64,000 nt of DNA, taken from Edaphobacter sp. 12200R-103. Lineage in GTDB: Bacteria; Acidobacteriota; Terriglobia; Terriglobales; Acidobacteriaceae. Position numbers and translations under genes: made by a program. The DNA lies in assembly GCF_010093025.1 (NCBI RefSeq), contig NZ_CP048114.1, positions 2,170,001 to 2,234,000 on the forward strand, given 5' to 3'. The notes beneath the pieces are model-generated. The model was not told the origin of the DNA. It ran no database searches and saw only the letters and a list, made by a program, of their open reading frames with translations. Of the stretch, positions 1 through 64,000 are shown in pieces (the stretch's first letter is position 1; each line of letters starts with the position of its first letter).

Positions 1-625
1 TGGTGATGTCCAGCCCATCCACCACATACATGTTGCCTACGCTGCTGCGACCGTTTGCGCTGGCCGTCACCTGCGTCTCCGAGCCGTAGTTGTCGGTCGA
101 TTGTCCATTGCCGCCGCTGCCCTGCACCCCTAGCCCCGTCACACCAGGCGCCAGCGTCACCAGGCCAAGCTGGTTGCGTCCCGGTAAAGGCAGCGAATCG
201 AGTGCCTCGGTATCGATCGTCAACTGCGTGCGCGACTCTGCCGTATCCAGCACTGGCGCCTGATCGGAGACCTCCACCACCTGCTGCGAAGTAGCAATCG
301 CCAGCGTAATAGGAACGTTCATCAACTGTGCTGTCGTCAGCGTAAAGGGGACCTTGCTTGTCCCGAAGCCGGCAGCGGTGGCCGATACAACATAGTTGCC
401 CGGAGCCAGACTCAGAAACCGGTAGCCGCCGCGCGCATCCGACTCGACTGTCTGCGAGACCTTCGTCGCCGTATTGGTCAACGCCAGCGTAGCTCCGGGA
501 ACAGCCGCGCCCGTCGCATCCTGCACAGTACCCTGCAGGCTTCCTGAGAACTGCGCCAACGCCCTATGCGAAAAAAACAACACAACGACCAGACCGCTAA
601 GATGTAGCAGTTTTCGTAAAGACAT
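1..625 (-). CDS. TonB-dependent receptor, carboxypeptidase-regulatory-like N-terminus (partial)
   Basis: Only the first 208 codons lie in the window; the frame runs open off the left edge. The ATG at 625 follows an AGGAGAAAGGTG ribosome site and starts a signal peptide ending near FFSHRALA-Q. Next comes a carboxypeptidase-regulatory (CarboxypepD_reg) beta-sandwich with the typical GTVQDATGAAVPGATL, GGYRFLSLAPGNY and VVSATAAGF motifs. A plug-domain start follows (LPLPGRNQLGLVTLAPGV, then MYVVDGLDIT). This order is the signature of Oar-like outer-membrane receptors that are abundant in Acidobacteriota and are presumed to take up oligosaccharides or other large ligands. The beta-barrel is outside the window, so the substrate cannot be guessed. 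A sigma70-type promoter lies about 125 bases upstream. Confidence 0.85.
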   Translation of the reverse strand, partial: MSLRKLLHLSGLVVVLFFSHRALAQFSGSLQGTVQDATGAAVPGATLALTNTATKVSQTVESDARGGYRFLSLAPGNYVVSATAAGFGTSKVPFTLTTAQLMNVPITLAIATSQQVVEVSDQAPVLDTAESRTQLTIDTEALDSLPLPGRNQLGLVTLAPGVTGLGVQGSGGNGQSTDNYGSETQVTASANGRSSVGNMYVVDGLDIT

Positions 626-748
626 CACCTTTCTCCTGAAAACAGAACCTGGAGGGGCCGCCTCTGACATGAAGACTCGTCTGGGTTCAGCGCAAGACCC
701 GGCTCCACGCATGGCGCATGGAAAACTCCACACGCTCACACCGACGGA

Positions 749-778
749 ACAGTATCCGTTTTAATGTTTCATTGTCAA
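749..778 (-). promoter_or_regulatory. Sigma70-type promoter for the TonB receptor gene
   Basis: On the minus strand a perfect TTGACA (773-778) is separated by 18 bases from TACTGT (749-754). It lies in an AT-rich stretch and would give a leader of roughly 115 bases before the ATG at 625. The assignment is by motif only. Confidence 0.55.
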
Positions 779-877
779 TTAATAATTTTTGTAGATCTTA
801 TATAACTTTCATTTTTACGAAACAGCAAAACCTCTACCTATCTTCTTGCATACAGCTCTGACAGTCCCGTTGAACGT

Positions 878-918
878 GTCATCTTGAGCGAAGCGTCTCG
901 CAGCTTCACCGCGATGAC
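878..918. repeat. Dispersed palindromic repeat (GAGCGAAGC type)
   Basis: Terminal GTCATC (878-883) pairs with GATGAC (913-918), and an inner GAAGC pairs with GCTTC. The TTGAGCGAAGC core matches elements near 22922, 24949 and 50968, so this looks like one copy of a REP-like family. Confidence 0.5.
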
Positions 919-947
919 AACCCAGCAATTCCGCGCACAAGGCTGGA

Positions 948-2399
948 TCAGGAGGAGACGACCTTCCGCCCGATCTCCTCAACCGTCCCTACCAGAAGAT
1001 CGAAGTCCTCCCGGCGCGAGCGATGATTCGAGATGGCCACACGAATCGCGAAACGCCCGTCGAGCACCGTCCCCGACGGCACAGCCACGCCGCTCTCCTG
1101 CAGCCGCATCAGGATCTCCCTGTTCTGCGCCTCGTCAGCATCGGTATAGCGGAAGCAGACAATATTAAGTGGGACTTCCGCGGCCAACTCCAACCGCTGC
1201 GATCGCTCGATCAACGAGGCGAGGTACTGCGCCTGCTCAACGTTCTGGTCCACAACAGCCGTGATCGCATCGACACCCAGAGACTTCAGGCTCATCCACG
1301 CTTTCAGCGACCGGAAGCCTCGCGACAACTCAATCCCTCGGTCCGCAAAACGGATCCCACCCGCAGCCGGGCCTCGCTCCATCGCGGTCAGATAGCTTGC
1401 TCCGGTGGCGAAGGCAGCCATGTGCTCCTCGGGGTCGCGTACCAGCACACAGCCGATGTCGTAAGGCATGTAGGCCCACTTGTGCAGATCGAATGCCAGC
1501 GAGTCCGCACGTTCGATTCCGCTCACGCGCGACCGGAGCTTCTGCGACCAGTAAGCCGGCGCGCCAAATGCTCCATCCACGTGGAACCACAGACCTTCCT
1601 CTACACAGAGATCGGCAATCGCCACCAGATCGTCCGTAGCTCCCGTGTTTACGGTTCCGGCGGTCGCCACCACGCACACCGGCCTCGACCCTGCAGCACG
1701 ATCCGCGGCAATCGCCTGCTTCAGTTCGTCCACCCGCATCCGGTAGCCGCTGTCCACTCCAATGGCACAGAGTCCGGCACGGCCCATCCCCATCAGCTCC
1801 ATCGCCTTCTTCAACCAGCTATGGGTCTCGGTCGAGCAATATACCCGCAGCAGAGGTCCGTCCCGCAGCCCCTCTGCCCGCAGATCGAAGCCCGCCCTCG
1901 CATGGCGACCCACCGCCAGTCCGATCAGGTTGGCCATGGTGCCTCCGGTGGTCAACAGGCCGCTCGCTCCGGCCGGCATCCCCATCAGCTCCGCCATCCA
2001 CCCGATGACCTGCTCCTCGACCAGGGTGGCCGAGTCGTCAAATCCGCCCACATTGGGGTTCATTCCGGCAGCCAGCATCTCGGCCAGCATGCCCTCGGCT
2101 GTTCCGTTTCCCATCACCCATCCCCAGAAGCGCGGGTGGGTATTCCCGATGCCGTACGGAAGAACGTGCTTCAGGAAGCTCTCATAGGCAGCCGCAGCTC
2201 CCTCTCCTTCGCGGGGAATCCCAGAGTCCTCCAGCGCGCTTCGAGAGTCGTCAGGCAGAGGCTGCCAGACTGGCTGCTCCCGCCGCCCCTGCAGATGCGC
2301 AAGCATCACATCCACCATGCGATGCCCCAGCTCGCGCAATGTATTCCAGTCGCTCTCCGTGCCGGGGTCCAATGTCTTTTCCGCATCGTCGGAACGCAT
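948..2399 (-). CDS. Pyridoxal-phosphate-dependent group II amino-acid decarboxylase
   Basis: The 483-residue product matches the length of aromatic-L-amino-acid and related group II decarboxylases. Visible landmarks are THSW with His193, which stacks on PLP in the family; HVDGAFGAP with Asp275, which binds the pyridine nitrogen; and SLAFDLHKWAY, whose Lys307 should form the Schiff base. An NTHPRFWGW segment near residue 86 is typical of the family's N-terminal part. The protein should remove the carboxyl group from an amino acid in the cytoplasm, but substrate choice (aromatic amino acid, glutamate or other) cannot be read from the motifs. The ATG at 2399 follows a GGAGGTGAG ribosome site. 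It stands alone, downstream of the DUF427 gene on the same strand. Confidence 0.9.
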   Translation of the reverse strand: MRSDDAEKTLDPGTESDWNTLRELGHRMVDVMLAHLQGRREQPVWQPLPDDSRSALEDSGIPREGEGAAAAYESFLKHVLPYGIGNTHPRFWGWVMGNGTAEGMLAEMLAAGMNPNVGGFDDSATLVEEQVIGWMAELMGMPAGASGLLTTGGTMANLIGLAVGRHARAGFDLRAEGLRDGPLLRVYCSTETHSWLKKAMELMGMGRAGLCAIGVDSGYRMRVDELKQAIAADRAAGSRPVCVVATAGTVNTGATDDLVAIADLCVEEGLWFHVDGAFGAPAYWSQKLRSRVSGIERADSLAFDLHKWAYMPYDIGCVLVRDPEEHMAAFATGASYLTAMERGPAAGGIRFADRGIELSRGFRSLKAWMSLKSLGVDAITAVVDQNVEQAQYLASLIERSQRLELAAEVPLNIVCFRYTDADEAQNREILMRLQESGVAVPSGTVLDGRFAIRVAISNHRSRREDFDLLVGTVEEIGRKVVSS

Positions 2400-2530
2400 T
2401 TTGGCTCACCTCCAGCGAACTGGTTCACCCTTGGGAGCAAGATACACCTCCGCAGGAGCCCCATCGGTAGCGTCCAGCAGGTTGTCGCAAACTGAAAATT
2501 CCGGATAACCGCCGTCGGCGGCAAAAGAGG

Positions 2531-2815
2531 TTACTTCGTAATCTCGACACCGCGCCAGAAGGCGATGTGATGCTTTACGTTCCGGGCGGCGGGCTTCGGG
2601 TCCGGATAGTACCACGCCGCGTCCTGGTTCTCCTGACCATCTACGAGGATGGTGTAGTAGCGCGCCTGGCCCTTCCACGGACAGCTGGAGGTCGTCGAGC
2701 TTGGCCTCAGGAACTCTCGCTTAACCGTCTCTTCGGGAAAGTAGATATTACCTTCTACCGTTTCGTAGATCTCGCTCTCGGCCAGAACCTGCCCATTCCA
2801 AACTGCCTTTGCCAT
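2531..2815 (-). CDS. DUF427 family protein
   Basis: The 94-residue product carries the compact DUF427 fold: a start of the MAKAVWNGQVLAES type, VEGNIYFPEETV, the SSCPWKGQARYYT core and the closing AFWRGVEIT. The family is widespread in bacteria and has no established biochemical role. I start at the ATG at 2815, because family members begin at this MAKA-type sequence; an upstream in-frame ATG at 2887 would add 24 residues unlike the family. The gene reads toward the decarboxylase, 131 bases away, and could share its transcript. The sequence between them encodes nothing I can support. Confidence 0.85.
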   Translation of the reverse strand: MAKAVWNGQVLAESEIYETVEGNIYFPEETVKREFLRPSSTTSSCPWKGQARYYTILVDGQENQDAAWYYPDPKPAARNVKHHIAFWRGVEITK

Positions 2816-3043
2816 AGTATGCAACCCATTTTCTTTCTGTAATTTACAGCAAAGCCGCCCTAATCCCTCAGGCGGCCCAACGCACATCAGTTTCCAAAGG
2901 CTACTTTAGTATTTGTAACAGAATCGCCGGGAAAAACAAACGCGAGGCTAAGTCGTTCTTTCTCAACGTTTCGCAGCACTCTCGTGCAGCTTGACGGACA
3001 AAGAAGGCCTTCGCCTCGCGCATGGTGTGATCGATACAGTCTG

Positions 3044-5887
3044 TCAGGCGGCCTCTCCCTCCGGCTGCGCAACCTGCTTCTGATAGCTGCATGGAGGAGT
3101 GGCGGAGACAGCCTCTTCCGCCTCCGGGGCACCCTTCTTCTTTCTGCGCTTCGGCAGAGCATCGTGGTTATTCGGACACACCCAGAAGGTTCCCTTGTCG
3201 TGGGCTACCTCCAGCAGGTAGGCGCTGTCGCACTTCGGACAGGTCTCGTTGATCAGCTTCTGGTTCGAGGCAAAGTCGCACTTGGGATAGTTCACGCAGC
3301 CGTAGAAGACATCCCCACGTTTGGTCTTGCGCGCGGCGATATCGCCGCCGCACTTGGGGCACTTTACATCAAGCAGGTCCTGCTTGATGTACTTGCACTT
3401 CGGATATCCACTGCAGCTGGTGAACTCACCATACTGCCCCTGCCGCAGAAGCAGCGGCTTGCCGCACTTCGGGCAGGCCTCTTCCAGCTGGACTGGCGGC
3501 TTCTGCTGCACCTTCTGGTTCAGCTTGCGGATCGTCTTGCACGGAGGATCTTCGTTATAGCCCGGGCAGGCCATGAAGGGTCCCCACGGTCCGTTGCGCA
3601 GCACCATCACGCGCCCGCAGTTATCGCAGAACTCCTCCTCGGCGACATCGTCCGCTCCGGGAGCATTCAGGTCCGGCTTGGAGGCGTAATTTTCCTTGGT
3701 GAAGTCGCAGCTGAAGGTCTCGACCACGACCTTCTTTCCCTTCCCCTGCGCCTGATTGATCGCTTCGGTCAGCTCCTTCGCGTCCTTCACCTCGCGACTG
3801 AACTCGGTGACATCCTCGGTCATCGCCTTCACGGTCATCGGGAAGGTAAAAGCGTCAGTGATCTTCTTCACGACCGACTTCGCGTTCTTCTTCCACGGCC
3901 CCGCAGCCACGTTCATCGGTTTCGACTTCGTGAAGTTCGAGCAGGAGAAGAAGCTGCCAAACTTGCCCCACTTCAGAATCAGCGGGGAGCCGCACTGCTC
4001 GCAGACCTCGTCGGTCTTGTGCTCCATCCGCTTGATATCTTCCATATGCTTCTCGGCGACCTTGAGCTCTTTTTCAAAGTGGTCGTAGAAGCCGGTCAGC
4101 AGATCCGTCCAGCGCTCCTGTCCATCCTCCACTGCATCCAGCTCGACTTCGAGCGTGGCCGTGTACTGCGTATCGAAGATGTACGGGAAGTTCTTGACCA
4201 GCAGCTTGGTGACAACGATTCCGATCTCGGTTGGTACAAACCGACCCGTAATCTTCTTTACATAATCGCGGTCCTGAATGGTGTTGATGATCGAAGCATA
4301 GGTCGAAGGCCGCCCGATTCCCTTCTCCTCGAGCGTCTTCACCAGACTGGCCTCGTTGTAGCGCGGCGGAGGCTGAGTAAACTTCTGCTGCGGATCAAGC
4401 TTCTCGAGCTTCAGCGCTTCCCCGGAGAGCAGCTCAGGCAGTCTGCGCTCCGAGTCATCTTCGCCCTCCGCATCCTGCGTAACGTTGACCTGCGCAAGAC
4501 GCTCTTCCTTCGCGGCCTTCTCTTTGGCCGCCTGGCGGGCGCGTTTCTCTTCCTCTTCAAACTTCAGGTGACCATCGAACTTCAGCACGCTCCCGCTGAC
4601 CCGGAAGTCATAGGTCAGCTTCGCCTTTGCCTCAATCTCAACCGTGGTCTGGTCGAAGACCGCCGGAGTCATCTGGCTGGCGACGAAACGCTGCCAGATC
4701 AGCTTGTACAGCCGATACTGTTCGTCGGAGAGATATCGGCGAATCGAATCCGGCGTGAACCGTACCGAAGTCGGACGGATCGCCTCGTGGGCGTCCTGCG
4801 CCTGGGCCTGCTTTTTGCCCGCAAACTCGTTTGGCTTCGTCGGAAGATAGCCAGCGCCCAGCTTGCCGATATACTCGCGTGCCTCTGCTATCGCATCCGG
4901 GCTGACACGGGTGGAATCGGTACGCATGTAGGTGATCAGGCCGACCGTGCCTTCCGGACCCAACTCCACGCCCTCATAGAGACGCTGGGCCACGCCCATC
5001 GTGCGCCGCACGTTGAAACCCAGGCGTCCAGCAGCCTCCTGCTGGAGCTTGCTGGTCGTAAAGGGAGCCTTGGGGTTGTTCCTGCGCTCTTTCTTCTCGA
5101 CCGACTTTACCGCCCACTTCGCGGTGTGAAGTTCGCCGACAACCTCATCAACTGCTTCACGATCCGGGAGGGCGTTCGAGAGGAACTGTTCCTTGCCGTC
5201 AGCATCGACGCCATTGGCGACGCGTGACGGAATCCCATTCACCCCGACAAACCGCGCCGTAAATCCCTGCTTGCCGGCAGCCAGAAGATCGGCGTCGATG
5301 GTCCAGTACTCTACTGGCTTGAAGTCGTTGATCTCCTGCTCGCGCTCGACAATCAGCCGCAGGGCGACCGTCTGCACGCGCCCAGCGCTCAGACCGCGGC
5401 GAACCTTGTCCCACAACAGGGGCGAGATCTGGTAACCCACCAGCCGGTCCAGCACGCGGCGGGTCTGCTGCGCATCCACCAGGTTTTCGTCCACGTCGCG
5501 CGCATGCTCAAAGGCCGCACGAACGGCCTTCTGGGTGATCTCATTAAAGGTGACGCGACGAACCTTTTTCTTATCCTTAACCACCGGCAGCAGCTGCATC
5601 GAAAGATGCGCCGCGATCGCCTCGCCTTCGCGATCCGGGTCAGGCGCCAGGTAAACCGCATCGGCCTTCGCCGCCAGCTTCTTCAGGCGGTCGACGACCT
5701 TCTCCTTTCCAGGAGAGACGATCAGCGTCGGCTCGAAGGTCCTCTTCTTCAGCTCTACACCGATGTCGTTTTTGGGCAGGTCCATGATGTGGCCGATCGA
5801 GGCCTCCACCAGGTAATCACTGCCGAGATATTTCCCGATCGTCTTCGCCTTCGCGGGCGACTCTACGATCACGAGTGACTTAGCCAT
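3044..5887 (-). CDS. topA: DNA topoisomerase I (type IA) with five C-terminal zinc ribbons
   Basis: The 947-residue enzyme relaxes negatively supercoiled DNA by nicking one strand through a tyrosine. A Toprim domain fills the N-terminus (SLVIVESPAKAKTIGKYL; acidic APDPDREGEAIA at 81-92), and the active-site Tyr320 sits in GLITYMRTDSTRVSP. After the catalytic core come five Cys4-type ribbon modules. They start at CEQCGSPL, CDNCGRVM, CPKCGKPL, CPKCGGDI and CPKCDSAY, the last ending in an unusual CPNN. E. coli TopA is 865 residues with fewer intact zinc-binding sites, so this tail is long. The ATG at 5887 gives the canonical MAKSLVIVESPAKAKTI start. It is transcribed in the same direction as dprA, 272 bases downstream of it, and probably has its own promoter in that gap. 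Confidence 0.97.
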   Translation of the reverse strand: MAKSLVIVESPAKAKTIGKYLGSDYLVEASIGHIMDLPKNDIGVELKKRTFEPTLIVSPGKEKVVDRLKKLAAKADAVYLAPDPDREGEAIAAHLSMQLLPVVKDKKKVRRVTFNEITQKAVRAAFEHARDVDENLVDAQQTRRVLDRLVGYQISPLLWDKVRRGLSAGRVQTVALRLIVEREQEINDFKPVEYWTIDADLLAAGKQGFTARFVGVNGIPSRVANGVDADGKEQFLSNALPDREAVDEVVGELHTAKWAVKSVEKKERRNNPKAPFTTSKLQQEAAGRLGFNVRRTMGVAQRLYEGVELGPEGTVGLITYMRTDSTRVSPDAIAEAREYIGKLGAGYLPTKPNEFAGKKQAQAQDAHEAIRPTSVRFTPDSIRRYLSDEQYRLYKLIWQRFVASQMTPAVFDQTTVEIEAKAKLTYDFRVSGSVLKFDGHLKFEEEEKRARQAAKEKAAKEERLAQVNVTQDAEGEDDSERRLPELLSGEALKLEKLDPQQKFTQPPPRYNEASLVKTLEEKGIGRPSTYASIINTIQDRDYVKKITGRFVPTEIGIVVTKLLVKNFPYIFDTQYTATLEVELDAVEDGQERWTDLLTGFYDHFEKELKVAEKHMEDIKRMEHKTDEVCEQCGSPLILKWGKFGSFFSCSNFTKSKPMNVAAGPWKKNAKSVVKKITDAFTFPMTVKAMTEDVTEFSREVKDAKELTEAINQAQGKGKKVVVETFSCDFTKENYASKPDLNAPGADDVAEEEFCDNCGRVMVLRNGPWGPFMACPGYNEDPPCKTIRKLNQKVQQKPPVQLEEACPKCGKPLLLRQGQYGEFTSCSGYPKCKYIKQDLLDVKCPKCGGDIAARKTKRGDVFYGCVNYPKCDFASNQKLINETCPKCDSAYLLEVAHDKGTFWVCPNNHDALPKRRKKKGAPEAEEAVSATPPCSYQKQVAQPEGEAA

Positions 5888-6159
5888 TATTTCCCTTCAT
5901 TCCTCAGAACGTCGGCCCGAAGCCGGAGGTTCCATTTCCAACTGCACTGGCCTGCAATGATTCCCTTGCGAACTTAACACGGTTCGCCGGTTCCGTCATC
6001 TCCGGCGATTCCCAACAGACGAAGGCAGCCGTAAAACGTCATCAGGATAAAGCCGGGAAAAAGAGGACGGCAACGAGTGCAGCGTGGCCCCGCAAGCCAT
6101 TCAAATAAATCAATTTACGATATTGGACCCGCACGGAATTTCCGCTGTTAACCCGGCAG

Positions 6160-7368
6160 TTACATTGTGCGGACGTAATTCTTTCCCGGCAGCTGCCGAA
6201 CCCGGCCAGCCAGTTCCAGCTCAAACAACCCGGTGAAGATCTCCGCCGACCCAAGTTGGCCCTCCAACAGCTCCATCAGCTCGTCCAGCTGCGTCGTCTC
6301 ATCCTGCCTCAGCCTCTCCAGAATCATCCGTTCATGCTCTGAGAGCCTTGTTTCGCTAAATAAGGATGCAGCCTCCTGCGATTTCGATTCATCGCCTGCT
6401 GTAATGGCTACCTCCTGTTCCAGCTCAAGCCGGGTCTCCGAAGGCAGGTCTTCCCAGATATCCTCCCAGGTCGCCGTAAGCTTAGCTCCCTGCTTTATCA
6501 ACGTGTTAGGTCCCCACGCGTTCTTGTTGGTCACGTTTCCCGGAACGGCGTAGACGTCGCGGTTCTGCTCCATGGCCAGCCGCGCCGTGATCCTGGTGCC
6601 GCTGTGTTCTGCCGCCTCAATGACCAAGACACCTACACTCAATCCGCTCAGAATGCGATTCCTCACGGGGAAGTTCTGCGGAGCCGGAAAGGTCCCCAGC
6701 GGGTACTCGCTGACGATGGCGCCGCCGCTTTCGACGATCTGCTCCGCCAGGCGCTTGTTTTCCTTGGGATAGATCACGTCGATCCCCGTCCCCCAGACGG
6801 CGACCGTTCTACCCCGGGCTTCGAGCGCTCCCTTGTGAGCCGCCGTATCCACCCCACGGGCCATGCCGCTTAATATAGTCAGCCCTCGGGCTGCGAGATC
6901 GCGGGAGAGCATCTGGGCCATGCCCGCACCGTAGGTGGAAGGATGACGCGTCCCCACCACGGCGATGCCGGGGCGCGAGAGCAGACTTGCGTCGCCCCGA
7001 ATCCACAGCACCGCAGGCGGATCGTAGATTTCGCGGAGCCTCTCGGGGTACTCCTCATCCACGGGGGTCAGGATCGAACCGCCGTTCTCCTGGGTCCGGT
7101 TCCACTCCTCCTCGGCCGCTGTGCGAGCTTTGCCATCGAAGATGAACTGAGCTGATTGGGCAGGCATCCCCAGGCTCTCCAACTCAGTAAGTGAGGCTGT
7201 GAAGATCTGCTTGGGATCGCCCAGCCTGCGCATCACGCGCCATGTGCGGGTTGCTCCCATTGCGGGTGTCAACACGACGGCAAGCCACGCCAGCTGCGAT
7301 TCTGTCCATACCGTATTAACTGCACTCACCTGTTGGCCCGACTTCAAACTCTCTCCCTCGTCACGCAT
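6160..7368 (-). CDS. dprA: DNA-processing protein DprA (Smf)
   Basis: DprA loads RecA onto incoming single-stranded DNA during natural transformation. The 402-residue product has an N-terminal SAM-like region, the Rossmann core with IAVVGTRHPSTYG, LSGMARGVDTAAHKGAL, GTGIDVIYPKEN and the NFPVRNRILSGLS signature, and a C-terminal winged-helix-like domain (DETTQLDELMELLEG). All core motifs are intact. The start ATG at 7368 overlaps the stop of the upstream mannonate-dehydratase-like gene in ATGCGTGA, so the two are probably translationally coupled. The coupled partner is not a competence gene, so the pairing says little about function. Confidence 0.95.
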   Translation of the reverse strand: MRDEGESLKSGQQVSAVNTVWTESQLAWLAVVLTPAMGATRTWRVMRRLGDPKQIFTASLTELESLGMPAQSAQFIFDGKARTAAEEEWNRTQENGGSILTPVDEEYPERLREIYDPPAVLWIRGDASLLSRPGIAVVGTRHPSTYGAGMAQMLSRDLAARGLTILSGMARGVDTAAHKGALEARGRTVAVWGTGIDVIYPKENKRLAEQIVESGGAIVSEYPLGTFPAPQNFPVRNRILSGLSVGVLVIEAAEHSGTRITARLAMEQNRDVYAVPGNVTNKNAWGPNTLIKQGAKLTATWEDIWEDLPSETRLELEQEVAITAGDESKSQEAASLFSETRLSEHERMILERLRQDETTQLDELMELLEGQLGSAEIFTGLFELELAGRVRQLPGKNYVRTM

Positions 7369-8464
7369 CCTGCGACTGCACGGCTTGAATCAGACCGCGG
7401 ATATATCCATAACAGTACGCGAACGACTGCAGACCGTGGGGATCGCTCTCCGCCTGCGGAACATGGTCCGGCATCAGCATGTACGGATAACCGACCTCTT
7501 TGTAGACATGGATTGCCTTCCACATGTCCACGTCGCCCTCATCCGGATACACCTCGATGAAGTCGTCACGATGCCCCCGGATGTTGCGGAAGTGCACGTT
7601 GAAGATCTTCTTCCGCGTTCCGAAGTAGCGGATCACGTCGAAGATCTCTTTTCCGGGATCGGCCAGCATCTCCGACACCGTTCCCTGGCAAAAGTTCAGC
7701 CCGTGATACTCGCTCTCGCGGATGGACACAAACTTCTTGAGACCATCGACGGTGCCCAGCACGCGGTCCACACCCTGGTAGCCCGCAGGCGGCACTCCGG
7801 GGTCCTGAGGATGACACGCCATCCTGATCTTGTACTCGTTCGCTACCGGGATCACCTTGTCGAGGAAGTAGGTAATCCTCTCCCAGAACGCGTCGGCATC
7901 CACATGCCCGGCGATGGTAAGCGGCGTCTTCGGCTTCGCCTCTGCCAGCTTCCACTGGCTGTAGCTGGCATCTCCGCGTCCCGGGGCCCTTCCGCTGCGC
8001 AGCACTCCGAGGATGCTCATGTTGTACTTGATCGAAGGCAGCCCGACCTGCGCGCAGTTGCGAATCAACGTTTGAATTTGCTCGATGTCGCGGTCCCGCT
8101 CCGGGCTCTGCGCCAGCATGATGGCGGGATGCTTCTCGCGGTCGATGTAGCTTGACGTCAGGATAGGAGGCCCGACGCACAGAATCTCAATGCCGTTCTT
8201 CTCCGCCAGATCGCGCATGCGGCTCAACTCGTCGACGGTTGAGGCCACTCTTCCCTCTGACGTCTCCGGATAGCCGCAGATGTGCTTCACACCATACCGC
8301 GCCAGGTACTTCAGATGAGCGTCCGTCGTCGGTGCGCTCTGGCATCCCAGCTTCATCATCGCCTTCGGCATTCTGCGCTGCTTCGACGGAGCCGCCACGC
8401 CCGGCCTGGTTCCCAGCGCCAGCGCCGCCGTGCCCGATCCTGCAAGAAATCTTCTTCGATCCAC
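7361..8464 (-). CDS. Tat-exported mannonate dehydratase-like protein
   Basis: The 367-residue TIM-barrel protein resembles UxuA, which converts D-mannonate to 2-keto-3-deoxygluconate in hexuronate breakdown. Family-like segments are ACHPQDPG, NFCQGTVSEML and VHFRNIRGHRDDF, which supply metal-binding His, Cys and Asp residues in UxuA. Unlike textbook UxuA it starts with a twin-arginine signal, VDRRRFLAGSGTAALAL, so it should cross the membrane folded. I choose the GTG at 8464, preceded by GGGAG at good spacing; an ATG at 8533 would put 23 extra residues before the signal. The stop overlaps the dprA start by 8 bases. A related sugar-acid isomerase or dehydratase of different specificity is possible. 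Confidence 0.75.
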   Translation of the reverse strand: MDRRRFLAGSGTAALALGTRPGVAAPSKQRRMPKAMMKLGCQSAPTTDAHLKYLARYGVKHICGYPETSEGRVASTVDELSRMRDLAEKNGIEILCVGPPILTSSYIDREKHPAIMLAQSPERDRDIEQIQTLIRNCAQVGLPSIKYNMSILGVLRSGRAPGRGDASYSQWKLAEAKPKTPLTIAGHVDADAFWERITYFLDKVIPVANEYKIRMACHPQDPGVPPAGYQGVDRVLGTVDGLKKFVSIRESEYHGLNFCQGTVSEMLADPGKEIFDVIRYFGTRKKIFNVHFRNIRGHRDDFIEVYPDEGDVDMWKAIHVYKEVGYPYMLMPDHVPQAESDPHGLQSFAYCYGYIRGLIQAVQSQDA

Positions 8465-8542
8465 GAATCGCTCCCATCCTGCGGATACATTGCATCCGCA
8501 GAGAATCCTACAATCCCTGCCGCGGAAGCTCACCGGAAATCT

Positions 8543-8734
8543 TCATTCGCCCTCATCGCACCGCTTGCAGTTCAGCTCCGCCCCCAGGCGCGAGCGCCTA
8601 CCCTCTTCGGTCGTCACCCACTCACGAACCGTCCAGGGAGGATCGTGCCGCACATGCTGGTTATGGCCGCACTCCAGCTCGGCCACCCAATGGTTCTCTT
8701 CATCCCGATGAAAGCCGATGATCGCACGCTGCAT
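8543..8734 (-). CDS. DUF3565 family small protein
   Basis: The 63-residue product shows the DUF3565 pattern: IIGFHRDEENHWVAELECGH, QHVRHDPPW, a WVTTEEGR stretch and a closing LNCKRCDE. Conserved Cys and His residues (ECGH, QHVRH, CKRC) suggest a small metal-binding fold, but no function is established. The ATG at 8734 has a GAGAGGTG site 8 bases upstream and is preferred to an in-frame ATG at 8755. It sits 78 bases upstream of the Tat-exported sugar-acid enzyme on the same strand and divergently from mqnA. Confidence 0.8.
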   Translation of the reverse strand: MQRAIIGFHRDEENHWVAELECGHNQHVRHDPPWTVREWVTTEEGRRSRLGAELNCKRCDEGE

Positions 8735-8771
8735 CGTCGGTACACCTCTCTGCATCTTCTAAACTAGGTCT

Positions 8772-9653
8772 TTGGGCAATCTACTCCATCCCGTTCGCGT
8801 CGCCGCTATCAGCTTTCTCAACCCGGCTCCTCTGATGTGGGACTTCGAGCACCCGCCTCTCTCCGCAGAGTTGGCCGAACGGTATCAGCTTCACTACACG
8901 CTGCCTTCCCTGTGCGCCGACGAGTTGCTGGCCGGACGTGCCGACCTGGGTTTGATTCCGATCGCATCGCTCACCCCGGAGCTTGCTATCGTACCGGGCT
9001 GCACTATCGCTTCGCTGGATCGCGTCCGTTCCATTCAGCTGATTGTTCGCGGACCGCATATGCTGGAGACCGTCCGGACCGTCGCTGCCGATAATGCATC
9101 CCGCAGCTCGCGCGCTTACGTCGAGATTCTCTTCCGCAAATTCCTGGGAACTCAACCCGATTTCCTTACCATGCCGGCTGATCCTGTCGCGATGCTTCAA
9201 CAGGCCGACGCTGCTCTGCTGATCGGCGACCCTGCCCTGCTGGCCGTCGAGGAGCGAGCGAGGATTGAAGCGGCCGTCGGTCCCTGCCAGTGGTTCGATA
9301 TCGCGCACGAATGGATCAGCCGGACCGGCCTGCCGTGGGTGGCAGCCGTGTGGGCGATCCGGCCGGAGGCACTCACGGAGAGCCACGTACCCGCAGCCAC
9401 CATCACCGCGGACCTTATCGGCTCACGTGATCATGGGCTTTCCCATATCGAAGACCTGGTTGGCGAGTGGGCACCGCGCCTCAATCTCCCGCCGGCCATC
9501 GTTCGCGATTATCTATCGGTAAACATCCACTACACCCTTACCGACGAGTGCATACAGGCGATCCGTCTCTTCCGCAGCTATGCGGAGGAGTTTGGGGTGC
9601 TGCCTCCGCTTCCCGATCTCCGCTTTCTCCAGGCATACCCGCCTCCGAGATAG
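8772..9653 (+). CDS. mqnA: Chorismate dehydratase MqnA (futalosine menaquinone pathway)
   Basis: MqnA turns chorismate into 3-[(1-carboxyvinyl)oxy]benzoate, the first step of the futalosine route to menaquinone. The 293-residue protein has the periplasmic-binding-protein-like fold of the family. It shows the starting VRVAAISFLNPAPLMW, the pocket motif GRADLGLIPIASL, VRSIQLIVRG, and the second-lobe pattern DAALLIGDPAL. The family usually begins just before RVAAISFLN, so a TTG at 8772 is the nearest acceptable start and its ribosome site is weak. No other mqn gene is in this window. The gene is divergent from the DUF3565 gene with only 37 bases between starts. Confidence 0.9.
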   Translation: MGNLLHPVRVAAISFLNPAPLMWDFEHPPLSAELAERYQLHYTLPSLCADELLAGRADLGLIPIASLTPELAIVPGCTIASLDRVRSIQLIVRGPHMLETVRTVAADNASRSSRAYVEILFRKFLGTQPDFLTMPADPVAMLQQADAALLIGDPALLAVEERARIEAAVGPCQWFDIAHEWISRTGLPWVAAVWAIRPEALTESHVPAATITADLIGSRDHGLSHIEDLVGEWAPRLNLPPAIVRDYLSVNIHYTLTDECIQAIRLFRSYAEEFGVLPPLPDLRFLQAYPPPR

Positions 9654-9740
9654 CGTTGGAGAACCTGGAAGCCCCGGGCCGACGGCGATTTTTACAGAAC
9701 AAACGCGACTCTCCCTGGTCTACAAGCGTCATATTTCAGT

Positions 9741-10460
9741 ATGACCACCATGGCGGCCGCTTCGGTTGTGGCTGACTCTGTCTGGCGTGCGCTCGCCGCC
9801 GTGGCCCCCGTGCATCACCGGTCGGCACTGATGCATTTTCTCTTTACCTTCGGGGTATTTGGCCTGTTCCTGGTCTCTATCGTCGATTCCTCATTCGTGC
9901 CTCTGCCCATTCCGGGCATCACCGACATGATGCTGGTGCTGATGGCAGCGCGGCATGAAAACTGGATCATGCTTGTGCTGATCGCCTCTGCCGGGTCGGC
10001 GATCGGCGGCTACTTCAGCTATCGCGTCGGGCGATCCGGCGGCATGGCCTTCCTCGAGAAGCGCGTGCCGCCCCGGATCTTCAAGCTGGTGCGCGAGTGG
10101 ATGGAGCGCCATGCCGTCCTTGCGGTGGCACTACCGGCGATTTTGCCGCCTCCGGTTCCCCTCTCGCCCTTCGTGCTCGCTGCGGGAGCACTCGAAATGT
10201 CGCGGCGCAAATTTCTATGGGTGTTCACGATCAGCCGCACCGCGCGGCACCTGATCGCCGCAGGTCTTGGTTTGTACTACGGCCGTTCTATCGTGCGACT
10301 CTGGAACCATCTCTCAGCGGAATATGCTACGACCCTGCTGGCCGTCACCTGGGGGATCATACTGGCCTGCTGCGCCATCGCTGCCTGGCAGCTGTATCGA
10401 GCAACGAAGACGATCAAGGCCACGCCTGATCTGACGTCCCGTAGCGGGACCGCCGTTTAG
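9741..10460 (+). CDS. DedA/VTT-family membrane protein
   Basis: The 239-residue product has several hydrophobic helices and the DedA/SNARE-associated (VTT) signatures: a re-entrant VDSSFVPLPIPGITDMMLV, SAGSAIGGYFSYRVGRSGG and the proline-rich AILPPPVPLSPFVLAAGAL. DedA proteins are inner-membrane proteins; recent work links some of them to recycling of undecaprenyl phosphate or phospholipid translocation. Basic residues after the last helix suggest a cytoplasmic C-terminus. The ATG at 9741 lacks a clear ribosome site; a later in-frame ATG at 9831 would still keep the domain. The specific lipid substrate is unknown. Confidence 0.8.
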   Translation: MTTMAAASVVADSVWRALAAVAPVHHRSALMHFLFTFGVFGLFLVSIVDSSFVPLPIPGITDMMLVLMAARHENWIMLVLIASAGSAIGGYFSYRVGRSGGMAFLEKRVPPRIFKLVREWMERHAVLAVALPAILPPPVPLSPFVLAAGALEMSRRKFLWVFTISRTARHLIAAGLGLYYGRSIVRLWNHLSAEYATTLLAVTWGIILACCAIAAWQLYRATKTIKATPDLTSRSGTAV

Positions 10461-10634
10461 CCTGCAACGCCAGGCAACGAAGGTTTTTTGCTCTGGCTGC
10501 ATCGCTGACGTGATAATGATTCCCTAGAAGCGCCAGTTCCATCCGGACTGGGAAAATCGGCGAAGACCGAGAAACCGTATCACTGCTTTCTTCCCAATTT
10601 GACGCATCTGCTCTAAACATTTTTGGAGATGGTC

Positions 10635-12404
10635 ATGACCGAGCCCCGTGTTGCCTCGCTTGAACACGCCAAGGAGCGTGTCTCATGGACGCTTGCCCAG
10701 TTGGAGAAGATCGCCCTTGCCTTTGAAGCGAGAGGCAGCCTGCTGGTCTTCACGATCTTTGTTCCCATCTACCTGACGATTACCACCCTGGTCGCGCGTC
10801 ACAAGCTCCTCTGGGACGATGAATTCTTCACCCTGTACCTGTCCCGGCCCGCGACCATGGACCAGATGCTGGCGGGCCTGAAGACCGGCGCAGATCAGCA
10901 CCCGCCGCTGTTTTATTACCTGATTCACCAGATCACGGCTGTCTTCGGGCTTAGCCATGTAACGCTTCGGCTTCTGCCAATGGCAGGCTTCGGGCTGATG
11001 TGTGTCTGCCTCTTCTATCTGCTCCGCAACCGCACCTCGGTGCTGTGGGCGTTCCTGGGCATGCTGATGCCACTGACCTCCAGCGCCATCTACTATGCCA
11101 CCGAGGCCCGCGGCTACGGCAGCATGCTGGGCTTCTGTTCGCTTGCCCTGCTGGCCTGGCAAAGAATCACCTCCTCGCAGCGCCGACGCGTGCTCTGGCT
11201 TTGTACGCTGTTCTTTTCCTCCGCGATGGCGGTCTCCAGCCACTACTATGCTGTGCTCTTCTTCTTTGCCCTGGGCCTGGGCGAAATCGCCCGCACCGTA
11301 CAGCTCCGCCGCATCGACCCCTGGGTCTGGCTGGCCCTCGCGGGGGCCAGCGTTCCACCGCTTGCGTTCCTCTCCATCATCCGCAGCGCCAACTCCTACT
11401 CCGCACATTTCTGGGCGATCCCCATCTGGGGAAGCCTACTGGAGTTCTACCCCGGCATCCTCGGCAATCTGGCAAACATTCTGATCCTCGGCGCCATTCT
11501 CTTCCTCATCGCCGCCCTCCGGTCCGAATCCTACGAGCAGGATGGCAGGCAGCGGGTGCTGCGTCACTTCTCAACCTACGAGGTGGTGGCCTGGGCCTGT
11601 ATCATCGCGGTTCCTCTCTTCGCCATGCTGTTAGCAAAGTTCGTGACCCACGGCTTTACAGAGCGCTACGCCCTGGCAGGCATCATCGGGGCAATTGTGG
11701 CGTTGTGCCACCTCGGGTTTGTCGTAGCACCCCGTCCTCGCAGCTTTCCTCTTCTTCTCTGCTGCACAGCTTTGCTCTACTTCGTCGTTCATGGCATCAG
11801 AATCATGCGTATCGAGGGAGTAGCCGTCACCCGCCTGAGCGAACAGATGCATCTGCTCGGCAATCATGCGGACTCTCCGCTTGCGCTCTCCGACATCACG
11901 ATCTTTCACCAGGTCTCGTTCTACTCACCGCGGGCGATAATCCAGAACGTTGCCTTCGTCGCCAATCCGGAATCCTCCGTGAAATACCTCCAGCAGGACA
12001 CGGTCGATCGCGGACTGCTGGATCTGCGTCCATGGTTTCCACTGCAGATCGTACCCAGCCAGACCTTCCTGGCAGAGCATCGTGAGTTCCTGGTCTATGC
12101 CTATATCGGGGCGTGGAGCTGGCTGACTTATGACCTGATTCCGCCGTATTACGACACCAGGATGCTGGAACGCTATAACTCCGACGTTCTGCTCAGCGCG
12201 CAGCGGCTGAGCGACCGTCCACCGGATGCAACCCATGCTTTCGATCAGGCTCCTCCGGTCACCGAGTTGTTCCGCAGTATCAGCACAACCGGACCCTCGC
12301 TTTGCAAACAGTGGATGCCGCACGACAGCTTCTGCGACCTCATCGAACAGGAACGGGAGCGCTCCCTGCTACATCCCCTGATACCGCGACAGTCCGTGCG
12401 ATAG
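10635..12404 (+). CDS. GT-C membrane glycosyltransferase (family 39-like)
   Basis: The 589-residue polytopic protein resembles ArnT/PMT-type GT-C enzymes that move a sugar from a polyprenyl-phosphate donor. The first luminal loop carries the acidic LLWDDEFFTLYLSRP motif, and then GADQHPPLFYYLIHQI, the expected His-Pro-Pro-Leu pattern. Repeated hydrophobic helices follow up to about residue 390, then a soluble C-terminal region of about 190 residues. I start at the ATG at 10635 behind TTGGAG; an in-frame TTG at 10623 is nearer to the longest reading frame. Acceptor and donor are unknown. It stands alone between the DedA gene and convergent fabH. Confidence 0.8.
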   Translation: MTEPRVASLEHAKERVSWTLAQLEKIALAFEARGSLLVFTIFVPIYLTITTLVARHKLLWDDEFFTLYLSRPATMDQMLAGLKTGADQHPPLFYYLIHQITAVFGLSHVTLRLLPMAGFGLMCVCLFYLLRNRTSVLWAFLGMLMPLTSSAIYYATEARGYGSMLGFCSLALLAWQRITSSQRRRVLWLCTLFFSSAMAVSSHYYAVLFFFALGLGEIARTVQLRRIDPWVWLALAGASVPPLAFLSIIRSANSYSAHFWAIPIWGSLLEFYPGILGNLANILILGAILFLIAALRSESYEQDGRQRVLRHFSTYEVVAWACIIAVPLFAMLLAKFVTHGFTERYALAGIIGAIVALCHLGFVVAPRPRSFPLLLCCTALLYFVVHGIRIMRIEGVAVTRLSEQMHLLGNHADSPLALSDITIFHQVSFYSPRAIIQNVAFVANPESSVKYLQQDTVDRGLLDLRPWFPLQIVPSQTFLAEHREFLVYAYIGAWSWLTYDLIPPYYDTRMLERYNSDVLLSAQRLSDRPPDATHAFDQAPPVTELFRSISTTGPSLCKQWMPHDSFCDLIEQERERSLLHPLIPRQSVR

Positions 12405-12492
12405 AGAGGCATCTGTCAGGCGTCCATTGTGGGCCTTTTGCAAAAACAGTGCTTTAAGCGATTCTCTCCTCGATGGAATCGTCAAGAAAGCC

Positions 12493-12568
12493 GTCGTCCT
12501 GAGTATTTTGCCTGTAGTCTCTGTAGTGCTTCGGGAAGAAAGGGATCCTTCACTACGTTCAGGATGAC
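12493..12568. repeat. Dispersed palindromic repeat
   Basis: The outer arms GTCGTCCTGA (12493-12502) and TCAGGATGAC (12559-12568) pair with one mismatch across 56 bases, with an inner ATCCTTC. The TCAGGATGAC end matches the ends of the elements at 22922 and 24949. It lies between convergent genes. Confidence 0.5.
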
Positions 12569-12609
12569 AAGCCGGGTGATTCCACCGGAAAAGAATGGTT
12601 CTAAGCGAA

Positions 12610-12634
12610 AAGGCGGACCTGAGAGGCCCGCCTT
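12610..12634 (-). terminator. Terminator downstream of fabH
   Basis: An AAGGCGG / CCGCCTT stem with a short loop is followed on the minus strand by TTTTCG, 25 bases past the fabH stop. It fits an intrinsic terminator for fabH; plus-strand readthrough from the glycosyltransferase would lack a U-run. Confidence 0.6.
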
Positions 12635-12658
12635 GATCTGTTTCGCACAGAGAACCGA

Positions 12659-13675
12659 TTAAAACTCCCAGCGCAGCAGCGTAGCGCCTACGGTGAATCC
12701 CGCTCCGACGCTGGCAAGCAATACCAAATCGCCCTTCTTCAGGCGTTTCTCGTCAAGCGCGGTCTGCATCGCCAGTGGAATCGTACCCGCCGTGGTATTG
12801 CCAAAGCGATCGATATTGATGACCACGCAATCCTCCGGCATTCCCAGCCTCTCTGCAGTCGACAGAATGATGCGCTTATTCGCCTGGTGGGGAATAAAGC
12901 AGGCAAGGTCGCTTCCGACTACGCCATTGCGGGTCAGGACTGTCTCGGCAGCCTCGGCCATTTTGCGGACGGCAAACTTGTAGACCGTCTGTCCGTCCTG
13001 GTGGACATAGTGCATCTTCTTTGCGACCGTCTCTGCCGTGGCGGGATGCAGACTTCCGCCTCCGGGCATATTGAGCGCCACCGCGCCCGATCCATCAATC
13101 TCGTGCCAGTAGTCGATCAAACCGACTTCGCCCTCTTCACACGGCTCCAGCAGAACCGCGCCGGCGCCATCTCCAAAGATGACGCACGTCGCACGGTCGG
13201 TATAGTCGATGATGGAGCTCATCACATCGGCTCCGATCACCAGAACTTTCTTGTGCATCCCGCTCTCGATCAGCTTCGCCCCTACCTGCAGGGCATAAGG
13301 AAATCCAGAGCATGCGGCGGAGAGATCAAAGCCCCATGCACCCTTGGCTCCCAGCTTGTTCTGAACCAGGCAGGCCGTCGCCGGAAACAGCATGTCCGGC
13401 GTTACCGTGGCCACAATGATGACCTCAACCTCGCTGGCATCCACGCCGCGCTTCGCCAGGCAGCACTTCGCTGCCTCGACTGCGAGATCGCTGGTGGCCA
13501 CGCCTGGTTCGACCAGATGCCGCTCGCGGATTCCCGTGCGCTCCACAATCCACTGGTCGTTGGTTTCGACCATCTTTTCCAGGTCTGCGTTGGTCAGCAA
13601 CCCAGGGGGAACGTAAGTACCTACTGAAGAGATCTTTGCCCGCACCTGCGCGCGCGGCTTCAACGTCAGACTCAA
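12659..13675 (-). CDS. fabH: Beta-ketoacyl-ACP synthase III
   Basis: FabH starts fatty-acid synthesis by condensing acetyl-CoA (or a branched acyl-CoA) with malonyl-ACP. The 338-residue thiolase-fold protein has the whole catalytic triad: Cys122 in SAACSGF, His263 in PHQANKRI and Asn293 in RFGNTTAG. The C-terminal [17 protein letters not shown] is typical. The best start is a TTG at 13675 behind TTTGAGGTG, which begins [10 protein letters not shown]; no ATG fits. In many genomes fabH follows plsX, which is not present here. The SRP RNA gene lies upstream in the same orientation with its own promoter. Confidence 0.96.
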
Positions 13676-13923
13676 ACCTACACCTCAAATCCTTTGGAGG
13701 CAGGCCGAACCGCAGCTCAGCCCAACCCCAATCATTTTCCCCGAAGCAAGCGCCGAATGTCACTCAAAACGCCATGCTCCGGCCTGGAGGCAGAACTCCG
13801 CCCTCATCATCATCTACCGGAAAGGTAAGCAGAACAATAGCTGGAAGGAATCATGCCCGGGCGCTGTCTTTGGAATCTGCGCTGGGGATCAGAGCCTCCA
13901 TCTTTGCGGAGACTTAAAAAAAT

Positions 13924-14020
13924 GTACCGGGCGACCTACTGCGCCCGTAATGACCCGTTACCGTTGCTTCCTTCCGGACCTGGCGGAGTTGGCGGGATTA
14001 CGTCGCGTAGGACCCGGCAC
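13924..14020 (-). ncRNA. ffs: Signal recognition particle RNA, small bacterial type (4.5S-like)
   Basis: The minus strand holds the conserved apical domain AGGTCCGGAAGGAAGCAACGG, the SRP54 (Ffh) binding region with the GGAA tetraloop. The outer ends pair: GTGCCGGG at the 5' end against CCCGGTAC at the 3' end. About 97 nucleotides is the size of the small SRP RNA lacking an Alu domain. A run of seven U residues (13916-13922) follows the closing stem and should end transcription. A promoter lies just upstream. The RNA joins Ffh and FtsY (encoded at 32675) in co-translational membrane targeting. Exact ends are estimated from the closing stem. Confidence 0.93.
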
Positions 14021-14027
14021 ACGTTTG

Positions 14028-14055
14028 ATTTTAGCATTCCGAAATCCACATCCAA
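14028..14055 (-). promoter_or_regulatory. Sigma70-type promoter of the SRP RNA
   Basis: On the minus strand TTGGAT (14050-14055) and TAAAAT (14028-14033) are separated by 16 bases, and the -10 box ends seven bases before the predicted RNA start. Position and spacing make this the likely ffs promoter. Confidence 0.6.
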
Positions 14056-14112
14056 TAATCATGCTAACCCCTTCATTCCCTGCAGCTGGATTCACCTGAT
14101 AGTCTTTGGTCT

Positions 14113-15111
14113 ATGCGATTGGTCCTGCCACTTTTTCTCGCCGCTTCCTGTGTCTTCACTTCCCCTTCCATCGCTCAGAACGTCCACGTTCGCGTAGCTC
14201 ATGGAGTAAAGACCGGCGTCGAGGGCACGACCGAATTCCCGACCATCCAGATGGCCATGGACCACCATCCCTTCGCGGGGAAAAACGGCCGCGTCTACAT
14301 CGAGATCGAGCCCGGCGTTTATCACGAGCGCGTGATCGTGACCCAGAACCACCCCAACATTACCTTCGTTGGAATGGGAAAGAGACCAGAGGACGTCGTC
14401 ATCTCCAACTCCATGAACGCCAAACAGGCGGGAGGAACCTTCTTCACCGAAACCGTCCGGGTGGACGCTCCCGGCTTTGAGGCCGACAACCTTACCTTCG
14501 AGAACACCGCCGGAAACACAGGTCAGGCCGTCGCCATCGCCGTCCGGTCCGACCGCGCTATCTTCAAACATTGCCGCATCCTGGGCCACCAGGACACTCT
14601 CTTCGCCGACTACGGCCGGCAATACTATCTGGACACCTACATCGAGGGGACCGTCGACTTCATCTTCGGGAATGCGCAGGCCGTCTTCGACCACTCCGAG
14701 CTGCACGAACTCTCACCGGGCTATCTGACAGCGCAGTCGCGCACCTCGGCGAGCCAGACGACCGGCTACGTCATCGCCAACAGCCGCGTCACGGCCGATG
14801 ACGCCGGCCTCGCCGGGCATCACTTCTTCCTCGGCCGTCCGTGGCGCCCCTACTCACGCGTCGTCTATCTCCATACTGAGCTGCCCTCCACTGTTGCTCC
14901 GCAGGGATGGAACAACTGGGGGAAAGCTTCTAACGAGCAGACTGCCTACTATGCTGAGTTCGAAAACTTCGGTCCAGGGGCCACAACCGCTGCGCGTCCC
15001 TCCTGGATACATCAACTGCCCCCCGGTCAGGCAAAGCAATTCGAGCCCGCAAACTTCCTTCGCGGCAAAGATCACTGGGATCCTCTCGCTCAGGCAAAGA
15101 AGCTTCCCTAG
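14113..15111 (+). CDS. Secreted pectinesterase (CE8)
   Basis: The 332-residue product has a signal peptide (about 1-21, ending PSIAQ) and a right-handed beta-helix pectin methylesterase domain. It should remove methyl esters from homogalacturonan outside the cytoplasm. Active-site residues are all visible: Gln138 in GQAVAI, Gln160 and Asp161 in LGHQDTLF, the nucleophile Asp182 in YIEGTVDFIFGNA, and Arg242/Trp244 in FLGRPW. It opens a cluster with an unknown TIM-barrel protein and a GH1 enzyme on the same strand, suggesting plant polysaccharide use. The ribosome site before the ATG is weak. Confidence 0.93.
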   Translation: MRLVLPLFLAASCVFTSPSIAQNVHVRVAHGVKTGVEGTTEFPTIQMAMDHHPFAGKNGRVYIEIEPGVYHERVIVTQNHPNITFVGMGKRPEDVVISNSMNAKQAGGTFFTETVRVDAPGFEADNLTFENTAGNTGQAVAIAVRSDRAIFKHCRILGHQDTLFADYGRQYYLDTYIEGTVDFIFGNAQAVFDHSELHELSPGYLTAQSRTSASQTTGYVIANSRVTADDAGLAGHHFFLGRPWRPYSRVVYLHTELPSTVAPQGWNNWGKASNEQTAYYAEFENFGPGATTAARPSWIHQLPPGQAKQFEPANFLRGKDHWDPLAQAKKLP

Positions 15112-15267
15112 GCTTCCACCGACATCCTGTCCGCCATGGTTCCGAATTTTTCACGAACTCATGGAAGATGGAGCGAAACACGAACTGGATGTAGCATTGT
15201 GCTGCATTCCCCCCGGTGTTTCTGGAACCAAAGACGCTTCTATTACCTTGTAGAGGGCAAAACCTTG

Positions 15268-16749
15268 ATGGATCGCAGACGGTTTCTTCAAAGCGCAGCT
15301 GGCGTGGCCATCGCCGCAACAACGTCGCCCGACCAAGTCATCGCCGCGCCACTAAAGTCGAGCAAGGTGATCGGCATTCAGATTGGCGCAGTGTCCTTTG
15401 CGGACGAAGGCGTGGAGAAGGTTCTGGACGAATGCGAACGTGCTGCAGCGGTGAACACTCTCTTCGTTGCGACCTTTACCTACGGCCGCGGCATCGCCGG
15501 ACGGCAGGTTCCGGGGCAGCCTCTACCCGACCATGGAACTCAGAAATACGATACAGATACCTTCTTCGGCGGTTCCTACACTAAGGTCAATCCGAAGTAC
15601 TACTCCGATACGGTCTTCAAGAGTTTTCGTGCGCCAGACCTCGGTAACTACGACGTGCTCGAGCAGGTGATTCCAGAGGCGAAGAAGCGGGGCATAAAGA
15701 CGATCTGCTGGTACGAAGACGTCTTTCGTAAAAATCTTCCTGACATCGAGAGGCTGCAGGAAGTCGAGCTCTCCGGCAAAAAAGCCACAACCCTCTGCTT
15801 TAACAACCCTGAGTATCACCACTGGCTGATGAATATCGCAGAAGACTGGTCGCGCTCCTATGACATCGACGGTGTGATGTGGGGATCGGAGAGGCAGGGT
15901 GCCTTCTCGAACGCTCTCGGCGCAAGTCATGCGCATCCTCAGCCATCTACCGTAACGTGCTTCTGCGAGTATTGCTTCGCGAAAGCGCGAAAACAGGGCA
16001 TCAATCCAGATCGCGCAAAACAGGGATTTCTTGAGCTGGAGAAATTTGTTCTCGCTGCACGTAAAGGCACTCGCCCCGTAGATGGATACTACGTCCAGCT
16101 CTGGCGCCTGATGCTTCGTTATCCCGAGCTTCTTGCATGGGAGAACCTCTGGACATCAAGCCTTCGCGAGACACAGAAAGCAATCTACGATCGCGTGAAA
16201 TCCGTGAACCCCAAGCTCGGGGTGGGCTGGCACATCTGGCACAACAACTCTTTCAACCCGATCTATCGCGCAGAACAGGACCTTGCCGAGATGGCGCCGT
16301 ACTCAGACTTCCTCAAGGTAGTGATGTATCAAAACTGTGCCGGAGAGCGCATGGTCGATTACATCGAAAGCGTAGGAACCTCCTACTTTGCCGATGTGCC
16401 GAAACAGGAGTTGCTCGACTTCCACTATCGCGTTCTTGATTACGGCAACGAGAAAGACTTTAAGACGCTTCCTGCCATCGGCTTCTCATCCGATTATGTC
16501 TATCGAGAGACCAAACGGGCACACGATGGTCTTGCGGGGGCAAAAACTCAGCTATGGCCAGGAATCGATGTTGACATCCCTACGGCCCAGGGCCACGCAA
16601 AGTGCACTCCTGCTGGAACCAAAGGTGCCGTCATGGCCGCTTTTCGAGGAGGAGCGGATGGAATCATCATCTCGCGCAAATACTCCGAAATGAGACTGGA
16701 AAATCTTCGTGCTGTTGGCGACGGCCTGAAGGATTTGCACCTGGCTTAA
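15268..16749 (+). CDS. Tat-exported TIM-barrel glycoside-hydrolase-like protein
   Basis: The 493-residue protein begins with a twin-arginine signal (MDRRRFLQSAAGVAIAA), so it should be exported folded. The rest looks like a (beta/alpha)8 barrel: IKTICWYED near 144-151, then DIDGVMWGSERQG near 199-211, whose Glu208 sits at a strand end as in glycosidase acids. A Cys cluster CFCEYC (231-236) resembles the CFC-x-C sites of several uncharacterised bacterial glycosidase-like proteins. I do not recognise a named family. Alternative upstream starts would precede the Tat signal and are unlikely. Its place between pectinesterase and GH1 supports a role in carbohydrate breakdown; this is inference. Confidence 0.6.
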   Translation: MDRRRFLQSAAGVAIAATTSPDQVIAAPLKSSKVIGIQIGAVSFADEGVEKVLDECERAAAVNTLFVATFTYGRGIAGRQVPGQPLPDHGTQKYDTDTFFGGSYTKVNPKYYSDTVFKSFRAPDLGNYDVLEQVIPEAKKRGIKTICWYEDVFRKNLPDIERLQEVELSGKKATTLCFNNPEYHHWLMNIAEDWSRSYDIDGVMWGSERQGAFSNALGASHAHPQPSTVTCFCEYCFAKARKQGINPDRAKQGFLELEKFVLAARKGTRPVDGYYVQLWRLMLRYPELLAWENLWTSSLRETQKAIYDRVKSVNPKLGVGWHIWHNNSFNPIYRAEQDLAEMAPYSDFLKVVMYQNCAGERMVDYIESVGTSYFADVPKQELLDFHYRVLDYGNEKDFKTLPAIGFSSDYVYRETKRAHDGLAGAKTQLWPGIDVDIPTAQGHAKCTPAGTKGAVMAAFRGGADGIIISRKYSEMRLENLRAVGDGLKDLHLA

Positions 16750-16800
16750 AATCCGTGCCGGGACTGCGCACCCTTTTCTGTTTGGCAGCTCCGGTGATGA

Positions 16801-18309
<1,509 letters not shown>

Positions 18310-18356
18310 TTGCCTGCGCGCCCAAAATAGTCCTCTTGTGCCTTAAAAGACAGGTC

Positions 18357-18399
18357 ATCCTTCGACTGTGCCTCATCGCGAGAGGCACAGTCGAAGGAT
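18357..18399. repeat. Perfect 18-bp inverted repeat (REP-like)
   Basis: ATCCTTCGACTGTGCCTC (18357-18374) and its exact complement (18382-18399) flank the loop ATCGCGA. The left end reads GGTCATCCTTCGAC and the right GTCGAAGGATCTGCGG, linking it to the dispersed family. No U-run follows, so a simple terminator is less likely. Confidence 0.75.
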
Positions 18400-18513
18400 C
18401 TGCGGTTCGGAGCGGGTAGCTCTGCGAGAACGCACTTCAATGCGGTCTCATCATGGCAGATCATTCCCAAAAGGTTATGGACAGTCGAATCAGGCATCCC
18501 TATTCTGAAGCTC

Positions 18514-19110
18514 ATGGTTCGCCCCCTTGTTGTACTTATCCTTCTTTCTGTCCTTGTCCCCCATCGTGCAATCGCTCAAAGCAGCGCTTTGACCCCTGCC
18601 CTTTCCGGATACATCACACATGTCTCCGCCGCATCCGACTTCGATGTAAACGGCTTGCACGTCATCTGCACTTCCAGCACCCAAACCTTCCAAGGCTCAA
18701 CGGACCCGGCGGTTCCTCGCATCAGCGGCGGCGAAGTCTTTTTCGGAGAACGTGTCGATCTCTACGGAAAAATTGATCGGAAGAAGCATGAGATCGAAGC
18801 AACCAAGATCGTCTTTCGTAAATTCAAGCCCGAAGTCTTCAGCGGACTTGCCGTCATCGATCGCATTCTGTCCTCCCCAACAAGCGGAGAGCTGATGGTT
18901 CGCGCCGACGGATATCGAATCTCCATCAATTCCTCGACCCAGGTCGACTACACCAGCCCCATCTCGTCGCTGGCAGAGGTAAAGCCCAACGTCTGGATCA
19001 CGTATCACGGAACCCTGCGTGACGGAGCCATCATGGCCGACAGAGCTACGTTCCAGCCCAACGACATCTCCAATCGCGAAGGCAACCTTCTCAAAAAAAA
19101 CGGAATATGA
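18514..19110 (+). CDS. DUF5666-like secreted protein, N-terminal part of a frameshifted gene
   Basis: The 198 codons start with a signal peptide (MVRPLVVLILLSVLVPHRAIAQ) and continue as a beta-rich domain (SGYITHVSAASDFDVNGLHV, RVDLYGKIDRKKHEIEATKI, NVWITYHGTLRDGAIMA), which resembles the OB-fold-like repeats of DUF5666 proteins. The frame stops just after an A8 tract (19093-19100) with LLKKNGI-stop, while the next frame carries on a plausible protein (KKTEYDPSKVPDD). One A fewer, or two more, would join both parts into a single exported protein of about 431 residues. I infer one original gene, broken by a frameshift or restored by slippage. Its function is unknown. Confidence 0.6.
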   Translation: MVRPLVVLILLSVLVPHRAIAQSSALTPALSGYITHVSAASDFDVNGLHVICTSSTQTFQGSTDPAVPRISGGEVFFGERVDLYGKIDRKKHEIEATKIVFRKFKPEVFSGLAVIDRILSSPTSGELMVRADGYRISINSSTQVDYTSPISSLAEVKPNVWITYHGTLRDGAIMADRATFQPNDISNREGNLLKKNGI

Positions 19111-19810
19111 CCCTTCCAAAGTCCCGGACGACTCCAAACAAAATGTATGGAGCAAGCAATTTCTCGGCCTCAATCCTAAAAAGATCCCTCCATACCGAGA
19201 CACCGTTATGCAGGCGCGCGTGGATCGTATTGGATCCAGTCTTATTCCGGAATATCAGCGCAAGTTAGCCAGCGACGATCCATCGAAAATCGCGTTCCGT
19301 TTTCAACTCATCGACAATCCAAAGTTTCACGACGCACTCACGCTCCCGAATGGGATCATCCTCGTACCTCGGCAAATCGTGGAGCGGCTTCCGGAAGACG
19401 CTCAGCTTGCCGCCGTGCTTGCAGACAATATTGCATGCGCTCTCGAAAAGCAGACCTACCGGTTGGCGCCATCGTATGCAGCAATGTCTACCTCACAGGT
19501 AGCTTCCAATGTCGGTGGCTTCTTTGTGCCGGGACTTGGACTGGCCACCGGCGTTGCGAACTACGCCTCCGCGAAATCCATCCGAACCGATCTGCTCGAT
19601 CAAAGCGGACGTGTCAGCCTCGGTCTCTTGCATGACGCTGGCTACGATCTACAACAGGCCCCGATTGCATGGTGGCTTCTGGCTGCGAAGCCATCGAAGA
19701 GCCTTGCAGAAACAAAAATCCCTCCACGTGCGGAGAATCTCTATCGCACCATCGGTCTCATCTGGCGGAATTATCGTCCAATGGCTAGTTTACAAACACC
19801 CACAAACTGA
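19019..19810 (+). CDS. M48-like peptidase domain without HExxH, C-terminal part of a frameshifted gene
   Basis: The meaningful part starts at about 19094; codons before that shadow the upstream frame. The segment LPNGIILVPRQIVERL and EDAQLAAVLADNIACALEKQ align by eye with M48 metallopeptidases, where the first part precedes the HExxH helix. Here the helix reads DNIAC (19424-19438), so both zinc-binding His and the catalytic Glu are gone. A hydrophobic GGFFVPGLGLATGVANYA stretch follows. The product is probably inactive as a protease, and may be a structural or assembly relative of BepA-like proteins. No independent ribosome site is evident, which again argues for fusion with the upstream part. 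Confidence 0.55.
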   Translation: MTEPSWPTELRSSPTTSPIAKATFSKKTEYDPSKVPDDSKQNVWSKQFLGLNPKKIPPYRDTVMQARVDRIGSSLIPEYQRKLASDDPSKIAFRFQLIDNPKFHDALTLPNGIILVPRQIVERLPEDAQLAAVLADNIACALEKQTYRLAPSYAAMSTSQVASNVGGFFVPGLGLATGVANYASAKSIRTDLLDQSGRVSLGLLHDAGYDLQQAPIAWWLLAAKPSKSLAETKIPPRAENLYRTIGLIWRNYRPMASLQTPTN

Positions 19811-19825
19811 TAGCCCTTGCAGTGT

Positions 19826-19857
19826 GAGGCCACCTCTTTTGATCAGGAGGTGGCCTC
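19826..19857 (+). terminator. Terminator after the frameshifted M48-like gene
   Basis: GAGGCCACCTC and GAGGTGGCCTC form a perfect 11-bp stem with a 10-base loop, followed by TTGCTTTG. It sits 16 bases past the stop, between convergent genes. The U-run is interrupted. Confidence 0.65.
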
Positions 19858-19871
19858 TTGCTTTGAAACGC

Positions 19872-20624
19872 TTACACCTGCACCATACCGCCATCCACAA
19901 ACAGCTCCACACCCGCCACAAAGCTCGAATCGTCCGACGCGAGAAACACAACTGCCTTCGCAATCTCGTCCGGAGTTCCGATACGTCCCAGCGGAACCTG
20001 CGAGACCAGGGCCGCCTTTAGCTGCTTCGCCTGCTCTGCGTCCGCAACCAGACCATCCACCGCGGGAGTATCGATCGGTCCGGGACTCACCACGTTCACC
20101 CGAATCTGGCGATCCTTCAACTCATTGGTCCACGTGCGTGCAAACGAGCGCACCGCAGCCTTCGTCGCGCTATACACACCAAACGCTGGCATGCCTTTGA
20201 CGGACACAATCGATGCATTCAGCACAATCGTTCCACCGGCAGGAATCAGCGGCAGAGCCTTCTGCACCGTGAAGAAGAGTCCCTTCACATTCGTATTGAA
20301 GGTCTTGTCGAAGTGTTCTTCGGTCACTTGGTCGATGGTCGCAAACTCTCCGCCTCCCGCGTTCACAAACAACACATCGATGCGGCCATATTGCTTGTTG
20401 ATCTCGGCAACGACCTTTTCGATGTCCTCGATCCTGCTGGCGTCGGCCCGGATCGCCGTTGCGTCCGCTCCGATCTCCTTCACTGCGGCGTCCAGGTTCT
20501 CCTTGCGCCGGCCGGTGATAATCACCTTCGCACCCTCGGTGACAAAGCGCTTCGCCGTCGCCAATCCGATGCCGCTGTTACCGCCGGTCACCAGTGCAAT
20601 CTTGCCTTCCAGCTTCCTCGACAT
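19872..20624 (-). CDS. Short-chain dehydrogenase/reductase
   Basis: The 250-residue protein is a classical SDR. It has the NAD(P)-binding TGGNSGIGLATAK motif, NAGGGEFATI in place of the usual NNAG, the catalytic Ser of NASIVSVKG and the YSATK Tyr-Lys pair, and ends with the usual FVDGGMVQV. An Arg in TGRRKENL suggests NADP(H). The start ATG at 20624 has a strong AGGGAGG site; an upstream in-frame ATG at 20684 would extend beyond family length. It is divergent from an ArsR-type regulator only 86 bases away, which may control it. The substrate is not known. Confidence 0.85.
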   Translation of the reverse strand: MSRKLEGKIALVTGGNSGIGLATAKRFVTEGAKVIITGRRKENLDAAVKEIGADATAIRADASRIEDIEKVVAEINKQYGRIDVLFVNAGGGEFATIDQVTEEHFDKTFNTNVKGLFFTVQKALPLIPAGGTIVLNASIVSVKGMPAFGVYSATKAAVRSFARTWTNELKDRQIRVNVVSPGPIDTPAVDGLVADAEQAKQLKAALVSQVPLGRIGTPDEIAKAVVFLASDDSSFVAGVELFVDGGMVQV

Positions 20625-20710
20625 GAAACCTCCCTTTGCTTTCCTCAGGGGGTTTGATTCCGCCTCACTCCAAAAGTTCCGCAAATATGAACTATTGAAC
20701 TACGGGATCT

Positions 20711-21109
20711 GTGGATATCATCAAAGACCTGGTGAAGCCACTCTTTCATCCTTCGATCGATAACATCTCCGTGGAGTCGCTCCTCCACGCGCTCTCCGAT
20801 CCCGTACGCGTCGCTATCTTCACCCGGATCGCCTCAGCGGAGTGTTCCGCTACCTGCTCCACCTTTCAGAACATTACCGAGCATCCCATCCCAAAATCGA
20901 CCCTCTCGCAACACTTCAAGGTGCTTCGTGAAGCAGGACTTATCCGCGCCGAGCGCAAAGGCATCGAGATGCACAACACCTCTCGCTGCTTCGAGATCGA
21001 AAGCCGCTTTCCGGGCCTTATCGCCTCTATCATCCAGGCTTACACTCTGCAATCTCAGAAGGCGAAGAAAGGCTCCGCTTCGAGATCCGGTGCTGCAAAA
21101 GTCCGATAG
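20711..21109 (+). CDS. ArsR-type winged-helix transcriptional regulator
   Basis: The 132-residue protein has one winged helix-turn-helix: LLHALSDPVRVAIFTRIA, then KSTLSQHFKVLREAGLIRAERKG as recognition helix and wing. Two Cys residues in AECSATCST lie between the first helices, though not in the ELCVC order of metal sensors, so the ligand is unclear. The start is a GTG at 20711. It is divergent from an SDR gene, the usual arrangement for a local repressor, and the 86-base space between them would hold the operator. No clear palindrome stands out there. Confidence 0.8.
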   Translation: MDIIKDLVKPLFHPSIDNISVESLLHALSDPVRVAIFTRIASAECSATCSTFQNITEHPIPKSTLSQHFKVLREAGLIRAERKGIEMHNTSRCFEIESRFPGLIASIIQAYTLQSQKAKKGSASRSGAAKVR

Positions 21110-21481
21110 CCAATTCTTTTCGCCGATCCCCTTCTTGCCGCGAACATGAGAACCGATTTCGCAGCCGCGGCACATGATTTCTGCAGCTTTTCCAAAATGA
21201 AATTCGGGAATTTTCCGGTTACGATCCCTCGAGAGATCGATCAAAATCGACTTTTAAGATGCATTTCTTTGCATTTACCAAAAGTTTTTTTGCTGGCGTT
21301 TTGTGCGTCTTAAATCCGAAATACCCTCATCTTTATTGAACAATTTCTTGAGTGCAAAAATATGCACCGAGTCGGGAAAAATCTTTCAGGCTTGGCAATA
21401 CCACTTTCAGGCAATCTACTACGACCAGAAATACTCGGCACTACGCCTGACAATTTCCGGATTTTAGGAGACCTTCGTCCC
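21110..21481. other. Intergenic region before the PEP-CTERM gene
   Basis: This gap of 372 bases is AT-richer than its surroundings, with T-runs around 21280-21300. It should hold the PEP-CTERM gene's promoter and leader. I found no convincing -35/-10 pair, operator or coding sequence. A TGGCAATACCACTTT stretch near 21394 only loosely resembles a sigma54 site. Confidence 0.4.
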
Positions 21482-22039
21482 GTGAAGAAGCTTTTGTCCT
21501 CCCTCTCCGTGCTTGCAGTTCTTGCTATCGCTCCTGCAATGCACGCTACCCCTATCAACGGTCAGTTCTCTGTGACCGGCGCATCGGTCCAGGACACTGG
21601 AACCGAGTTGATCTTCAACCCCAACACCATCAATGTTGGCGCTGCTCCTACCATCATGGGTGACTTCAACTCCCTGGTTACCGCAGGCGAGGCTGGAACC
21701 ATCACCTCTCCGATCAATTACGCCAGCTACGTCGCAGGCAGCTCGGCGTTGACCTTCGGCAGCGGAAGCACCCTGCTTACCCTGACGCTCGATACCATCT
21801 CCTGCTCACTGGCTGGTCAGTTCAACAACTGCGTCGGAGGCGGCACCATCGTCTCGGCAGACCCGACCTTTGATCCGACCCAGTTCTCTCTGCTCTTCAC
21901 CACCAACACGGCCGGGATCGTAACCTTCCAGGCGACCGCGCTGAGCAACGCTTCGGCCGTCCCGGAGCCCTCGACCCTGATGCTCCTCGGAACCGGCATC
22001 ATCGGCGCCGCTGGTGCTCTGAAGCGTCGCTTCGCATAA
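21482..22039 (+). CDS. PEP-CTERM sorting-signal protein
   Basis: The 185-residue product has a signal peptide (KKLLSSLSVLAVLAIAPAMHA) and a C-terminal sorting signal: VPEPSTLMLLGTGIIGAAG followed by the basic ALKRRFA. In this family exosortase (EpsH/XrtA) cuts at the PEP motif and the protein goes to the envelope or exopolysaccharide. The middle is Thr/Ser/Gly-rich, low in charge, with a Cys pair in DTISCSLAGQFNNCVGG. I use the GTG at 21482, behind TAGGAGACC, since an upstream ATG at 21362 would bury the signal peptide. No exosortase gene is in the window. A very strong terminator follows, so the gene is monocistronic. Confidence 0.88.
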   Translation: MKKLLSSLSVLAVLAIAPAMHATPINGQFSVTGASVQDTGTELIFNPNTINVGAAPTIMGDFNSLVTAGEAGTITSPINYASYVAGSSALTFGSGSTLLTLTLDTISCSLAGQFNNCVGGGTIVSADPTFDPTQFSLLFTTNTAGIVTFQATALSNASAVPEPSTLMLLGTGIIGAAGALKRRFA

Positions 22040-22096
22040 GCACCGCTTCCTCAGAAGGGCCAGGCATGCCCTGCGCCCCTTGTGAGATCGCACTTC

Positions 22097-22153
22097 AACA
22101 ACCTGCCCCATGCAGACTTCCACCACAGTGGCGTATGCATGGGGCAGGTTGTT
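22097..22153 (+). terminator. Strong terminator with 18-bp stem
   Basis: AACAACCTGCCCCATGCA (22097-22114) pairs perfectly with 22136-22153 around a 21-base loop, then TTAATTT follows. It lies 58 bases after the PEP-CTERM stop. Confidence 0.85.
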
Positions 22154-22342
22154 TTAATTTCGCATCAAGAGGCGCAAAGACCTCTTCCTGCCCATAAAGG
22201 CTTTGCGAAATCAAGCCTCATAAAATCAATATCTTTACCGCTCTAAGCCCGAACCAAGTTCTATAAATGGAGGACTTTGCAAAAAATCGGCCAGGGTAAC
22301 GCGCCACCCTCGTCTCTGACCGAACTGATAAACTAGTAGGCT

Positions 22343-24094
22343 GTGAGTCTCCCAGTAACAAGCGATTCCCAAACGACTGCGCCTGACGAAGCTTCGCGGC
22401 CGAAGATCGGTTTTGTCTCCCTGGGCTGCCCCAAAAATCTGGTCGACTCCGAAGTCATGATGGGTCTGCTGCACTCCGCCGGTGGCGAGTTGATCACCAG
22501 CGCGGAAGACGCCGAGATCCTCGTCGTCAACACCTGCAGCTTCATCGACTCGGCCAAGCAGGAATCGGTAAATACCATCCTCGAGATGGTGCAGCACAAG
22601 CAGGCGAACGGCGGCCGTGCGCAGCGCCTTATCGTCGCCGGCTGCCTGGTCGAGCGCTACCGCGACGAGATTCGGAAGAACATCCCCGAGGTCGACGCCG
22701 TCGTCGGAACCGGCGAGCTGGAGCAGATCCTCAACGCGGCCGGGCTTGCTCCGAAACCAGCGCCTTCCTCGAGCCCACTCTTCAACATCCTTCCGCCGGA
22801 TCAGAACTCCCCGGCGCTGGTCAGTCGCGCCGCAAGCGCCGTCCACCAGCACTCGCACCCCACCGAACAGGGAGCGCAGTTACAGCTTGAGCACGAAAGA
22901 GAATCAGGGAACAAGAAGAGTGTCATCCCGAGCGAAGGCGAAGCCGGAGTCGAAGGATCTGTGGCAGAAGGATCTGCGGCATCGGGAGCCACAAAGCCGG
23001 GTGCCCCACATCTCGATTCTGAGATGTGGGCTTCGCAGGACGCCAAGCCGTCACGCCCTGAGGGCGACCTCCGCGAGCAGCAGGGCCGCTTTTCCCGTAC
23101 CGCATGGGATGGAGCCACAGCCGCGTTGCCTGAGTATCTCTACTCCGATGAGACGCCGCGCATCCTGGCAACGCCGCGCGCGTCTGCCTACATCAAGATT
23201 GCCGAAGGCTGCGATCACCCGTGCAGCTTCTGCATCATCCCGCAGCTGCGCGGAAAGTTCCGATCGCGCCGCATGTCCTCCATCGTGGCCGAGACAGAAA
23301 AGCTCATCGCGCAGGGCGTTCGCGAAATTACCCTCATCGGCCAGGACACGACCTGCTACGGCGAGGACCTCGGTCTGACCGACGGCCTGGCGCAGTTGCT
23401 CGAAGCACTCGCGGTCCTGCCAGGCCTGAAGTGGTTGCGCTTCCTCTACACCTATCCCAACAAGGTGACGACGCGGCTGCTTGAGACGATGGCGAAGCAC
23501 GACAACATCGCGAAGTACCTCGATGTCCCGCTGCAGCACGCCAGCGCCAGCGTCCTCAAGCGCATGAAGCGTGGCGGCAACGCGAAGATCTTCCTCGACC
23601 TGATCGAAAAGGCGCGCCGCATCGTTCCCGGGATCGTCATCCGCACCAGCTTCATCGTCGGCTTCCCCGGCGAGACCGAAGAGGACTACAAGGAACTCGA
23701 GGCATTCATCAAGGCCGCACGCATCGACTGGCTCGGAGTCTTCACCTACTCCGACGAGGAGGGCGCGAAGGCCTTCGAACTCGACGCCGCCCTCAAGGTC
23801 CCTGAGCGCACCATCCAGGCCCGCCGCCGCAAGCTGATGAAGCTCCAGCAGAAGATCAGCGCGAAGTCGAAGGCCGAATGGGTAGGCCGCGAAGTCGACC
23901 TCCTCGTCGAAGGCGAATCCGAAGAGACAGAACTCCTCTGGGAGGGCCGCACCATCCAGCACGCCCCGGAGATCGACGGCAAGGTCTTCATCAACGACTT
24001 CGGCCCGCATGAAGAACTTGTTCCCGGAACGTTCTATCGGGCAGAGATCACCGAGTCGCACGACTACGACGTCGTTGCCCGCATCCTCGAGTAG
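22343..24094 (+). CDS. rimO: Ribosomal protein S12 methylthiotransferase RimO, with long inserted linker
   Basis: RimO adds a methylthio group to an Asp of ribosomal protein S12. The 583-residue product has the UPF0004 domain with its three cluster Cys residues (Cys29 in LGCPKN, Cys65 in NTCSF, Cys101 in AGCLVE). The radical-SAM Cys triad is at 290, 294 and 297 (EGCDHPCSFCIIP), and a TRAM domain ends the protein. E. coli RimO has 441 residues; here about 130 extra residues (about 135-265) separate the two cluster domains. They are low complexity and are partly encoded by palindromic repeats (22922-22964 and 23005-23030). All catalytic motifs remain. The start is a GTG at 22343 behind AGTAGG. 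Confidence 0.95.
   Translation: MSLPVTSDSQTTAPDEASRPKIGFVSLGCPKNLVDSEVMMGLLHSAGGELITSAEDAEILVVNTCSFIDSAKQESVNTILEMVQHKQANGGRAQRLIVAGCLVERYRDEIRKNIPEVDAVVGTGELEQILNAAGLAPKPAPSSSPLFNILPPDQNSPALVSRAASAVHQHSHPTEQGAQLQLEHERESGNKKSVIPSEGEAGVEGSVAEGSAASGATKPGAPHLDSEMWASQDAKPSRPEGDLREQQGRFSRTAWDGATAALPEYLYSDETPRILATPRASAYIKIAEGCDHPCSFCIIPQLRGKFRSRRMSSIVAETEKLIAQGVREITLIGQDTTCYGEDLGLTDGLAQLLEALAVLPGLKWLRFLYTYPNKVTTRLLETMAKHDNIAKYLDVPLQHASASVLKRMKRGGNAKIFLDLIEKARRIVPGIVIRTSFIVGFPGETEEDYKELEAFIKAARIDWLGVFTYSDEEGAKAFELDAALKVPERTIQARRRKLMKLQQKISAKSKAEWVGREVDLLVEGESEETELLWEGRTIQHAPEIDGKVFINDFGPHEELVPGTFYRAEITESHDYDVVARILE
22922..22964 (+). repeat. Dispersed repeat inside the rimO coding sequence
   Basis: GTCATCCCGAGCGAAGGC at the start and GTCGAAGGATCTG near the end match, in order, the element on the minus strand at 24949-24989. 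Here the element is in frame and encodes about residues 194-208 of RimO. Confidence 0.7.
23005..23030. repeat. 10-bp perfect inverted repeat inside rimO
   Basis: CCCACATCTC and GAGATGTGGG flank the loop GATTCT. It lies in the RimO linker, 40 bases beyond the dispersed repeat, and stays in frame. Confidence 0.8.
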
Positions 24095-24155
24095 CGATGA
24101 ATCACTCCTCCTGATTTCAACATCTATCTAACGAAGATTCGAAGAGGAGAGATTC

Positions 24156-24932
24156 ATGGACCTGCAGCTCAAAGGCAAGACCGCAATCGTTACCGGAGGC
24201 TCTGCAGGCATCGGCCTAGCCATCACCAAGGCACTCGCCGCTGAAGGCGTCACCGTCACAGTCCCCGGACGCAGCAAAGAGAAGCTCGACAAAGCTCTCG
24301 CCGGAATCAGCAACGTGAAGGCCATCGTCGCCGACCCCGGAACCGCTGATGGCGCAGCCGCACTCATCCAGCAGGTCCCCGACACCGACATCCTAATCAA
24401 CAACCTCGGCATCTACGAGCCCAGACCCTTCGCCGAGATCACCGATGCCGACTGGCTCAACATCTTCGAGGTCAACGTCCTCAGCGGAGTCCGTCTCTCG
24501 CGCCACTACTTCCCGCGCATGCTTGAGCGCAACTGGGGACGAGTCATCTTCATCTCGTCCGAGTCCGGCATCATGACTCCGCCGGAGATGATCCATTACG
24601 GAGTTACAAAGTCCTCTCAGCTTGCAATCTCGCGCGGACTGGCAGAACTGACCAAAGGAACCGCGGTGACGGTCAATACGGTCATGCCTGGGCCGACGCG
24701 TTCCGAAGCGATCGTCGAGTTCCTCGAGAAGATGTCCACGGCGCAGAACCCGACGCCTGATCAGGCGGAGAAAGAGTTCTTCGAGAAGCATCGTCAGAGC
24801 TCGCTGTTGCAGCGACTGATTGAGGGCGAGGAGATTGCGAGCCTGGTGGCTTATATCGCCAGTCCGCTCTCGGCTGCGACGAATGGAGCTGCGCTGCGTG
24901 CCGAGGGCGGACTGCTCCGATCGATTGCTTAA
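24156..24932 (+). CDS. Short-chain dehydrogenase/reductase
   Basis: The 258-residue SDR starts with the cofactor motif TGGSAGIGLAITK, has NNLG in place of NNAG, the catalytic Ser of FISSESG and YGVTK for Tyr and Lys. PGPTRSEA follows, as in the classical family. An Arg in PGRSKEKL suggests NADP(H). The C-terminal LRAEGGLL resembles the cofactor-side end of FabG-like enzymes. The ATG at 24156 has an AGAGGAGAG site. It lies 61 bases after rimO on the same strand, and could be read through from it. Substrate unknown. Confidence 0.85.
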   Translation: MDLQLKGKTAIVTGGSAGIGLAITKALAAEGVTVTVPGRSKEKLDKALAGISNVKAIVADPGTADGAAALIQQVPDTDILINNLGIYEPRPFAEITDADWLNIFEVNVLSGVRLSRHYFPRMLERNWGRVIFISSESGIMTPPEMIHYGVTKSSQLAISRGLAELTKGTAVTVNTVMPGPTRSEAIVEFLEKMSTAQNPTPDQAEKEFFEKHRQSSLLQRLIEGEEIASLVAYIASPLSAATNGAALRAEGGLLRSIA

Positions 24933-24948
24933 GCGCTGCGGGTGGAAA

Positions 24949-24989
24949 CCGCAGATCTTCGACTCCGCTGCGCTCCGCTCAGGATGACA
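24949..24989 (-). repeat. Dispersed repeat, reverse copy
   Basis: Read on the minus strand it runs GTCATCCTGAGCGGAGCGC, then GGAGTCGAAGATCTGCGG, the same order as the element embedded in rimO. It lies between the SDR gene and yacG. Confidence 0.7.
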
Positions 24990-25104
24990 CGGTGAGGCGG
25001 GGATGCCAGAGACGAACCTTTAGACACTTTGTGGAAGAGCAGACACGCACGCTGCTTGCGGATGACGCATCCGTTCCCCGTCCGGATTTACAATCGATCC
25101 TGCG

Positions 25105-25314
25105 ATGCCGAAAGCTCTCTTCTGTCCGACGTGCCGCAATGTTGTCCTGATCGACAACGAGAACTTCCCTTTCTGCAGCGATCGCTGCCGTTTGCTCGAT
25201 CTGGGCAAGTGGGCCTCGGGAGATTACAAGATCTCCTCGCCGATTCAGGACCCCGATCTGCTCGAGGAGCTTGCGCGCTCCGAACGCAATAAGCCAACGG
25301 ACGATGAGAGCTAG
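25105..25314 (+). CDS. yacG: DNA gyrase inhibitor YacG
   Basis: The 69-residue zinc protein has the YacG pattern CPTC (8-11) and then FCSDRCRLLDLGKWASGDYKI, giving a Cys4 zinc site with a strongly conserved helix after it. E. coli YacG (65 residues) binds GyrB and blocks DNA binding. The C-terminal tail is acidic and of low complexity. The stop TAG shares its last G with the GTG start of pgpA, so the pair is translationally linked. Confidence 0.9.
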   Translation: MPKALFCPTCRNVVLIDNENFPFCSDRCRLLDLGKWASGDYKISSPIQDPDLLEELARSERNKPTDDES

Positions 25315-25823
25315 TGGCTAATTCGACCGAACAACTGCATCCGCCTGCAGAGAAGAAGACGCTGTGGGCGTGGACGCTCGGGACCTTCTTCGGGGCTGGT
25401 CTTCTTCGACCGGGACCTGGGACGTATGGCTCCTGCGCGGTCCTGCTGCTGTGGTATCTGGCGGCTCACCTCTTTCAGCCTTCGTTCGGGGCTCTTGCCA
25501 CGGGCACTACAATCGCGGCCATCATTGTTACGCTGGTGGGGATTCCTGCATCCACCATTGTGGCGCGGGAGTCGGGCAGGAAAGACCCCGGCATGGTAGT
25601 GATCGATGAGGCGGCGGGGCAGTTGATTGCGCTGGTTGCAATAAGGCCCGACTGGCCGCACGCGGTCATCTCCTTGTTGCTGTTCCGCGTCTTCGACATT
25701 CTGAAGCCTCCGCCCGTACGCCAGTTAGAGCGACTACCCGAGGGGACCGGCATCATAATGGACGATGTCGCGGCGGGGCTTATGGCTCTTATGTGCGCAC
25801 AGATCATAGCGCTTTTCTTCTGA
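25314..25823 (+). CDS. pgpA: Phosphatidylglycerophosphatase A
   Basis: PgpA dephosphorylates phosphatidylglycerol phosphate to phosphatidylglycerol in the inner membrane. The 169-residue protein has four hydrophobic stretches and family motifs: GLLRPGPGTYGSC near the start, DPGMVVIDEAAGQ with the conserved acidic residues, and FRVFDILKPPPVRQLERLPE followed by GIIMDDVAAGLMA. The start is a GTG that overlaps the yacG stop by one base. Together with plsY, gpsA and fabH it forms a scattered phospholipid-synthesis set in this window. Confidence 0.93.
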   Translation: MANSTEQLHPPAEKKTLWAWTLGTFFGAGLLRPGPGTYGSCAVLLLWYLAAHLFQPSFGALATGTTIAAIIVTLVGIPASTIVARESGRKDPGMVVIDEAAGQLIALVAIRPDWPHAVISLLLFRVFDILKPPPVRQLERLPEGTGIIMDDVAAGLMALMCAQIIALFF

Positions 25824-25872
25824 GCGGGGGGCTCCTTGTCATGACCCTGCTCTCGTTCTACCCTTAGAGCGA

Positions 25873-26913
25873 ATGAATCTCTTTCACTCCTCTTCGGCCG
25901 ATGCACCGCAACTGAACCGAATTCGGCCTCCAGCGGCTATGCCTGGCGGGGAGGTTGAGTTGCAGGGACGTTCCCTGGAGCCGGTTGGCGGCAGGCTGCC
26001 GCACGCCAGCATTGGAGATATCTTCTCTCCCGTCATTCTCAGCCGGCCGAATCGTGCGGTCGTTCAGGTTCCTGACGGAAGCATTACGGGCGACCTGGTG
26101 TTTCATCGCAACGGTGAGAACTCCAATCCACTGCTGGTCCGGGTCGCTGTTCCGATGGCCGAGAATGTGCACCCGGTATCGAATCCCGTGGTCGATAGCA
26201 ATGGCCAGGTCTTCACTACGCTCTCGGGAACGCGAGGCCAGGCGATGCCTGTATCCATCTTCCGCATACAGCGCGACTTCCAGATGGTCCCATTTGTTCG
26301 CGACCTGATGAACCCTTCAGGGATGGCGTTCGGAAGAGACGGCTATCTGTATGCAAGCTCTCGAGCTGAGGGAACGGTCTATCGCATCTCTCCAGATGGC
26401 GCTATGACTACCTATGCCGAAGGTATGGGAGTCGCCACGGGAATTGCCTTCGATCGAGACGACAATCTGTACGTAGGCGACCGGTCGGGGACGATCTTCA
26501 AGATCAACCCGGATCGGGAGATCTTCGTCTTCGCTACCCTGGAGCCCTCGATCGCCGCCTATCACCTGGCCTTCAACGCAGCAGGAATTCTACTGGTGAC
26601 CGGACCCACGACTTCGTCGAATCAGTCGATTCAAGCTATCGATCCCGACGGCAATATCTCAATCTTCTTTCAAGGATTGGGCCGAGCCCAAGGCATGGCC
26701 TTCGACATGGATGACAACCTATACGTTGTAGCATCGTATCGTGGCCAGCGCGGCGTCTTTCGCATTACGCCTTCGAAGGAGGTTTCGTTTGCGATCTCCG
26801 GCAATAACCTTGTGGGCCTGACGTTTGTAGAAGACGGTTGTGCTGTGTTGGCAACGAAGGACGCTCTTTATCACGTGGCGCTCGATATCGAGGGGCGTTC
26901 GCTGATCGATTGA
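25873..26913 (+). CDS. SMP-30/NHL-like beta-propeller protein with N-terminal TIG-like domain
   Basis: The 346-residue product starts with an IPT/TIG-like segment (AMPGGEVELQGRSLEP, then ILSRPNRAVVQVP). It continues as a beta-propeller whose blades repeat the pattern PSGMAFGRDGYLYASSRAEG, ATGIAFDRDDNLYVGDRSG and AQGMAFDMDDNLYVVASYRG. Such propellers occur in lactonases and in ligand-binding proteins; catalytic metal ligands are not obvious here. No signal peptide is seen. It sits 49 bases after pgpA on the same strand. I do not assign a function. Confidence 0.75.
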   Translation: MNLFHSSSADAPQLNRIRPPAAMPGGEVELQGRSLEPVGGRLPHASIGDIFSPVILSRPNRAVVQVPDGSITGDLVFHRNGENSNPLLVRVAVPMAENVHPVSNPVVDSNGQVFTTLSGTRGQAMPVSIFRIQRDFQMVPFVRDLMNPSGMAFGRDGYLYASSRAEGTVYRISPDGAMTTYAEGMGVATGIAFDRDDNLYVGDRSGTIFKINPDREIFVFATLEPSIAAYHLAFNAAGILLVTGPTTSSNQSIQAIDPDGNISIFFQGLGRAQGMAFDMDDNLYVVASYRGQRGVFRITPSKEVSFAISGNNLVGLTFVEDGCAVLATKDALYHVALDIEGRSLID

Positions 26914-27069
26914 GTTTCTGCCCTCGCGGTTTTCCGAGAGATCGCGGAAGTGTAGCCCGTTTTATATGCCTTCGTGTACATTTATCGCACTTCAATTTTG
27001 TGAGCTTTGAGCCGTTAAGTCGTCCTATTGCTTCAAAGCTCGAACTAACTCCCTCAGGAGGGGATGGAC

Positions 27070-28389
27070 GTGATTACCCGACGCGAATTTCTCGATACCC
27101 TTGCTGTCACGGCTGCCGGGGCAGCCGTCAGCAGCAGCGCGAAAAGCTATGCCCAGATCGTCGGAGCCAACGATCGCGTAAACTTCGCCGTCATCGGATT
27201 GAACAGCAGGGCGTATGCTCACCTGTCGTCTCTGAAAGCGAATGAAAAGACCGCGCACATTACCCACGTGTGCGACGTCGATACGAAGATTCTCGACCGG
27301 TTTGCCGGCAGGGCAGAGACATCGCTTGGTTATAAACCCGCGAGCGACAAGGATTTTCGCAAGGTACTTGCTTCCAAGGACGTGGATGCGATCACGATCG
27401 CTACCCCCGACCACTGGCATGCTCCGATGGCCATTGCCGGGCTTGAGGCAGGTAAACATGTCTATGTGGAGAAGCCCTGCAGCCATAATCCCGCAGAGGG
27501 CGCAATGCTGGTGGCCGCGCGCGACAAGTACAAGAAGCTGGTCCAGATGGGCAGTCAGCAACGTTCTTCTCCGCACACCATCGAGATCATCGGGAAGATT
27601 AAAGAAGGTGTGATCGGCCTCCCTTACTATGCGAAGGCCTGGTACAGCAACACGCGCAAATCGATCGGCATCGGCAAGGAAGTGCCGGTTCCTTCGACGC
27701 TGGACTGGGACTTGTGGCAGGGTCCGGCTCCGCGCAAGCCGTACAAGGACAACTACCATCCCTACAACTGGCACTGGTTCTGGCACTGGGGAACGGGCGA
27801 GACGCTCAACAACGGAACGCACGAGGTCGATGTCTGCCGCTGGGCCCTTGGGGTCGACTTCCCCAAGCATGTCTCCTCATCGGGTGGCCGCTATCACTTC
27901 AAGGACGACTGGCAGTTCTATGACACCCTGATCACCAGCTTCGAATACGAAGACAAGATGCTCTCCTGGGAAGGCAAGTGCTGCCAGGGCATGAAGTTCT
28001 ATAACCGCGATCGCGGCTCGGCCATTATGGGAACGACGGGAACAGTTGTAGTCGACCGTGGAGGATACGAGATCTACGATCTGAAGGGAACAAAGACGAG
28101 CGAATTCAAGGCACAGAAGGCAGCTGCATCAGCCGACCTGGTAGGCGCGGATTCGATGACCGATCTTCACTTTGCCAACTTCATCGCCGGAATCCAGAAG
28201 GGTGAGAAGCTTCATGCTCCCATCGAGGTCGGAAACGTGGCAGTAACGATGCTGCAGCTCTCGAACGTTGCCTGGAAGCTCAATCGAGGACTCTCCCTCA
28301 ACACGGCGAACGGAAAAGTGCTGAACGACCCCGAAGCCATGAAGTACTGGGATCGCGAGTACGAGAAGGGCTGGGCCCCGAAGGTTTAA
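27070..28389 (+). CDS. Tat-exported Gfo/Idh/MocA-family oxidoreductase
   Basis: The 439-residue protein has a twin-arginine signal (ITRREFLDTLAVTAAGAAV), then a Rossmann domain with VNFAVIGLNSRA and the signature GLEAGKHVYVEKPCSHN, whose EKP is the family's NAD-side Lys motif. The C-terminal alpha/beta domain has the HEVDVCRWALG segment. Related exported members act on sugars, some as glycosidases with bound NAD. The GTG at 27070 is preferred because AGGAGG lies 7-8 bases before it; the ATG at 27064 would be too near that site. The substrate is unknown. Confidence 0.85.
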   Translation: MITRREFLDTLAVTAAGAAVSSSAKSYAQIVGANDRVNFAVIGLNSRAYAHLSSLKANEKTAHITHVCDVDTKILDRFAGRAETSLGYKPASDKDFRKVLASKDVDAITIATPDHWHAPMAIAGLEAGKHVYVEKPCSHNPAEGAMLVAARDKYKKLVQMGSQQRSSPHTIEIIGKIKEGVIGLPYYAKAWYSNTRKSIGIGKEVPVPSTLDWDLWQGPAPRKPYKDNYHPYNWHWFWHWGTGETLNNGTHEVDVCRWALGVDFPKHVSSSGGRYHFKDDWQFYDTLITSFEYEDKMLSWEGKCCQGMKFYNRDRGSAIMGTTGTVVVDRGGYEIYDLKGTKTSEFKAQKAAASADLVGADSMTDLHFANFIAGIQKGEKLHAPIEVGNVAVTMLQLSNVAWKLNRGLSLNTANGKVLNDPEAMKYWDREYEKGWAPKV

Positions 28390-28410
28390 CTTCGCACGCT
28401 TCACGGTCAG

Positions 28411-28438
28411 CGGCAGCCTGCCATCAAGCGGGCTGCCG
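28411..28438 (+). terminator. Terminator after the oxidoreductase gene
   Basis: CGGCAGCC and GGCTGCCG form an 8-bp stem, followed by TTTTGTTTGG, 21 bases past the stop at 28389. Confidence 0.75.
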
Positions 28439-28513
28439 TTTTGTTTGGAAATCGACGATACAAATCGGAGTGTTGCATCATAACGAAGCGAATACTGTTC
28501 GAAGTGAGCTGTC

Positions 28514-29179
28514 ATGATGCAGAACAACGGAAGACTCTGGGCAGAGCCGAACGAGCTATCGAGGGAATCTCCTGCGGAAGGCGTTACGCTGCTGCACGGC
28601 TTCTGCAGGGAGGATGCCCCGCAGATCTACGAGGCGATACGACAGGTTGAGTCGATCTCGCCCTTTCGCCAGATGGTTGTTCCCGGCGGACACACGATGT
28701 CGGTGGCGATGACCAACTGCGGCGAGCTTGGCTGGACGACGGACCGCAGCGGTTATCGCTATACGCCCGAAGACCCAATGACCGGTGCGCCCTGGCCCGC
28801 GATGCCGGAGATCCTTCTCTCACTGGCCCGGCGAGCTGCTGCGGAGGGTGGCTCTGCTGAATTTCGGCCGAACGGGTGCCTGATCAATCGCTATGCGGTC
28901 GGTGCCCGGCTTTCGCTCCATCAGGATCGCAACGAGCGGGACTACAGTCAGCCCATCGTCTCGGTCTCTCTTGGACTACCCGCCACTTTTCTTTTAGGAA
29001 CGCTCCGGCGGACGGACACCCCCCGCCGTATTCGGGTGGAACATGGAGATGTGCTGGTGTGGGGTGGTCCGGCGCGCCTCATCTTCCATGGAATCGCACC
29101 CATTCGGGCAGGGCACGACCCTTTGACGGGCAACTATCGCATCAATCTAACCTTCCGTCACGTCGCTTCGGACGACTAA
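28514..29179 (+). CDS. alkB: Alpha-ketoglutarate-dependent DNA dealkylase AlkB
   Basis: AlkB repairs 1-methyladenine and 3-methylcytosine by iron- and 2-oxoglutarate-dependent oxidation. The 221-residue protein shows the iron ligands His136 and Asp138 in LSLHQDRNERDYSQPIVS and His192 in IFHGIAP. Arg209 and Arg215 in NYRINLTFRHV bind 2-oxoglutarate. The N-terminal half has the nucleotide-recognition lid (MVVPGGHTMSVAMTNCGELG). Length matches E. coli AlkB (216). The start codons ATGATG at 28514 and 28517 cannot be separated. It lies upstream of a tiny ORF and cinA on the same strand. Confidence 0.95.
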   Translation: MMQNNGRLWAEPNELSRESPAEGVTLLHGFCREDAPQIYEAIRQVESISPFRQMVVPGGHTMSVAMTNCGELGWTTDRSGYRYTPEDPMTGAPWPAMPEILLSLARRAAAEGGSAEFRPNGCLINRYAVGARLSLHQDRNERDYSQPIVSVSLGLPATFLLGTLRRTDTPRRIRVEHGDVLVWGGPARLIFHGIAPIRAGHDPLTGNYRINLTFRHVASDD

Positions 29180-29209
29180 GCATCCCCGACATTCCAGAAA
29201 GTCTCTATG

Positions 29210-29284
29210 ATGAAGGACGACGTTTTGCTATGCCTCATGCTGGCGGGAACCGCCGATGCGACAGGGACTCTGACTGAATCATGA
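29210..29284 (+). CDS. Candidate leader ORF overlapping the cinA start
   Basis: A 24-codon ORF starts at an ATGATG (29207/29210) and stops in TCATGATT, where its TGA overlaps the cinA ATG by two bases. cinA has a poor ribosome site, so termination here could help ribosomes reinitiate. The peptide is unremarkable and has no known relative to me, so this is a low-confidence call. Confidence 0.3.
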   Translation: MKDDVLLCLMLAGTADATGTLTES

Positions 29285-30540
29285 TTGCTGAGATTATTGC
29301 TGCCGGTTCTGAGATGCTGACGCCGCATCGCCAGGATACGAACTCTCTCTTCCTCACCGCGGAACTGAATGACCTGGGGGTGGAGGTCGCGTTCAAGACG
29401 ATCGTCGGAGACAAGCTGCGGCACCTGACCGAGGTTGCGCGTACGGCACTTGCCCGTACAGATATTGTTGTGTTCTCCGGCGGACTTGGGCCGACCGAAG
29501 ACGACCTTACCCGCGAGGCGGTGGCGGCGGCCCTGGGAGTCCAGATACGACGAGATCCTGAGATTCTGGCGAGTCTTCACAAGCGTTTTGCCGCGCGCCA
29601 GATGACGATGCCCCCAAACAATGCCAAGCAAGCTGATGTCCTGGAAGGCGCTGTCATTTTGAAGAATGGCAACGGAAGTGCGCCGGGGCAACTGCTGGAC
29701 ACGGTCGTGGGAAAGTATCGCAAGATCGTCATTCTGCTGCCTGGACCGCCGCGCGAGCTTAAGCCTCTGTTCCAGGAGGCCGTCAAACCGCTCCTCGCCG
29801 ATATTCTCCCGCCGCGCAGGCTTGCCCGACGCTCTCTCAGGATGGCACTGATTCCCGAATCACAGGTAGATGCGCGCACGTCTCCCATCTACAACAGCTT
29901 TCCGGATGTAGAGACTACGATCCTTGCAGGCCATGGAGAGATCCAGCTTCACTTTATGGCCGCGAAGGTCACCCTGGAGGAAGCGCAAAGCAGGGTGGAT
30001 GAGTTGGCCGGCCTCGTTGAAGCTGAGATGGAGGATGCCATCTTCTCGTCACAGGGCGAGAGCCTGGAAGAGGTCGTCCTGATGATGATGGAGATGCGGC
30101 ATCTCACGCTGTCGGTCGCGGAAAGCTGCACCGGTGGCCTGGTAGGAGAAAGGCTGACAGCCATTCCCAACAGCTCCCGGGCGTTTATAGGTGGGGCCAT
30201 CGTCTACACGCCGGAACTCAAGACGCTGTTTGCCGACGTGCCGCGCGAGATGGTGGAGATGCATGGAGCGGTCAGCCCGGAGGTCGCTCGCGCTCTGGCG
30301 GAAGGCATCCGTGCACGCACAGGGAGCTCGCTGGGCCTTTCGATCACGGGGCTGGCTGGGCCGGGGACTGCTCCGGGAAAAGATGCGGAACGTCCGGTCG
30401 GCCGTGTCTACATAGGTCTGGCGGACGGTCGGGAGTCGCGGGTAAAAGAGCTAAATCTCACCGGCGACCGCGAGTACATCCGGTGGTGGGCCTCGCAGCA
30501 CGCGCTCGAATTTCTTAGAAGAACACTGCACCAGGACTGA
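29281..30540 (+). CDS. cinA: Competence/damage-inducible protein CinA
   Basis: The 419-residue product has the two CinA domains. The N-terminal MoCF-like domain (about 1-170) has VVFSGGLGPTEDDLTREAV, and its ADP-ribose pyrophosphatase role is known in some members. The C-terminal domain, from about 275, is the NMN deamidase (PncC)-like part with LSVAESCTGGLVGERL and LSITGLAGPGTAPG. CinA is linked to NAD salvage and in some species to natural competence. Other competence-related genes (dprA, yifB) are in the window, but not adjacent. It is preceded by the small overlapping ORF and followed by plsY. Confidence 0.95.
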   Translation: MIAEIIAAGSEMLTPHRQDTNSLFLTAELNDLGVEVAFKTIVGDKLRHLTEVARTALARTDIVVFSGGLGPTEDDLTREAVAAALGVQIRRDPEILASLHKRFAARQMTMPPNNAKQADVLEGAVILKNGNGSAPGQLLDTVVGKYRKIVILLPGPPRELKPLFQEAVKPLLADILPPRRLARRSLRMALIPESQVDARTSPIYNSFPDVETTILAGHGEIQLHFMAAKVTLEEAQSRVDELAGLVEAEMEDAIFSSQGESLEEVVLMMMEMRHLTLSVAESCTGGLVGERLTAIPNSSRAFIGGAIVYTPELKTLFADVPREMVEMHGAVSPEVARALAEGIRARTGSSLGLSITGLAGPGTAPGKDAERPVGRVYIGLADGRESRVKELNLTGDREYIRWWASQHALEFLRRTLHQD

Positions 30541-30619
30541 AGCAAAATGCGCTCTCGCGACTGAATTACTGTGGTCACGGCGGGTTGCGCAAACCCTTGA
30601 TAGACTTCAAAAGGAACCT

Positions 30620-31246
30620 ATGATTTGGACGCTCTCCATCGCGGTGGCTTACCTGCTGGGCTCTATCCCCTTCGGGTATCTTCTGGTGCGAATGTTCCGG
30701 AATGAAGACATTCGGGCTACGGGCAGCGGCAATATCGGGGCGACAAACGTCGCGCGCTCCGGAGCGAAGGGGCTGGGAATTTTGACCCTTGTCCTGGATG
30801 CGCTGAAGGGATTTGCAGCTGTCGTGATCGCGCAGCATCTCGCGAAACGATACGGCTTTCCGCAGGGCTATGACATCGCTGCCGCTGCTGCCCTGGCAGC
30901 GGTGGTGGGCCATTGCTTTCCTGTCTGGCTTGGATTCCGCGGCGGTAAAGGAGTGGCGACCGCGCTTGGCGTGTTCCTGGCGCTCGTTCCCATCACAACC
31001 GTGCTGTATGTTCTTGGGATATTTGTGGCCGTGGTCTTCCTGACGAAATACGTTTCTCTGGCTTCCATCCTGGGGGCTGCGCTGTTCCCGGTATTTGCGC
31101 TGCCGCATGCCCCGAATCGCTCTCCCATCCTCGTCGCCTGCTACATCCTGATACCGGTCATCATCATCTTCAAACACGCTCAGAACATTCGACGGCTGAT
31201 TGCCGGTACCGAGCATCGCTTCGGTGCACCCAGGGTGGCTGCTTGA
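30620..31246 (+). CDS. plsY: Acyl-phosphate:glycerol-3-phosphate acyltransferase
   Basis: PlsY transfers an acyl group from acyl phosphate to glycerol-3-phosphate to make lysophosphatidic acid. The 208-residue membrane protein has the three PlsY motifs: GSIPFGYLLVR and TGSGNIGATNVAR, then GHCFPVWLGFRGGKGVATA, and the C-terminal FKHAQNIRRLIAGTE. The start has an AAAGGAACC site. Its stop overlaps the TTG start of gpsA by four bases (TTGA), so the two are a translationally coupled pair that makes and acylates glycerol-3-phosphate. Confidence 0.96.
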   Translation: MIWTLSIAVAYLLGSIPFGYLLVRMFRNEDIRATGSGNIGATNVARSGAKGLGILTLVLDALKGFAAVVIAQHLAKRYGFPQGYDIAAAAALAAVVGHCFPVWLGFRGGKGVATALGVFLALVPITTVLYVLGIFVAVVFLTKYVSLASILGAALFPVFALPHAPNRSPILVACYILIPVIIIFKHAQNIRRLIAGTEHRFGAPRVAA

Positions 31247-32241
31247 GCAAAATTACGATTCTGGGGGCCGGAGCCTGGGGGACAGCACTGGCGATCTCGC
31301 TTGCCCGGCGAGGCGGTCATCGCCTTTCGCTCTGGGCTCATTCTCCTGCGCTTGCCGATCAGTTGCATGACGGCGGTGAGAATACCACTTACCTGCCCGG
31401 CTACATCCTTCCGATGGATGTTCACGTAACCAGCGATCTTCCCGATGCCATCTTTGAGGCCGAGATCATCGTCTGCGTGGTGCCTTCGCAGCACGTACGC
31501 GGCGTCCTCTCGCACATTGCGCCGTTGCTTACCCACGACCAGATTATCGTCTCCGCCTCAAAGGGGATCGAAGAACTGACCTTTCTGCGGATGTCGCAGG
31601 TCGTTGGCTCCATCACGGAAAACCCCTTCAGTGTTCTTTCAGGACCATCGTTTGCGCAGGAGGTTGCCGCGGGCAGTCCGGCGGCGATCGTCGCTGCAGC
31701 CACCGACCTTCGCCTTGCCCAGCGCGTTCAGCGCGACTTCTCCTCCCCCTCTCTGAGGATCTATACGAATGACGATGTGCCAGGGGTAGAGCTGGGAGGT
31801 TCGCTTAAAAACGTCGTTGCGCTGGCCGCCGGTGTGGTGCGGGGCCTGAATCTCGGACACAGCTCTGTTGCCGCGCTGATCACTCGCGGCATTGCTGAGA
31901 TGACGCGGCTGGCCGTCGCATGTGGAGGCAGACGTCAGACCCTCGCTGGTCTTTCGGGCGTCGGCGATCTGATTCTTACCTGCACGGGAGAACTCTCTCG
32001 CAACCGTTCTGTCGGAATCGAGCTCGGCAAGGGGCGGCCGCTCGACGACATTCTGGCAGGCATGGGAGGCAAGGTGGCCGAAGGGGTGCGCTCGACAACA
32101 GCCGCGCTAGGCCTTGCAGCCCGTTACGGCGTTGAAATGCCGATCACCGAGCAGGTCGATGCAATCCTCCACCGGAATAAGAAGCCTGCAGACGCTATCC
32201 GCGAGCTGATGTCCCGGCCCGGCCGTAACGAACTGCAGTAG
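31243..32241 (+). CDS. gpsA: NAD(P)-dependent glycerol-3-phosphate dehydrogenase
   Basis: GpsA reduces dihydroxyacetone phosphate to sn-glycerol-3-phosphate, the backbone for phospholipid synthesis. The 332-residue enzyme has the nucleotide-binding ITILGAGAWGTALAI, the family patch FSVLSGPSFAQEVAAG, the catalytic Lys in GGSLKNVVALAAG, and SGVGDLILTCTGELSRN. The TTG start overlaps the plsY stop in TTGA. The product feeds directly into PlsY. Confidence 0.96.
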   Translation: MSKITILGAGAWGTALAISLARRGGHRLSLWAHSPALADQLHDGGENTTYLPGYILPMDVHVTSDLPDAIFEAEIIVCVVPSQHVRGVLSHIAPLLTHDQIIVSASKGIEELTFLRMSQVVGSITENPFSVLSGPSFAQEVAAGSPAAIVAAATDLRLAQRVQRDFSSPSLRIYTNDDVPGVELGGSLKNVVALAAGVVRGLNLGHSSVAALITRGIAEMTRLAVACGGRRQTLAGLSGVGDLILTCTGELSRNRSVGIELGKGRPLDDILAGMGGKVAEGVRSTTAALGLAARYGVEMPITEQVDAILHRNKKPADAIRELMSRPGRNELQ

Positions 32242-32282
32242 CTGGATTTACTCTTTCCCCTCTTTCGGCATCTAATCGGGGC

Positions 32283-32558
32283 ATGGCTGATCCGATAGAT
32301 CCACTTCGCAAGCATGCACCTGATGAGCGGAAAGAGGATAAGATCGAGTCCACCCGCAATGACCCTACACCACAATCCCGGGTAGGAGATTCACGCTTTC
32401 TTCCAGTGGTGATCCTGGCGGCAATTGCCCTGATCGTCCTGCTGATTGCAGGCATCGTGCTTGTTAAAAGAAAGGGAACGAAGATGGTTCCGCACGAGCA
32501 GGACAATCACCCCACATCGAGCATTCCGCAGCAGCCACCTGCAGTCCAGTACGGCTGA
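32283..32558 (+). CDS. Small single-pass membrane protein of unknown function
   Basis: The 91-residue product has a charged, hydrophilic N-terminus (about 1-38), a clear membrane helix (VVILAAIALIVLLIAGIVLV, about 42-61), a basic KRKGTK stop-transfer segment, and a Pro/Gln-rich tail. This suggests a single-pass protein. I do not recognise a family. It lies 41 bases after gpsA and could belong to the same transcript, but a hairpin separates it from ftsY. Confidence 0.6.
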   Translation: MADPIDPLRKHAPDERKEDKIESTRNDPTPQSRVGDSRFLPVVILAAIALIVLLIAGIVLVKRKGTKMVPHEQDNHPTSSIPQQPPAVQYG

Positions 32559-32604
32559 CGCTCACGATGGAAGAGCGAAGACCGGCAGCTTCTTTCGCAG
32601 GGTT

Positions 32605-32637
32605 CCGCAGGCCCGAATCACTGTTCGGGACCTGCGG
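32605..32637 (+). terminator. Terminator-like hairpin before ftsY
   Basis: CCGCAGGCCCGAA pairs with TTCGGG-A-CCTGCGG across a six-base loop, with one bulged A. No clear U-run follows, so it may be a terminator or a processing or regulatory hairpin. Confidence 0.4.
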
Positions 32638-32674
32638 TCCACCTTTGCGTATGAAGCGATAGACTGGAAGCAAC

Positions 32675-33664
32675 ATGGTCTTCTCTTCTCTCTTCGGCAA
32701 ACGTCCGACCGAACCGGAATCGACAGAATCACCCGCCCCTGAACCGTCGAAAGTGAGTCTCTTCGACCGCATGCGACAGGCGGTCACGCGGACGCGCGAG
32801 TCCCTGTCGCAATCCATCGGATCGGTCGTAGCTCTTACACGCGAGGTCGATCAGGCTTCGCTCGATGATCTGGAACCGCGTCTGCTGGCTGCCGATATCG
32901 GTAGCGCGACCACCGCAATCATCATGGAGAACCTTAGACAGCGGGCGCTGCGCACCGGTATCGAGAGCGGAGCCCAGCTCAAGGAGATACTGAAGGCCGA
33001 ACTGAAACAGATCCTCGACGGTGTCTCCCATCCGATCCAACATCCCGCCACACCGCCTGAGGTCATCCTGATGGTGGGCGTCAACGGGACCGGCAAGACC
33101 ACCACGACAGGCAAGCTGGCGAATCTTTACAGGTCACAGGGCCGCAGTGTTTTGCTCTGTGCCGCGGACACCTTCCGGGCTGCAGCGATCGAGCAGCTGG
33201 AGGTCTGGGCGCAACGCTCGGATGTTCCCATCATCAAGACGAAGCAGGGTGGCGACCCATCGGCTGCTCTCTACGATGCACTTACGGCGGCGAAGTCCCG
33301 CGGCACCGATGTGATGATCGCCGACACGGCAGGCAGGCTTCACACCAAGACTGATTTGATGAAAGAGCTGGACAAGATGCGCCGAACGACGGAAAAGCTG
33401 GTTCCGGGGGCGCCGCACCAGACCTTCCTGGTCATGGACGCCACTACCGGCCAGAATGGCCTGCAGCAGGCCCGTCTGTTTACGGAGGCCGCACACGTCA
33501 CCGGAATCGTGCTCACCAAGCTGGACGGAACCGCGAAGGGCGGCATTGTGCTTGCCATCGCTACCGAGCTGAAGCTGCCCGTTCTCTATGCCGGTATCGG
33601 GGAGAAAATCGACGACCTGATTCCCTTCGACAGCACGGCCTTCATCGACAGCCTGGTTGGATAG
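32675..33664 (+). CDS. ftsY: Signal recognition particle receptor FtsY
   Basis: FtsY is the membrane-associated GTPase that docks SRP-ribosome complexes at the Sec translocon. The 329-residue protein has a short acidic A region (about 10-30), the four-helix N domain, and the G domain with GVNGTGKTTTTGKLA (from 135), the DTFRAAA insertion-box start, DTAGR (217-221) and TKLDGTAKGG (from 281). It is shorter than E. coli FtsY because the acidic A region is very small. It partners the ffs RNA encoded near 14 kb. Confidence 0.97.
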   Translation: MVFSSLFGKRPTEPESTESPAPEPSKVSLFDRMRQAVTRTRESLSQSIGSVVALTREVDQASLDDLEPRLLAADIGSATTAIIMENLRQRALRTGIESGAQLKEILKAELKQILDGVSHPIQHPATPPEVILMVGVNGTGKTTTTGKLANLYRSQGRSVLLCAADTFRAAAIEQLEVWAQRSDVPIIKTKQGGDPSAALYDALTAAKSRGTDVMIADTAGRLHTKTDLMKELDKMRRTTEKLVPGAPHQTFLVMDATTGQNGLQQARLFTEAAHVTGIVLTKLDGTAKGGIVLAIATELKLPVLYAGIGEKIDDLIPFDSTAFIDSLVG

Positions 33665-33705
33665 ACCAGCTTCTGCAAACGCATTCGAGATTATTCTCAG
33701 CAAAG

Positions 33706-34869
33706 ATGGATCCACTCGAACAGGAACGGCGCGATCGGGAGTTTATGGCGCACGCGCTTGAGCTTGCGGCGACAACGACTGCCCTGGCCAGCCCCAACCC
33801 GCAGGTGGGCTGCTTTATCGTGCGCGATGACACCATCCTCGGCGAGGGCGCACATCTCTATGACAACTACGATCACGCGGAGATCGTCGCGCTGAAGCAG
33901 GCAGCCTCTCGCGGTCTTTCGGTCAAGGGCGCCACGGCCTATGTCACGCTCGAGCCGTGCAGCCACCATGGACGCACCGGCCCCTGCGCGGATGCTCTCG
34001 TAGCGGCGGGAATGAAGCGCGTGGTCGTCGCCACGCTCGATCCCAATCCACTGGTCAGCGGACGCGGAGTCGAGAAGCTGCGAGCGGCAGGCATCGATGT
34101 AGTCATTGGCTTCGGCGAACAGCAGGCCAGGGAGATCAACGAAGCCTTCGCGCACTTCATCCGCACTCGCACTCCCTTCGTCACACTGAAGGCTGCACTC
34201 TCGGCCGATGGCAAGCTGGCTCCTGAAGACAGTTTACGAACGGCCAAGGAACCCTATTGGCTGACAGGAGCTGAAGCGCGGGAGGATGTCCAACGGCTTC
34301 GGCACGCCTCCGATGCGGCTCTTACCGGCATCGGGACCGTTCTCGCCGATGATCCGCAACTGACCGACCGCAGCGGAATATCAAGACGCCGGCCGTTGCT
34401 TCGCGTTGTCCTCGACAGTTATCTGCGAACACCGCTTTCCTCAAAGCTTGTCCGTTCCGCAGCAAATGACCTGCTCATCTTCGCTGGAAGCTCCGCCCCT
34501 GAGAACAGGATTAGAGATCTTCGCAGTGCCGGTGTCGAAGTTGAGATCGTCGCAGAGGAGGACGGCCGTCTCTCGCTTCCCTTCATCCTGTCACGACTGG
34601 GTGAGCGACAGATTCTTAGCCTGCTGCTTGAGGGCGGCTCCGAGCTCAACGGCGCCTTCCTGCGTCAGAGGCTCGTCGAAAGAGTGATCTTCTTTCATTC
34701 GCAGGTTCGCCTGGGAGATCAGGCGATTCCATTTGCAGAGGGCATCGCTTCGCCGGCCGAGGTCGAGCAGGCCCTACGCCGCGTCACACGGATCACGATA
34801 GGTGAGGATCTCCGCGTAAGCGGATACCTGCGCGATCCGTGGCTATCGCAATCACCTTCTGAATCCTGA
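33706..34869 (+). CDS. ribD: Bifunctional riboflavin deaminase/reductase RibD
   Basis: RibD carries out the second and third steps of riboflavin synthesis from GTP. The N-terminal cytidine-deaminase-like domain has the zinc site HAE (57-59) with PCSHHGRTGPC (84-94), and the C-terminal reductase domain starts around TPFVTLKAALSADGK with a GIGTVLADDPQLT substrate loop and LLLEGGSELNGAFL. Both halves appear intact over 387 residues. It lies 41 bases after ftsY. ribE follows at 35234 with only a small acetyltransferase-like gene between; the other rib genes are not in the window. Confidence 0.96.
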   Translation: MDPLEQERRDREFMAHALELAATTTALASPNPQVGCFIVRDDTILGEGAHLYDNYDHAEIVALKQAASRGLSVKGATAYVTLEPCSHHGRTGPCADALVAAGMKRVVVATLDPNPLVSGRGVEKLRAAGIDVVIGFGEQQAREINEAFAHFIRTRTPFVTLKAALSADGKLAPEDSLRTAKEPYWLTGAEAREDVQRLRHASDAALTGIGTVLADDPQLTDRSGISRRRPLLRVVLDSYLRTPLSSKLVRSAANDLLIFAGSSAPENRIRDLRSAGVEVEIVAEEDGRLSLPFILSRLGERQILSLLLEGGSELNGAFLRQRLVERVIFFHSQVRLGDQAIPFAEGIASPAEVEQALRRVTRITIGEDLRVSGYLRDPWLSQSPSES

Positions 34870-34884
34870 AATTGGGAGAGAACC

Positions 34885-35163
34885 ATGCCCAGAACAAGCC
34901 ACGTTACGCGAAACAGATTCGAATATGAGGACGAAGGCAAGGTCGCCTATCTTGAGTTTGAGACGGATGACCTTGGCTGGATCACGCTCCTTCGGACCGA
35001 GGTTCCCAATGAACTCCGTGGGCGCGGTATCGCAGGGGAGCTGGTACGGACGGCATTTGAGTACGCTCGCGAACATCGTCTGCGGGTGGATGTGCTATGC
35101 CCGCTGGCTGCCGATTACCTGAAGCGGCACCCTGAGTTGCGAGGCGATTCCTCAGTCTCCTGA
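34885..35163 (+). CDS. Small GNAT-like N-acetyltransferase (YidJ/NATD1 type)
   Basis: The 92-residue product resembles the compact YidJ/NATD1 acetyltransferases. It has the pattern YLEFETDDLGWITLLRTEVP, then a short acetyl-CoA loop RGRGIAGELVRTAFEYARE and CPLAADYLKRHPEL. The RGRGIAG loop fits the pyrophosphate-binding Q/RxxGxG/A motif. The substrate is unknown; a metabolic-damage-control role has been discussed for such small enzymes. A GGGAGAG site supports the ATG at 34885, only 15 bases after ribD. Confidence 0.8.
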   Translation: MPRTSHVTRNRFEYEDEGKVAYLEFETDDLGWITLLRTEVPNELRGRGIAGELVRTAFEYAREHRLRVDVLCPLAADYLKRHPELRGDSSVS

Positions 35164-35233
35164 AGGCGAACAGATCCTCCACTCAGTGCCCGTTCCTAAC
35201 TCGCTTGTGCCCGCTTCGCGCTAACCTATAGGT

Positions 35234-35899
35234 ATGTTTACCGGACTGATTGAAACCACCGGAACTGTCCTCTGCGTCACTCCGGAGGCAGGAGTAACCC
35301 GTATTACGATCGGGGCTCCCGCCTCGCTTGTCAGCCGGCTGTCGACCGGTGATTCTGTGGCCGTCAGCGGAGTCTGCCTCACTGCGCTCGACATCGAGCC
35401 CAATGCCTTTCCCCCAAGATTCTCCGCCGACCTTGCAGCAGAGACCATCGCCCGAACCACGCTCTCTCGGCTCAAGTCCGATACGGTGGTGAATCTTGAG
35501 CTTCCCACTCCTGCCGGTTCGCCCCTGGGAGGGCACGTCGTGCAGGGACACGTCGATGGGACGGCGACCCTTGTTGCGCTTGAGGCAATCACCCCCGGCA
35601 CGGAGACGACAGACTATCGCCTGCGTCTTACCGTGCCCGATGCACTGATGCGGTATATCGTCGAGAAGGGTTCCATCACTGTGGAAGGAATCTCCCTGAC
35701 GGTTGCGTCTGTTCAGGGCGACCAGGTTGAGATCGCCATCATTCCTCACACCTACGCTGCAACCAGTCTGCGTACTCTTTCGCCTGGAGAAGAAGTCAAT
35801 ATCGAAGTCGATGTTCTAGGCAAGTACGCAGAACGCAAGCTGGAAGCGCCCAAAGCATTCGATCTGACGGAGGAATACCTCATCGCCAACGGCTACTAG
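35234..35899 (+). CDS. ribE: Riboflavin synthase, alpha subunit
   Basis: The enzyme dismutates two 6,7-dimethyl-8-ribityllumazine molecules into riboflavin. The 221-residue protein is made of two similar beta-barrel lumazine-binding repeats: the first begins MFTGLIETTGTV and has GDSVAVSGVCLTA, and the second begins near GGHVVQGHVDGTATLV and has KGSITVEGISLTV. The C-terminal helix NIEVDVLGKYAERKL aids trimerisation. It is on the same strand as ribD, with one small gene between, so a short riboflavin operon is likely. Confidence 0.96.
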   Translation: MFTGLIETTGTVLCVTPEAGVTRITIGAPASLVSRLSTGDSVAVSGVCLTALDIEPNAFPPRFSADLAAETIARTTLSRLKSDTVVNLELPTPAGSPLGGHVVQGHVDGTATLVALEAITPGTETTDYRLRLTVPDALMRYIVEKGSITVEGISLTVASVQGDQVEIAIIPHTYAATSLRTLSPGEEVNIEVDVLGKYAERKLEAPKAFDLTEEYLIANGY

Positions 35900-36014
35900 C
35901 CTCAACCATCTTGCGAGGGGTTAACTGTCTTCGGGGCCAGTTCTTTCCTAAAGACTCCATTTTCCTCACACTTGAATTGAATCCTTCGCCCCGGCTTCAC
36001 AATCAATTAGACGA

Positions 36015-36032
36015 TTGTCGAATTATCGACAA
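36015..36032. promoter_or_regulatory. Candidate operator upstream of an SDR gene
   Basis: TTGTCGA-ATTA-TCGACAA is a perfect 7-bp inverted repeat with a 4-base spacer, 22 bases before the ATG at 36054. A further TCGACA (36049-36054) overlaps the start codon. The shape fits a dimeric HTH repressor; no regulator gene is adjacent. Confidence 0.55.
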
Positions 36033-36053
36033 GATTGAATGAGGTGAATCGAC

Positions 36054-36803
36054 ATGAGCAAGCTTTCAGGAAAAGTCGCTGTCGTAACGGGGGCATCAAA
36101 GGGCATCGGCGCCGATATCGCCAAAGGGCTAGCCAGAGAAGGCGCCTCGGTCGTCGTCAACTACGCGGCGAGCAAAGAGGGTGCAGAGAAGGTCGTCTCC
36201 GAGATCACTCAAGCCGGCGGCAACGCTTTTGCCGTGCAGGGAGATGTGGCGAAAGAAGCAGACGTTAATCGCCTCTTTGAGGAGACCCGAAAGGCGTTCG
36301 GCAAGCTGGATGTGCTGGTCAACAACGCTGGCGTCTACCAGTTCTCTCCCATTGAAGAGTTCAGCCCGGAGCTCTACAGCAGACTCTTCAACACGAACGT
36401 TCTGGGGACGCTGCTGGCGACGCGGGAAGCAGTCAAACTGTTTGGTGATAACGGCGGAAGCATCATCAATATCGGTTCTGCGGTGACAGAGCTGCACCCG
36501 CCGACGAGCGCCGTCTACACCGGCACCAAGGGAGCCATCGATTCCATCACAGCGGTCCTCTCCAAGGAACTCGGCCCGAGGAAGATCCGGGTGAATGCCT
36601 TGAATCCCGGAATGATTGAGACAGAAGGTGTGCACAGCGCCGGCTTTATCGGCTCGGACTTTCAGAAGAGCATTGAAGTGGAAGCTCCGCTCGGCCGCAT
36701 CGGCCAGCCAAATGATGTGACCCCGGTTGCGGTCTTTCTGGCCTCCGATGACTCCGGCTGGGTGACCGGCGAGACTATCGTGGCCTCTGGCGGTCATCGC
36801 TAA
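36054..36803 (+). CDS. Short-chain dehydrogenase/reductase (FabG-like)
   Basis: The 249-residue SDR has TGASKGIGADIAKGL, NNAGVYQF, the catalytic Ser of INIGSAV and YTGTK for Tyr and Lys. VNALNPGMIETEG follows, and it ends TIVASGGHR. Such stand-alone SDRs are often glucose- or aldehyde-type dehydrogenases; this one cannot be assigned. The ATG at 36054 has a GAGGTG site. A perfect palindrome just upstream suggests regulated expression. Confidence 0.87.
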   Translation: MSKLSGKVAVVTGASKGIGADIAKGLAREGASVVVNYAASKEGAEKVVSEITQAGGNAFAVQGDVAKEADVNRLFEETRKAFGKLDVLVNNAGVYQFSPIEEFSPELYSRLFNTNVLGTLLATREAVKLFGDNGGSIINIGSAVTELHPPTSAVYTGTKGAIDSITAVLSKELGPRKIRVNALNPGMIETEGVHSAGFIGSDFQKSIEVEAPLGRIGQPNDVTPVAVFLASDDSGWVTGETIVASGGHR

Positions 36804-36825
36804 TAGATACTCCGATATCAACGAA

Positions 36826-36853
36826 AAGGGCGCAGTCCTCTGACTGCGCCCTT
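36826..36853 (-). terminator. Terminator of rho (perfect 12-bp stem)
   Basis: AAGGGCGCAGTC and GACTGCGCCCTT form a 12-bp stem around CTCT. On the minus strand TTTTCG follows the stem directly, 50 bases past the rho stop. It could also end the plus-strand SDR transcript. Confidence 0.75.
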
Positions 36854-36903
36854 ACCATCACCGGACCAGCACCACCCGGACCCGGCGATTCCTTGAGAAG
36901 CTC

Positions 36904-38154
36904 TTAGATCGAGCTCATATTGTGCAGGAACTCCTGATTGTTCCTGGTCTTGGCCAGCTTGTCGGTGAGAAGTTCCATGGCTTCCACCGGCGAGAGCGGG
37001 TTGAGGACCTTGCGAAGGATCCAGACACGCTGCAGGTCTTCTTTCGGGATCAGCAGCTCTTCCTTACGGGTTCCGGAACGCTGAATGTCGATCGCCGGAA
37101 AGACACGCTTGTCGACCAGCTTGCGGTCAAGGATGACTTCCATGTTGCCGGTTCCCTTGAACTCTTCGAAGATGACCTCGTCCATCCTTGAACCGGTATC
37201 GACCAGGGCCGTAGCGATGATGGTGAGCGAGCCGCCCTCTTCGATGTTGCGAGCGGCGCCGAAGAAACGCTTCGGGCGCTGCAGGGCGTTAGAGTCCACA
37301 CCGCCCGAGAGAACCTTGCCGCTGGGAGGAACGATCGTATTGTAGGCGCGGGCGAGTCGCGTGATGGAGTCGAGCAGGATCACGACATCGCGCTTGTGCT
37401 CAACCAGTCGCTTGGCCTTCTCGATGACCATCTCGGCAACCTGCACGTGGCGGGCCGCCGGCTCGTCAAAAGTGGAGCTGATGACCTCTCCCTTGACCGA
37501 TCGCTGCATGTCGGTGACTTCTTCCGGGCGCTCGTCGATGAGAAGGACGATCAGAACGATCTCAGGGTGATTGGCTGTGATGGAATTGGCAATCGCCTGC
37601 AGAAGCATCGTCTTACCGGTTCGGGGAGGAGCGACGATCAGGCCACGCTGTCCCTTGCCTACCGGTGTCAGGAGGTCCATCACACGGCCCGAGATGTTAT
37701 CTCGGACCGTCTCCATCTTGATCCGCTCTTCGGCGTATAGAGGAGTGAGATTGTCGAAGAGGATCTTGTTGCGAGTCTCCTCGGGCGACTCGAAGTTGAT
37801 GGCCTCAATCTTGACCAGTGCGAAGTACTTTTCGCCTTCGTGCGGGGGACGCACGTTGCCGCTGATGGTGTCGCCGGTCTTCAGATCGAACTTGCGGATC
37901 TGGGAGGGCGAGACGTAGATGTCATCGGGACCAGGCAGGTAGTTATAGTCCGGAGAGCGGAGGAAGCCGTAGCCGTCGGGAAGGATCTCGAGCACGCCCT
38001 CGGCAAAGATATGGCCTTCCTTCTCGCTCTGCGCCTGCAGAATCTTGAAGATCAGGTCCTGCTTGCGGAGGCCGCTGGTACCGGCGATATCAAGGCCGCG
38101 CGCCAGTTTGCCCAGTTCGGCAATGTTGTGTTCTTTCAACTCTGAAATTGTCAT
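36904..38154 (-). CDS. rho: Transcription termination factor Rho
   Basis: Rho is the hexameric RNA helicase for factor-dependent termination. The 416-residue protein has the N-terminal Rho_N helix bundle (about 1-45), and a cold-shock-like primary RNA-binding domain with [22 protein letters not shown]. The ATPase core follows with Walker A in [12 protein letters not shown] (171-182), [27 protein letters not shown] and an intact Q-loop/R-loop region. E. coli Rho has 419 residues. No insertion is seen. The upstream gene on the same strand, 157 bases away, is rpoZ. Confidence 0.97.
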
Positions 38155-38311
38155 GGTTTTACCTTGCGATTGGATGTCGGGAACTCGGGCGGGATATGCC
38201 TGAAAGGGAATCTTTCAGATAGCCGGGGGAAAGACCTAGAATTTTATGGGATGGAAATGAGGACTGCGGAAAGGGTTATAGGTTGTGAAGAATGGGCCGA
38301 AGGCCGCGCGA

Positions 38312-38530
38312 CTAAGCCGCGCGGCGCTCCTGCAACTCTACCTTCTGAACCGGGGATTCACCACCGGCGGCTGGCACGGAATCACGAAAACGATCAAGAA
38401 CTTCATTGGTCGTGTCCTGTAGCCGGGTGTTCGGTTTATGCAGCTTGCGAGTTGCCTTCGATGCAAGCTGGCAAAGCTCATAACGGTTCTTTACGTGAGT
38501 GAGGGCTCCAAAAACGAGATCCGAGCGCAT
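38312..38530 (-). CDS. rpoZ: RNA polymerase omega subunit
   Basis: The 72-residue product resembles the omega family: HVKNRYELCQLASKATRKLH fits the conserved NRYxLVxxAAxRARQL helix of RpoZ. Omega helps to assemble and stabilise RNA polymerase, and is a ppGpp contact in E. coli. The C-terminal part (after DTTNEVLDRF) is divergent and not alignable by eye. The second ATG of an ATGATG pair, at 38530, is better spaced from AAGGAG than the first, at 38533. It is followed by rho on the same strand. Confidence 0.75.
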   Translation of the reverse strand: MRSDLVFGALTHVKNRYELCQLASKATRKLHKPNTRLQDTTNEVLDRFRDSVPAAGGESPVQKVELQERRAA

Positions 38531-39091
38531 CATCTTCTCCTTTATTCAATCCGATTGCAGTAAAAAGCGTTCTAGCGCTCACTGTCCGCAATCATAAAAT
38601 CCCGACATGCGGCAGATTCGTTGCATTCCGTCTGCCGCTGCTCATTAGACGCCGAATCCCCAAAAAGGATTCATGCTTCTTGCGTAAATATCTCAAACTA
38701 AACCCGATCTGCCGAAATGAACGGATAGGGAAGCTTCCGCAATTGCCATACCCGGCAATACGGTCCATCATGAAACCCTGTCTCTCCTGGTATCTCAGCG
38801 GCTTAGAGCGCCTGGGTAAAAACAGAAGGAAGCAGAGCAGAATGCCCGGTATTCCTGGCATTCCCTAGGTCTTCGCCCTCCCTATGTGTATCGCGGAAAA
38901 CGGCATCAACCACTAGAGAAAATAAATCCTTCCGCTGCTCGGGTCAATACCTATTTTTGGAGTCTTTCTCCCTGGGACCTCCAAGAAACGGGAGATCGGC
39001 ATGACTTCAAAATCACCTCTCCCGCAGGGAAAACCAACAAAGCCCATATAAATCAGGCGTTTGAAAATTTTTCCTTTGTCTTGAGGCCAGT
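38531..39091. other. Long intergenic region between rpoZ and yifB with inverted repeats
   Basis: This gap of 561 bases has no convincing gene. It carries several short inverted repeats: GCGGCAGA/TCTGCCGC (38609-38638), TTGCC/GGCAA near 38743, and GAATGCC/GGCATTC near 38840. It is AT-richer than the neighbours. It may hold promoters for rpoZ or an uncharacterised small RNA, but nothing here is conclusive. Confidence 0.4.
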
Positions 39092-40684
39092 CTAGCTCCA
39101 GTAGCTGCGGTCCAAGGTTCTGTACTGGATCGCTTCAGCGATGTGTCGAGTACCGATACTTTCGGCCGCATCCAGATCTGCGATGGTGCGTGCCACCTTC
39201 AGGATGCGGTCGTGCGCTCTTGCGCTCAGCCCCTGCTGCTGCATGGCCCTCTCCAGCAGGCGTTCTGCATCGGATTCAAGGACGCAGTAGGTTCTGATCT
39301 GCGGTGTATTCATCTGGGAGTTTGAGAAGACTCTCCGGGAGACGCCCTTGCTCGATCCCCTGGTCCGCTCCTCCGATTCCGTGAAACGCTCGTACTGCCG
39401 GCGCCTTGCCGCCATCACCCGGTCCCGAATCTCTGCCGACCCCTCAGACGCCGCTCCTCCCCGCAGCTCTTTATACTCCACCGCTGGGACCTCGATGTGG
39501 ATGTCGATGCGGTCCAGAAGCGGGCCGCTGACCTTCGAGACGTAACGCTGAATCATCGGAGGCGTACACATACACTCCCGACGCTTGTCGTTGAAGTAGC
39601 CGCAGGGGCAGGGATTCATGGCAGCCGCCAGCATGAATCGGGCCGGAAAGCTCAGGCTCATAGCCGCGCGCGAGATCGTCACGGTCCCGTCTTCGAGCGG
39701 CTGGCGGAGAACTTCGAGCACATTGCGGGGAAACTCCGGCAACTCATCCAGAAAAAGCAGACCATTATGAGCCAGCGAAACCTCGCCGGGGCGCGGAACC
39801 ATTCCGCCACCGATCAGTCCGGCGTCGGAGATGGTGTGATGAGGAGCGCGAAACGGCCGATGGGCGACAAGCCCCTGCTCTCCATCGAGGACACCGGCGA
39901 CGGAATGGATCTTCGTCGTCTCCAGCGCCTCTTCAAACTTCAGAGGCGAAAGAATCGATGGCAACCGCTTCGCCAGCATCGTCTTGCCGGAGCCCGGAGG
40001 ACCGATCATCAGGATATTGTGTCCGCCTGCGGCTGCTACCTCGAGAGCGCGTTTCGCTACATGCTGCCCGCGAACATCCTTGAAGTCGAATGGAAAATGC
40101 TGGGTTTCGTTGAGAATCTCTGTCGCCCTGACCGCAAGAGGAGCAACGGCGAGCGTTCCCGTAGTGGCGGAGTTGAGCAGCTCGCGGACCTCGATCAGGT
40201 GCTTCATGGGATAGACGTTGACCCCTTCGACCACCGCAGCCTCACGCGCATTCGCCGCAGGAACGATCACATTCCGGATCCCGTTCGAGCGCGCAGCCAC
40301 CGCGATCGGCAATGCTCCCGGTACGGCACGAAGAGAACCATCGAGTCCGAGTTCTCCGACCAGCAGAAAATCGTCGAGATCTTTAATGGCCAGTGCACCG
40401 TAGGCGCCGAGAATAGCGACCGCGATGGGAAGATCAAACCCCGATCCTTCTTTCTTCAGGTCCGCAGGAGCGAGATTGATCGTGATCTTCGTAGGAGGGA
40501 TTTCAAATCCGGAGTTCTTGATCGCGGACCGCACACGATCCCGGCTCTCTCGAACCGCCGCATCAGGCAGCCCGACCGTGCTGAACTGTTCCTTGTCGAG
40601 CTTGATCTGCGAGAAGTCGACCTCCACATCGATCAGGTGAGCGTCGATTCCATAAACAGCGGCACTTCTGGCTTTAAAAAGCAT
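39092..40684 (-). CDS. comM: YifB/ComM family Mg chelatase-like AAA+ ATPase
   Basis: The 530-residue protein has an N-terminal Lon-protease-like domain ([36 protein letters not shown]). The Mg-chelatase AAA+ module follows with Walker [19 protein letters not shown], Walker [12 protein letters not shown] and a [16 protein letters not shown] zinc-like Cys motif. ComM acts as a branch-migration helicase during natural transformation in Vibrio; other members are uncharacterised. The ATG at 40684 ([14 protein letters not shown]) matches family starts; a longer frame from 40744 adds 20 unrelated residues. It follows a methyltransferase gene on the same strand. Confidence 0.92.
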
Positions 40685-40797
40685 CGTGAGCCTGGTATGT
40701 CCTTGAGGCAGTGAGGTGTGCGCCGAGTATAGCATCGGCACCATCGATCACCGTTCCCACTGAAGTGGGACAAGATCTCATGCTCTTGCGACCTCAC

Positions 40798-41601
40798 TCA
40801 CAACATCACAGACTGACCTCGGGCAGCCTGAAGCCGTCCGAGGTTGATCCAGTAGCGCGTCTCGAGTTCGACCTGGCCTTCGTCTGCAAATCTCTCGAAA
40901 AAAGTGCGCAGCGATCTCTCGAAATCCTGGTACGCCGGGTGATCTTTCGCAGGACTGTGGGAGAGCGACAGCGTCATCCCCAACAGGTTCTCCCAATCGA
41001 ACCGCATCGTTCCCAGAATCTCTTCGTGATGAAAATCTCGCGGTAGATAAGCTCTCAGCTGCCGGTACACCTCATAGCCGGCATGGGTGTCTGCATGGCT
41101 CTCTGAGAATGCACGGAGCACGTTCTCAAACTCCACATTTTCTGTACGGCCCTCTTCTGTCCTTCCAAACGCAATGATTACAACCCAGCCATCCGGCTTC
41201 AGAATTCGTCGAAACTCGGCGAATGATTTCTCCCGGTCGAACCAGTGCATTGCTCGTCCCGCTGTTACCAGGTCAATCGAAGCAGAAGCTAGCCCGGTTG
41301 CTTCTGCTGTGCCATCCATCACTTGGAAACGAGGATCCTCCTGATGCAGAAATTGGCAGATCTCTCTCATGTCGGCGTTGGGCTCGATCGCGAGTGTCCG
41401 GTTGCCATTTGCGAGGAACACATCGCTGAGCATTCCCGTTCCGGCTCCCACATCCGCCACAGTCCATTCCGCAGTCAGTCCACAAGTAGCACGAAGAACC
41501 GGCAATACGATCTCGGGGGAGTAACGCTCGCGAAAACGGGTATAGTCAAGCGCCTTGCCGCTGAACCGGTGAATGCTCTTCATCCGTGCATTGTCACGCA
41601 T
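40798..41601 (-). CDS. Class I SAM-dependent methyltransferase
   Basis: The 267-residue protein has the Rossmann-like methyltransferase fold: motif I VADVGAGTGMLSDVF, an acidic LAIEPNADM loop, the MDGTAEATGLASASIDLV motif and the AMHWFDREKSFAEFRRILKP segment. It resembles UbiE/COQ5-like small-molecule methyltransferases (Methyltransf_11). A target is not evident. The start may be the ATG at 41601 or the one at 41583. It lies 20 bases after the thiolase gene, so co-transcription is likely. Confidence 0.82.
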   Translation of the reverse strand: MRDNARMKSIHRFSGKALDYTRFRERYSPEIVLPVLRATCGLTAEWTVADVGAGTGMLSDVFLANGNRTLAIEPNADMREICQFLHQEDPRFQVMDGTAEATGLASASIDLVTAGRAMHWFDREKSFAEFRRILKPDGWVVIIAFGRTEEGRTENVEFENVLRAFSESHADTHAGYEVYRQLRAYLPRDFHHEEILGTMRFDWENLLGMTLSLSHSPAKDHPAYQDFERSLRTFFERFADEGQVELETRYWINLGRLQAARGQSVML

Positions 41602-41621
41602 TTGCCGTCAGTGGACAAAGG

Positions 41622-42809
41622 TCAGCCGCGCTCGATGGCCATTGCGACGGAGTTGCCCCCGCCAAGACACAAAGCCGCCACTCCTCTTTTCGCGTCGGTC
41701 CGGATCATCTCGTGAATCAGCGTTACAAAGATCCGAGCGCCACTGGCTCCGATGGGGTGACCGATCGCCACGGCGCCTCCGTTTACGTTGACCTTCGATA
41801 GCGGAAGCCCCAGCTCTTGCGTCACCGCGAGCGCCTGTACGCTGAACGCCTCATTCAATTCATAAAGATCGACGTCATCGTTCGTCCAGCCGGCCTTTTG
41901 AAGCACTTTGCGAACACCAGTGACCGGAGCCATCATCACCCAGCGTGGCTCCACGCCGCTTACCGCATGGGCTCGGATCGTCGCCAGCGGTTTCAGTCCC
42001 AGTTCGCTGGCCTTGCTGGAAGACATGATGACCACTGCGGCAGCCGCATCATTCACTCCAGGAGCATTACCCGCTGTCACGGTTCCTCCAGATTTGAAAG
42101 CAGATTTGAGAGAACCCAGCGCCTCCATGGATGAGTCCTCACGAACGCTCTCGTCGCGCAAGACCAGGGCAGGCACTCCTCCTTTCTTCCGCGAAGGCAC
42201 AGCGACCGGGACTACCTCCGCATCGAAATGGCCTTCACGCCAGGCAGCAGCAGCGCGGCGGTGCGATTCAAGCGCGTAGGCGTCCTGTTCCTGGCGTGTG
42301 ATCCCGTACTTCTGGGCTACCAGCTCGGCGGTCATCCCCATGTGCTGGTCGTCGCAGGCACACCACAGGCCGTCGCGAATCATGGAGTCGATCAGGCTGG
42401 AATCTCCCATGCGAAGTCCCTTGCGTGCTGCGGGAAGAAGATAGGGAGCGTTCGACATCGACTCCATACCGCCGGCGACGACGATCTCTGCATCTCCCAG
42501 AAGAATGTTCTGCGCTCCCAGCGCGATGGCACGCAAGCCGCTTCCGCAGACCATATTGATAGTTAAGGCAGAAACCGAATCGAACAGACCGGCGCGAAGC
42601 GCTGCCTGGCGTGCGGGATTCTGCCCAAGCCCGGCAGAGATCACACAACCCATCACACATTCATCGACAGCGCCCGCGTCGATACCGGCCCGATGCACGG
42701 CTTCAGCAACTGCAAGCGCTCCAAGATCGATCGCAGCAAGATCTGCCAGGGCACCCTGAAATCTTCCGACTGGAGTACGGACGGCCGCAACGATGACGAC
42801 CTCTTTCAT
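41622..42809 (-). CDS. Acetyl-CoA C-acetyltransferase (thiolase)
   Basis: The 395-residue protein is a biosynthetic-type thiolase that condenses two acetyl-CoA or splits acetoacetyl-CoA. The nucleophile Cys88 is in [10 protein letters not shown], the His in [17 protein letters not shown], and the second catalytic Cys in [19 protein letters not shown] is also intact. The ATG at 42809 has an AGAGGTG site and gives the canonical [15 protein letters not shown]; an ATG at 42890 would add 27 unrelated residues. Downstream on the same strand are a methyltransferase and yifB. It is divergent from the Lys/Ala peptide unit. Confidence 0.94.
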
Positions 42810-42936
42810 AACGACACCTCTGTGATGCGACAGTATAGGACTCCACCGCGATGCGTTGCACTGCCTGGAATGTCTGCCTGCTTGCCGCAAGTGGGAGATG
42901 GCTCGAAAAAAAATTCTTCTTACCTATCGATTTTTC

Positions 42937-42965
42937 TTGACAGTGAATTTTCGTAAATCTATACC
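42937..42965 (+). promoter_or_regulatory. Strong sigma70-type promoter for the Lys/Ala peptide
   Basis: TTGACA (42937-42942) and TATACC (42960-42965) are separated by exactly 17 bases, after an AT-rich, T-rich stretch. It is the best promoter match in the window. The leader to the ATG at 43027 would be about 55 bases. Confidence 0.75.
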
Positions 42966-43026
42966 TTCGTTAGCTGCAATGAAGTGTGTTGCAGGTTTAT
43001 GTCTAATCACTAGGGAGAATAGGCAA

Positions 43027-43098
43027 ATGGCAACGAAGAAGGCAGCAAAAAAAGCACCGGCCAAAAAGGCAACCAAGAAGGCCGCGAAGAAGAAGTAA
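43027..43098 (+). CDS. 23-residue Lys/Ala-rich peptide (histone H1-tail-like)
   Basis: A 23-residue product contains 11 Lys, 8 Ala, 2 Thr, 1 Pro and the initial Met, arranged as KK doublets separated by one or two small residues. The pattern is that of H1/HC1-type lysine-rich tails that bind nucleic acids. It is too short to hold a folded domain. The ATG follows ACTAGGGAGAATAGGC, and the gene has its own strong promoter (42937) and a perfect terminator (43116-43146). That makes it a complete monocistronic unit. Function is inferred only from composition: DNA or RNA binding, or charge neutralisation. A longer in-frame ORF from 42856 would include the promoter and is unlikely. Confidence 0.75.
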   Translation: MATKKAAKKAPAKKATKKAAKKK

Positions 43099-43115
43099 AT
43101 CGGCAACAGGCAAAC

Positions 43116-43146
43116 AAAAGGGGGACGCTAAAAGCGTCCCCCTTTT
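43116..43146 (+). terminator. Perfect 14-bp terminator after the Lys/Ala peptide
   Basis: AAAAGGGGGACGCT and AGCGTCCCCCTTTT enclose the loop AAA; TTTT ends the stem. The minus-strand version also ends in TTTTG, so it can serve the coiled-coil membrane gene that stops at 43166. Confidence 0.88.
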
Positions 43147-43165
43147 GATTTGCCTGCAAGAGGGG

Positions 43166-43990
43166 CTATGGCGTTGCCGTCTTTGTCTTCGGCGTCGAAA
43201 GGTATCCGGAGACCTTGTTCTTTTCGATTGAGTTCACGACCAGCTCGTACAGTTCAGGATCTTTGCCTGTATAGAACTGAACCGGCTCATCCAGGTTTTT
43301 GTCCTTCTTTTCGATCTCGCGATCATCGGCGCTCACCCTGAGCGTATAGCGCGAGTGTTTCTGGTCAGCCTTCCTGAGCTGCAGCTTGATGGTCGAAAGA
43401 AGGGTGGGCTTCTGTCCCTTCTGGAGCGTGAACTCGTAGTAGTTCCGGTCACCCCTATGCTTCAGGATCTCCAATTCGTCGTGGTTCTTTGCGATCAGGC
43501 CGCTCATCACACCAGCATCGCCGATTGCGCGGGTCAACTGGGTCTTTGTCTGCTCCAGATCGCTCCGGGTAGCAGCGACATCGGTCTTCACGCCGCCTAC
43601 GTCGGTCTTCACGCTGGAGACTTCTGTTGACACTGCGCCGATCTGCTTTTGTGTCGCCGCCTGGGCCTCTTCCAGCTTCTGTTGTGCCAGCTTCTGCTGG
43701 GCGAGAATACTCTGCGCCTTCAGCTCTAGCTGCTTCTGGGTCATTCCCACACTCTGGCCCAGGGTTTCACTGGTAGCCCGCAGGCGAGCGTTGGTCGCAT
43801 CCAGCTTCTGATTCAGCTCCACATTCTTCTGTTCAGCCGCAGTAAGCTTCTGTCCCTCTGCCGTCAGATCCTTCTGCAGGTTGTAGCACCAGATCAATCC
43901 CCCCAGTGCAGCCAATACAGCAATCGCTACAACGGCAAGCAGCGCCCCAGAGACAGACCGCTCTTCTACGTACCCCGTTTGCTCCGCCAT
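43166..43990 (-). CDS. Membrane-anchored coiled-coil protein
   Basis: The 274-residue protein has a short cytoplasmic start, one membrane helix (about 15-36, ALLAVVAIAVLAALGGLIW), then a long heptad-like region rich in Lys, Gln, Glu and Ala (about 38-160). The latter includes repeats of KTDVGGVKTDVAATRSDL type. The C-terminal 100 residues form a mixed beta domain (YYEFTLQKGQKPTLLSTIKL). It is probably an envelope-spanning structural or scaffold protein, but I recognise no family. The ATG at 43990 has an AAGGAGAG site and is preferred over an in-frame 44074 start. It shares the terminator at 43116. Confidence 0.75.
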   Translation of the reverse strand: MAEQTGYVEERSVSGALLAVVAIAVLAALGGLIWCYNLQKDLTAEGQKLTAAEQKNVELNQKLDATNARLRATSETLGQSVGMTQKQLELKAQSILAQQKLAQQKLEEAQAATQKQIGAVSTEVSSVKTDVGGVKTDVAATRSDLEQTKTQLTRAIGDAGVMSGLIAKNHDELEILKHRGDRNYYEFTLQKGQKPTLLSTIKLQLRKADQKHSRYTLRVSADDREIEKKDKNLDEPVQFYTGKDPELYELVVNSIEKNKVSGYLSTPKTKTATP

Positions 43991-44123
43991 CGTACTCTCC
44001 TTCCAAACGCCAGAGTTCCTGAGACACGATACGCCGTATCCAGGTGCATTCTGCTCATGAGGGCAGAATGTCATAACAGACTATATATCGTTCTCAGTTC
44101 TGCAGAAGTCATAGACTAGAGCT

Positions 44124-45191
44124 ATGGCTTCGCCCGATATATGTATTGTGGGGGCAGGCATCATTGGCCTCTCGCTCGCGCTTGAGCTCCACAGCCGTGG
44201 AGCAGAAGTAGTTGTTCTGGAACAGGGGATGCCGCTCGCCGAGGCATCGACCGCGGCGGCCGGCATGCTGGCCGCCGGCGATCCGGAGAATCCGCCCCAA
44301 ATTCGCGCTCTCTCAGAGCTGAGCCGGAACCTCTACCCGGAGTTTTTGAATCGCCTCTTCGATCTCTCAGGAATCGCTGTTCCCTTCCAGACAAGCACTG
44401 CGCTGCAGGAGGTCCTCTCGTCTCACCTGGAGTCTGCGCGCCACCTTACCGTCCTGGCACCTGAGACCCTCTCGCTGATGCTGCCGCAGCTGAACGCGAA
44501 GGACCGGCAGTTCATTCTGCTGGAGGAGAACAGCCTCGACCCGCGTGAGCTGGCGCTGGCACTCGCCGCCTCGGTGAAGACTGCCGGGATCGATCTCCGC
44601 AGCGGCCAGCCTGTCCGGGGAATCCACCAAAACTCCTCAGGCGTGGGGGTTCATACAGCTTCGGGCAAACTCCACTGTGCTCGCGTCGTGGATTGTACCG
44701 GCGCCTGGGGCGTGACGGAGCACTCGGAGCATCGGGTGCGGCCGCTGCCCAGAAAGGGCCAGATGCTCTCGGTCTGCCTGCCCGCGTCGCTTCCGCTGCA
44801 GGTAGTCGTCAGAACCCCCGACATATATATAGTCCCGCGAACGACAGGAGCAGCAGCCGGCCGTGCCATCATCGGGGCTACCGTCGAAGATGCCGGATTC
44901 GATAAGATCGTTCATCCCAATGATGTTGCACACCTCAAAGCCGAAGCCGCGAAGCTTCTGCCACAGATTGCCGACGCGATTGAGATTGAATCATGGGCGG
45001 GCCTGCGGCCGGGATCGACAGATGGGCTTCCTCTGCTGGGTCCGGTAGAAAAGAATATCTTTGTCGCCGGGGGACACTATCGAAACGGCATTCTGCTGGC
45101 TCCCGCAACGGCGCGCGTCATGGCGCAACTGCTGATGGAAGAGCGGCCCCAGATTGATCTTTCGGCCTTCAATCCCTGTCGAATTGCATAG
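44124..45191 (+). CDS. thiO: Glycine oxidase ThiO-like FAD oxidoreductase
   Basis: The 355-residue DAO-family flavoprotein begins with the dinucleotide motif ICIVGAGIIGLSLALEL and has an acidic VVLEQG end of beta2. Later come RVVDCTGAWG, the GRAIIGATVEDAGFDK stretch and the C-terminal WAGLRPGSTDGLPLLGP, followed by GHYRNGILLAPATA. These are the hallmarks of ThiO, which makes the imine used in thiazole synthesis for thiamine. No thiG or thiS is in the window, so another D-amino-acid or glycine oxidase role is possible. It stands alone between two unrelated genes. Confidence 0.8.
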   Translation: MASPDICIVGAGIIGLSLALELHSRGAEVVVLEQGMPLAEASTAAAGMLAAGDPENPPQIRALSELSRNLYPEFLNRLFDLSGIAVPFQTSTALQEVLSSHLESARHLTVLAPETLSLMLPQLNAKDRQFILLEENSLDPRELALALAASVKTAGIDLRSGQPVRGIHQNSSGVGVHTASGKLHCARVVDCTGAWGVTEHSEHRVRPLPRKGQMLSVCLPASLPLQVVVRTPDIYIVPRTTGAAAGRAIIGATVEDAGFDKIVHPNDVAHLKAEAAKLLPQIADAIEIESWAGLRPGSTDGLPLLGPVEKNIFVAGGHYRNGILLAPATARVMAQLLMEERPQIDLSAFNPCRIA

Positions 45192-45231
45192 TCTGGAATC
45201 GCACAGATGTTACGATATTCGCCCGCTCTTC

Positions 45232-45261
45232 GTGACAATCGTTTCTCAGCTGCGCTATAAC
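45232..45261 (+). promoter_or_regulatory. Sigma70-type promoter of citrate synthase
   Basis: GTGACA (45232-45237) and TATAAC (45256-45261) are separated by 18 bases, giving a leader of about 30 bases before the ATG at 45299. Confidence 0.5.
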
Positions 45262-45298
45262 CAGATGTAATTTAGTTTCGTGGGGGAGAAGTTTACTT

Positions 45299-46432
45299 AT
45301 GTCCACTGTCGCTGCACCTAAAGGCCTGGAAGGCATTGTAGCCACCAACTCATCCATCTGCTGGATCGATGGAGACGCCGGGGTGCTGTCGTACCGTGGC
45401 ATCGATATTCACGAGCTTGCGCAGCGCTCCACCTTTGAGGAAACCGCTTACCTGCTGTGGTTTGGCAAGCTGCCGACGGCAGCGGAGCTGGCTGATTTCT
45501 CGAAAAAATTGAGCGAGGCCCGCAAGCTCGATCCCAAGATCATCGATCTGCTCCGCAGCGTTCCAACCTCGGCATCGTCCATGCAGGTGCTCCGTACGGC
45601 CGTCTCGCTGTTGAGCATCTATGATGCCGACGAGGCCGATAACTCCCACGAGGCCAACGTGCGGAAGTCTTACCGGATCACCTCCCAGATCGCAATGATC
45701 GTGGCGATCTACGATCGCATCCGCAAGGGCAAGAATATCGTCGAGGCCGACCCGTCGCTTTCGCATGCAGCAAACTTCCTCTGGATGCTAAGCGGCGAGA
45801 AGCCATCGGAGACCGCAACCCGGACCTTCGATATAGCACTGATCCTGCATGCGGATCACGAACTGAACGCCAGCACTTTCGCTGCCCGCGTGATCGCCGC
45901 CACTCTTGCCGATATTCATTCTGCCATCACGGGCGCCATCGGCGCTCTGAAGGGTCCGCTCCATGGAGGAGCAAACGAGGCGACAATGCGTCTTCTCTAC
46001 GCCATTGACCAGGCCGGTGAAGACCCTGTCGAGCACGTGCGAAAGATGTTTGCCGAGAAGAAGAAGATCTCCGGCTTCGGTCACCGTGTCTATCACACGG
46101 AAGATCCCCGCGCGACCCATCTGCGCCGCATGTCTGAGGAGCTGAGCAAGTCTTCGGGCAACATGAAGTGGTTCGAGATGTCCCGCAAGATCGAGCAGTT
46201 CGTTAAGAAGGAGAAGAAGCTGAACGCCAACGTCGACTTCTACTCCGCCTCTACGTATACCCTGCTGGGCATCGACATCGACCTGTTTACCCCCATCTTT
46301 GCCGTGAGCCGCATCGCAGGCTGGGCAGCTCACGTAATTGAGCAGCACGACGACAATCGCCTGATTCGTCCTCGCGCAGACTACGTCGGCCCGGCTTATC
46401 CGACGCCATACACTCCCATCGACAATCGCTAG
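45299..46432 (+). CDS. gltA: Citrate synthase (type II, short form)
   Basis: The enzyme condenses acetyl-CoA with oxaloacetate to start the TCA cycle. The 377-residue protein has the conserved HADHELNAS (His187), the catalytic His222 in GPLHGGANE, His262 in GFGHRVY and Asp313 in VDFYSAS. The C-terminal NRLIRPRADYVGP is typical. The length fits the short dimeric class rather than the hexameric NADH-regulated E. coli enzyme; 2-methylcitrate synthase activity cannot be excluded. A GGGGGAG site precedes the start, and a terminator follows, so it is monocistronic. Confidence 0.94.
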   Translation: MSTVAAPKGLEGIVATNSSICWIDGDAGVLSYRGIDIHELAQRSTFEETAYLLWFGKLPTAAELADFSKKLSEARKLDPKIIDLLRSVPTSASSMQVLRTAVSLLSIYDADEADNSHEANVRKSYRITSQIAMIVAIYDRIRKGKNIVEADPSLSHAANFLWMLSGEKPSETATRTFDIALILHADHELNASTFAARVIAATLADIHSAITGAIGALKGPLHGGANEATMRLLYAIDQAGEDPVEHVRKMFAEKKKISGFGHRVYHTEDPRATHLRRMSEELSKSSGNMKWFEMSRKIEQFVKKEKKLNANVDFYSASTYTLLGIDIDLFTPIFAVSRIAGWAAHVIEQHDDNRLIRPRADYVGPAYPTPYTPIDNR

Positions 46433-46458
46433 TTAGATCGGGGGAACAGAACGAAGCA

Positions 46459-46481
46459 AAGCGCGCCACCTCGGCGCGCTT
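46459..46481 (+). terminator. Terminator between gltA and the DinB-like gene
   Basis: AAGCGCGCC and GGCGCGCTT form a 9-bp stem around ACCTC, followed by CTTCTTTTCC. It lies between two convergent genes, and is better placed for gltA. Confidence 0.75.
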
Positions 46482-46496
46482 CTTCTTTTCCAGGAT

Positions 46497-47102
46497 CTAC
46501 TTCTTCGCACTAGCCGGCGGAATGATGCCGTTCATACGCAGATATTCCGCCAGTTGGCCATAGTGGTCGAAACCATGCGCGATAACGCCTGCCGCCAGGC
46601 TCGCCCGAGTCTGGTCTCCGCGAACCCCTTGGAACGCGTTTTCCGCAGTGAGGGTTCCAATGGCCTGATGAGTGAAAGCAAAGGACTTCTCCAACGCCGC
46701 GATAATCTGATCCTTGTCGGTTAGACTTCCAATCGCCTTCACGTTCACGTCCGGCTTCAGGCCACTCAGCATCCCTCCATAAAAGTAATTGGCCTGCGCG
46801 ACATGAGCGACCATCTGGCCGAAGTTGCGGACTCCCTTGTTATCGGGCGACAAATAATCCGTCTTCTGGCTGGGAGCAAAGATTGCGGCACTCGGAGCGA
46901 AGCTGTATTTGTCGGCGGGCATCGCCTTCGCCAGACCCATGAACTGGGCTTCGAGGGCCGACAGCGCTGCATCGAATGACTTCGACGGCTCCACGGTGGC
47001 TACAGACTCCGTCTTCGGAGTCATTGCTCCAGGCTGCTGAGCCCACGCACCTACGGCACAACCGAAGGCCAACGTTCCTATCATCATGATTCGCTTACAC
47101 AT
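46497..47102 (-). CDS. Secreted DinB-like four-helix protein
   Basis: The 201-residue product has a signal peptide (about 1-21, MIGTLAFGCAVGAWA before QQ), then a DinB/DUF664-like helical bundle. Conserved His residues for metal are in GQMVAHVAQANYF and VIAHGFDHYGQLAEYLRMNG. Members of this family include bacillithiol and mycothiol transferases that work in the cytosol; this one is exported and its thiol partner is unknown. The start has an AAGGAG site. It is convergent with gltA, sharing the terminator. Confidence 0.8.
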   Translation of the reverse strand: MCKRIMMIGTLAFGCAVGAWAQQPGAMTPKTESVATVEPSKSFDAALSALEAQFMGLAKAMPADKYSFAPSAAIFAPSQKTDYLSPDNKGVRNFGQMVAHVAQANYFYGGMLSGLKPDVNVKAIGSLTDKDQIIAALEKSFAFTHQAIGTLTAENAFQGVRGDQTRASLAAGVIAHGFDHYGQLAEYLRMNGIIPPASAKK

Positions 47103-47201
47103 TGTCGTTTCTCCTTGCCGATATGCGGTCGTTCGCCGCAGTGGCCGCGCTCAGGCTACCAGAACCTGCATGGCGTTCCCCACGGCATTCATCCCAAAGA
47201 C

Positions 47202-47217
47202 AGGGCAATTATGCCCT
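47202..47217. promoter_or_regulatory. Candidate operator upstream of cysteine desulfurase
   Basis: AGGGCA-ATTA-TGCCCT is a 6-bp inverted repeat with a 4-base spacer, ending 17 bases before the ATG at 47235. A TAAAAT sequence follows at 47223-47228. It does not match the IscR site I know. Confidence 0.4.
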
Positions 47218-47234
47218 ACGCGTAAAATAAAGAG

Positions 47235-48419
47235 ATGCAGCGAATCTACATGGACGCGAACGCCACCACGCCGCTTCTACCTGAAGTCTTTGAGGCGATG
47301 CGCCCGTTTTACCTTGAGCACTACGGCAATGCCAGCTCCATCCACCAGCAGGGGCAGCAGGCACGCGCCGCCGTGGATCGCGCAAGAGAGTCCGTTGCCG
47401 GCCTGCTGCATTGCCGCCCCGCGGAGATTGTCTTCACCTCGGGCGGCACCGAGAGCGACAACCTGGCGCTCTTCGGAGTACTTTCCCCCGGCGACCATCT
47501 GATCACCACATCGATCGAGCACCACGCCGTCCTCCATGCAGCGCAGTCCCTGCAGTCGCGCGGGGTCGAGGTCACCATCCTGCCTGTAACTCCGTCAGGA
47601 ATCGTTGAGCCTGCGACTCTGCTGGCTGCCCTGAAGCCAAACACCCGCCTGGTCAGCATCATGTACGCCAACAACGAGACCGGCGTCATCCAGCCCATCG
47701 ACGCCCTGGCAGGCATTGCCCACGCCGGCGGCGCCCTCTTCCACACCGATGCCGTGCAGGCCGCGGGCAAGCTACCGCTGGACGTCAGCCCTCATGGTTT
47801 TTTGAAAGACGTCGACCTTCTGACGATCTCCGGACACAAGATTCATGCACCCAAGGGCATGGGAGCGCTCTATGTACGTCGCAGCGTTCAGCTCTCCCCC
47901 ATCTTTCACGGAGGCTCACACGAACGTCAGCGCCGCGCCGGAACTGAGAATGTGCCCGGCATCGTCGGACTTGGCAAAGCTGCCGCAATGGCAAGCGAAT
48001 GGCTGAAGACTGACGCTCCAGCCAAGCTGGCCGCGCTGCGTGATCGTCTGGAGCAGACCATCCTCGCCCAGGTCGAAGAGACCGGCGTCAACAGTGCGGG
48101 TGCAGCCCGCGTCGCGAACACGACCAATATCTACTTTGATCATGTCGAGGCCGAGGCCCTGCTGATCGCACTGGATCTCAAGGGGCTATCCGTCAGCGGA
48201 GGCAGCGCCTGCCAGTCCGGCGCCAGCGAGCCCTCGCACGTGCTGACAGCGATGGGACTCTCCGCAAACCGTGCTCGTGCCAGCCTCCGTTTCTCCCTCT
48301 CCAAGCTGACCACCGAGGCCGAGGTCGACGAGGCCCTGAAACTGATCCCTGAGGCCGTCGCCCATCTCCGCAGGCTCTCGCCTGTGCAGGCCAGCAGAAC
48401 AGTCACAGTCCCGGCCTAA
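47235..48419 (+). CDS. Cysteine desulfurase (NifS/IscS type)
   Basis: The PLP enzyme takes sulfur from cysteine for Fe-S clusters or tRNA thiolation. The 394-residue protein begins RIYMDANATTPLLPEV and has FTSGGTESDNLALFG, and NNETGVIQPI. Lys202 in SGHKIHAPKG should bind PLP, and Cys326 in GSACQSGASEPSHVL is the persulfide carrier. The mobile-loop form and start resemble IscS/NifS class I. The gene lies alone; no iscU, mnmA or other partner is adjacent. A palindrome upstream could be regulatory. Confidence 0.93.
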   Translation: MQRIYMDANATTPLLPEVFEAMRPFYLEHYGNASSIHQQGQQARAAVDRARESVAGLLHCRPAEIVFTSGGTESDNLALFGVLSPGDHLITTSIEHHAVLHAAQSLQSRGVEVTILPVTPSGIVEPATLLAALKPNTRLVSIMYANNETGVIQPIDALAGIAHAGGALFHTDAVQAAGKLPLDVSPHGFLKDVDLLTISGHKIHAPKGMGALYVRRSVQLSPIFHGGSHERQRRAGTENVPGIVGLGKAAAMASEWLKTDAPAKLAALRDRLEQTILAQVEETGVNSAGAARVANTTNIYFDHVEAEALLIALDLKGLSVSGGSACQSGASEPSHVLTAMGLSANRARASLRFSLSKLTTEAEVDEALKLIPEAVAHLRRLSPVQASRTVTVPA

Positions 48420-48429
48420 AACCGGCCTT

Positions 48430-50298
48430 CTACAGGTACCAGGGAATGTTGACGACGACAATCCGCTGGTTTCCCTTGAGAAGTAAAAACAGCTTCAGTA
48501 ATTGCACACGCTGATTGTGCAGGGCATTCTCCCACCAGTGGCGCACCACCAGCTCCGGCAGCAGCACGGCGATCTTCCGTCCGGGATTCGCCTGCTCCAG
48601 CTCGAGGATGTAGTCCATCAGAGGGTTGACGATGAACCTGTAGGTCGACGGAATCGTAACCAGCTCCGGAACCTTCAGGCCCTCTTTCTGGATGGGGATA
48701 ATGATCTTTTCGTCCCACTCCTCTTCGAGGCCCATCGGCTCATCGTCGGAATGCACATGAACCACCTTGAGTTCCTTCGACATCAGCAGGCCAAAGCGAA
48801 GTGCTTTTTCTGCGATCCTGTCCCAGCGAGCCATCGGAATCACCACCAGAGGCTCCTGAAGATTGATCAGGCTCAGCGGCGTCATGTCCTTCATCTCGCG
48901 CTTTACGCGAGTATAGTGCCGCTTCACCACCAGCATGATCGCTATCAGCACGGGAACCAGCAGAGCCGTTACCCATGCTCCCGCCATGAACTTCGCGACC
49001 AGCACGACAATCAGGGTCAGCCCGGTAGCAATGGCGCCAAACCCGTTTACGAACATGTGCCACATCCGGCCCGGATGCTTCTCTGCCCTGAGCCAGTGGA
49101 CCACCATGCCAGCCTGTGACAGCGTAAACGCCATAAACGCTCCGATGGCGTAAAGCGGAATCAGGCGATCTGTAACGCCGCCAAAGAGAATAAGGATGAC
49201 AGCGGTAAAGCCGGTAAGCGCGTAGATGCCGTGGGAGTACAGCAGCCGACGACCGCGCATGGTGAAGACGTGCGGCAGATAATCGTGGACCGCGATGGCC
49301 CGAGCGAGGCGCGGGAAATCGGCAAAGGCGGTGTTGGCGCTCAACGAAAGAGCTAGCAGCACGCTGCCCATGGTGACGTAATAGAACCAGCCTCTGCCGA
49401 AGACTGCCGTCGTCAGGATGCTCAAGACGCTCTGGTAGTTATGTGCATCCGGCTCCATCGCAGTGACTCCGTATGCCTTCGAGAGCCATGCAATCCCGAA
49501 GAGAAGGACGATAAGAGTACCAACGATGATAGAAAGCGTCATCCTGGCCTTCTTTGGACGAGGCTCCTCAAAGGCCATCACGCCGTTAGAGACCGCTTCC
49601 ACGCCGGTCATCGCCGCGCAACCGCTGGCAAAGGTCTTCATCAGCAGCCAGATCCCCAGATACTTGACGGTCTGCACGGCAGGCGGAGGAGGCGCTACAC
49701 GAGGGATTGGGTGACCTCCACTGGCATAGACATCGACGACGCCTGCCACAATCACCGCCAGCAGCGATCCGACGAACAGGAACGTGGGGATGATGAATGC
49801 CGCACCCGTATCCTTTACGCCGCGAAGATTGACGACGGCAAGAATAACTAGGATCACAAGACAGATGGACAGCCTGTGATGATGGAGCTCCGGGACCGCT
49901 GACGTCAGGGCGGTGACGCCCGCCGAGATACCGACGGCAGCAGTCAGGATGTAGTCGATCATCAGGGCCGCTGCGGCCAGAAGTCCCGCACCTTCGCCCA
50001 GATTCTCCGTCGCCACGGTGTACGATCCACCGCCACCGGGATAAGCTTCAATCGTCTGACGATAGCTGAAGAAGACGATGACCAGGAGGATAAGGATGGC
50101 AGAGATCACTGGAACGATGTGATTGACCCCTGCGACTCCCATTGGGATCAGAAGCGTCATCGCAGCCTCTGGTCCGTAGGCCGCGCTGGTAAGGGCATCG
50201 AGCCCGAAGATTGGAATTCCCGCTGCGACCCCTATGTGCTCGGCGCGCTCGTCACTAGAGGCAAGCGGCCGCCCAAAAAGTACATCCGTAAATGACAT
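48430..50298 (-). CDS. kimA: KimA-like potassium importer (APC superfamily with C-terminal USP-like domain)
   Basis: The 622-residue protein has about 12 membrane helices and matches KimA (YdaO) of Bacillus from memory in order. Matching segments are LDALTSAAYGPE, YPGGGGSYTVATENLGE, MIDYILTAAVGISAGVTALT, MKTFASGCAAMTGVEAVSNG and PLYAIGAFMAFTLSQAGM. The cytosolic tail from about 480 resembles a universal-stress fold (PLVVIPMARWDR, VTIPSTYRFIVNPLMDYI), which in KimA gates potassium uptake. High-affinity K+ import is therefore likely. The ATG at 50298 is chosen; a TTG at 50337 would add 13 residues. It is divergent from a glutathione peroxidase and convergent with the cysteine desulfurase. Confidence 0.75.
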   Translation of the reverse strand: MSFTDVLFGRPLASSDERAEHIGVAAGIPIFGLDALTSAAYGPEAAMTLLIPMGVAGVNHIVPVISAILILLVIVFFSYRQTIEAYPGGGGSYTVATENLGEGAGLLAAAALMIDYILTAAVGISAGVTALTSAVPELHHHRLSICLVILVILAVVNLRGVKDTGAAFIIPTFLFVGSLLAVIVAGVVDVYASGGHPIPRVAPPPPAVQTVKYLGIWLLMKTFASGCAAMTGVEAVSNGVMAFEEPRPKKARMTLSIIVGTLIVLLFGIAWLSKAYGVTAMEPDAHNYQSVLSILTTAVFGRGWFYYVTMGSVLLALSLSANTAFADFPRLARAIAVHDYLPHVFTMRGRRLLYSHGIYALTGFTAVILILFGGVTDRLIPLYAIGAFMAFTLSQAGMVVHWLRAEKHPGRMWHMFVNGFGAIATGLTLIVVLVAKFMAGAWVTALLVPVLIAIMLVVKRHYTRVKREMKDMTPLSLINLQEPLVVIPMARWDRIAEKALRFGLLMSKELKVVHVHSDDEPMGLEEEWDEKIIIPIQKEGLKVPELVTIPSTYRFIVNPLMDYILELEQANPGRKIAVLLPELVVRHWWENALHNQRVQLLKLFLLLKGNQRIVVVNIPWYL

Positions 50299-50370
50299 GG
50301 CCGTATTCGATACTACCGTGCCGGGTCGCCAAGACAATCAACTTTTATCAAGGGATACACTGGAGGGACT

Positions 50371-50937
50371 ATGACGAATCTCTACGAAATTCCGGTTAAA
50401 CGCATCTCTGGCGAGGGAACCTCCCTGGGCGAATATCGTGGCAAGGTCCTTCTCATCGTGAATGTAGCGTCACAGTGCGGTCTGACGCCGCAGTACGAAG
50501 CACTTGAAAAGCTATCTTCCCGCTTCAAGGATGCCGGATTGGTAGTCTGCGGCTTTCCGGCCAATGACTTCGGCGCGCAGGAGCCCGGCAGTAACGAAGA
50601 GATCGCTTCCTTCTGCAGGACCAACTACTCGGTCGACTTCCCTATGTTTGCGAAGATCGCCGTGACCGGACCTGACACTCACCCTCTTTACCAGGCGCTT
50701 ATCCAGGCGCAACCGCAGGCTGCCGGGGAGACTCGCTCCGGATTCCGCGAACGCCTGAATGGCTTCCTGAGCGAAAAACAGAACGGCGCAACAACGAATC
50801 CTGATCCTGGAATCCTTTGGAACTTCGAAAAATTTCTCGTCGATCGCCACGGAAATGCAGTGGAACGTTTCTCCCCTGAGATCGTTCCCGATGACGTTCG
50901 CGTAATAGCCGCGATCGAAGCTGCTTTGAAAAATTAG
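50371..50937 (+). CDS. Glutathione peroxidase-family protein (thiol peroxidase)
   Basis: The 188-residue thioredoxin-fold enzyme has the GPx signature NVASQCGLTPQYEALEKL, with Cys36 replacing selenocysteine. FPANDFGAQEPGSNEEIASF follows, and the third motif is WNFEKFLVDRHGNAVERFSP. Gln and Trp of the catalytic tetrad are present in FPANDF-GAQ and WNFEKF. The resolving partner is probably thioredoxin, as in most bacterial members. It should reduce peroxides in the cytosol. GGAGGGACT precedes the start. Confidence 0.93.
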   Translation: MTNLYEIPVKRISGEGTSLGEYRGKVLLIVNVASQCGLTPQYEALEKLSSRFKDAGLVVCGFPANDFGAQEPGSNEEIASFCRTNYSVDFPMFAKIAVTGPDTHPLYQALIQAQPQAAGETRSGFRERLNGFLSEKQNGATTNPDPGILWNFEKFLVDRHGNAVERFSPEIVPDDVRVIAAIEAALKN

Positions 50938-50973
50938 GCAGTGTTATCAAACTCATGCTGCCTGTCGAGCGAA

Positions 50974-51000
50974 GCCTCTCACGGCTTTACCGTGAGAGGC
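50974..51000. repeat. Perfect 11-bp hairpin in a dispersed-repeat remnant
   Basis: GCCTCTCACGG and CCGTGAGAGGC flank CTTTA. The preceding GTCGAGCGAA and the later GGAATGAC near 51093 give it the ends of the dispersed family. It lies between a glutathione peroxidase and an M61 peptidase. Confidence 0.65.
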
Positions 51001-51223
51001 GCAGTGGAGAAATCTGCTTCTCTGCCCGAAGGCCGTGGCAGCACCGGGAGAACAGCGGATTCCTCCACTCCGCCCTCAAGCGCTCCGATCGGAATGACAA
51101 CTCTTTCAGAACAGAAAAACTCAAAGATGAATATGTCGATACACACACCCTAGAATGTCGGTTTGCTGCTACTCAATGTCAGGTCTCTCACTCTCAACTC
51201 TCGCTCGCAGGATTAATTTGTTC

Positions 51224-53116
51224 ATGTCCATCCGCATCGTTCTGCTCTCCTCAGCCCTGCTGGTTACCGGCACAGTCCTGGCGCAGAAGGCCCCTGTCCG
51301 AATCACCGCCGATCTCTCTGATGCTCCACGAAAGATCTATCATGCAGAGATCGATATCCCGGTAACCTCCGGAGTCGTTTCACTCACGACTCCGGAGTGG
51401 ATTCCGGGAAACCACAGGCCCACTGGACCAGCCAGCGATATTACCGGCGTGGTGTTTACGGCCAATGGAAAGCCGCTTGCGTGGCGACGAGACGACGAGG
51501 ACCTCTACCAGTTTCACGTCACTGTTCCATCGGGTGTAAAGGAGATTCACGCGCATCTGGACTGCATCGTGACCTCGCGCGTGAGCCAGAAGCTGGCGGT
51601 GGTCGAGTGGGAGAAGCTTCTTCTCTATCCGGCAAATACTCCCACCAGGGATATTCCCATTCAGCCGTCAGTAAAGGTTCCGAAAGCCTGGGGGATCGGG
51701 ACGGCTCTTACTCCAACCAGCCACTACGATCCTCAACATCCCACTGGCGGAACCACGCACTATGCCGTAACCACCGTCGAGCAACTGGAAGACTCGCCCG
51801 TCATCGCCGGGCAATATTTCCATGAATTCGCTCTCGCTCCAGAGATCACGCCAAAACACTACATCGACGTGGTCTCTGATCGACCCGAAGATTCCAATCT
51901 GCGTCCGGAGCTGCTCGCGGAGCTGAACAACCTTGTACGTGAAGCATCGGCTGCCTATGGCTCCCATCACTACAACGTCTATCACTTCCTGCTGACTCTC
52001 TCTGACGTCGCAGGAGGAGAGGGGCTGGAACACGGGCAGTCCTCCGACAACGGGGTGAATGAGAAGGCTTTTTCTGATAACGCTCATCAGCTCGCCGATG
52101 CCGACCTGCTGGCCCATGAGTTCACGCACTCCTGGAACGGGAAGTATCGTCGTCCCTTCAACCTTTACCAGGACACCTTCGCCAAGATGCAACAGGGATC
52201 TCTGATGTGGGTCTATGAAGGGTTGACGCAGTACATGGGCAATGTGCTCGCTGCCCGCGCCGGCTTGAAGTCGCAGGCAGAATATCGCGACCTGCTCGCG
52301 ATGTCCGCGGCAAATCTTGAGTACAAACCAGGACGCCAGTGGCGGCCGACGGAAGATACCGCCATCGCTGCCAGCATCCTTCGCGGAGGCAATCCGGCGT
52401 GGTCTAACTGGCGCCGCGGCCAGGACTATTACCAGGAAGGCGAACTCTTCTGGCTCGACGCCGATACCCTCATCCGCAAGCAGACCAACAACAGCAAGTC
52501 GCTGACGGACTTCTTCCACATCTTCCTTGCCAAGGGCGGCAATACCGGCCCGCTCATCGTTCCTTACAACCGTGACGAACTCATTCACGATCTCAACCAG
52601 GTCCTTCCCTACGACTGGGCTGCTTTCATCCATCAGCGCATCGACAACATCAATCCCCACGCGGATCTCGACGGAATCGAACGGGGTGGATACAAGCTGG
52701 TATTCACCGACAAGCCCAACGCCTCCGAACACACCATGGCAACCGCAGGAGGAAGACGCGGCAGCGGAATCAACGTCTGGTATTCGCTTGGGCTACGCCT
52801 CACGAACGATGGGACCATACTGGACGTTCGCTGGGGAGGCCCGGCAGACAGGGCCAATCTCGCTCCGGGGCAGAAAATCATGGCAATCGACGGAAATATC
52901 TTCTCCACCGATGCCGTGAAGGATGCTCTGAGGGATGCGAAAGGCAGCTCCCAACCCATCCACCTCATCCTGCAGGCCGATACCTTCGTCTCGACTGCAG
53001 AGATCAATTATCACGATGGCGAGCGCTACCCGGTGCTGGAACGCATCAACGGGACACCTTCCTATCTGGACGACATCACCAATCCACTCACGAAGCAGGA
53101 GAAGGCTTCGAAATAG
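51224..53116 (+). CDS. Secreted M61-family peptidase with PDZ domain
   Basis: The 630-residue protein has a signal peptide (MSIRIVLLSSALLVTGTVLAQ). An N-terminal beta domain comes next (TTPEWIPGNHRP), then the zinc peptidase core with HEFTHSWNGKYRRP (His298, Glu299 and His302) and WVYEGLTQYMG. A PDZ-like C-terminus includes DVRWGGPADRANLAPGQKI. This fits the M61 glycyl aminopeptidase family, often found with broad exported peptidase roles. The ATG at 51224 is the start of the signal peptide; a longer frame from 51155 would place 23 polar residues before it. Confidence 0.93.
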   Translation: MSIRIVLLSSALLVTGTVLAQKAPVRITADLSDAPRKIYHAEIDIPVTSGVVSLTTPEWIPGNHRPTGPASDITGVVFTANGKPLAWRRDDEDLYQFHVTVPSGVKEIHAHLDCIVTSRVSQKLAVVEWEKLLLYPANTPTRDIPIQPSVKVPKAWGIGTALTPTSHYDPQHPTGGTTHYAVTTVEQLEDSPVIAGQYFHEFALAPEITPKHYIDVVSDRPEDSNLRPELLAELNNLVREASAAYGSHHYNVYHFLLTLSDVAGGEGLEHGQSSDNGVNEKAFSDNAHQLADADLLAHEFTHSWNGKYRRPFNLYQDTFAKMQQGSLMWVYEGLTQYMGNVLAARAGLKSQAEYRDLLAMSAANLEYKPGRQWRPTEDTAIAASILRGGNPAWSNWRRGQDYYQEGELFWLDADTLIRKQTNNSKSLTDFFHIFLAKGGNTGPLIVPYNRDELIHDLNQVLPYDWAAFIHQRIDNINPHADLDGIERGGYKLVFTDKPNASEHTMATAGGRRGSGINVWYSLGLRLTNDGTILDVRWGGPADRANLAPGQKIMAIDGNIFSTDAVKDALRDAKGSSQPIHLILQADTFVSTAEINYHDGERYPVLERINGTPSYLDDITNPLTKQEKASK

Positions 53117-53130
53117 AAGGCATCCAGCAC

Positions 53131-53176
53131 GACAAAAAGGAGAACGCCTCTTCGAAGAGGCGTTCTCCTTTTTGTC
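53131..53176. terminator. Bidirectional terminator with 20-bp stem
   Basis: GACAAAAAGGAGAACGCCTC (53131-53150) pairs perfectly with 53157-53176 around TTCGAA. U-runs fall inside both stem ends, so it can serve the plus-strand peptidase and the minus-strand alpha-galactosidase-like gene, 14 and 19 bases away. Confidence 0.92.
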
Positions 53177-53195
53177 TTAATAGTTCTGAAGAAAA

Positions 53196-55202
53196 TTAAC
53201 GAACAGGTTCAAGATCCAGTGTAAGAACCTCAAAAGGCTTCAACTGAAAGCGATGAGGCGTACCGGCCGTCAGCGATACTTCAGGCTTCCCTGCATCCTC
53301 CTCCCATGGACTGCGTGCTCGAAACCTCCGTGACACTCCCACCGGAAGCTCCAGAACATCTCCCATATCCAGCATGATCTCCTGCGGCTTGTCGGAAGGA
53401 TTCCGCAACACCAGGATGCTCTTTTCCTTTGACCAAGAGGCCCATCCGTAGACCTGCAGCCAGTCCGGATCGCCGCCCACCCAATGCGAATCCTTCAGTA
53501 CATCGGCATTCTTTCGCGACCAGCGTGCAGCCTCTGCCAGCACGTCCCAGTTCTTCTTCGACAGCAGCTCCGGCGTCAGATACATCTCCTGCAGTTGCGT
53601 TCCAGTTCCGAAGTACGACCGCACTTCATTGGCGAAATCGTTTCCCGGATCATCCTTCAGCCTGGGGTTGTAGCGTGCATAGATGATGCCATGCAGCATC
53701 AGCGAATTCAGCGGGAACAACGGCCCTCTTGAGACCACCCTCTCATAGGTCTGCGCATCGCGATATGTAATCCACTGCTCTCGCTTTGTGCCGACTCCAG
53801 TTAGAGCGTCATCCTCGCCCCCGCGCCAGATCGAGTCCGCATAGCGCAGCCAGAACGGCGATGCCGTCGTTCCTGTCGTCAGATTGATATAGATGTCCGG
53901 CTTCGCCTCTCTCAGCTCTCCAATCAGATGAATCATTGCATCAAAGTCACTGTCAAAGTGGCTTCCCGGAACTACATGATTTACGTTGCCTGTTCCATCG
54001 AATTTGAACTGGTTCACGCCCTGGTCCCGCATCATCGCCAGGCACACGTTGCGGAAGCGCTCGTAGTACTTCGGTCCCGAGAGCGCAAATCCGCCGCCGA
54101 CGATCTCGAATCCCTGCTGTTCACCGTACTTCAGCCGTTCCTGCTTCGGCTTCGAATATCCACCCCACGGAGACATCCACACACCCGGCGCAAAACCGTA
54201 TTTCGCAGCGGCTTCGCTGATCGGCACAAACCCGTGCGGAAATCCCTTGTTGAAGCTCCACAGGGAGGAGTGGTCGTCCCATCCATCGTCAAAGAGAAAG
54301 GAGTTCAACACCACGCCGCGCTTCGCATGCAACTCTTCTCCAAAGGCGTGGACGCGGTCGAGTGCCATCTTCTCGTCATAAGGAGTGAAGTACCCCATGT
54401 CGTACCAGGAGTTGTAATGAAGAAAGGTCCGGTAAGGATGCGCGCGCTCCTCCTCAACGTATGCAAGAAAGTCACGCCGAAGTTGACCAGGCTCCACAAC
54501 GCCGACGACAGACGAATATGTGATCGCCTGCCCTTTCAGAAGAGGAAGTGTCCGCTCCAGCTCTGCAAGCGCCTCGCCTCGCACAACGCGGCTCTCTGAA
54601 AGCGGGTGCTCAAACCCAAGAAAGAAGTCCCTGAACACGATCGGGGATCCATTCACGGTTCCAACGACCCGCAAAGTACCGGCGTCGTCCGGTGCAGGGA
54701 TGACATCGATCAGCCGGACACGGCGAATCGCGAGATCCTGCCTGGGAGCCTCCAGCGTGACAATCTGGCGAATATAGTTGGCCCCGTCGCGAAGCTCCAG
54801 TGACCAGTGAATCTTCAGCCCGCTCAGCTCATCTTCGAGTACCGCATGAAGCGCTTTCCCCGCAAAATGTTCTGCTGCACGTGACGCCGCAGGAACCGGC
54901 TTCAAATCCTCTGCCGAGAACCGCTCCACGATGTGCATCTCGTCTCCACGGACAATCGAGCCATCATGGAGCAGGAGACTCAACGGCCCATCCAGCTTTA
55001 CGATTCGATTCTCGCGAACGTCTTTGATCTCCACATGCAGCCCGCTCTGCTCACTCGCGCTGCATCGAGCGGCAATCAGTCGATTCTCGAGGATCAGGCT
55101 TCCTGCCGCACCCTCAACCTGAGCCTTGCCTCCATCCTGCGCCTGCGCCAACAATGCTCCGCCGATCAACAGGACCGACAAACCCACGCTCCGTCTACGC
55201 AT
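53196..55202 (-). CDS. Secreted clan GH-D (GH36-like) alpha-galactosidase-like enzyme
   Basis: The 668-residue protein has a signal peptide (about 1-21) and an N-terminal beta domain. A barrel follows with LFDDGWDDHSSLW (305-315), GVWMSPWGGY and FKFDGTGNV, in which Asp402 is the likely nucleophile by analogy with GH36/GH27 enzymes. The C-terminal LVLRNPSDKPQEIMLD resembles the beta domain after the barrel in clan GH-D. It should release alpha-galactose or a similar terminal sugar outside the cell; the substrate is not certain. The ATG at 55202 has a CTGGAGG site, preferred to one at 55337. It is last in a minus-strand run with a GT-C protein, TonB receptor and DUF5666 protein. Confidence 0.8.
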   Translation of the reverse strand: MRRRSVGLSVLLIGGALLAQAQDGGKAQVEGAAGSLILENRLIAARCSASEQSGLHVEIKDVRENRIVKLDGPLSLLLHDGSIVRGDEMHIVERFSAEDLKPVPAASRAAEHFAGKALHAVLEDELSGLKIHWSLELRDGANYIRQIVTLEAPRQDLAIRRVRLIDVIPAPDDAGTLRVVGTVNGSPIVFRDFFLGFEHPLSESRVVRGEALAELERTLPLLKGQAITYSSVVGVVEPGQLRRDFLAYVEEERAHPYRTFLHYNSWYDMGYFTPYDEKMALDRVHAFGEELHAKRGVVLNSFLFDDGWDDHSSLWSFNKGFPHGFVPISEAAAKYGFAPGVWMSPWGGYSKPKQERLKYGEQQGFEIVGGGFALSGPKYYERFRNVCLAMMRDQGVNQFKFDGTGNVNHVVPGSHFDSDFDAMIHLIGELREAKPDIYINLTTGTTASPFWLRYADSIWRGGEDDALTGVGTKREQWITYRDAQTYERVVSRGPLFPLNSLMLHGIIYARYNPRLKDDPGNDFANEVRSYFGTGTQLQEMYLTPELLSKKNWDVLAEAARWSRKNADVLKDSHWVGGDPDWLQVYGWASWSKEKSILVLRNPSDKPQEIMLDMGDVLELPVGVSRRFRARSPWEEDAGKPEVSLTAGTPHRFQLKPFEVLTLDLEPVR

Positions 55203-55287
55203 CCGTCCTCCAGGCGCCAAAACTTCTGGCAAATTAGACCACAACTCGTAAGGATTGAGGCTGCAGCCGTGCAGTACGTTACTCCTC

Positions 55288-56826
55288 TCACTGCGCACGC
55301 AGCACATACACCCTGTATCCATCCGGCCACTGCTCACGGCTCCACCAGTGATTCGGCCGGTGCGGACTCCACTCGGTCTTCAGCAGATACTTTTGCGAAA
55401 GCACCCCTGAAAACTCCGGCCAGCGTTCCAGTTTTCTGTAGTTACCGAGGCGATCGAGGTGAAGCGACGCGCTGACCACAATTACTTTCGGAGGATCCTC
55501 TTCGATCGCCTCCAGAAGTTGCCTGCGCGTGGAACGAACCACCGGAGCTGTCTCCGGGCCGAAGAGCAGGAAGTCCGACAACACTCCTGTCGATTGCACC
55601 AGCCGCATTTTGTAGAGCGTCGTCCCGCAGCCGGAGATTGAATCGATGCACTGAATATGACCAGACAGGCTCGCTCCCCCCGCCTCTTCCAGAGTCGCTC
55701 TCAGAGATGTAATGAAATCCGCATGCGTCTCATAGCGATGAATATAAAAAATGGAGGTCGGGGCGATCACAAATCCTCCTATCAATAACCCCAGCGCTGC
55801 AAGCGCATAACAGACGCGCTGTGCCTGCCAGCTCCTGAACGCGGCGGCAAAATCCATGGCCATCAGAGGAAGAAGAAACGCGAGCAGAGAATACCGATAA
55901 TACGGATAGCCGCGCTGCTGAACAATATAGGAGAAAAGCCCAAACGCTACACCGCAGACGAGTATGACACGCTCCGGCGTCAGCTTTGGCCTCGACACCA
56001 GCAGAAGGAGAAGCCATATCACCACCAGCGACATCAGGGGCGAGACGCTGTGCGCCAGTAGAAACCCCAGAGACTTATGCCCCAGGCTCGCGTAGTAAGG
56101 AACAATGCCGGAGAGCCCGACGATAAATGCGCGCAACGCATCCTTCTGCCACAGGAAGACAACGGCAGCGATTGGCCCGATGAAAAACGCCGCCGAAGCG
56201 GATGCAACGTCAATGATCGAGCGTCGATTCTGCCTTCGATAGGTAATGACAAGGACCAGCAAAAGAAGAGCCGCGAACAAAGGTGCCGTCGGTTTGATGG
56301 TGACTGCTACGCCGGCAAAGACTCCGAACAGCGCAAAACCCCACCATCGATCTTTCCGCACTCCCTGCATTAATGATGCGGTCGCCATTAGCAGGCAGAC
56401 CGCCATCGTCAGATCTCGCTGCCCTGCCTGGCCCAGACCATCGCGGCCATGTACCAGGATAAAGAGCGACGCAGCGAACAGTCCGGCAAACCAGTCCGGC
56501 AGCGTAATCACAACGATAGAGACACCCGCCGCCGCCATCAGGGTAAAGTCGAAGATCCTCCACGCCAGTTCCCCTGCCCCGTAGGTGTGCATCACGGCCC
56601 ACTCGACCATGTAGACGCCGGGCATGTTCATATCGCCCAGATCGCGATACGGAGCCATACCGTGATCCATCAGGAAACAGATGTAGTGGATGAGTGAGGC
56701 GTCCCCAACCAGCGGCCAGTGCCAGCTCCATAAGAAGAAGAGCAGCGTACAGGCCATCAGGCTGCATACCAGCGCCACCTTGAAGGAGCGGCTAATCGCG
56801 CCGATCGTAAAAAGGGTTCGCCGCAC
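55288..56826 (-). CDS. Polytopic membrane protein, GT-C glycosyltransferase-like
   Basis: The 512-residue product has about 10-12 hydrophobic helices, with an acidic first loop GDASLIHYICFLMDHGMAPYRD and a YRDLGDMNMPGVYMVEW patch. This resembles GT-C enzymes of the PMT/ArnT type, where the acidic residue binds donor and metal. The soluble C-terminus (about 390-512) is not recognisable. The start is uncertain; I use the GTG at 56826, because a longer frame from 57012 overlaps the TonB receptor C-terminus. It sits between the receptor and the alpha-galactosidase-like gene, 85 bases from the latter. Confidence 0.65.
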   Translation of the reverse strand: MRRTLFTIGAISRSFKVALVCSLMACTLLFFLWSWHWPLVGDASLIHYICFLMDHGMAPYRDLGDMNMPGVYMVEWAVMHTYGAGELAWRIFDFTLMAAAGVSIVVITLPDWFAGLFAASLFILVHGRDGLGQAGQRDLTMAVCLLMATASLMQGVRKDRWWGFALFGVFAGVAVTIKPTAPLFAALLLLVLVITYRRQNRRSIIDVASASAAFFIGPIAAVVFLWQKDALRAFIVGLSGIVPYYASLGHKSLGFLLAHSVSPLMSLVVIWLLLLLVSRPKLTPERVILVCGVAFGLFSYIVQQRGYPYYRYSLLAFLLPLMAMDFAAAFRSWQAQRVCYALAALGLLIGGFVIAPTSIFYIHRYETHADFITSLRATLEEAGGASLSGHIQCIDSISGCGTTLYKMRLVQSTGVLSDFLLFGPETAPVVRSTRRQLLEAIEEDPPKVIVVSASLHLDRLGNYRKLERWPEFSGVLSQKYLLKTEWSPHRPNHWWSREQWPDGYRVYVLRAQ

Positions 56827-56923
56827 AGAAGCATCATAAGGCGACGACAGGCAGGATCGGTAAGTTTCGTCGGAATGAACAGGGGCCGCGTGGAGGTTCC
56901 GCGCAGGCCCCTGTTCCCTCCGG

Positions 56924-59866
56924 TTAGAAGTTGAAGGAGGCCTGCAGCATGATCCGGCGAACCGCTGTCTGCGAGCTGAAGGGCCCAGTGGCCAGTGTCG
57001 TGAACTGCCCAAACCTTGGCGAGCTCAAGCTGCTGGTAGGCGTACCATACGGCACCATGTTGAACAGGTTCATCGCCTGAGCACCCAGGGTAAAGGTGTA
57101 GCGACGTCCGGAGCTTGCTCCCATTCCCATCGGGCCGAATCCGCCGCGCCCGCCGCCACGTCCACCACGGCCACCGCCAGGACCTCCCCGTGATTCGCCC
57201 CCTTGTCCCGCAGCGCCGCCTGTCCTCTCTCCGAATCCGAAGACCTTCGAGAGACGCAGATTGAACGTCGCATTCGCTGGTCCCGTGCAGTAATTGATCG
57301 GAACAGGAGTAAGACCACCGGTCTGATTTGCGCTGAATGCAGCCTGATCTCTGCAGTTTCCGTTGTCGCCGTTCGCAAAGTACGGCCGTGCATTGTAGAT
57401 AGAGCTGCCTAAAGGATCCTGCCCCGTAATGATGTTATACGGCGTGCCCGCCTGCGCAATCATGAACGGGCTGGCGGTAATGCCGTAACGAAACTGGAGC
57501 GAGCCGCCAAATACACCGAACTGACGTCGCGCAAAAGTGGCCCGGCCGTAGTCAACGCGGGTATCGGTGTTGCTTGTCGGGAAGAACGAGGCTCCCGAGG
57601 TGTTGGCATTCGCGAAGCTCATAGCATAGAAACCGAACAGGTTGATACCCGTTACACGGGCATTGCCATTCACCATCAGCTGGTTCTGGCGATAGACGCC
57701 TCCCGACTGGAACTGATGGTTATACGGCGATCCTTCCGTCGCAGGATCATAGAAGTTGCGGCTCAGGTATTCGTGAATGCCACGTGCATTCAGGTAGTTC
57801 ACTGAGATCGTTCCCACCCGGCCCAGCTGCTGATCGACGCCTATCGCAGCCTGCAGCGTGTAAGAGCTGCGAAGTCCATTGCCAAGCGTGTACAAGGTCG
57901 GACGGCCCACTGTAGATTCTCCACAGCCACTTGGATTCGTTGGTCCGCATGTCGCGCCAGGATTGATGTAGGTGAGCGGTATCTGCGCCGTGCCGTTCAA
58001 CTGCAGCGTATTCACATAATTGTCTAGGTCGAAGCGGTCGTAGAAGATGCCGTACCCTCCGCGAATCACGGTTACTGGCGATTTCCCCTGGCCTCTTGGA
58101 ATGCCCCACGCAAACGACACGCGCGGAGCAATATCATGTGCGCTGTTTATGAGGTTCTGCGCCTCATACCGCAGACCGAAGGTGAGTGTCAGGTTCGGCT
58201 TCAGCTTCCAGTCATCCTCCGCGTAGACGCCAACATCTGTCATCCGGGCATGCACGGTAGGTTCGTGGATTTCCGTCTTCGCATACTGGCTGGGATTGCC
58301 GCACTCATATGAAGAGATGCTGGCGTTGGCCTGATCGCAGGTCGTCACTACCTTTTCAGAGCAACCGATTGCGGCCCGCTGGTCCGCAGTCTGGTTCGGA
58401 TCCGTACAGGGATCCAGCAAGTACGAGTAGGTAAACGTGCCATTCTCACCTTTAGTTGACGTGACGGATTCCCCCGTCGTCCGCAGACGAACGCCCAGCC
58501 GCATAAAGTGCTTCTGTAATGCGACCGAGGTATAGTTCTGGACTTCGATATGGTTCGAAGTGCTTTTCTGGACCCCGAGGCTCGATCCTCCCGCTGTAAA
58601 GATACCCTGTACGGACAAGGTGGGATCGGTGCTCAAAGGATTCTGCGAGGAGTATTCCCTCTGGTATTCGAACCTGGTCTCGTTGATGACACGCGGACTG
58701 ACGATCTGCGTATCGCTGATACGGATCGTGTGCTCGGTCGCATCGCTGCTGTACCCGGTCGTAGCCAGATTGGTATTGCCAACGCCGTTATTCTTCGAAC
58801 CGTTGACGTAGTACTGATACCGCACGGTCAGGGTGTTCTTGTCCCCCAGAGCAAAATCCGCTCGCGGCGAGAGATCGCTGCGGGTCTGAGGGTGCAGCAC
58901 AGCACGGTCCGCCTCCGGAATCGACGGATAGTAGGTACACGTCCGGTCGCCCGGCAGGCAGGGCTGAGCCGAATCTGCCGAGCTGGCATAAAATCCGCTT
59001 GGATTGACGATCGAGTTGTCCTGAATGTCACGATGCGAGCCTTCTACCGTGAAAGAGGAGAAGCGGTTCAGGGGACCGCTGACGCTTCCGATCATAAAGA
59101 CCGTGTGATAGTCCGGCTGATTGTTGGCCTGACCAAGGAATGGATTGGATGTGTTGAAGGACTTATCGCCGCCCTGAACACTATAGTGCCCGTGGAACTT
59201 GTCCGTGCCCGGCTTGGTGAAGACCTCTACGCGGCCATAGCCCAGCTTGTCATACTGTGCCGAGAACGGGTTCTGGTTAACTCGAATCTCCCGGATCGAC
59301 GATTTCGGGGGCAACTGGCCGCCCGTGAATCCGTCGACGTAGATCTGTCCCCCGCTGGGCCCGGCAGCTGGACCGGCGAGCGCAGAGAGCTCGGAAGAGA
59401 GCTCATCCGGGTCATCCGAGAGAGCGTCCAGATCTTTTCCTTTGATCACGGTCGAGCTTGCATTGCTGTCAGAATCCACGCTGACCTGCTGGCTCTGCGC
59501 CGTTACCTGGACCTCCTGGGACTGAATTTCGAGGGCCATCTTGATGTCCAGCGTAAGCGCCTGGCCGGGAGCAACATGGACTCCCTCGCGGACAAACGTG
59601 GCAAAACCGGCCATCGTCGCCGTTACCACATAGGTGCCCGAGACCATGCCCTTGGCGGTAAAGGCGCCATCCGCGCCGGACTGTACCGTCACGGCCTTAC
59701 CCTTTGCCGGGGTCAGCGTGACCGTCGCGCCGGGGATAACTGCCTCATCGGGATCGGTTACGATTCCATGAACCGTTGCAGATGCGGGTTGTTGCGCCGT
59801 CAGGGTGTGAGAAGCCAGGGCCATAAAAAACAACAAAAAGATCGTCAAAAACCTGCTCGGTTTCAT
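56924..59866 (-). CDS. TonB-dependent receptor with CarboxypepD_reg domain and Arg/Gly-rich insertion
   Basis: The 980-residue outer-membrane receptor has a signal peptide (MKPSRFLTIFLLFFMALASH). A carboxypeptidase-regulatory domain follows (VHGIVTDPDEAVIPGATVTL, GTYVVTATMAGF), then a plug (IREIRVNQNPFSAQYDKLGY) and a long barrel ending MLQASFNF. Near the end (882-917, nt 57116-57223) lies a 36-residue insert with 20 Gly and 4 Arg, between strands NLRLSKVFGFGE and YTFTLGAQAMNLFN. The ATG at 59866 follows TTAGGAGAAGGA. It is downstream of the DUF5666 gene by 43 bases, so they probably form an operon. The ligand is unknown. Confidence 0.9.
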   Translation of the reverse strand: MKPSRFLTIFLLFFMALASHTLTAQQPASATVHGIVTDPDEAVIPGATVTLTPAKGKAVTVQSGADGAFTAKGMVSGTYVVTATMAGFATFVREGVHVAPGQALTLDIKMALEIQSQEVQVTAQSQQVSVDSDSNASSTVIKGKDLDALSDDPDELSSELSALAGPAAGPSGGQIYVDGFTGGQLPPKSSIREIRVNQNPFSAQYDKLGYGRVEVFTKPGTDKFHGHYSVQGGDKSFNTSNPFLGQANNQPDYHTVFMIGSVSGPLNRFSSFTVEGSHRDIQDNSIVNPSGFYASSADSAQPCLPGDRTCTYYPSIPEADRAVLHPQTRSDLSPRADFALGDKNTLTVRYQYYVNGSKNNGVGNTNLATTGYSSDATEHTIRISDTQIVSPRVINETRFEYQREYSSQNPLSTDPTLSVQGIFTAGGSSLGVQKSTSNHIEVQNYTSVALQKHFMRLGVRLRTTGESVTSTKGENGTFTYSYLLDPCTDPNQTADQRAAIGCSEKVVTTCDQANASISSYECGNPSQYAKTEIHEPTVHARMTDVGVYAEDDWKLKPNLTLTFGLRYEAQNLINSAHDIAPRVSFAWGIPRGQGKSPVTVIRGGYGIFYDRFDLDNYVNTLQLNGTAQIPLTYINPGATCGPTNPSGCGESTVGRPTLYTLGNGLRSSYTLQAAIGVDQQLGRVGTISVNYLNARGIHEYLSRNFYDPATEGSPYNHQFQSGGVYRQNQLMVNGNARVTGINLFGFYAMSFANANTSGASFFPTSNTDTRVDYGRATFARRQFGVFGGSLQFRYGITASPFMIAQAGTPYNIITGQDPLGSSIYNARPYFANGDNGNCRDQAAFSANQTGGLTPVPINYCTGPANATFNLRLSKVFGFGERTGGAAGQGGESRGGPGGGRGGRGGGRGGFGPMGMGASSGRRYTFTLGAQAMNLFNMVPYGTPTSSLSSPRFGQFTTLATGPFSSQTAVRRIMLQASFNF

Positions 59867-59909
59867 TCCTTCTCCTAAAACTTTGGAACACTCAATCCTG
59901 GGATATGGA

Positions 59910-61091
59910 TTACTGAGGACCGCCTGCACCGTCTCCGCCCTCGGCTGCTCCGCCGCCCCCCATGTTCCAGGGGGACAGGGTCATCGCCGCGCTTCCCTTC
60001 GGCGTCGCCGCCAGGATCGGCTCTACTCCCGACAGCATCGTTACGGCTGTCAGCTTTTCGCTCTCCGGGCTGGGCTCGGAGGCAACAATCATGACGGCGT
60101 CGCCAACCTTCAGGCTGGACAGCGGCTCGGTCGGCAGTCTTGAGAGCATCTGGGAGAGATCGCCACCCGCAGACCGGGCGCCCGCACCCATGCCGCCTTC
60201 GCCTCCGGCAGCCGGACGAGCCCCTCCCGCTGGAGCAGCGCCAGAGCCCCCCTCTCGCTCTCCGCCTTTGGCGCGCGCGGCAAATCTCGCCGCCATCTCC
60301 GGCGGAAGTTTGCGAATGTCGGAGTTCGAGGTAACTGCAACCGTTACGTTCTTCTTCGTGGCAAGGTCTTTGAGCGTCACCGTGCCGGCAGATGCATCCA
60401 GACTGGCTAGAGTACCTGCCAGATTTTTGAAGGCTCCGCTTACAATCTCCTCGGCCTGGATCGTCGCTCCGTCCTCGGACTTGTTTCCACGAACCCGCAG
60501 CTGGTCCCCGGGCTTGATCTGGTCCAGCGTGCCCGGCTTGGCATCTTCAAACTTGACGGAATCTGCCCCGTAGCGCCGGAACGTAGTCGACGGGCTCGTC
60601 TCTACCTGGATCTTTCTGCGGCCGGAAGAGACGGTGATCGCTGTCCCGCTGAGCGCTTCTACGATTCCGCCGGAGCCGCGCTTCTGCCAATCGGCACGCT
60701 CGGCGGCGTTCTTCTGTGCGATATCCGAAGACTTCATCAGGATGATTCGTGTGGCAGCCAGCGAACCATCGTCAGCCGTTTTACCGGTTACTAGAACCCG
60801 ATCCCCCACCGCGATGCCGCCAAGCGAAATCTGCTGGGCTGACTTAAGATCCGTGCTCCCCGGAGCAAGCTGGAGGATATGCACCCCATCGGACACCGAA
60901 ACGCTTACCTGGGAGCCGCCGTCGGTGGCAAGCGTCAGTGAGCTGCCCGAAATTGCCTTGACGGTTCCGATCTGCCGGCCTGCAGCAGGAGCGGCCTGAG
61001 CCATCGCTGCGCTACTACGGTCCTGTACACCGCCTGCAAATAGCAGGGTCATGGCCAAGGTGCTTCCCAAAACACTCGTCGTGATACGCAT
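59910..61091 (-). CDS. Secreted DUF5666 protein with Gly-rich segments
   Basis: The 393-residue product has a signal peptide (about 1-31) and several DUF5666 OB-like beta modules: IGTVKAISGSSLTLATDGG, GGIVEALSGTAITVSSGR and LAGTLASLDASAGTVTLKDL. A low-complexity region (GGEREGGSGAAPAGGARPAA, then more Gly/Ala/Arg) separates the third and fourth modules, and the C-terminus is again Gly-rich (NMGGGGAAEGGDGAGG). Function of the family is unknown, with exported or surface roles likely. The ATG at 61091 is best spaced from GGAAAG; 61094 and 61103 are alternatives. It lies just upstream of the TonB receptor in one likely operon. Confidence 0.75.
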   Translation of the reverse strand: MRITTSVLGSTLAMTLLFAGGVQDRSSAAMAQAAPAAGRQIGTVKAISGSSLTLATDGGSQVSVSVSDGVHILQLAPGSTDLKSAQQISLGGIAVGDRVLVTGKTADDGSLAATRIILMKSSDIAQKNAAERADWQKRGSGGIVEALSGTAITVSSGRRKIQVETSPSTTFRRYGADSVKFEDAKPGTLDQIKPGDQLRVRGNKSEDGATIQAEEIVSGAFKNLAGTLASLDASAGTVTLKDLATKKNVTVAVTSNSDIRKLPPEMAARFAARAKGGEREGGSGAAPAGGARPAAGGEGGMGAGARSAGGDLSQMLSRLPTEPLSSLKVGDAVMIVASEPSPESEKLTAVTMLSGVEPILAATPKGSAAMTLSPWNMGGGGAAEGGDGAGGPQ

Positions 61092-61324
61092 CATTCTTTC
61101 CATCCAGGAAAACTATGTCGGCCTTCCCGCAAACTGGCGGAGTTCGGGCCCCAAACGGCAATCTGCTGCTATCTGTGATCCGTACTTGAAAAGACGCTGG
61201 GACGTTTTAAAAGTTTCCGTGAAAGCCCTATATTCACGCGTTGGTATCGCGAATCTAACCCGTCGGTGTTATGGTCTGACCGGCTTTTATCCCTGTTCTT
61301 AAGCCTCGCTTAAGATTTCCATCG

Positions 61325-63073
61325 TTACTGGCGTGAAAGAACGGCAAGACGGGATGGAGGCAGTTGCAGAGTGTCCGATTCCAGACAGATGTCGTCCTTA
61401 GATTGAAGGATCATCCTGTAGTCCCTGTAACCGTCCATGGACACAGCAGCATGGCCCAGGTTGAGCGCCACTCTCATCGTGTCGCGGTCCATCACCAGCC
61501 AGCGCTCTTTCTCGCTGAACGAAACCTTTATATGGCCCGGTTCACCATTATTAAGTGAGGCCGAGCCTCGTCGCAGGGCAATCAGCCTTTGACACCAGTC
61601 GAGCATCTCGGCGTGGCTGCCTTCGGCCATCTCAGACCAGTTCAGCTTCGATCGCTCGAAGGTCTCCCTGCTCTCCGGATCAGGGACTTCATCCTGGGCC
61701 CAGCCAAAGGCGGCGAACTCGCGCTTGCGCCCCTCGGAGACGGCACGCGCCATCTCTGTGTCCTCATGATGGGCGAAGTATTGAAACGGCGCGGAGGCGG
61801 CAAACTCCTCCCCCTGAAAGAGCAATGGGATAAAGGGTCCCGTGAGCACAAGCCCAAGAGCCACCTTTGCCTGTTCCAGGCCAACGACGTGCTCCAGGCG
61901 ATCGCCCGTCGCCCGGTTTCCTACCTGATCGTGATTCTGAATAAATCCGACAAAGTGGTGCATCGAGATACCCTCGACACGGCGCCCGTGCACCTTTCTG
62001 CGATAGTTGGAGTAGATGCCATCGTAGACAAAGACCTGCGTCAGAGCCTTCGCCAGCCGCTCCATGGAACCGAAGTCGCTGTAATAGCCCTTTCCTTCGC
62101 CTCCGGTATTCAGGACGGTGAAGAGAGCATGGTGAAAGTCGTCGTTCCACTGCGCATCCATTCCATATCCGTGGGCTTCGCGCTGCCGAACCACTCGGGG
62201 ATCGTTCAGGTCACTCTCCGCGATGAGCACAAGGCGCCGCCCCAGCCTGGCGGAGAGTGCTTCGATCTCTATAGCAAGCTGTTCCATAAAGTTGATGGCA
62301 GAGCGATCGACAAACTCATGCACGGCATCCAGACGCAGGCCGTCGATGTGAAACTCCTCCATCCACATCAGCGCGTTGTCACAAAAAAACCGGCGAACCT
62401 GGTCGCTGTCCTCAAACTCCAGGTTGACGGCGTCTCCCCATGGAGTGCGGTGATTGCCGGTAAGGTACGGCGCGAACTTACCGGTATAGTTTCCTACCGG
62501 GCCGAAATGGTTATAGACCACGTCGAGAAGGACGGCGAGGCCGTACCTGTGACAGGCATCCACAAACCTCTTCAGCCCGTCAGGCCCTCCATAGACCTGG
62601 CTTGCAGCAAATAAATCCACACCGTCGTATCCCCAGCCGAAGTCACCGGCAAATTCCGCAACCGGCATGATCTCCACGTGCGAGATGCCGAGATCGGCAA
62701 GGTGAGACAACCGTTCCGTCGCGCTATCGAAGGTGCCTTCCGGTGTAAAGGTGCCGATGTGCAACTCGTAGACGACGGCGCTTGAAAGCGGCTGTGCCTC
62801 CCATCCCTCATCGCTCCACCGGAATTCCCCAGTCTCATACAGACGCGAGGCGCCATGAACTCCGTTGGGCATCCACATGGCGCGAGGATCTGGATAGGGA
62901 GTGGGATCATCATCGAGAAGATATGCGTAATCCGCTCCCGGAGAAGCCTCCTCCACGACGGATGTCCACCATCCCCGATCTCCCGAGGGATGCATCGCGT
63001 GAGTGGTATCTCCGACGCGCACCGCGAGCTTGTGAGCTCGTGGAGCCCACACCCGAAACTCATACATCCCCAT
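61325..63073 (-). CDS. treZ: Malto-oligosyltrehalose trehalohydrolase
   Basis: TreZ releases free trehalose from the maltooligosyl-trehalose made by TreY. The 582-residue GH13 protein has an N-terminal beta domain (FRVWAPRAHKLAVRVG). The barrel follows with VVYNHFGPVGNYTG, the nucleophile Asp249 in IDGLRLDAVHEF, the acid Glu286 in VLIAESDLND, and NHDQVGNRATG with Asp382. Its length is normal for the family. The start overlaps the 3' end of treY by 14 bases; an ATG at 63067 is possible. It is the downstream gene of a treY-treZ pair. Confidence 0.95.
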   Translation of the reverse strand: MGMYEFRVWAPRAHKLAVRVGDTTHAMHPSGDRGWWTSVVEEASPGADYAYLLDDDPTPYPDPRAMWMPNGVHGASRLYETGEFRWSDEGWEAQPLSSAVVYELHIGTFTPEGTFDSATERLSHLADLGISHVEIMPVAEFAGDFGWGYDGVDLFAASQVYGGPDGLKRFVDACHRYGLAVLLDVVYNHFGPVGNYTGKFAPYLTGNHRTPWGDAVNLEFEDSDQVRRFFCDNALMWMEEFHIDGLRLDAVHEFVDRSAINFMEQLAIEIEALSARLGRRLVLIAESDLNDPRVVRQREAHGYGMDAQWNDDFHHALFTVLNTGGEGKGYYSDFGSMERLAKALTQVFVYDGIYSNYRRKVHGRRVEGISMHHFVGFIQNHDQVGNRATGDRLEHVVGLEQAKVALGLVLTGPFIPLLFQGEEFAASAPFQYFAHHEDTEMARAVSEGRKREFAAFGWAQDEVPDPESRETFERSKLNWSEMAEGSHAEMLDWCQRLIALRRGSASLNNGEPGHIKVSFSEKERWLVMDRDTMRVALNLGHAAVSMDGYRDYRMILQSKDDICLESDTLQLPPSRLAVLSRQ

Positions 63074-64000
63074 CCTCCCGCACGAGCAATGCTACGGGAA
63101 AATCTCGCAGCAGCGTCTTCAATGGAACACGGCCACCGTGAAGCTGCATTCCTGTCAGCCGGTTTTTCCAGATTCCATCGGGCAGAAGCAGAGAGGTGTC
63201 GCGCCATGCTCCGCCGAGCTTCGTGATCCAGCGGGGAGCGACTGTCGCCACCGTACTCCCTCGCAGGTAGCCGAGGACATGCTCTGCGCGTGAGCCTTCG
63301 GCCGCCAGTGGCGTATACGCGGCCTCCGTACCGAACCATTCAGGGTGCTGCCTGCGAAGCTGCAGCGCGGAATAGATCACCCACATCTTCGGCATTCCGT
63401 CGTCGTAGCGCGACATCACTGCAGAGCCGATGCCGGGGCCGGAGAGCTGCCGTATTTCTTCCAGCATCTGCCTGCGAAACTCATAGTCAACAGGTCGTCT
63501 GTTGTCGGGATCGACCAGGCTGAGATCCCACACCTCAGTGCCCTGGTAGAGATCGGGAACGCCAGGCGCCGTGCACTTGATCAATGTCTGTGCCAACGAA
63601 TTGATCCGGCCAGGCTCCCTGACGCGATCGACGAACTGTTCGAGGTCCTTGAGGAAGGGAGGATGCTCAAGGGTCTTTGCGATGAACTCCATGAGTGCAT
63701 CTTCGAACTCCTTGTTGTTCGCCACCCAACTGGTCTGCAGCTTCGCCTCGCGCACTGCCTTCATCATGTAGGCCTGCGCGCGATCGACTGGCAGCGGCCA
63801 CGCCCCGATCAGCGTCTGGTAGTAGAGATACTCCGTATTCGCATCCGGCATGGGCCCGGAGGCCATCTTCTTGCGGAACGCGGCATTCATACGCGACCAG
63901 CGGTAGATCGCCGTACCGAAGCGCGGCGCCATCTCGGTCAGCACGGCCAGGCGGGCGCGTACATCTCCGCTGCGCTTGGTGTCGTGGGTCGCCAGCGCGG
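63060..64000 (-). CDS. treY: Malto-oligosyltrehalose synthase (partial, C-terminal part)
   Basis: The frame is open to the right edge, so only the last 313 residues are present. TreY rearranges the end of maltodextrin to an alpha,alpha-1,1 linkage. The visible part has ATHDTKRSGDVRARLAVL, near the end of the barrel. PLPVDRAQAYMMKAVREAK and CTAPGVPDLYQGTEVWDLSL follow, with NRRPVDYEFRRQML, all family typical. It ends with a VALLVRED strand and overlaps treZ. The glycogen-trehalose operon in other bacteria often has glgX before it; that position is outside the window. Confidence 0.95.
   Translation of the reverse strand, partial: ALATHDTKRSGDVRARLAVLTEMAPRFGTAIYRWSRMNAAFRKKMASGPMPDANTEYLYYQTLIGAWPLPVDRAQAYMMKAVREAKLQTSWVANNKEFEDALMEFIAKTLEHPPFLKDLEQFVDRVREPGRINSLAQTLIKCTAPGVPDLYQGTEVWDLSLVDPDNRRPVDYEFRRQMLEEIRQLSGPGIGSAVMSRYDDGMPKMWVIYSALQLRRQHPEWFGTEAAYTPLAAEGSRAEHVLGYLRGSTVATVAPRWITKLGGAWRDTSLLLPDGIWKNRLTGMQLHGGRVPLKTLLRDFPVALLVREDGDV

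Follow-up and report, generated by a model that had tools for sequence, protein, structure and literature searches.

The closest described systems include SgrS/SgrT, VcdRP and other dual-function small RNAs, which are short, autonomous and contain a small ORF. According to PMC8672173, the part of SgrST that base-pairs is conserved, and only a subset of species has the sgrT ORF. By analogy, a conserved RNA whose small ORF is retained in only some of the species sharing it has a precedent in SgrST. The unit considered here, located in a window of 64,000 nucleotides (the whole stretch of DNA that was analyzed), follows the same general plan. It differs from SgrS/SgrT and VcdRP in that the encoded polycation consists almost purely of Lys and Ala, in the GGCAA repeats of its ORF-less forms, and in that its RNA role and any pairing partner are putative.

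Concerning the peptide, the DUF6496 proteins (PF20106), encoded elsewhere in these genomes, have in common with it a MATKKAAKK-type start and a Lys/Ala arm, but the mini-protein is devoid of the DUF6496 domain. The histone-H1-like tail of AlgP is Lys/Ala-rich, disordered and polycationic, as described in PMC9239181. The mini-protein resembles tails of this type by composition alone; unlike them, it stands on its own as 12–32 residues, with no folded domain and with its own RNA. No Pfam family matched the window peptide, and a PDB search gave no match either. In the Rfam search of the window, the unit matched no family at the gathering score, and neither did the loci L001, L031, L032 and L033, for which a relaxed threshold gave only implausible sub-threshold matches. 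The sole match in the window at the gathering score was the bacterial small SRP RNA (RF00169, 70.8 bits, 13922–14019, − strand). The literature search, with most subscription papers outside its reach, found no report of an RNA of this kind in Acidobacteria, and passages of PMC5521070 and PMC7074687 yielded nothing on the unit.

Parts of the unit and conservation within the genus

The sequence-only reading had proposed a promoter with 17-base spacing, a GGGAG site, an ORF and a 14-bp terminator at this locus. All of them were read in their places, with the reservation that the −10 element TATACC matches the consensus at only 4 of 6 positions. The features are as follows:

42937..42965, + strand: sigma-70-type promoter, with TTGACA (42937–42942), a 17-base spacer and TATACC (42960–42965), read from the sequence
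42970..43146, + strand: expected transcript of about 177 nt, drawn from the promoter and the terminator, with a putative start
42974..42994, + strand: leader hairpin H1 (CTGCAA/TTGCAG), from covariation in alignment A2 (81 of the 106 units then collected)
43012..43022, + strand: AGGGAGAATAG block, a putative ribosome-binding site, also retained by ORF-less relatives, with GGGAG at 43013–43017
43027..43098, + strand: ORF MATKKAAKKAPAKKATKKAAKKK, from ATG at 43027 to TAA at 43098, 23 amino acids, from codon-position constraint and in-frame homologues in 30 of 30 loci
43102..43114, + strand: GGCAACAGGCAAA, 3′ of the stop codon, with GGCAA, a motif found repeatedly in ORF-less relatives, from sequence, alignment and motif counts
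43116..43146, + strand: terminator hairpin, facing a convergent coiled-coil gene, read from the sequence and retained in 30 aligned loci

The terminator is a perfect 14-bp stem (AAAAGGGGGACGCT/AGCGTCCCCCTTTT) closed by the loop AAA (43116–43146), and 11 of the 23 residues of the peptide are Lys. A consensus scan of the window called neither the promoter, the scan demanding T at position 6 of the −10 element, nor the terminator, in which the T run lies inside the stem and GATTTG follows downstream. Other genera have a second leader hairpin, H2; in the window it is degenerate, and the sequence does not pair there.

When 61 genomes were searched at the DNA level, 30 of the 37 belonging to the same genus showed strong matches (E ≤ 3e-29). 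In all 30 aligned loci the order of the parts was identical, comprising promoter, leader, AGGGAGAA, an in-frame MA(T/V)KKAA... ORF of 18–26 residues and the terminator hairpin. The pattern TTGACA-N15-18-TATANCTTCGTTAG was found as a single copy in each of 31 of the 61 genomes, all of them of the genus of the window, and the reversed pattern, run as a control, had 0 matches in the 61 genomes. A chance origin of the unit is excluded because of this conservation across same-genus genomes. At the level of sequence, the proposal of an autonomous, conserved transcription unit is supported.

The remaining seven same-genus genomes comprised three with ORF-less units (G006, G020 and G031), one with a unit of diverged ORF (G027), one with a unit cut by a contig end (G035), one left unclassed (G022) and one without the unit (G005), so the unit is non-essential in the latter. 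At the corresponding locus of G005 (L071), the thiolase and coiled-coil genes adjoin, separated by no more than a GGGGTGACGC hairpin, and the unit is absent.

As a check, the sequence-only reading had named thiolase and coiled-coil genes as neighbors to look for in other genomes. In 61 of 86 loci a divergent thiolase gene lies at a distance of up to about 2 kb, an indication that the loci are positional orthologues; the coiled-coil neighbor was present in 37 of the 86 loci, all of the genus of the window. On the downstream side, a short Lys-rich ORF placed immediately 5′ of a terminator hairpin could recall a leader-peptide attenuator, in which translation of the lysine codons would control the terminator and a downstream gene. 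In several genera there is indeed a same-strand gene downstream of the unit, putatively 16S rRNA methyltransferase-like. However, the next gene is convergent in the window, and the largest downstream reading frame, assigned by a crude longest-frame rule, was on the + strand in 48 and on the − strand in 48 of 96 loci. From this even split the unit looks autonomous, and attenuation is highly improbable.

Distribution of the unit and selection on the peptide

A first leader model, sequence-only and built from 35 loci, matched 249 of 300 same-family genomes, belonging to 70 of 79 sampled genera, nearly always once per genome. A sample of the order (253 of 298 genomes matched) adds little, there being only family members among the matches listed. 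The second model (R2), built from 81 loci, was also sequence-only, because RNAalifold by itself predicted no pairs on A2. It matched 110 of 399 genomes of the class, including four outside the family, all of them weak (E 3.6e-4 to 3.4e-3). These four loci have a similar layout with a Lys-rich mini-ORF, e.g. MKNATKKAAKKAPAKKATKKAAAKKA and MPTKKPAKKAAKKPAAKKKTSKKKK, and that encoding MPTKKPAKKAAKKPAAKKKTSKKKK (L310) has GGAG as the site instead of GGGAG.

A pattern scan of named genomes, biased toward well-kept leaders, matched at least 117 stretches, 114 of which carried a Lys-rich ORF; of the others, L192 had no such ORF and L269 had masked bases inside it. Among the 80 matches listed by title, all had Acidobacteria-type names except one Janthinobacterium. 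In the latter, L216, on a contig of Janthinobacterium lividum PAMC 25724, the leader pattern is matched but the frame after it is not Lys-rich, and the match is probably due to chance. Since the units were located through the leader, ORF-bearing or ORF-less forms devoid of it escape detection. With this scope, the unit can be described as what appears to be a stand-alone mini-gene of Acidobacteriaceae and probably also of the wider class. It is a gene of 12–32 codons, with its leader in most of the sampled genera of one soil family, that length-limited gene finders would skip, as anticipated and as its length supports.

Altogether, 126 units were read, in sets of 86, 20 and 20: 95 encode a Lys/Ala peptide of 12–32 residues (75, 4 and 16 in the respective sets), 30 are ORF-less (10, 16 and 4), and one, L035, ends within the ORF at a contig end and was counted apart. 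Five units were classed from the DNA directly, L323 and L325 as coding, and L316, L319 and L326 as being without a Lys/Ala ORF. In the set of 86, the 75 complete ORFs have an average composition of 49% Lys and 32% Ala. Heterozygosity at codon positions 1, 2 and 3 was 0.056, 0.056 and 0.367 in the first eight codons of 31 ORFs of the genus, and 0.121, 0.082 and 0.320 in the first six codons of all 75 ORFs; in the genus alignment, the length differences between ORFs amount to whole codons. Judged from this pattern, in which positions 1 and 2 are constrained and position 3 is free, the peptide is under selection. The proposal of a real Lys/Ala mini-protein gains support from both the codon-position constraint and the whole-codon length changes, and in these two features a selected small protein, such as a dual-function small RNA encodes, is found here.

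The same data bear on the possibility that the unit is purely a small RNA in which the ORF is incidental. The 30 ORF-less units out of 126 would fit it, but a free third position next to constrained first and second ones, changes of length by whole codons and a Lys/Ala composition maintained in 95 of the 126 units are hardly to be expected of an incidental frame, and we consider this explanation very unlikely.

The codon usage of the ORFs is peculiar in that Ala is encoded by GCA in 61% of 506 Ala codons of the units versus 17% of 1624 in genes of the window. The idea that this excess reflects a motif of the RNA (AAG-GCA) superimposed on the coding sequence was rejected, because DUF6496-type Lys/Ala arms of the same genomes use GCA alike: counting from codon 3 on, 58 of 128 in 13 such arms, as compared with 243 of 478 in the ORFs of 89 units (p 0.28), with nine entries of doubtful start or no Lys/Ala ORF left out of the count. 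In three proteins of the acidic/Lys-Ala kind the GCA share was 26–28%. Proteins with a MATKKA-type Lys/Ala arm were seen at L389, L397–L399, L401–L405, L407, L408, L412 and L416. One protein of each type was scanned for domains, the Lys/Ala-armed L398 showing DUF6496 and L394, of another type, DUF6321. A further kind of protein, whose N-terminal half is strongly acidic and whose C-terminal tail is long and rich in Lys/Ala, is encoded at L036 (G000:C1:2830000-2832500), L037 and L038, and is present in at least three genomes of the genus.

Relatives without the reading frame

The ORF-less units are all 12 units of g48, all 11 of g80, the one unit of g60 that was read, and six of the genus of the window (G006, G020, G031, G355, G358 and G366); as many of the g48 and g80 loci were picked deliberately, 30 of 126 is not a rate. 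These units retain the promoter, the leader, GGGAG and the terminator. According to the sequence-only reading, loss of the ORF with promoter and terminator kept would point away from a mini-protein and to a small RNA. Precisely this arrangement was seen in those 30 units, but in others the ORF is under coding selection. With ORF loss in some units and coding selection in others, each of the two descriptions is valid, and, as far as sequence comparison can tell, the transcript seems to be bifunctional.

Conservation of the core (from GGGAG to the terminator) in the ORF-less units depends on the lineage. In g80, the mean pairwise identity of the core was 0.896 (55 pairs) versus 0.381 upstream and 0.433 downstream; in g48 it was 0.605 versus 0.462 and 0.376 in the flanks; and in the six units of the genus of the window it was 0.444, little above the flanks (0.368 and 0.379).

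On a Rho tree of 53 rows, the state of the unit, coding or ORF-less, changes at least six times (52 rows, with a weakly supported backbone). A single clade of 17 ORF-less rows was rejected (p-AU 0.00346) in a test of 52 rows run after the tree had been inspected, in which G104 and G356, having no unit found and so no state, were retained among the other rows. G358 was left out of this test because its Rho adjoins that of G015 and a second partial Rho match was present. Its ORF-less unit, L332 (G358:C242), shares the contig with the Rho placed beside that of G015, the second partial Rho lying in the same genome, and contamination, transfer or mis-binning is possible there. Loss of the ORF would be a simpler direction of change than gain, because coding units occupy the deepest rows and the outgroups.

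Relocation of the ORF to another place of the genome was also considered and rejected: a start pattern found no Lys/Ala mini-ORF in 19 ORF-less genomes, and gave the known mini-ORF in six of six ORF-bearing controls. In G304 it returned one frame of 22 residues, not Lys/Ala-rich. The pattern requires GGNG and MA..KKA, and hence is not exhaustive. Coding and noncoding versions of one RNA form a natural series, comparison of which would test the conversion between mRNA and regulatory RNA.

Leader structure, GGCAA motifs and possible mechanism

In A2, the two leader hairpins show covariation, with 87.3% of the cells paired and a score of 0.255, versus 0.116 for shuffled and at most 0.060 for slid controls; as the two helices were written from one sequence (L111), the slid control favors them, and the shuffles, together with the changes on both sides of the stems, are the firmer evidence. 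TTGAC and TATAC are invariant in the 81 aligned loci, in part by selection of the loci, which were found by the leader model. GGGAG occupies the same position in 81 of 81 rows, including ORF-less ones, again partly by construction, since the rows were cut at the first GGGAG.

The cores of the ORF-less units are rich in GGCAA, with 71 copies versus 4.4 expected and presence in 26 of 26 cores; these counts treat related sequences as separate, and hence no p-value is given. In the 30 ORF-less RNAs, GGCAA was predicted to be unpaired to a greater extent (0.68) than other positions of the core (0.51). Several copies fall in predicted hairpin loops with differing stems, such as GCG-CAGGCAAA-CGC in g80, GCGGU-GGCAAAG-ACCGC in g48 and CGCUUCG-AAGGCAAA-CGAAGCG in G006. 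Moreover, according to the alignment, AGGCAA occurs 3′ of the ORF in nearly all the coding units of the genus. The GGCAA loops provide a concrete lead toward an RNA-binding partner.

Taking everything together, the preferred interpretation, to which we give a probability of roughly 0.55, is that the unit is the mRNA for a Lys/Ala polycation and that its RNA most likely also has a role of its own. Another explanation would be a mini-gene for the peptide only, the RNA of the window serving simply as an mRNA whose leader is structured, and the ORF-less forms being a later, lineage-specific reuse of the promoter-terminator cassette. It agrees with the coding selection on the ORF, with the coding character of all four units outside the family, with the low core conservation in the ORF-less units of the genus of the window and with a GCA bias shared with the control arms. 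It does not account well for the retention of GGGAG and leader in ORF-less units of different lineages, nor for the occurrence of GGCAA in every ORF-less core examined and, within the genus, downstream of the ORF in coding units. We consider it less likely than the preferred interpretation.

Under the preferred interpretation, we infer transcription and translation of the unit, as well as partners for the peptide and for GGCAA. The sigma-70-type promoter would give rise to a short RNA (about 177 nt in the window), beginning near the TTAGCTGC block with a hairpin and ending at the hairpin terminator. The exposed GGGAG site would allow translation into a disordered Lys/Ala polycation of 12–32 residues (23 in the window). 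The peptide would most likely work through its charge, with nucleic acid or ribosomes as its object, in the manner of a detached arm of the histone-H1 or DUF6496 type, as its composition and the AlgP-type tails described in PMC9239181 suggest. A second role, of the RNA itself, is most likely, because ORF-less relatives keep the rest of the unit under selection; the GGCAA motifs would serve either to bind a protein or for pairing with RNAs that carry UUGCC. In the organism of the window itself, this RNA role is less certain.

CsrB/RsmZ-type sponge RNAs, which are associated with CsrA, carry repeats of the short motif GGA. The unit appears similar to them in having a repeated short motif in predicted hairpin loops. 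Membership in this group was rejected: the motif here is GGCAA instead of GGA, and the search for the CsrA family gave 0 matches in the genome of the window and was positive in three control genomes. A broader proposal, rather unlikely in our opinion, is that of a class-wide RNA that switches repeatedly between coding and noncoding states, in which GGCAA loops would titrate an RNA-binding protein in a CsrB-like manner without CsrA, some lineages dropping the peptide and keeping the RNA. With a 13-mer complementary to the g80 core, no base-pairing target was found: it matched the unit itself in eight of eight g80 genomes and six scattered sites sharing no gene. Hfq is encoded in the genome of the window.
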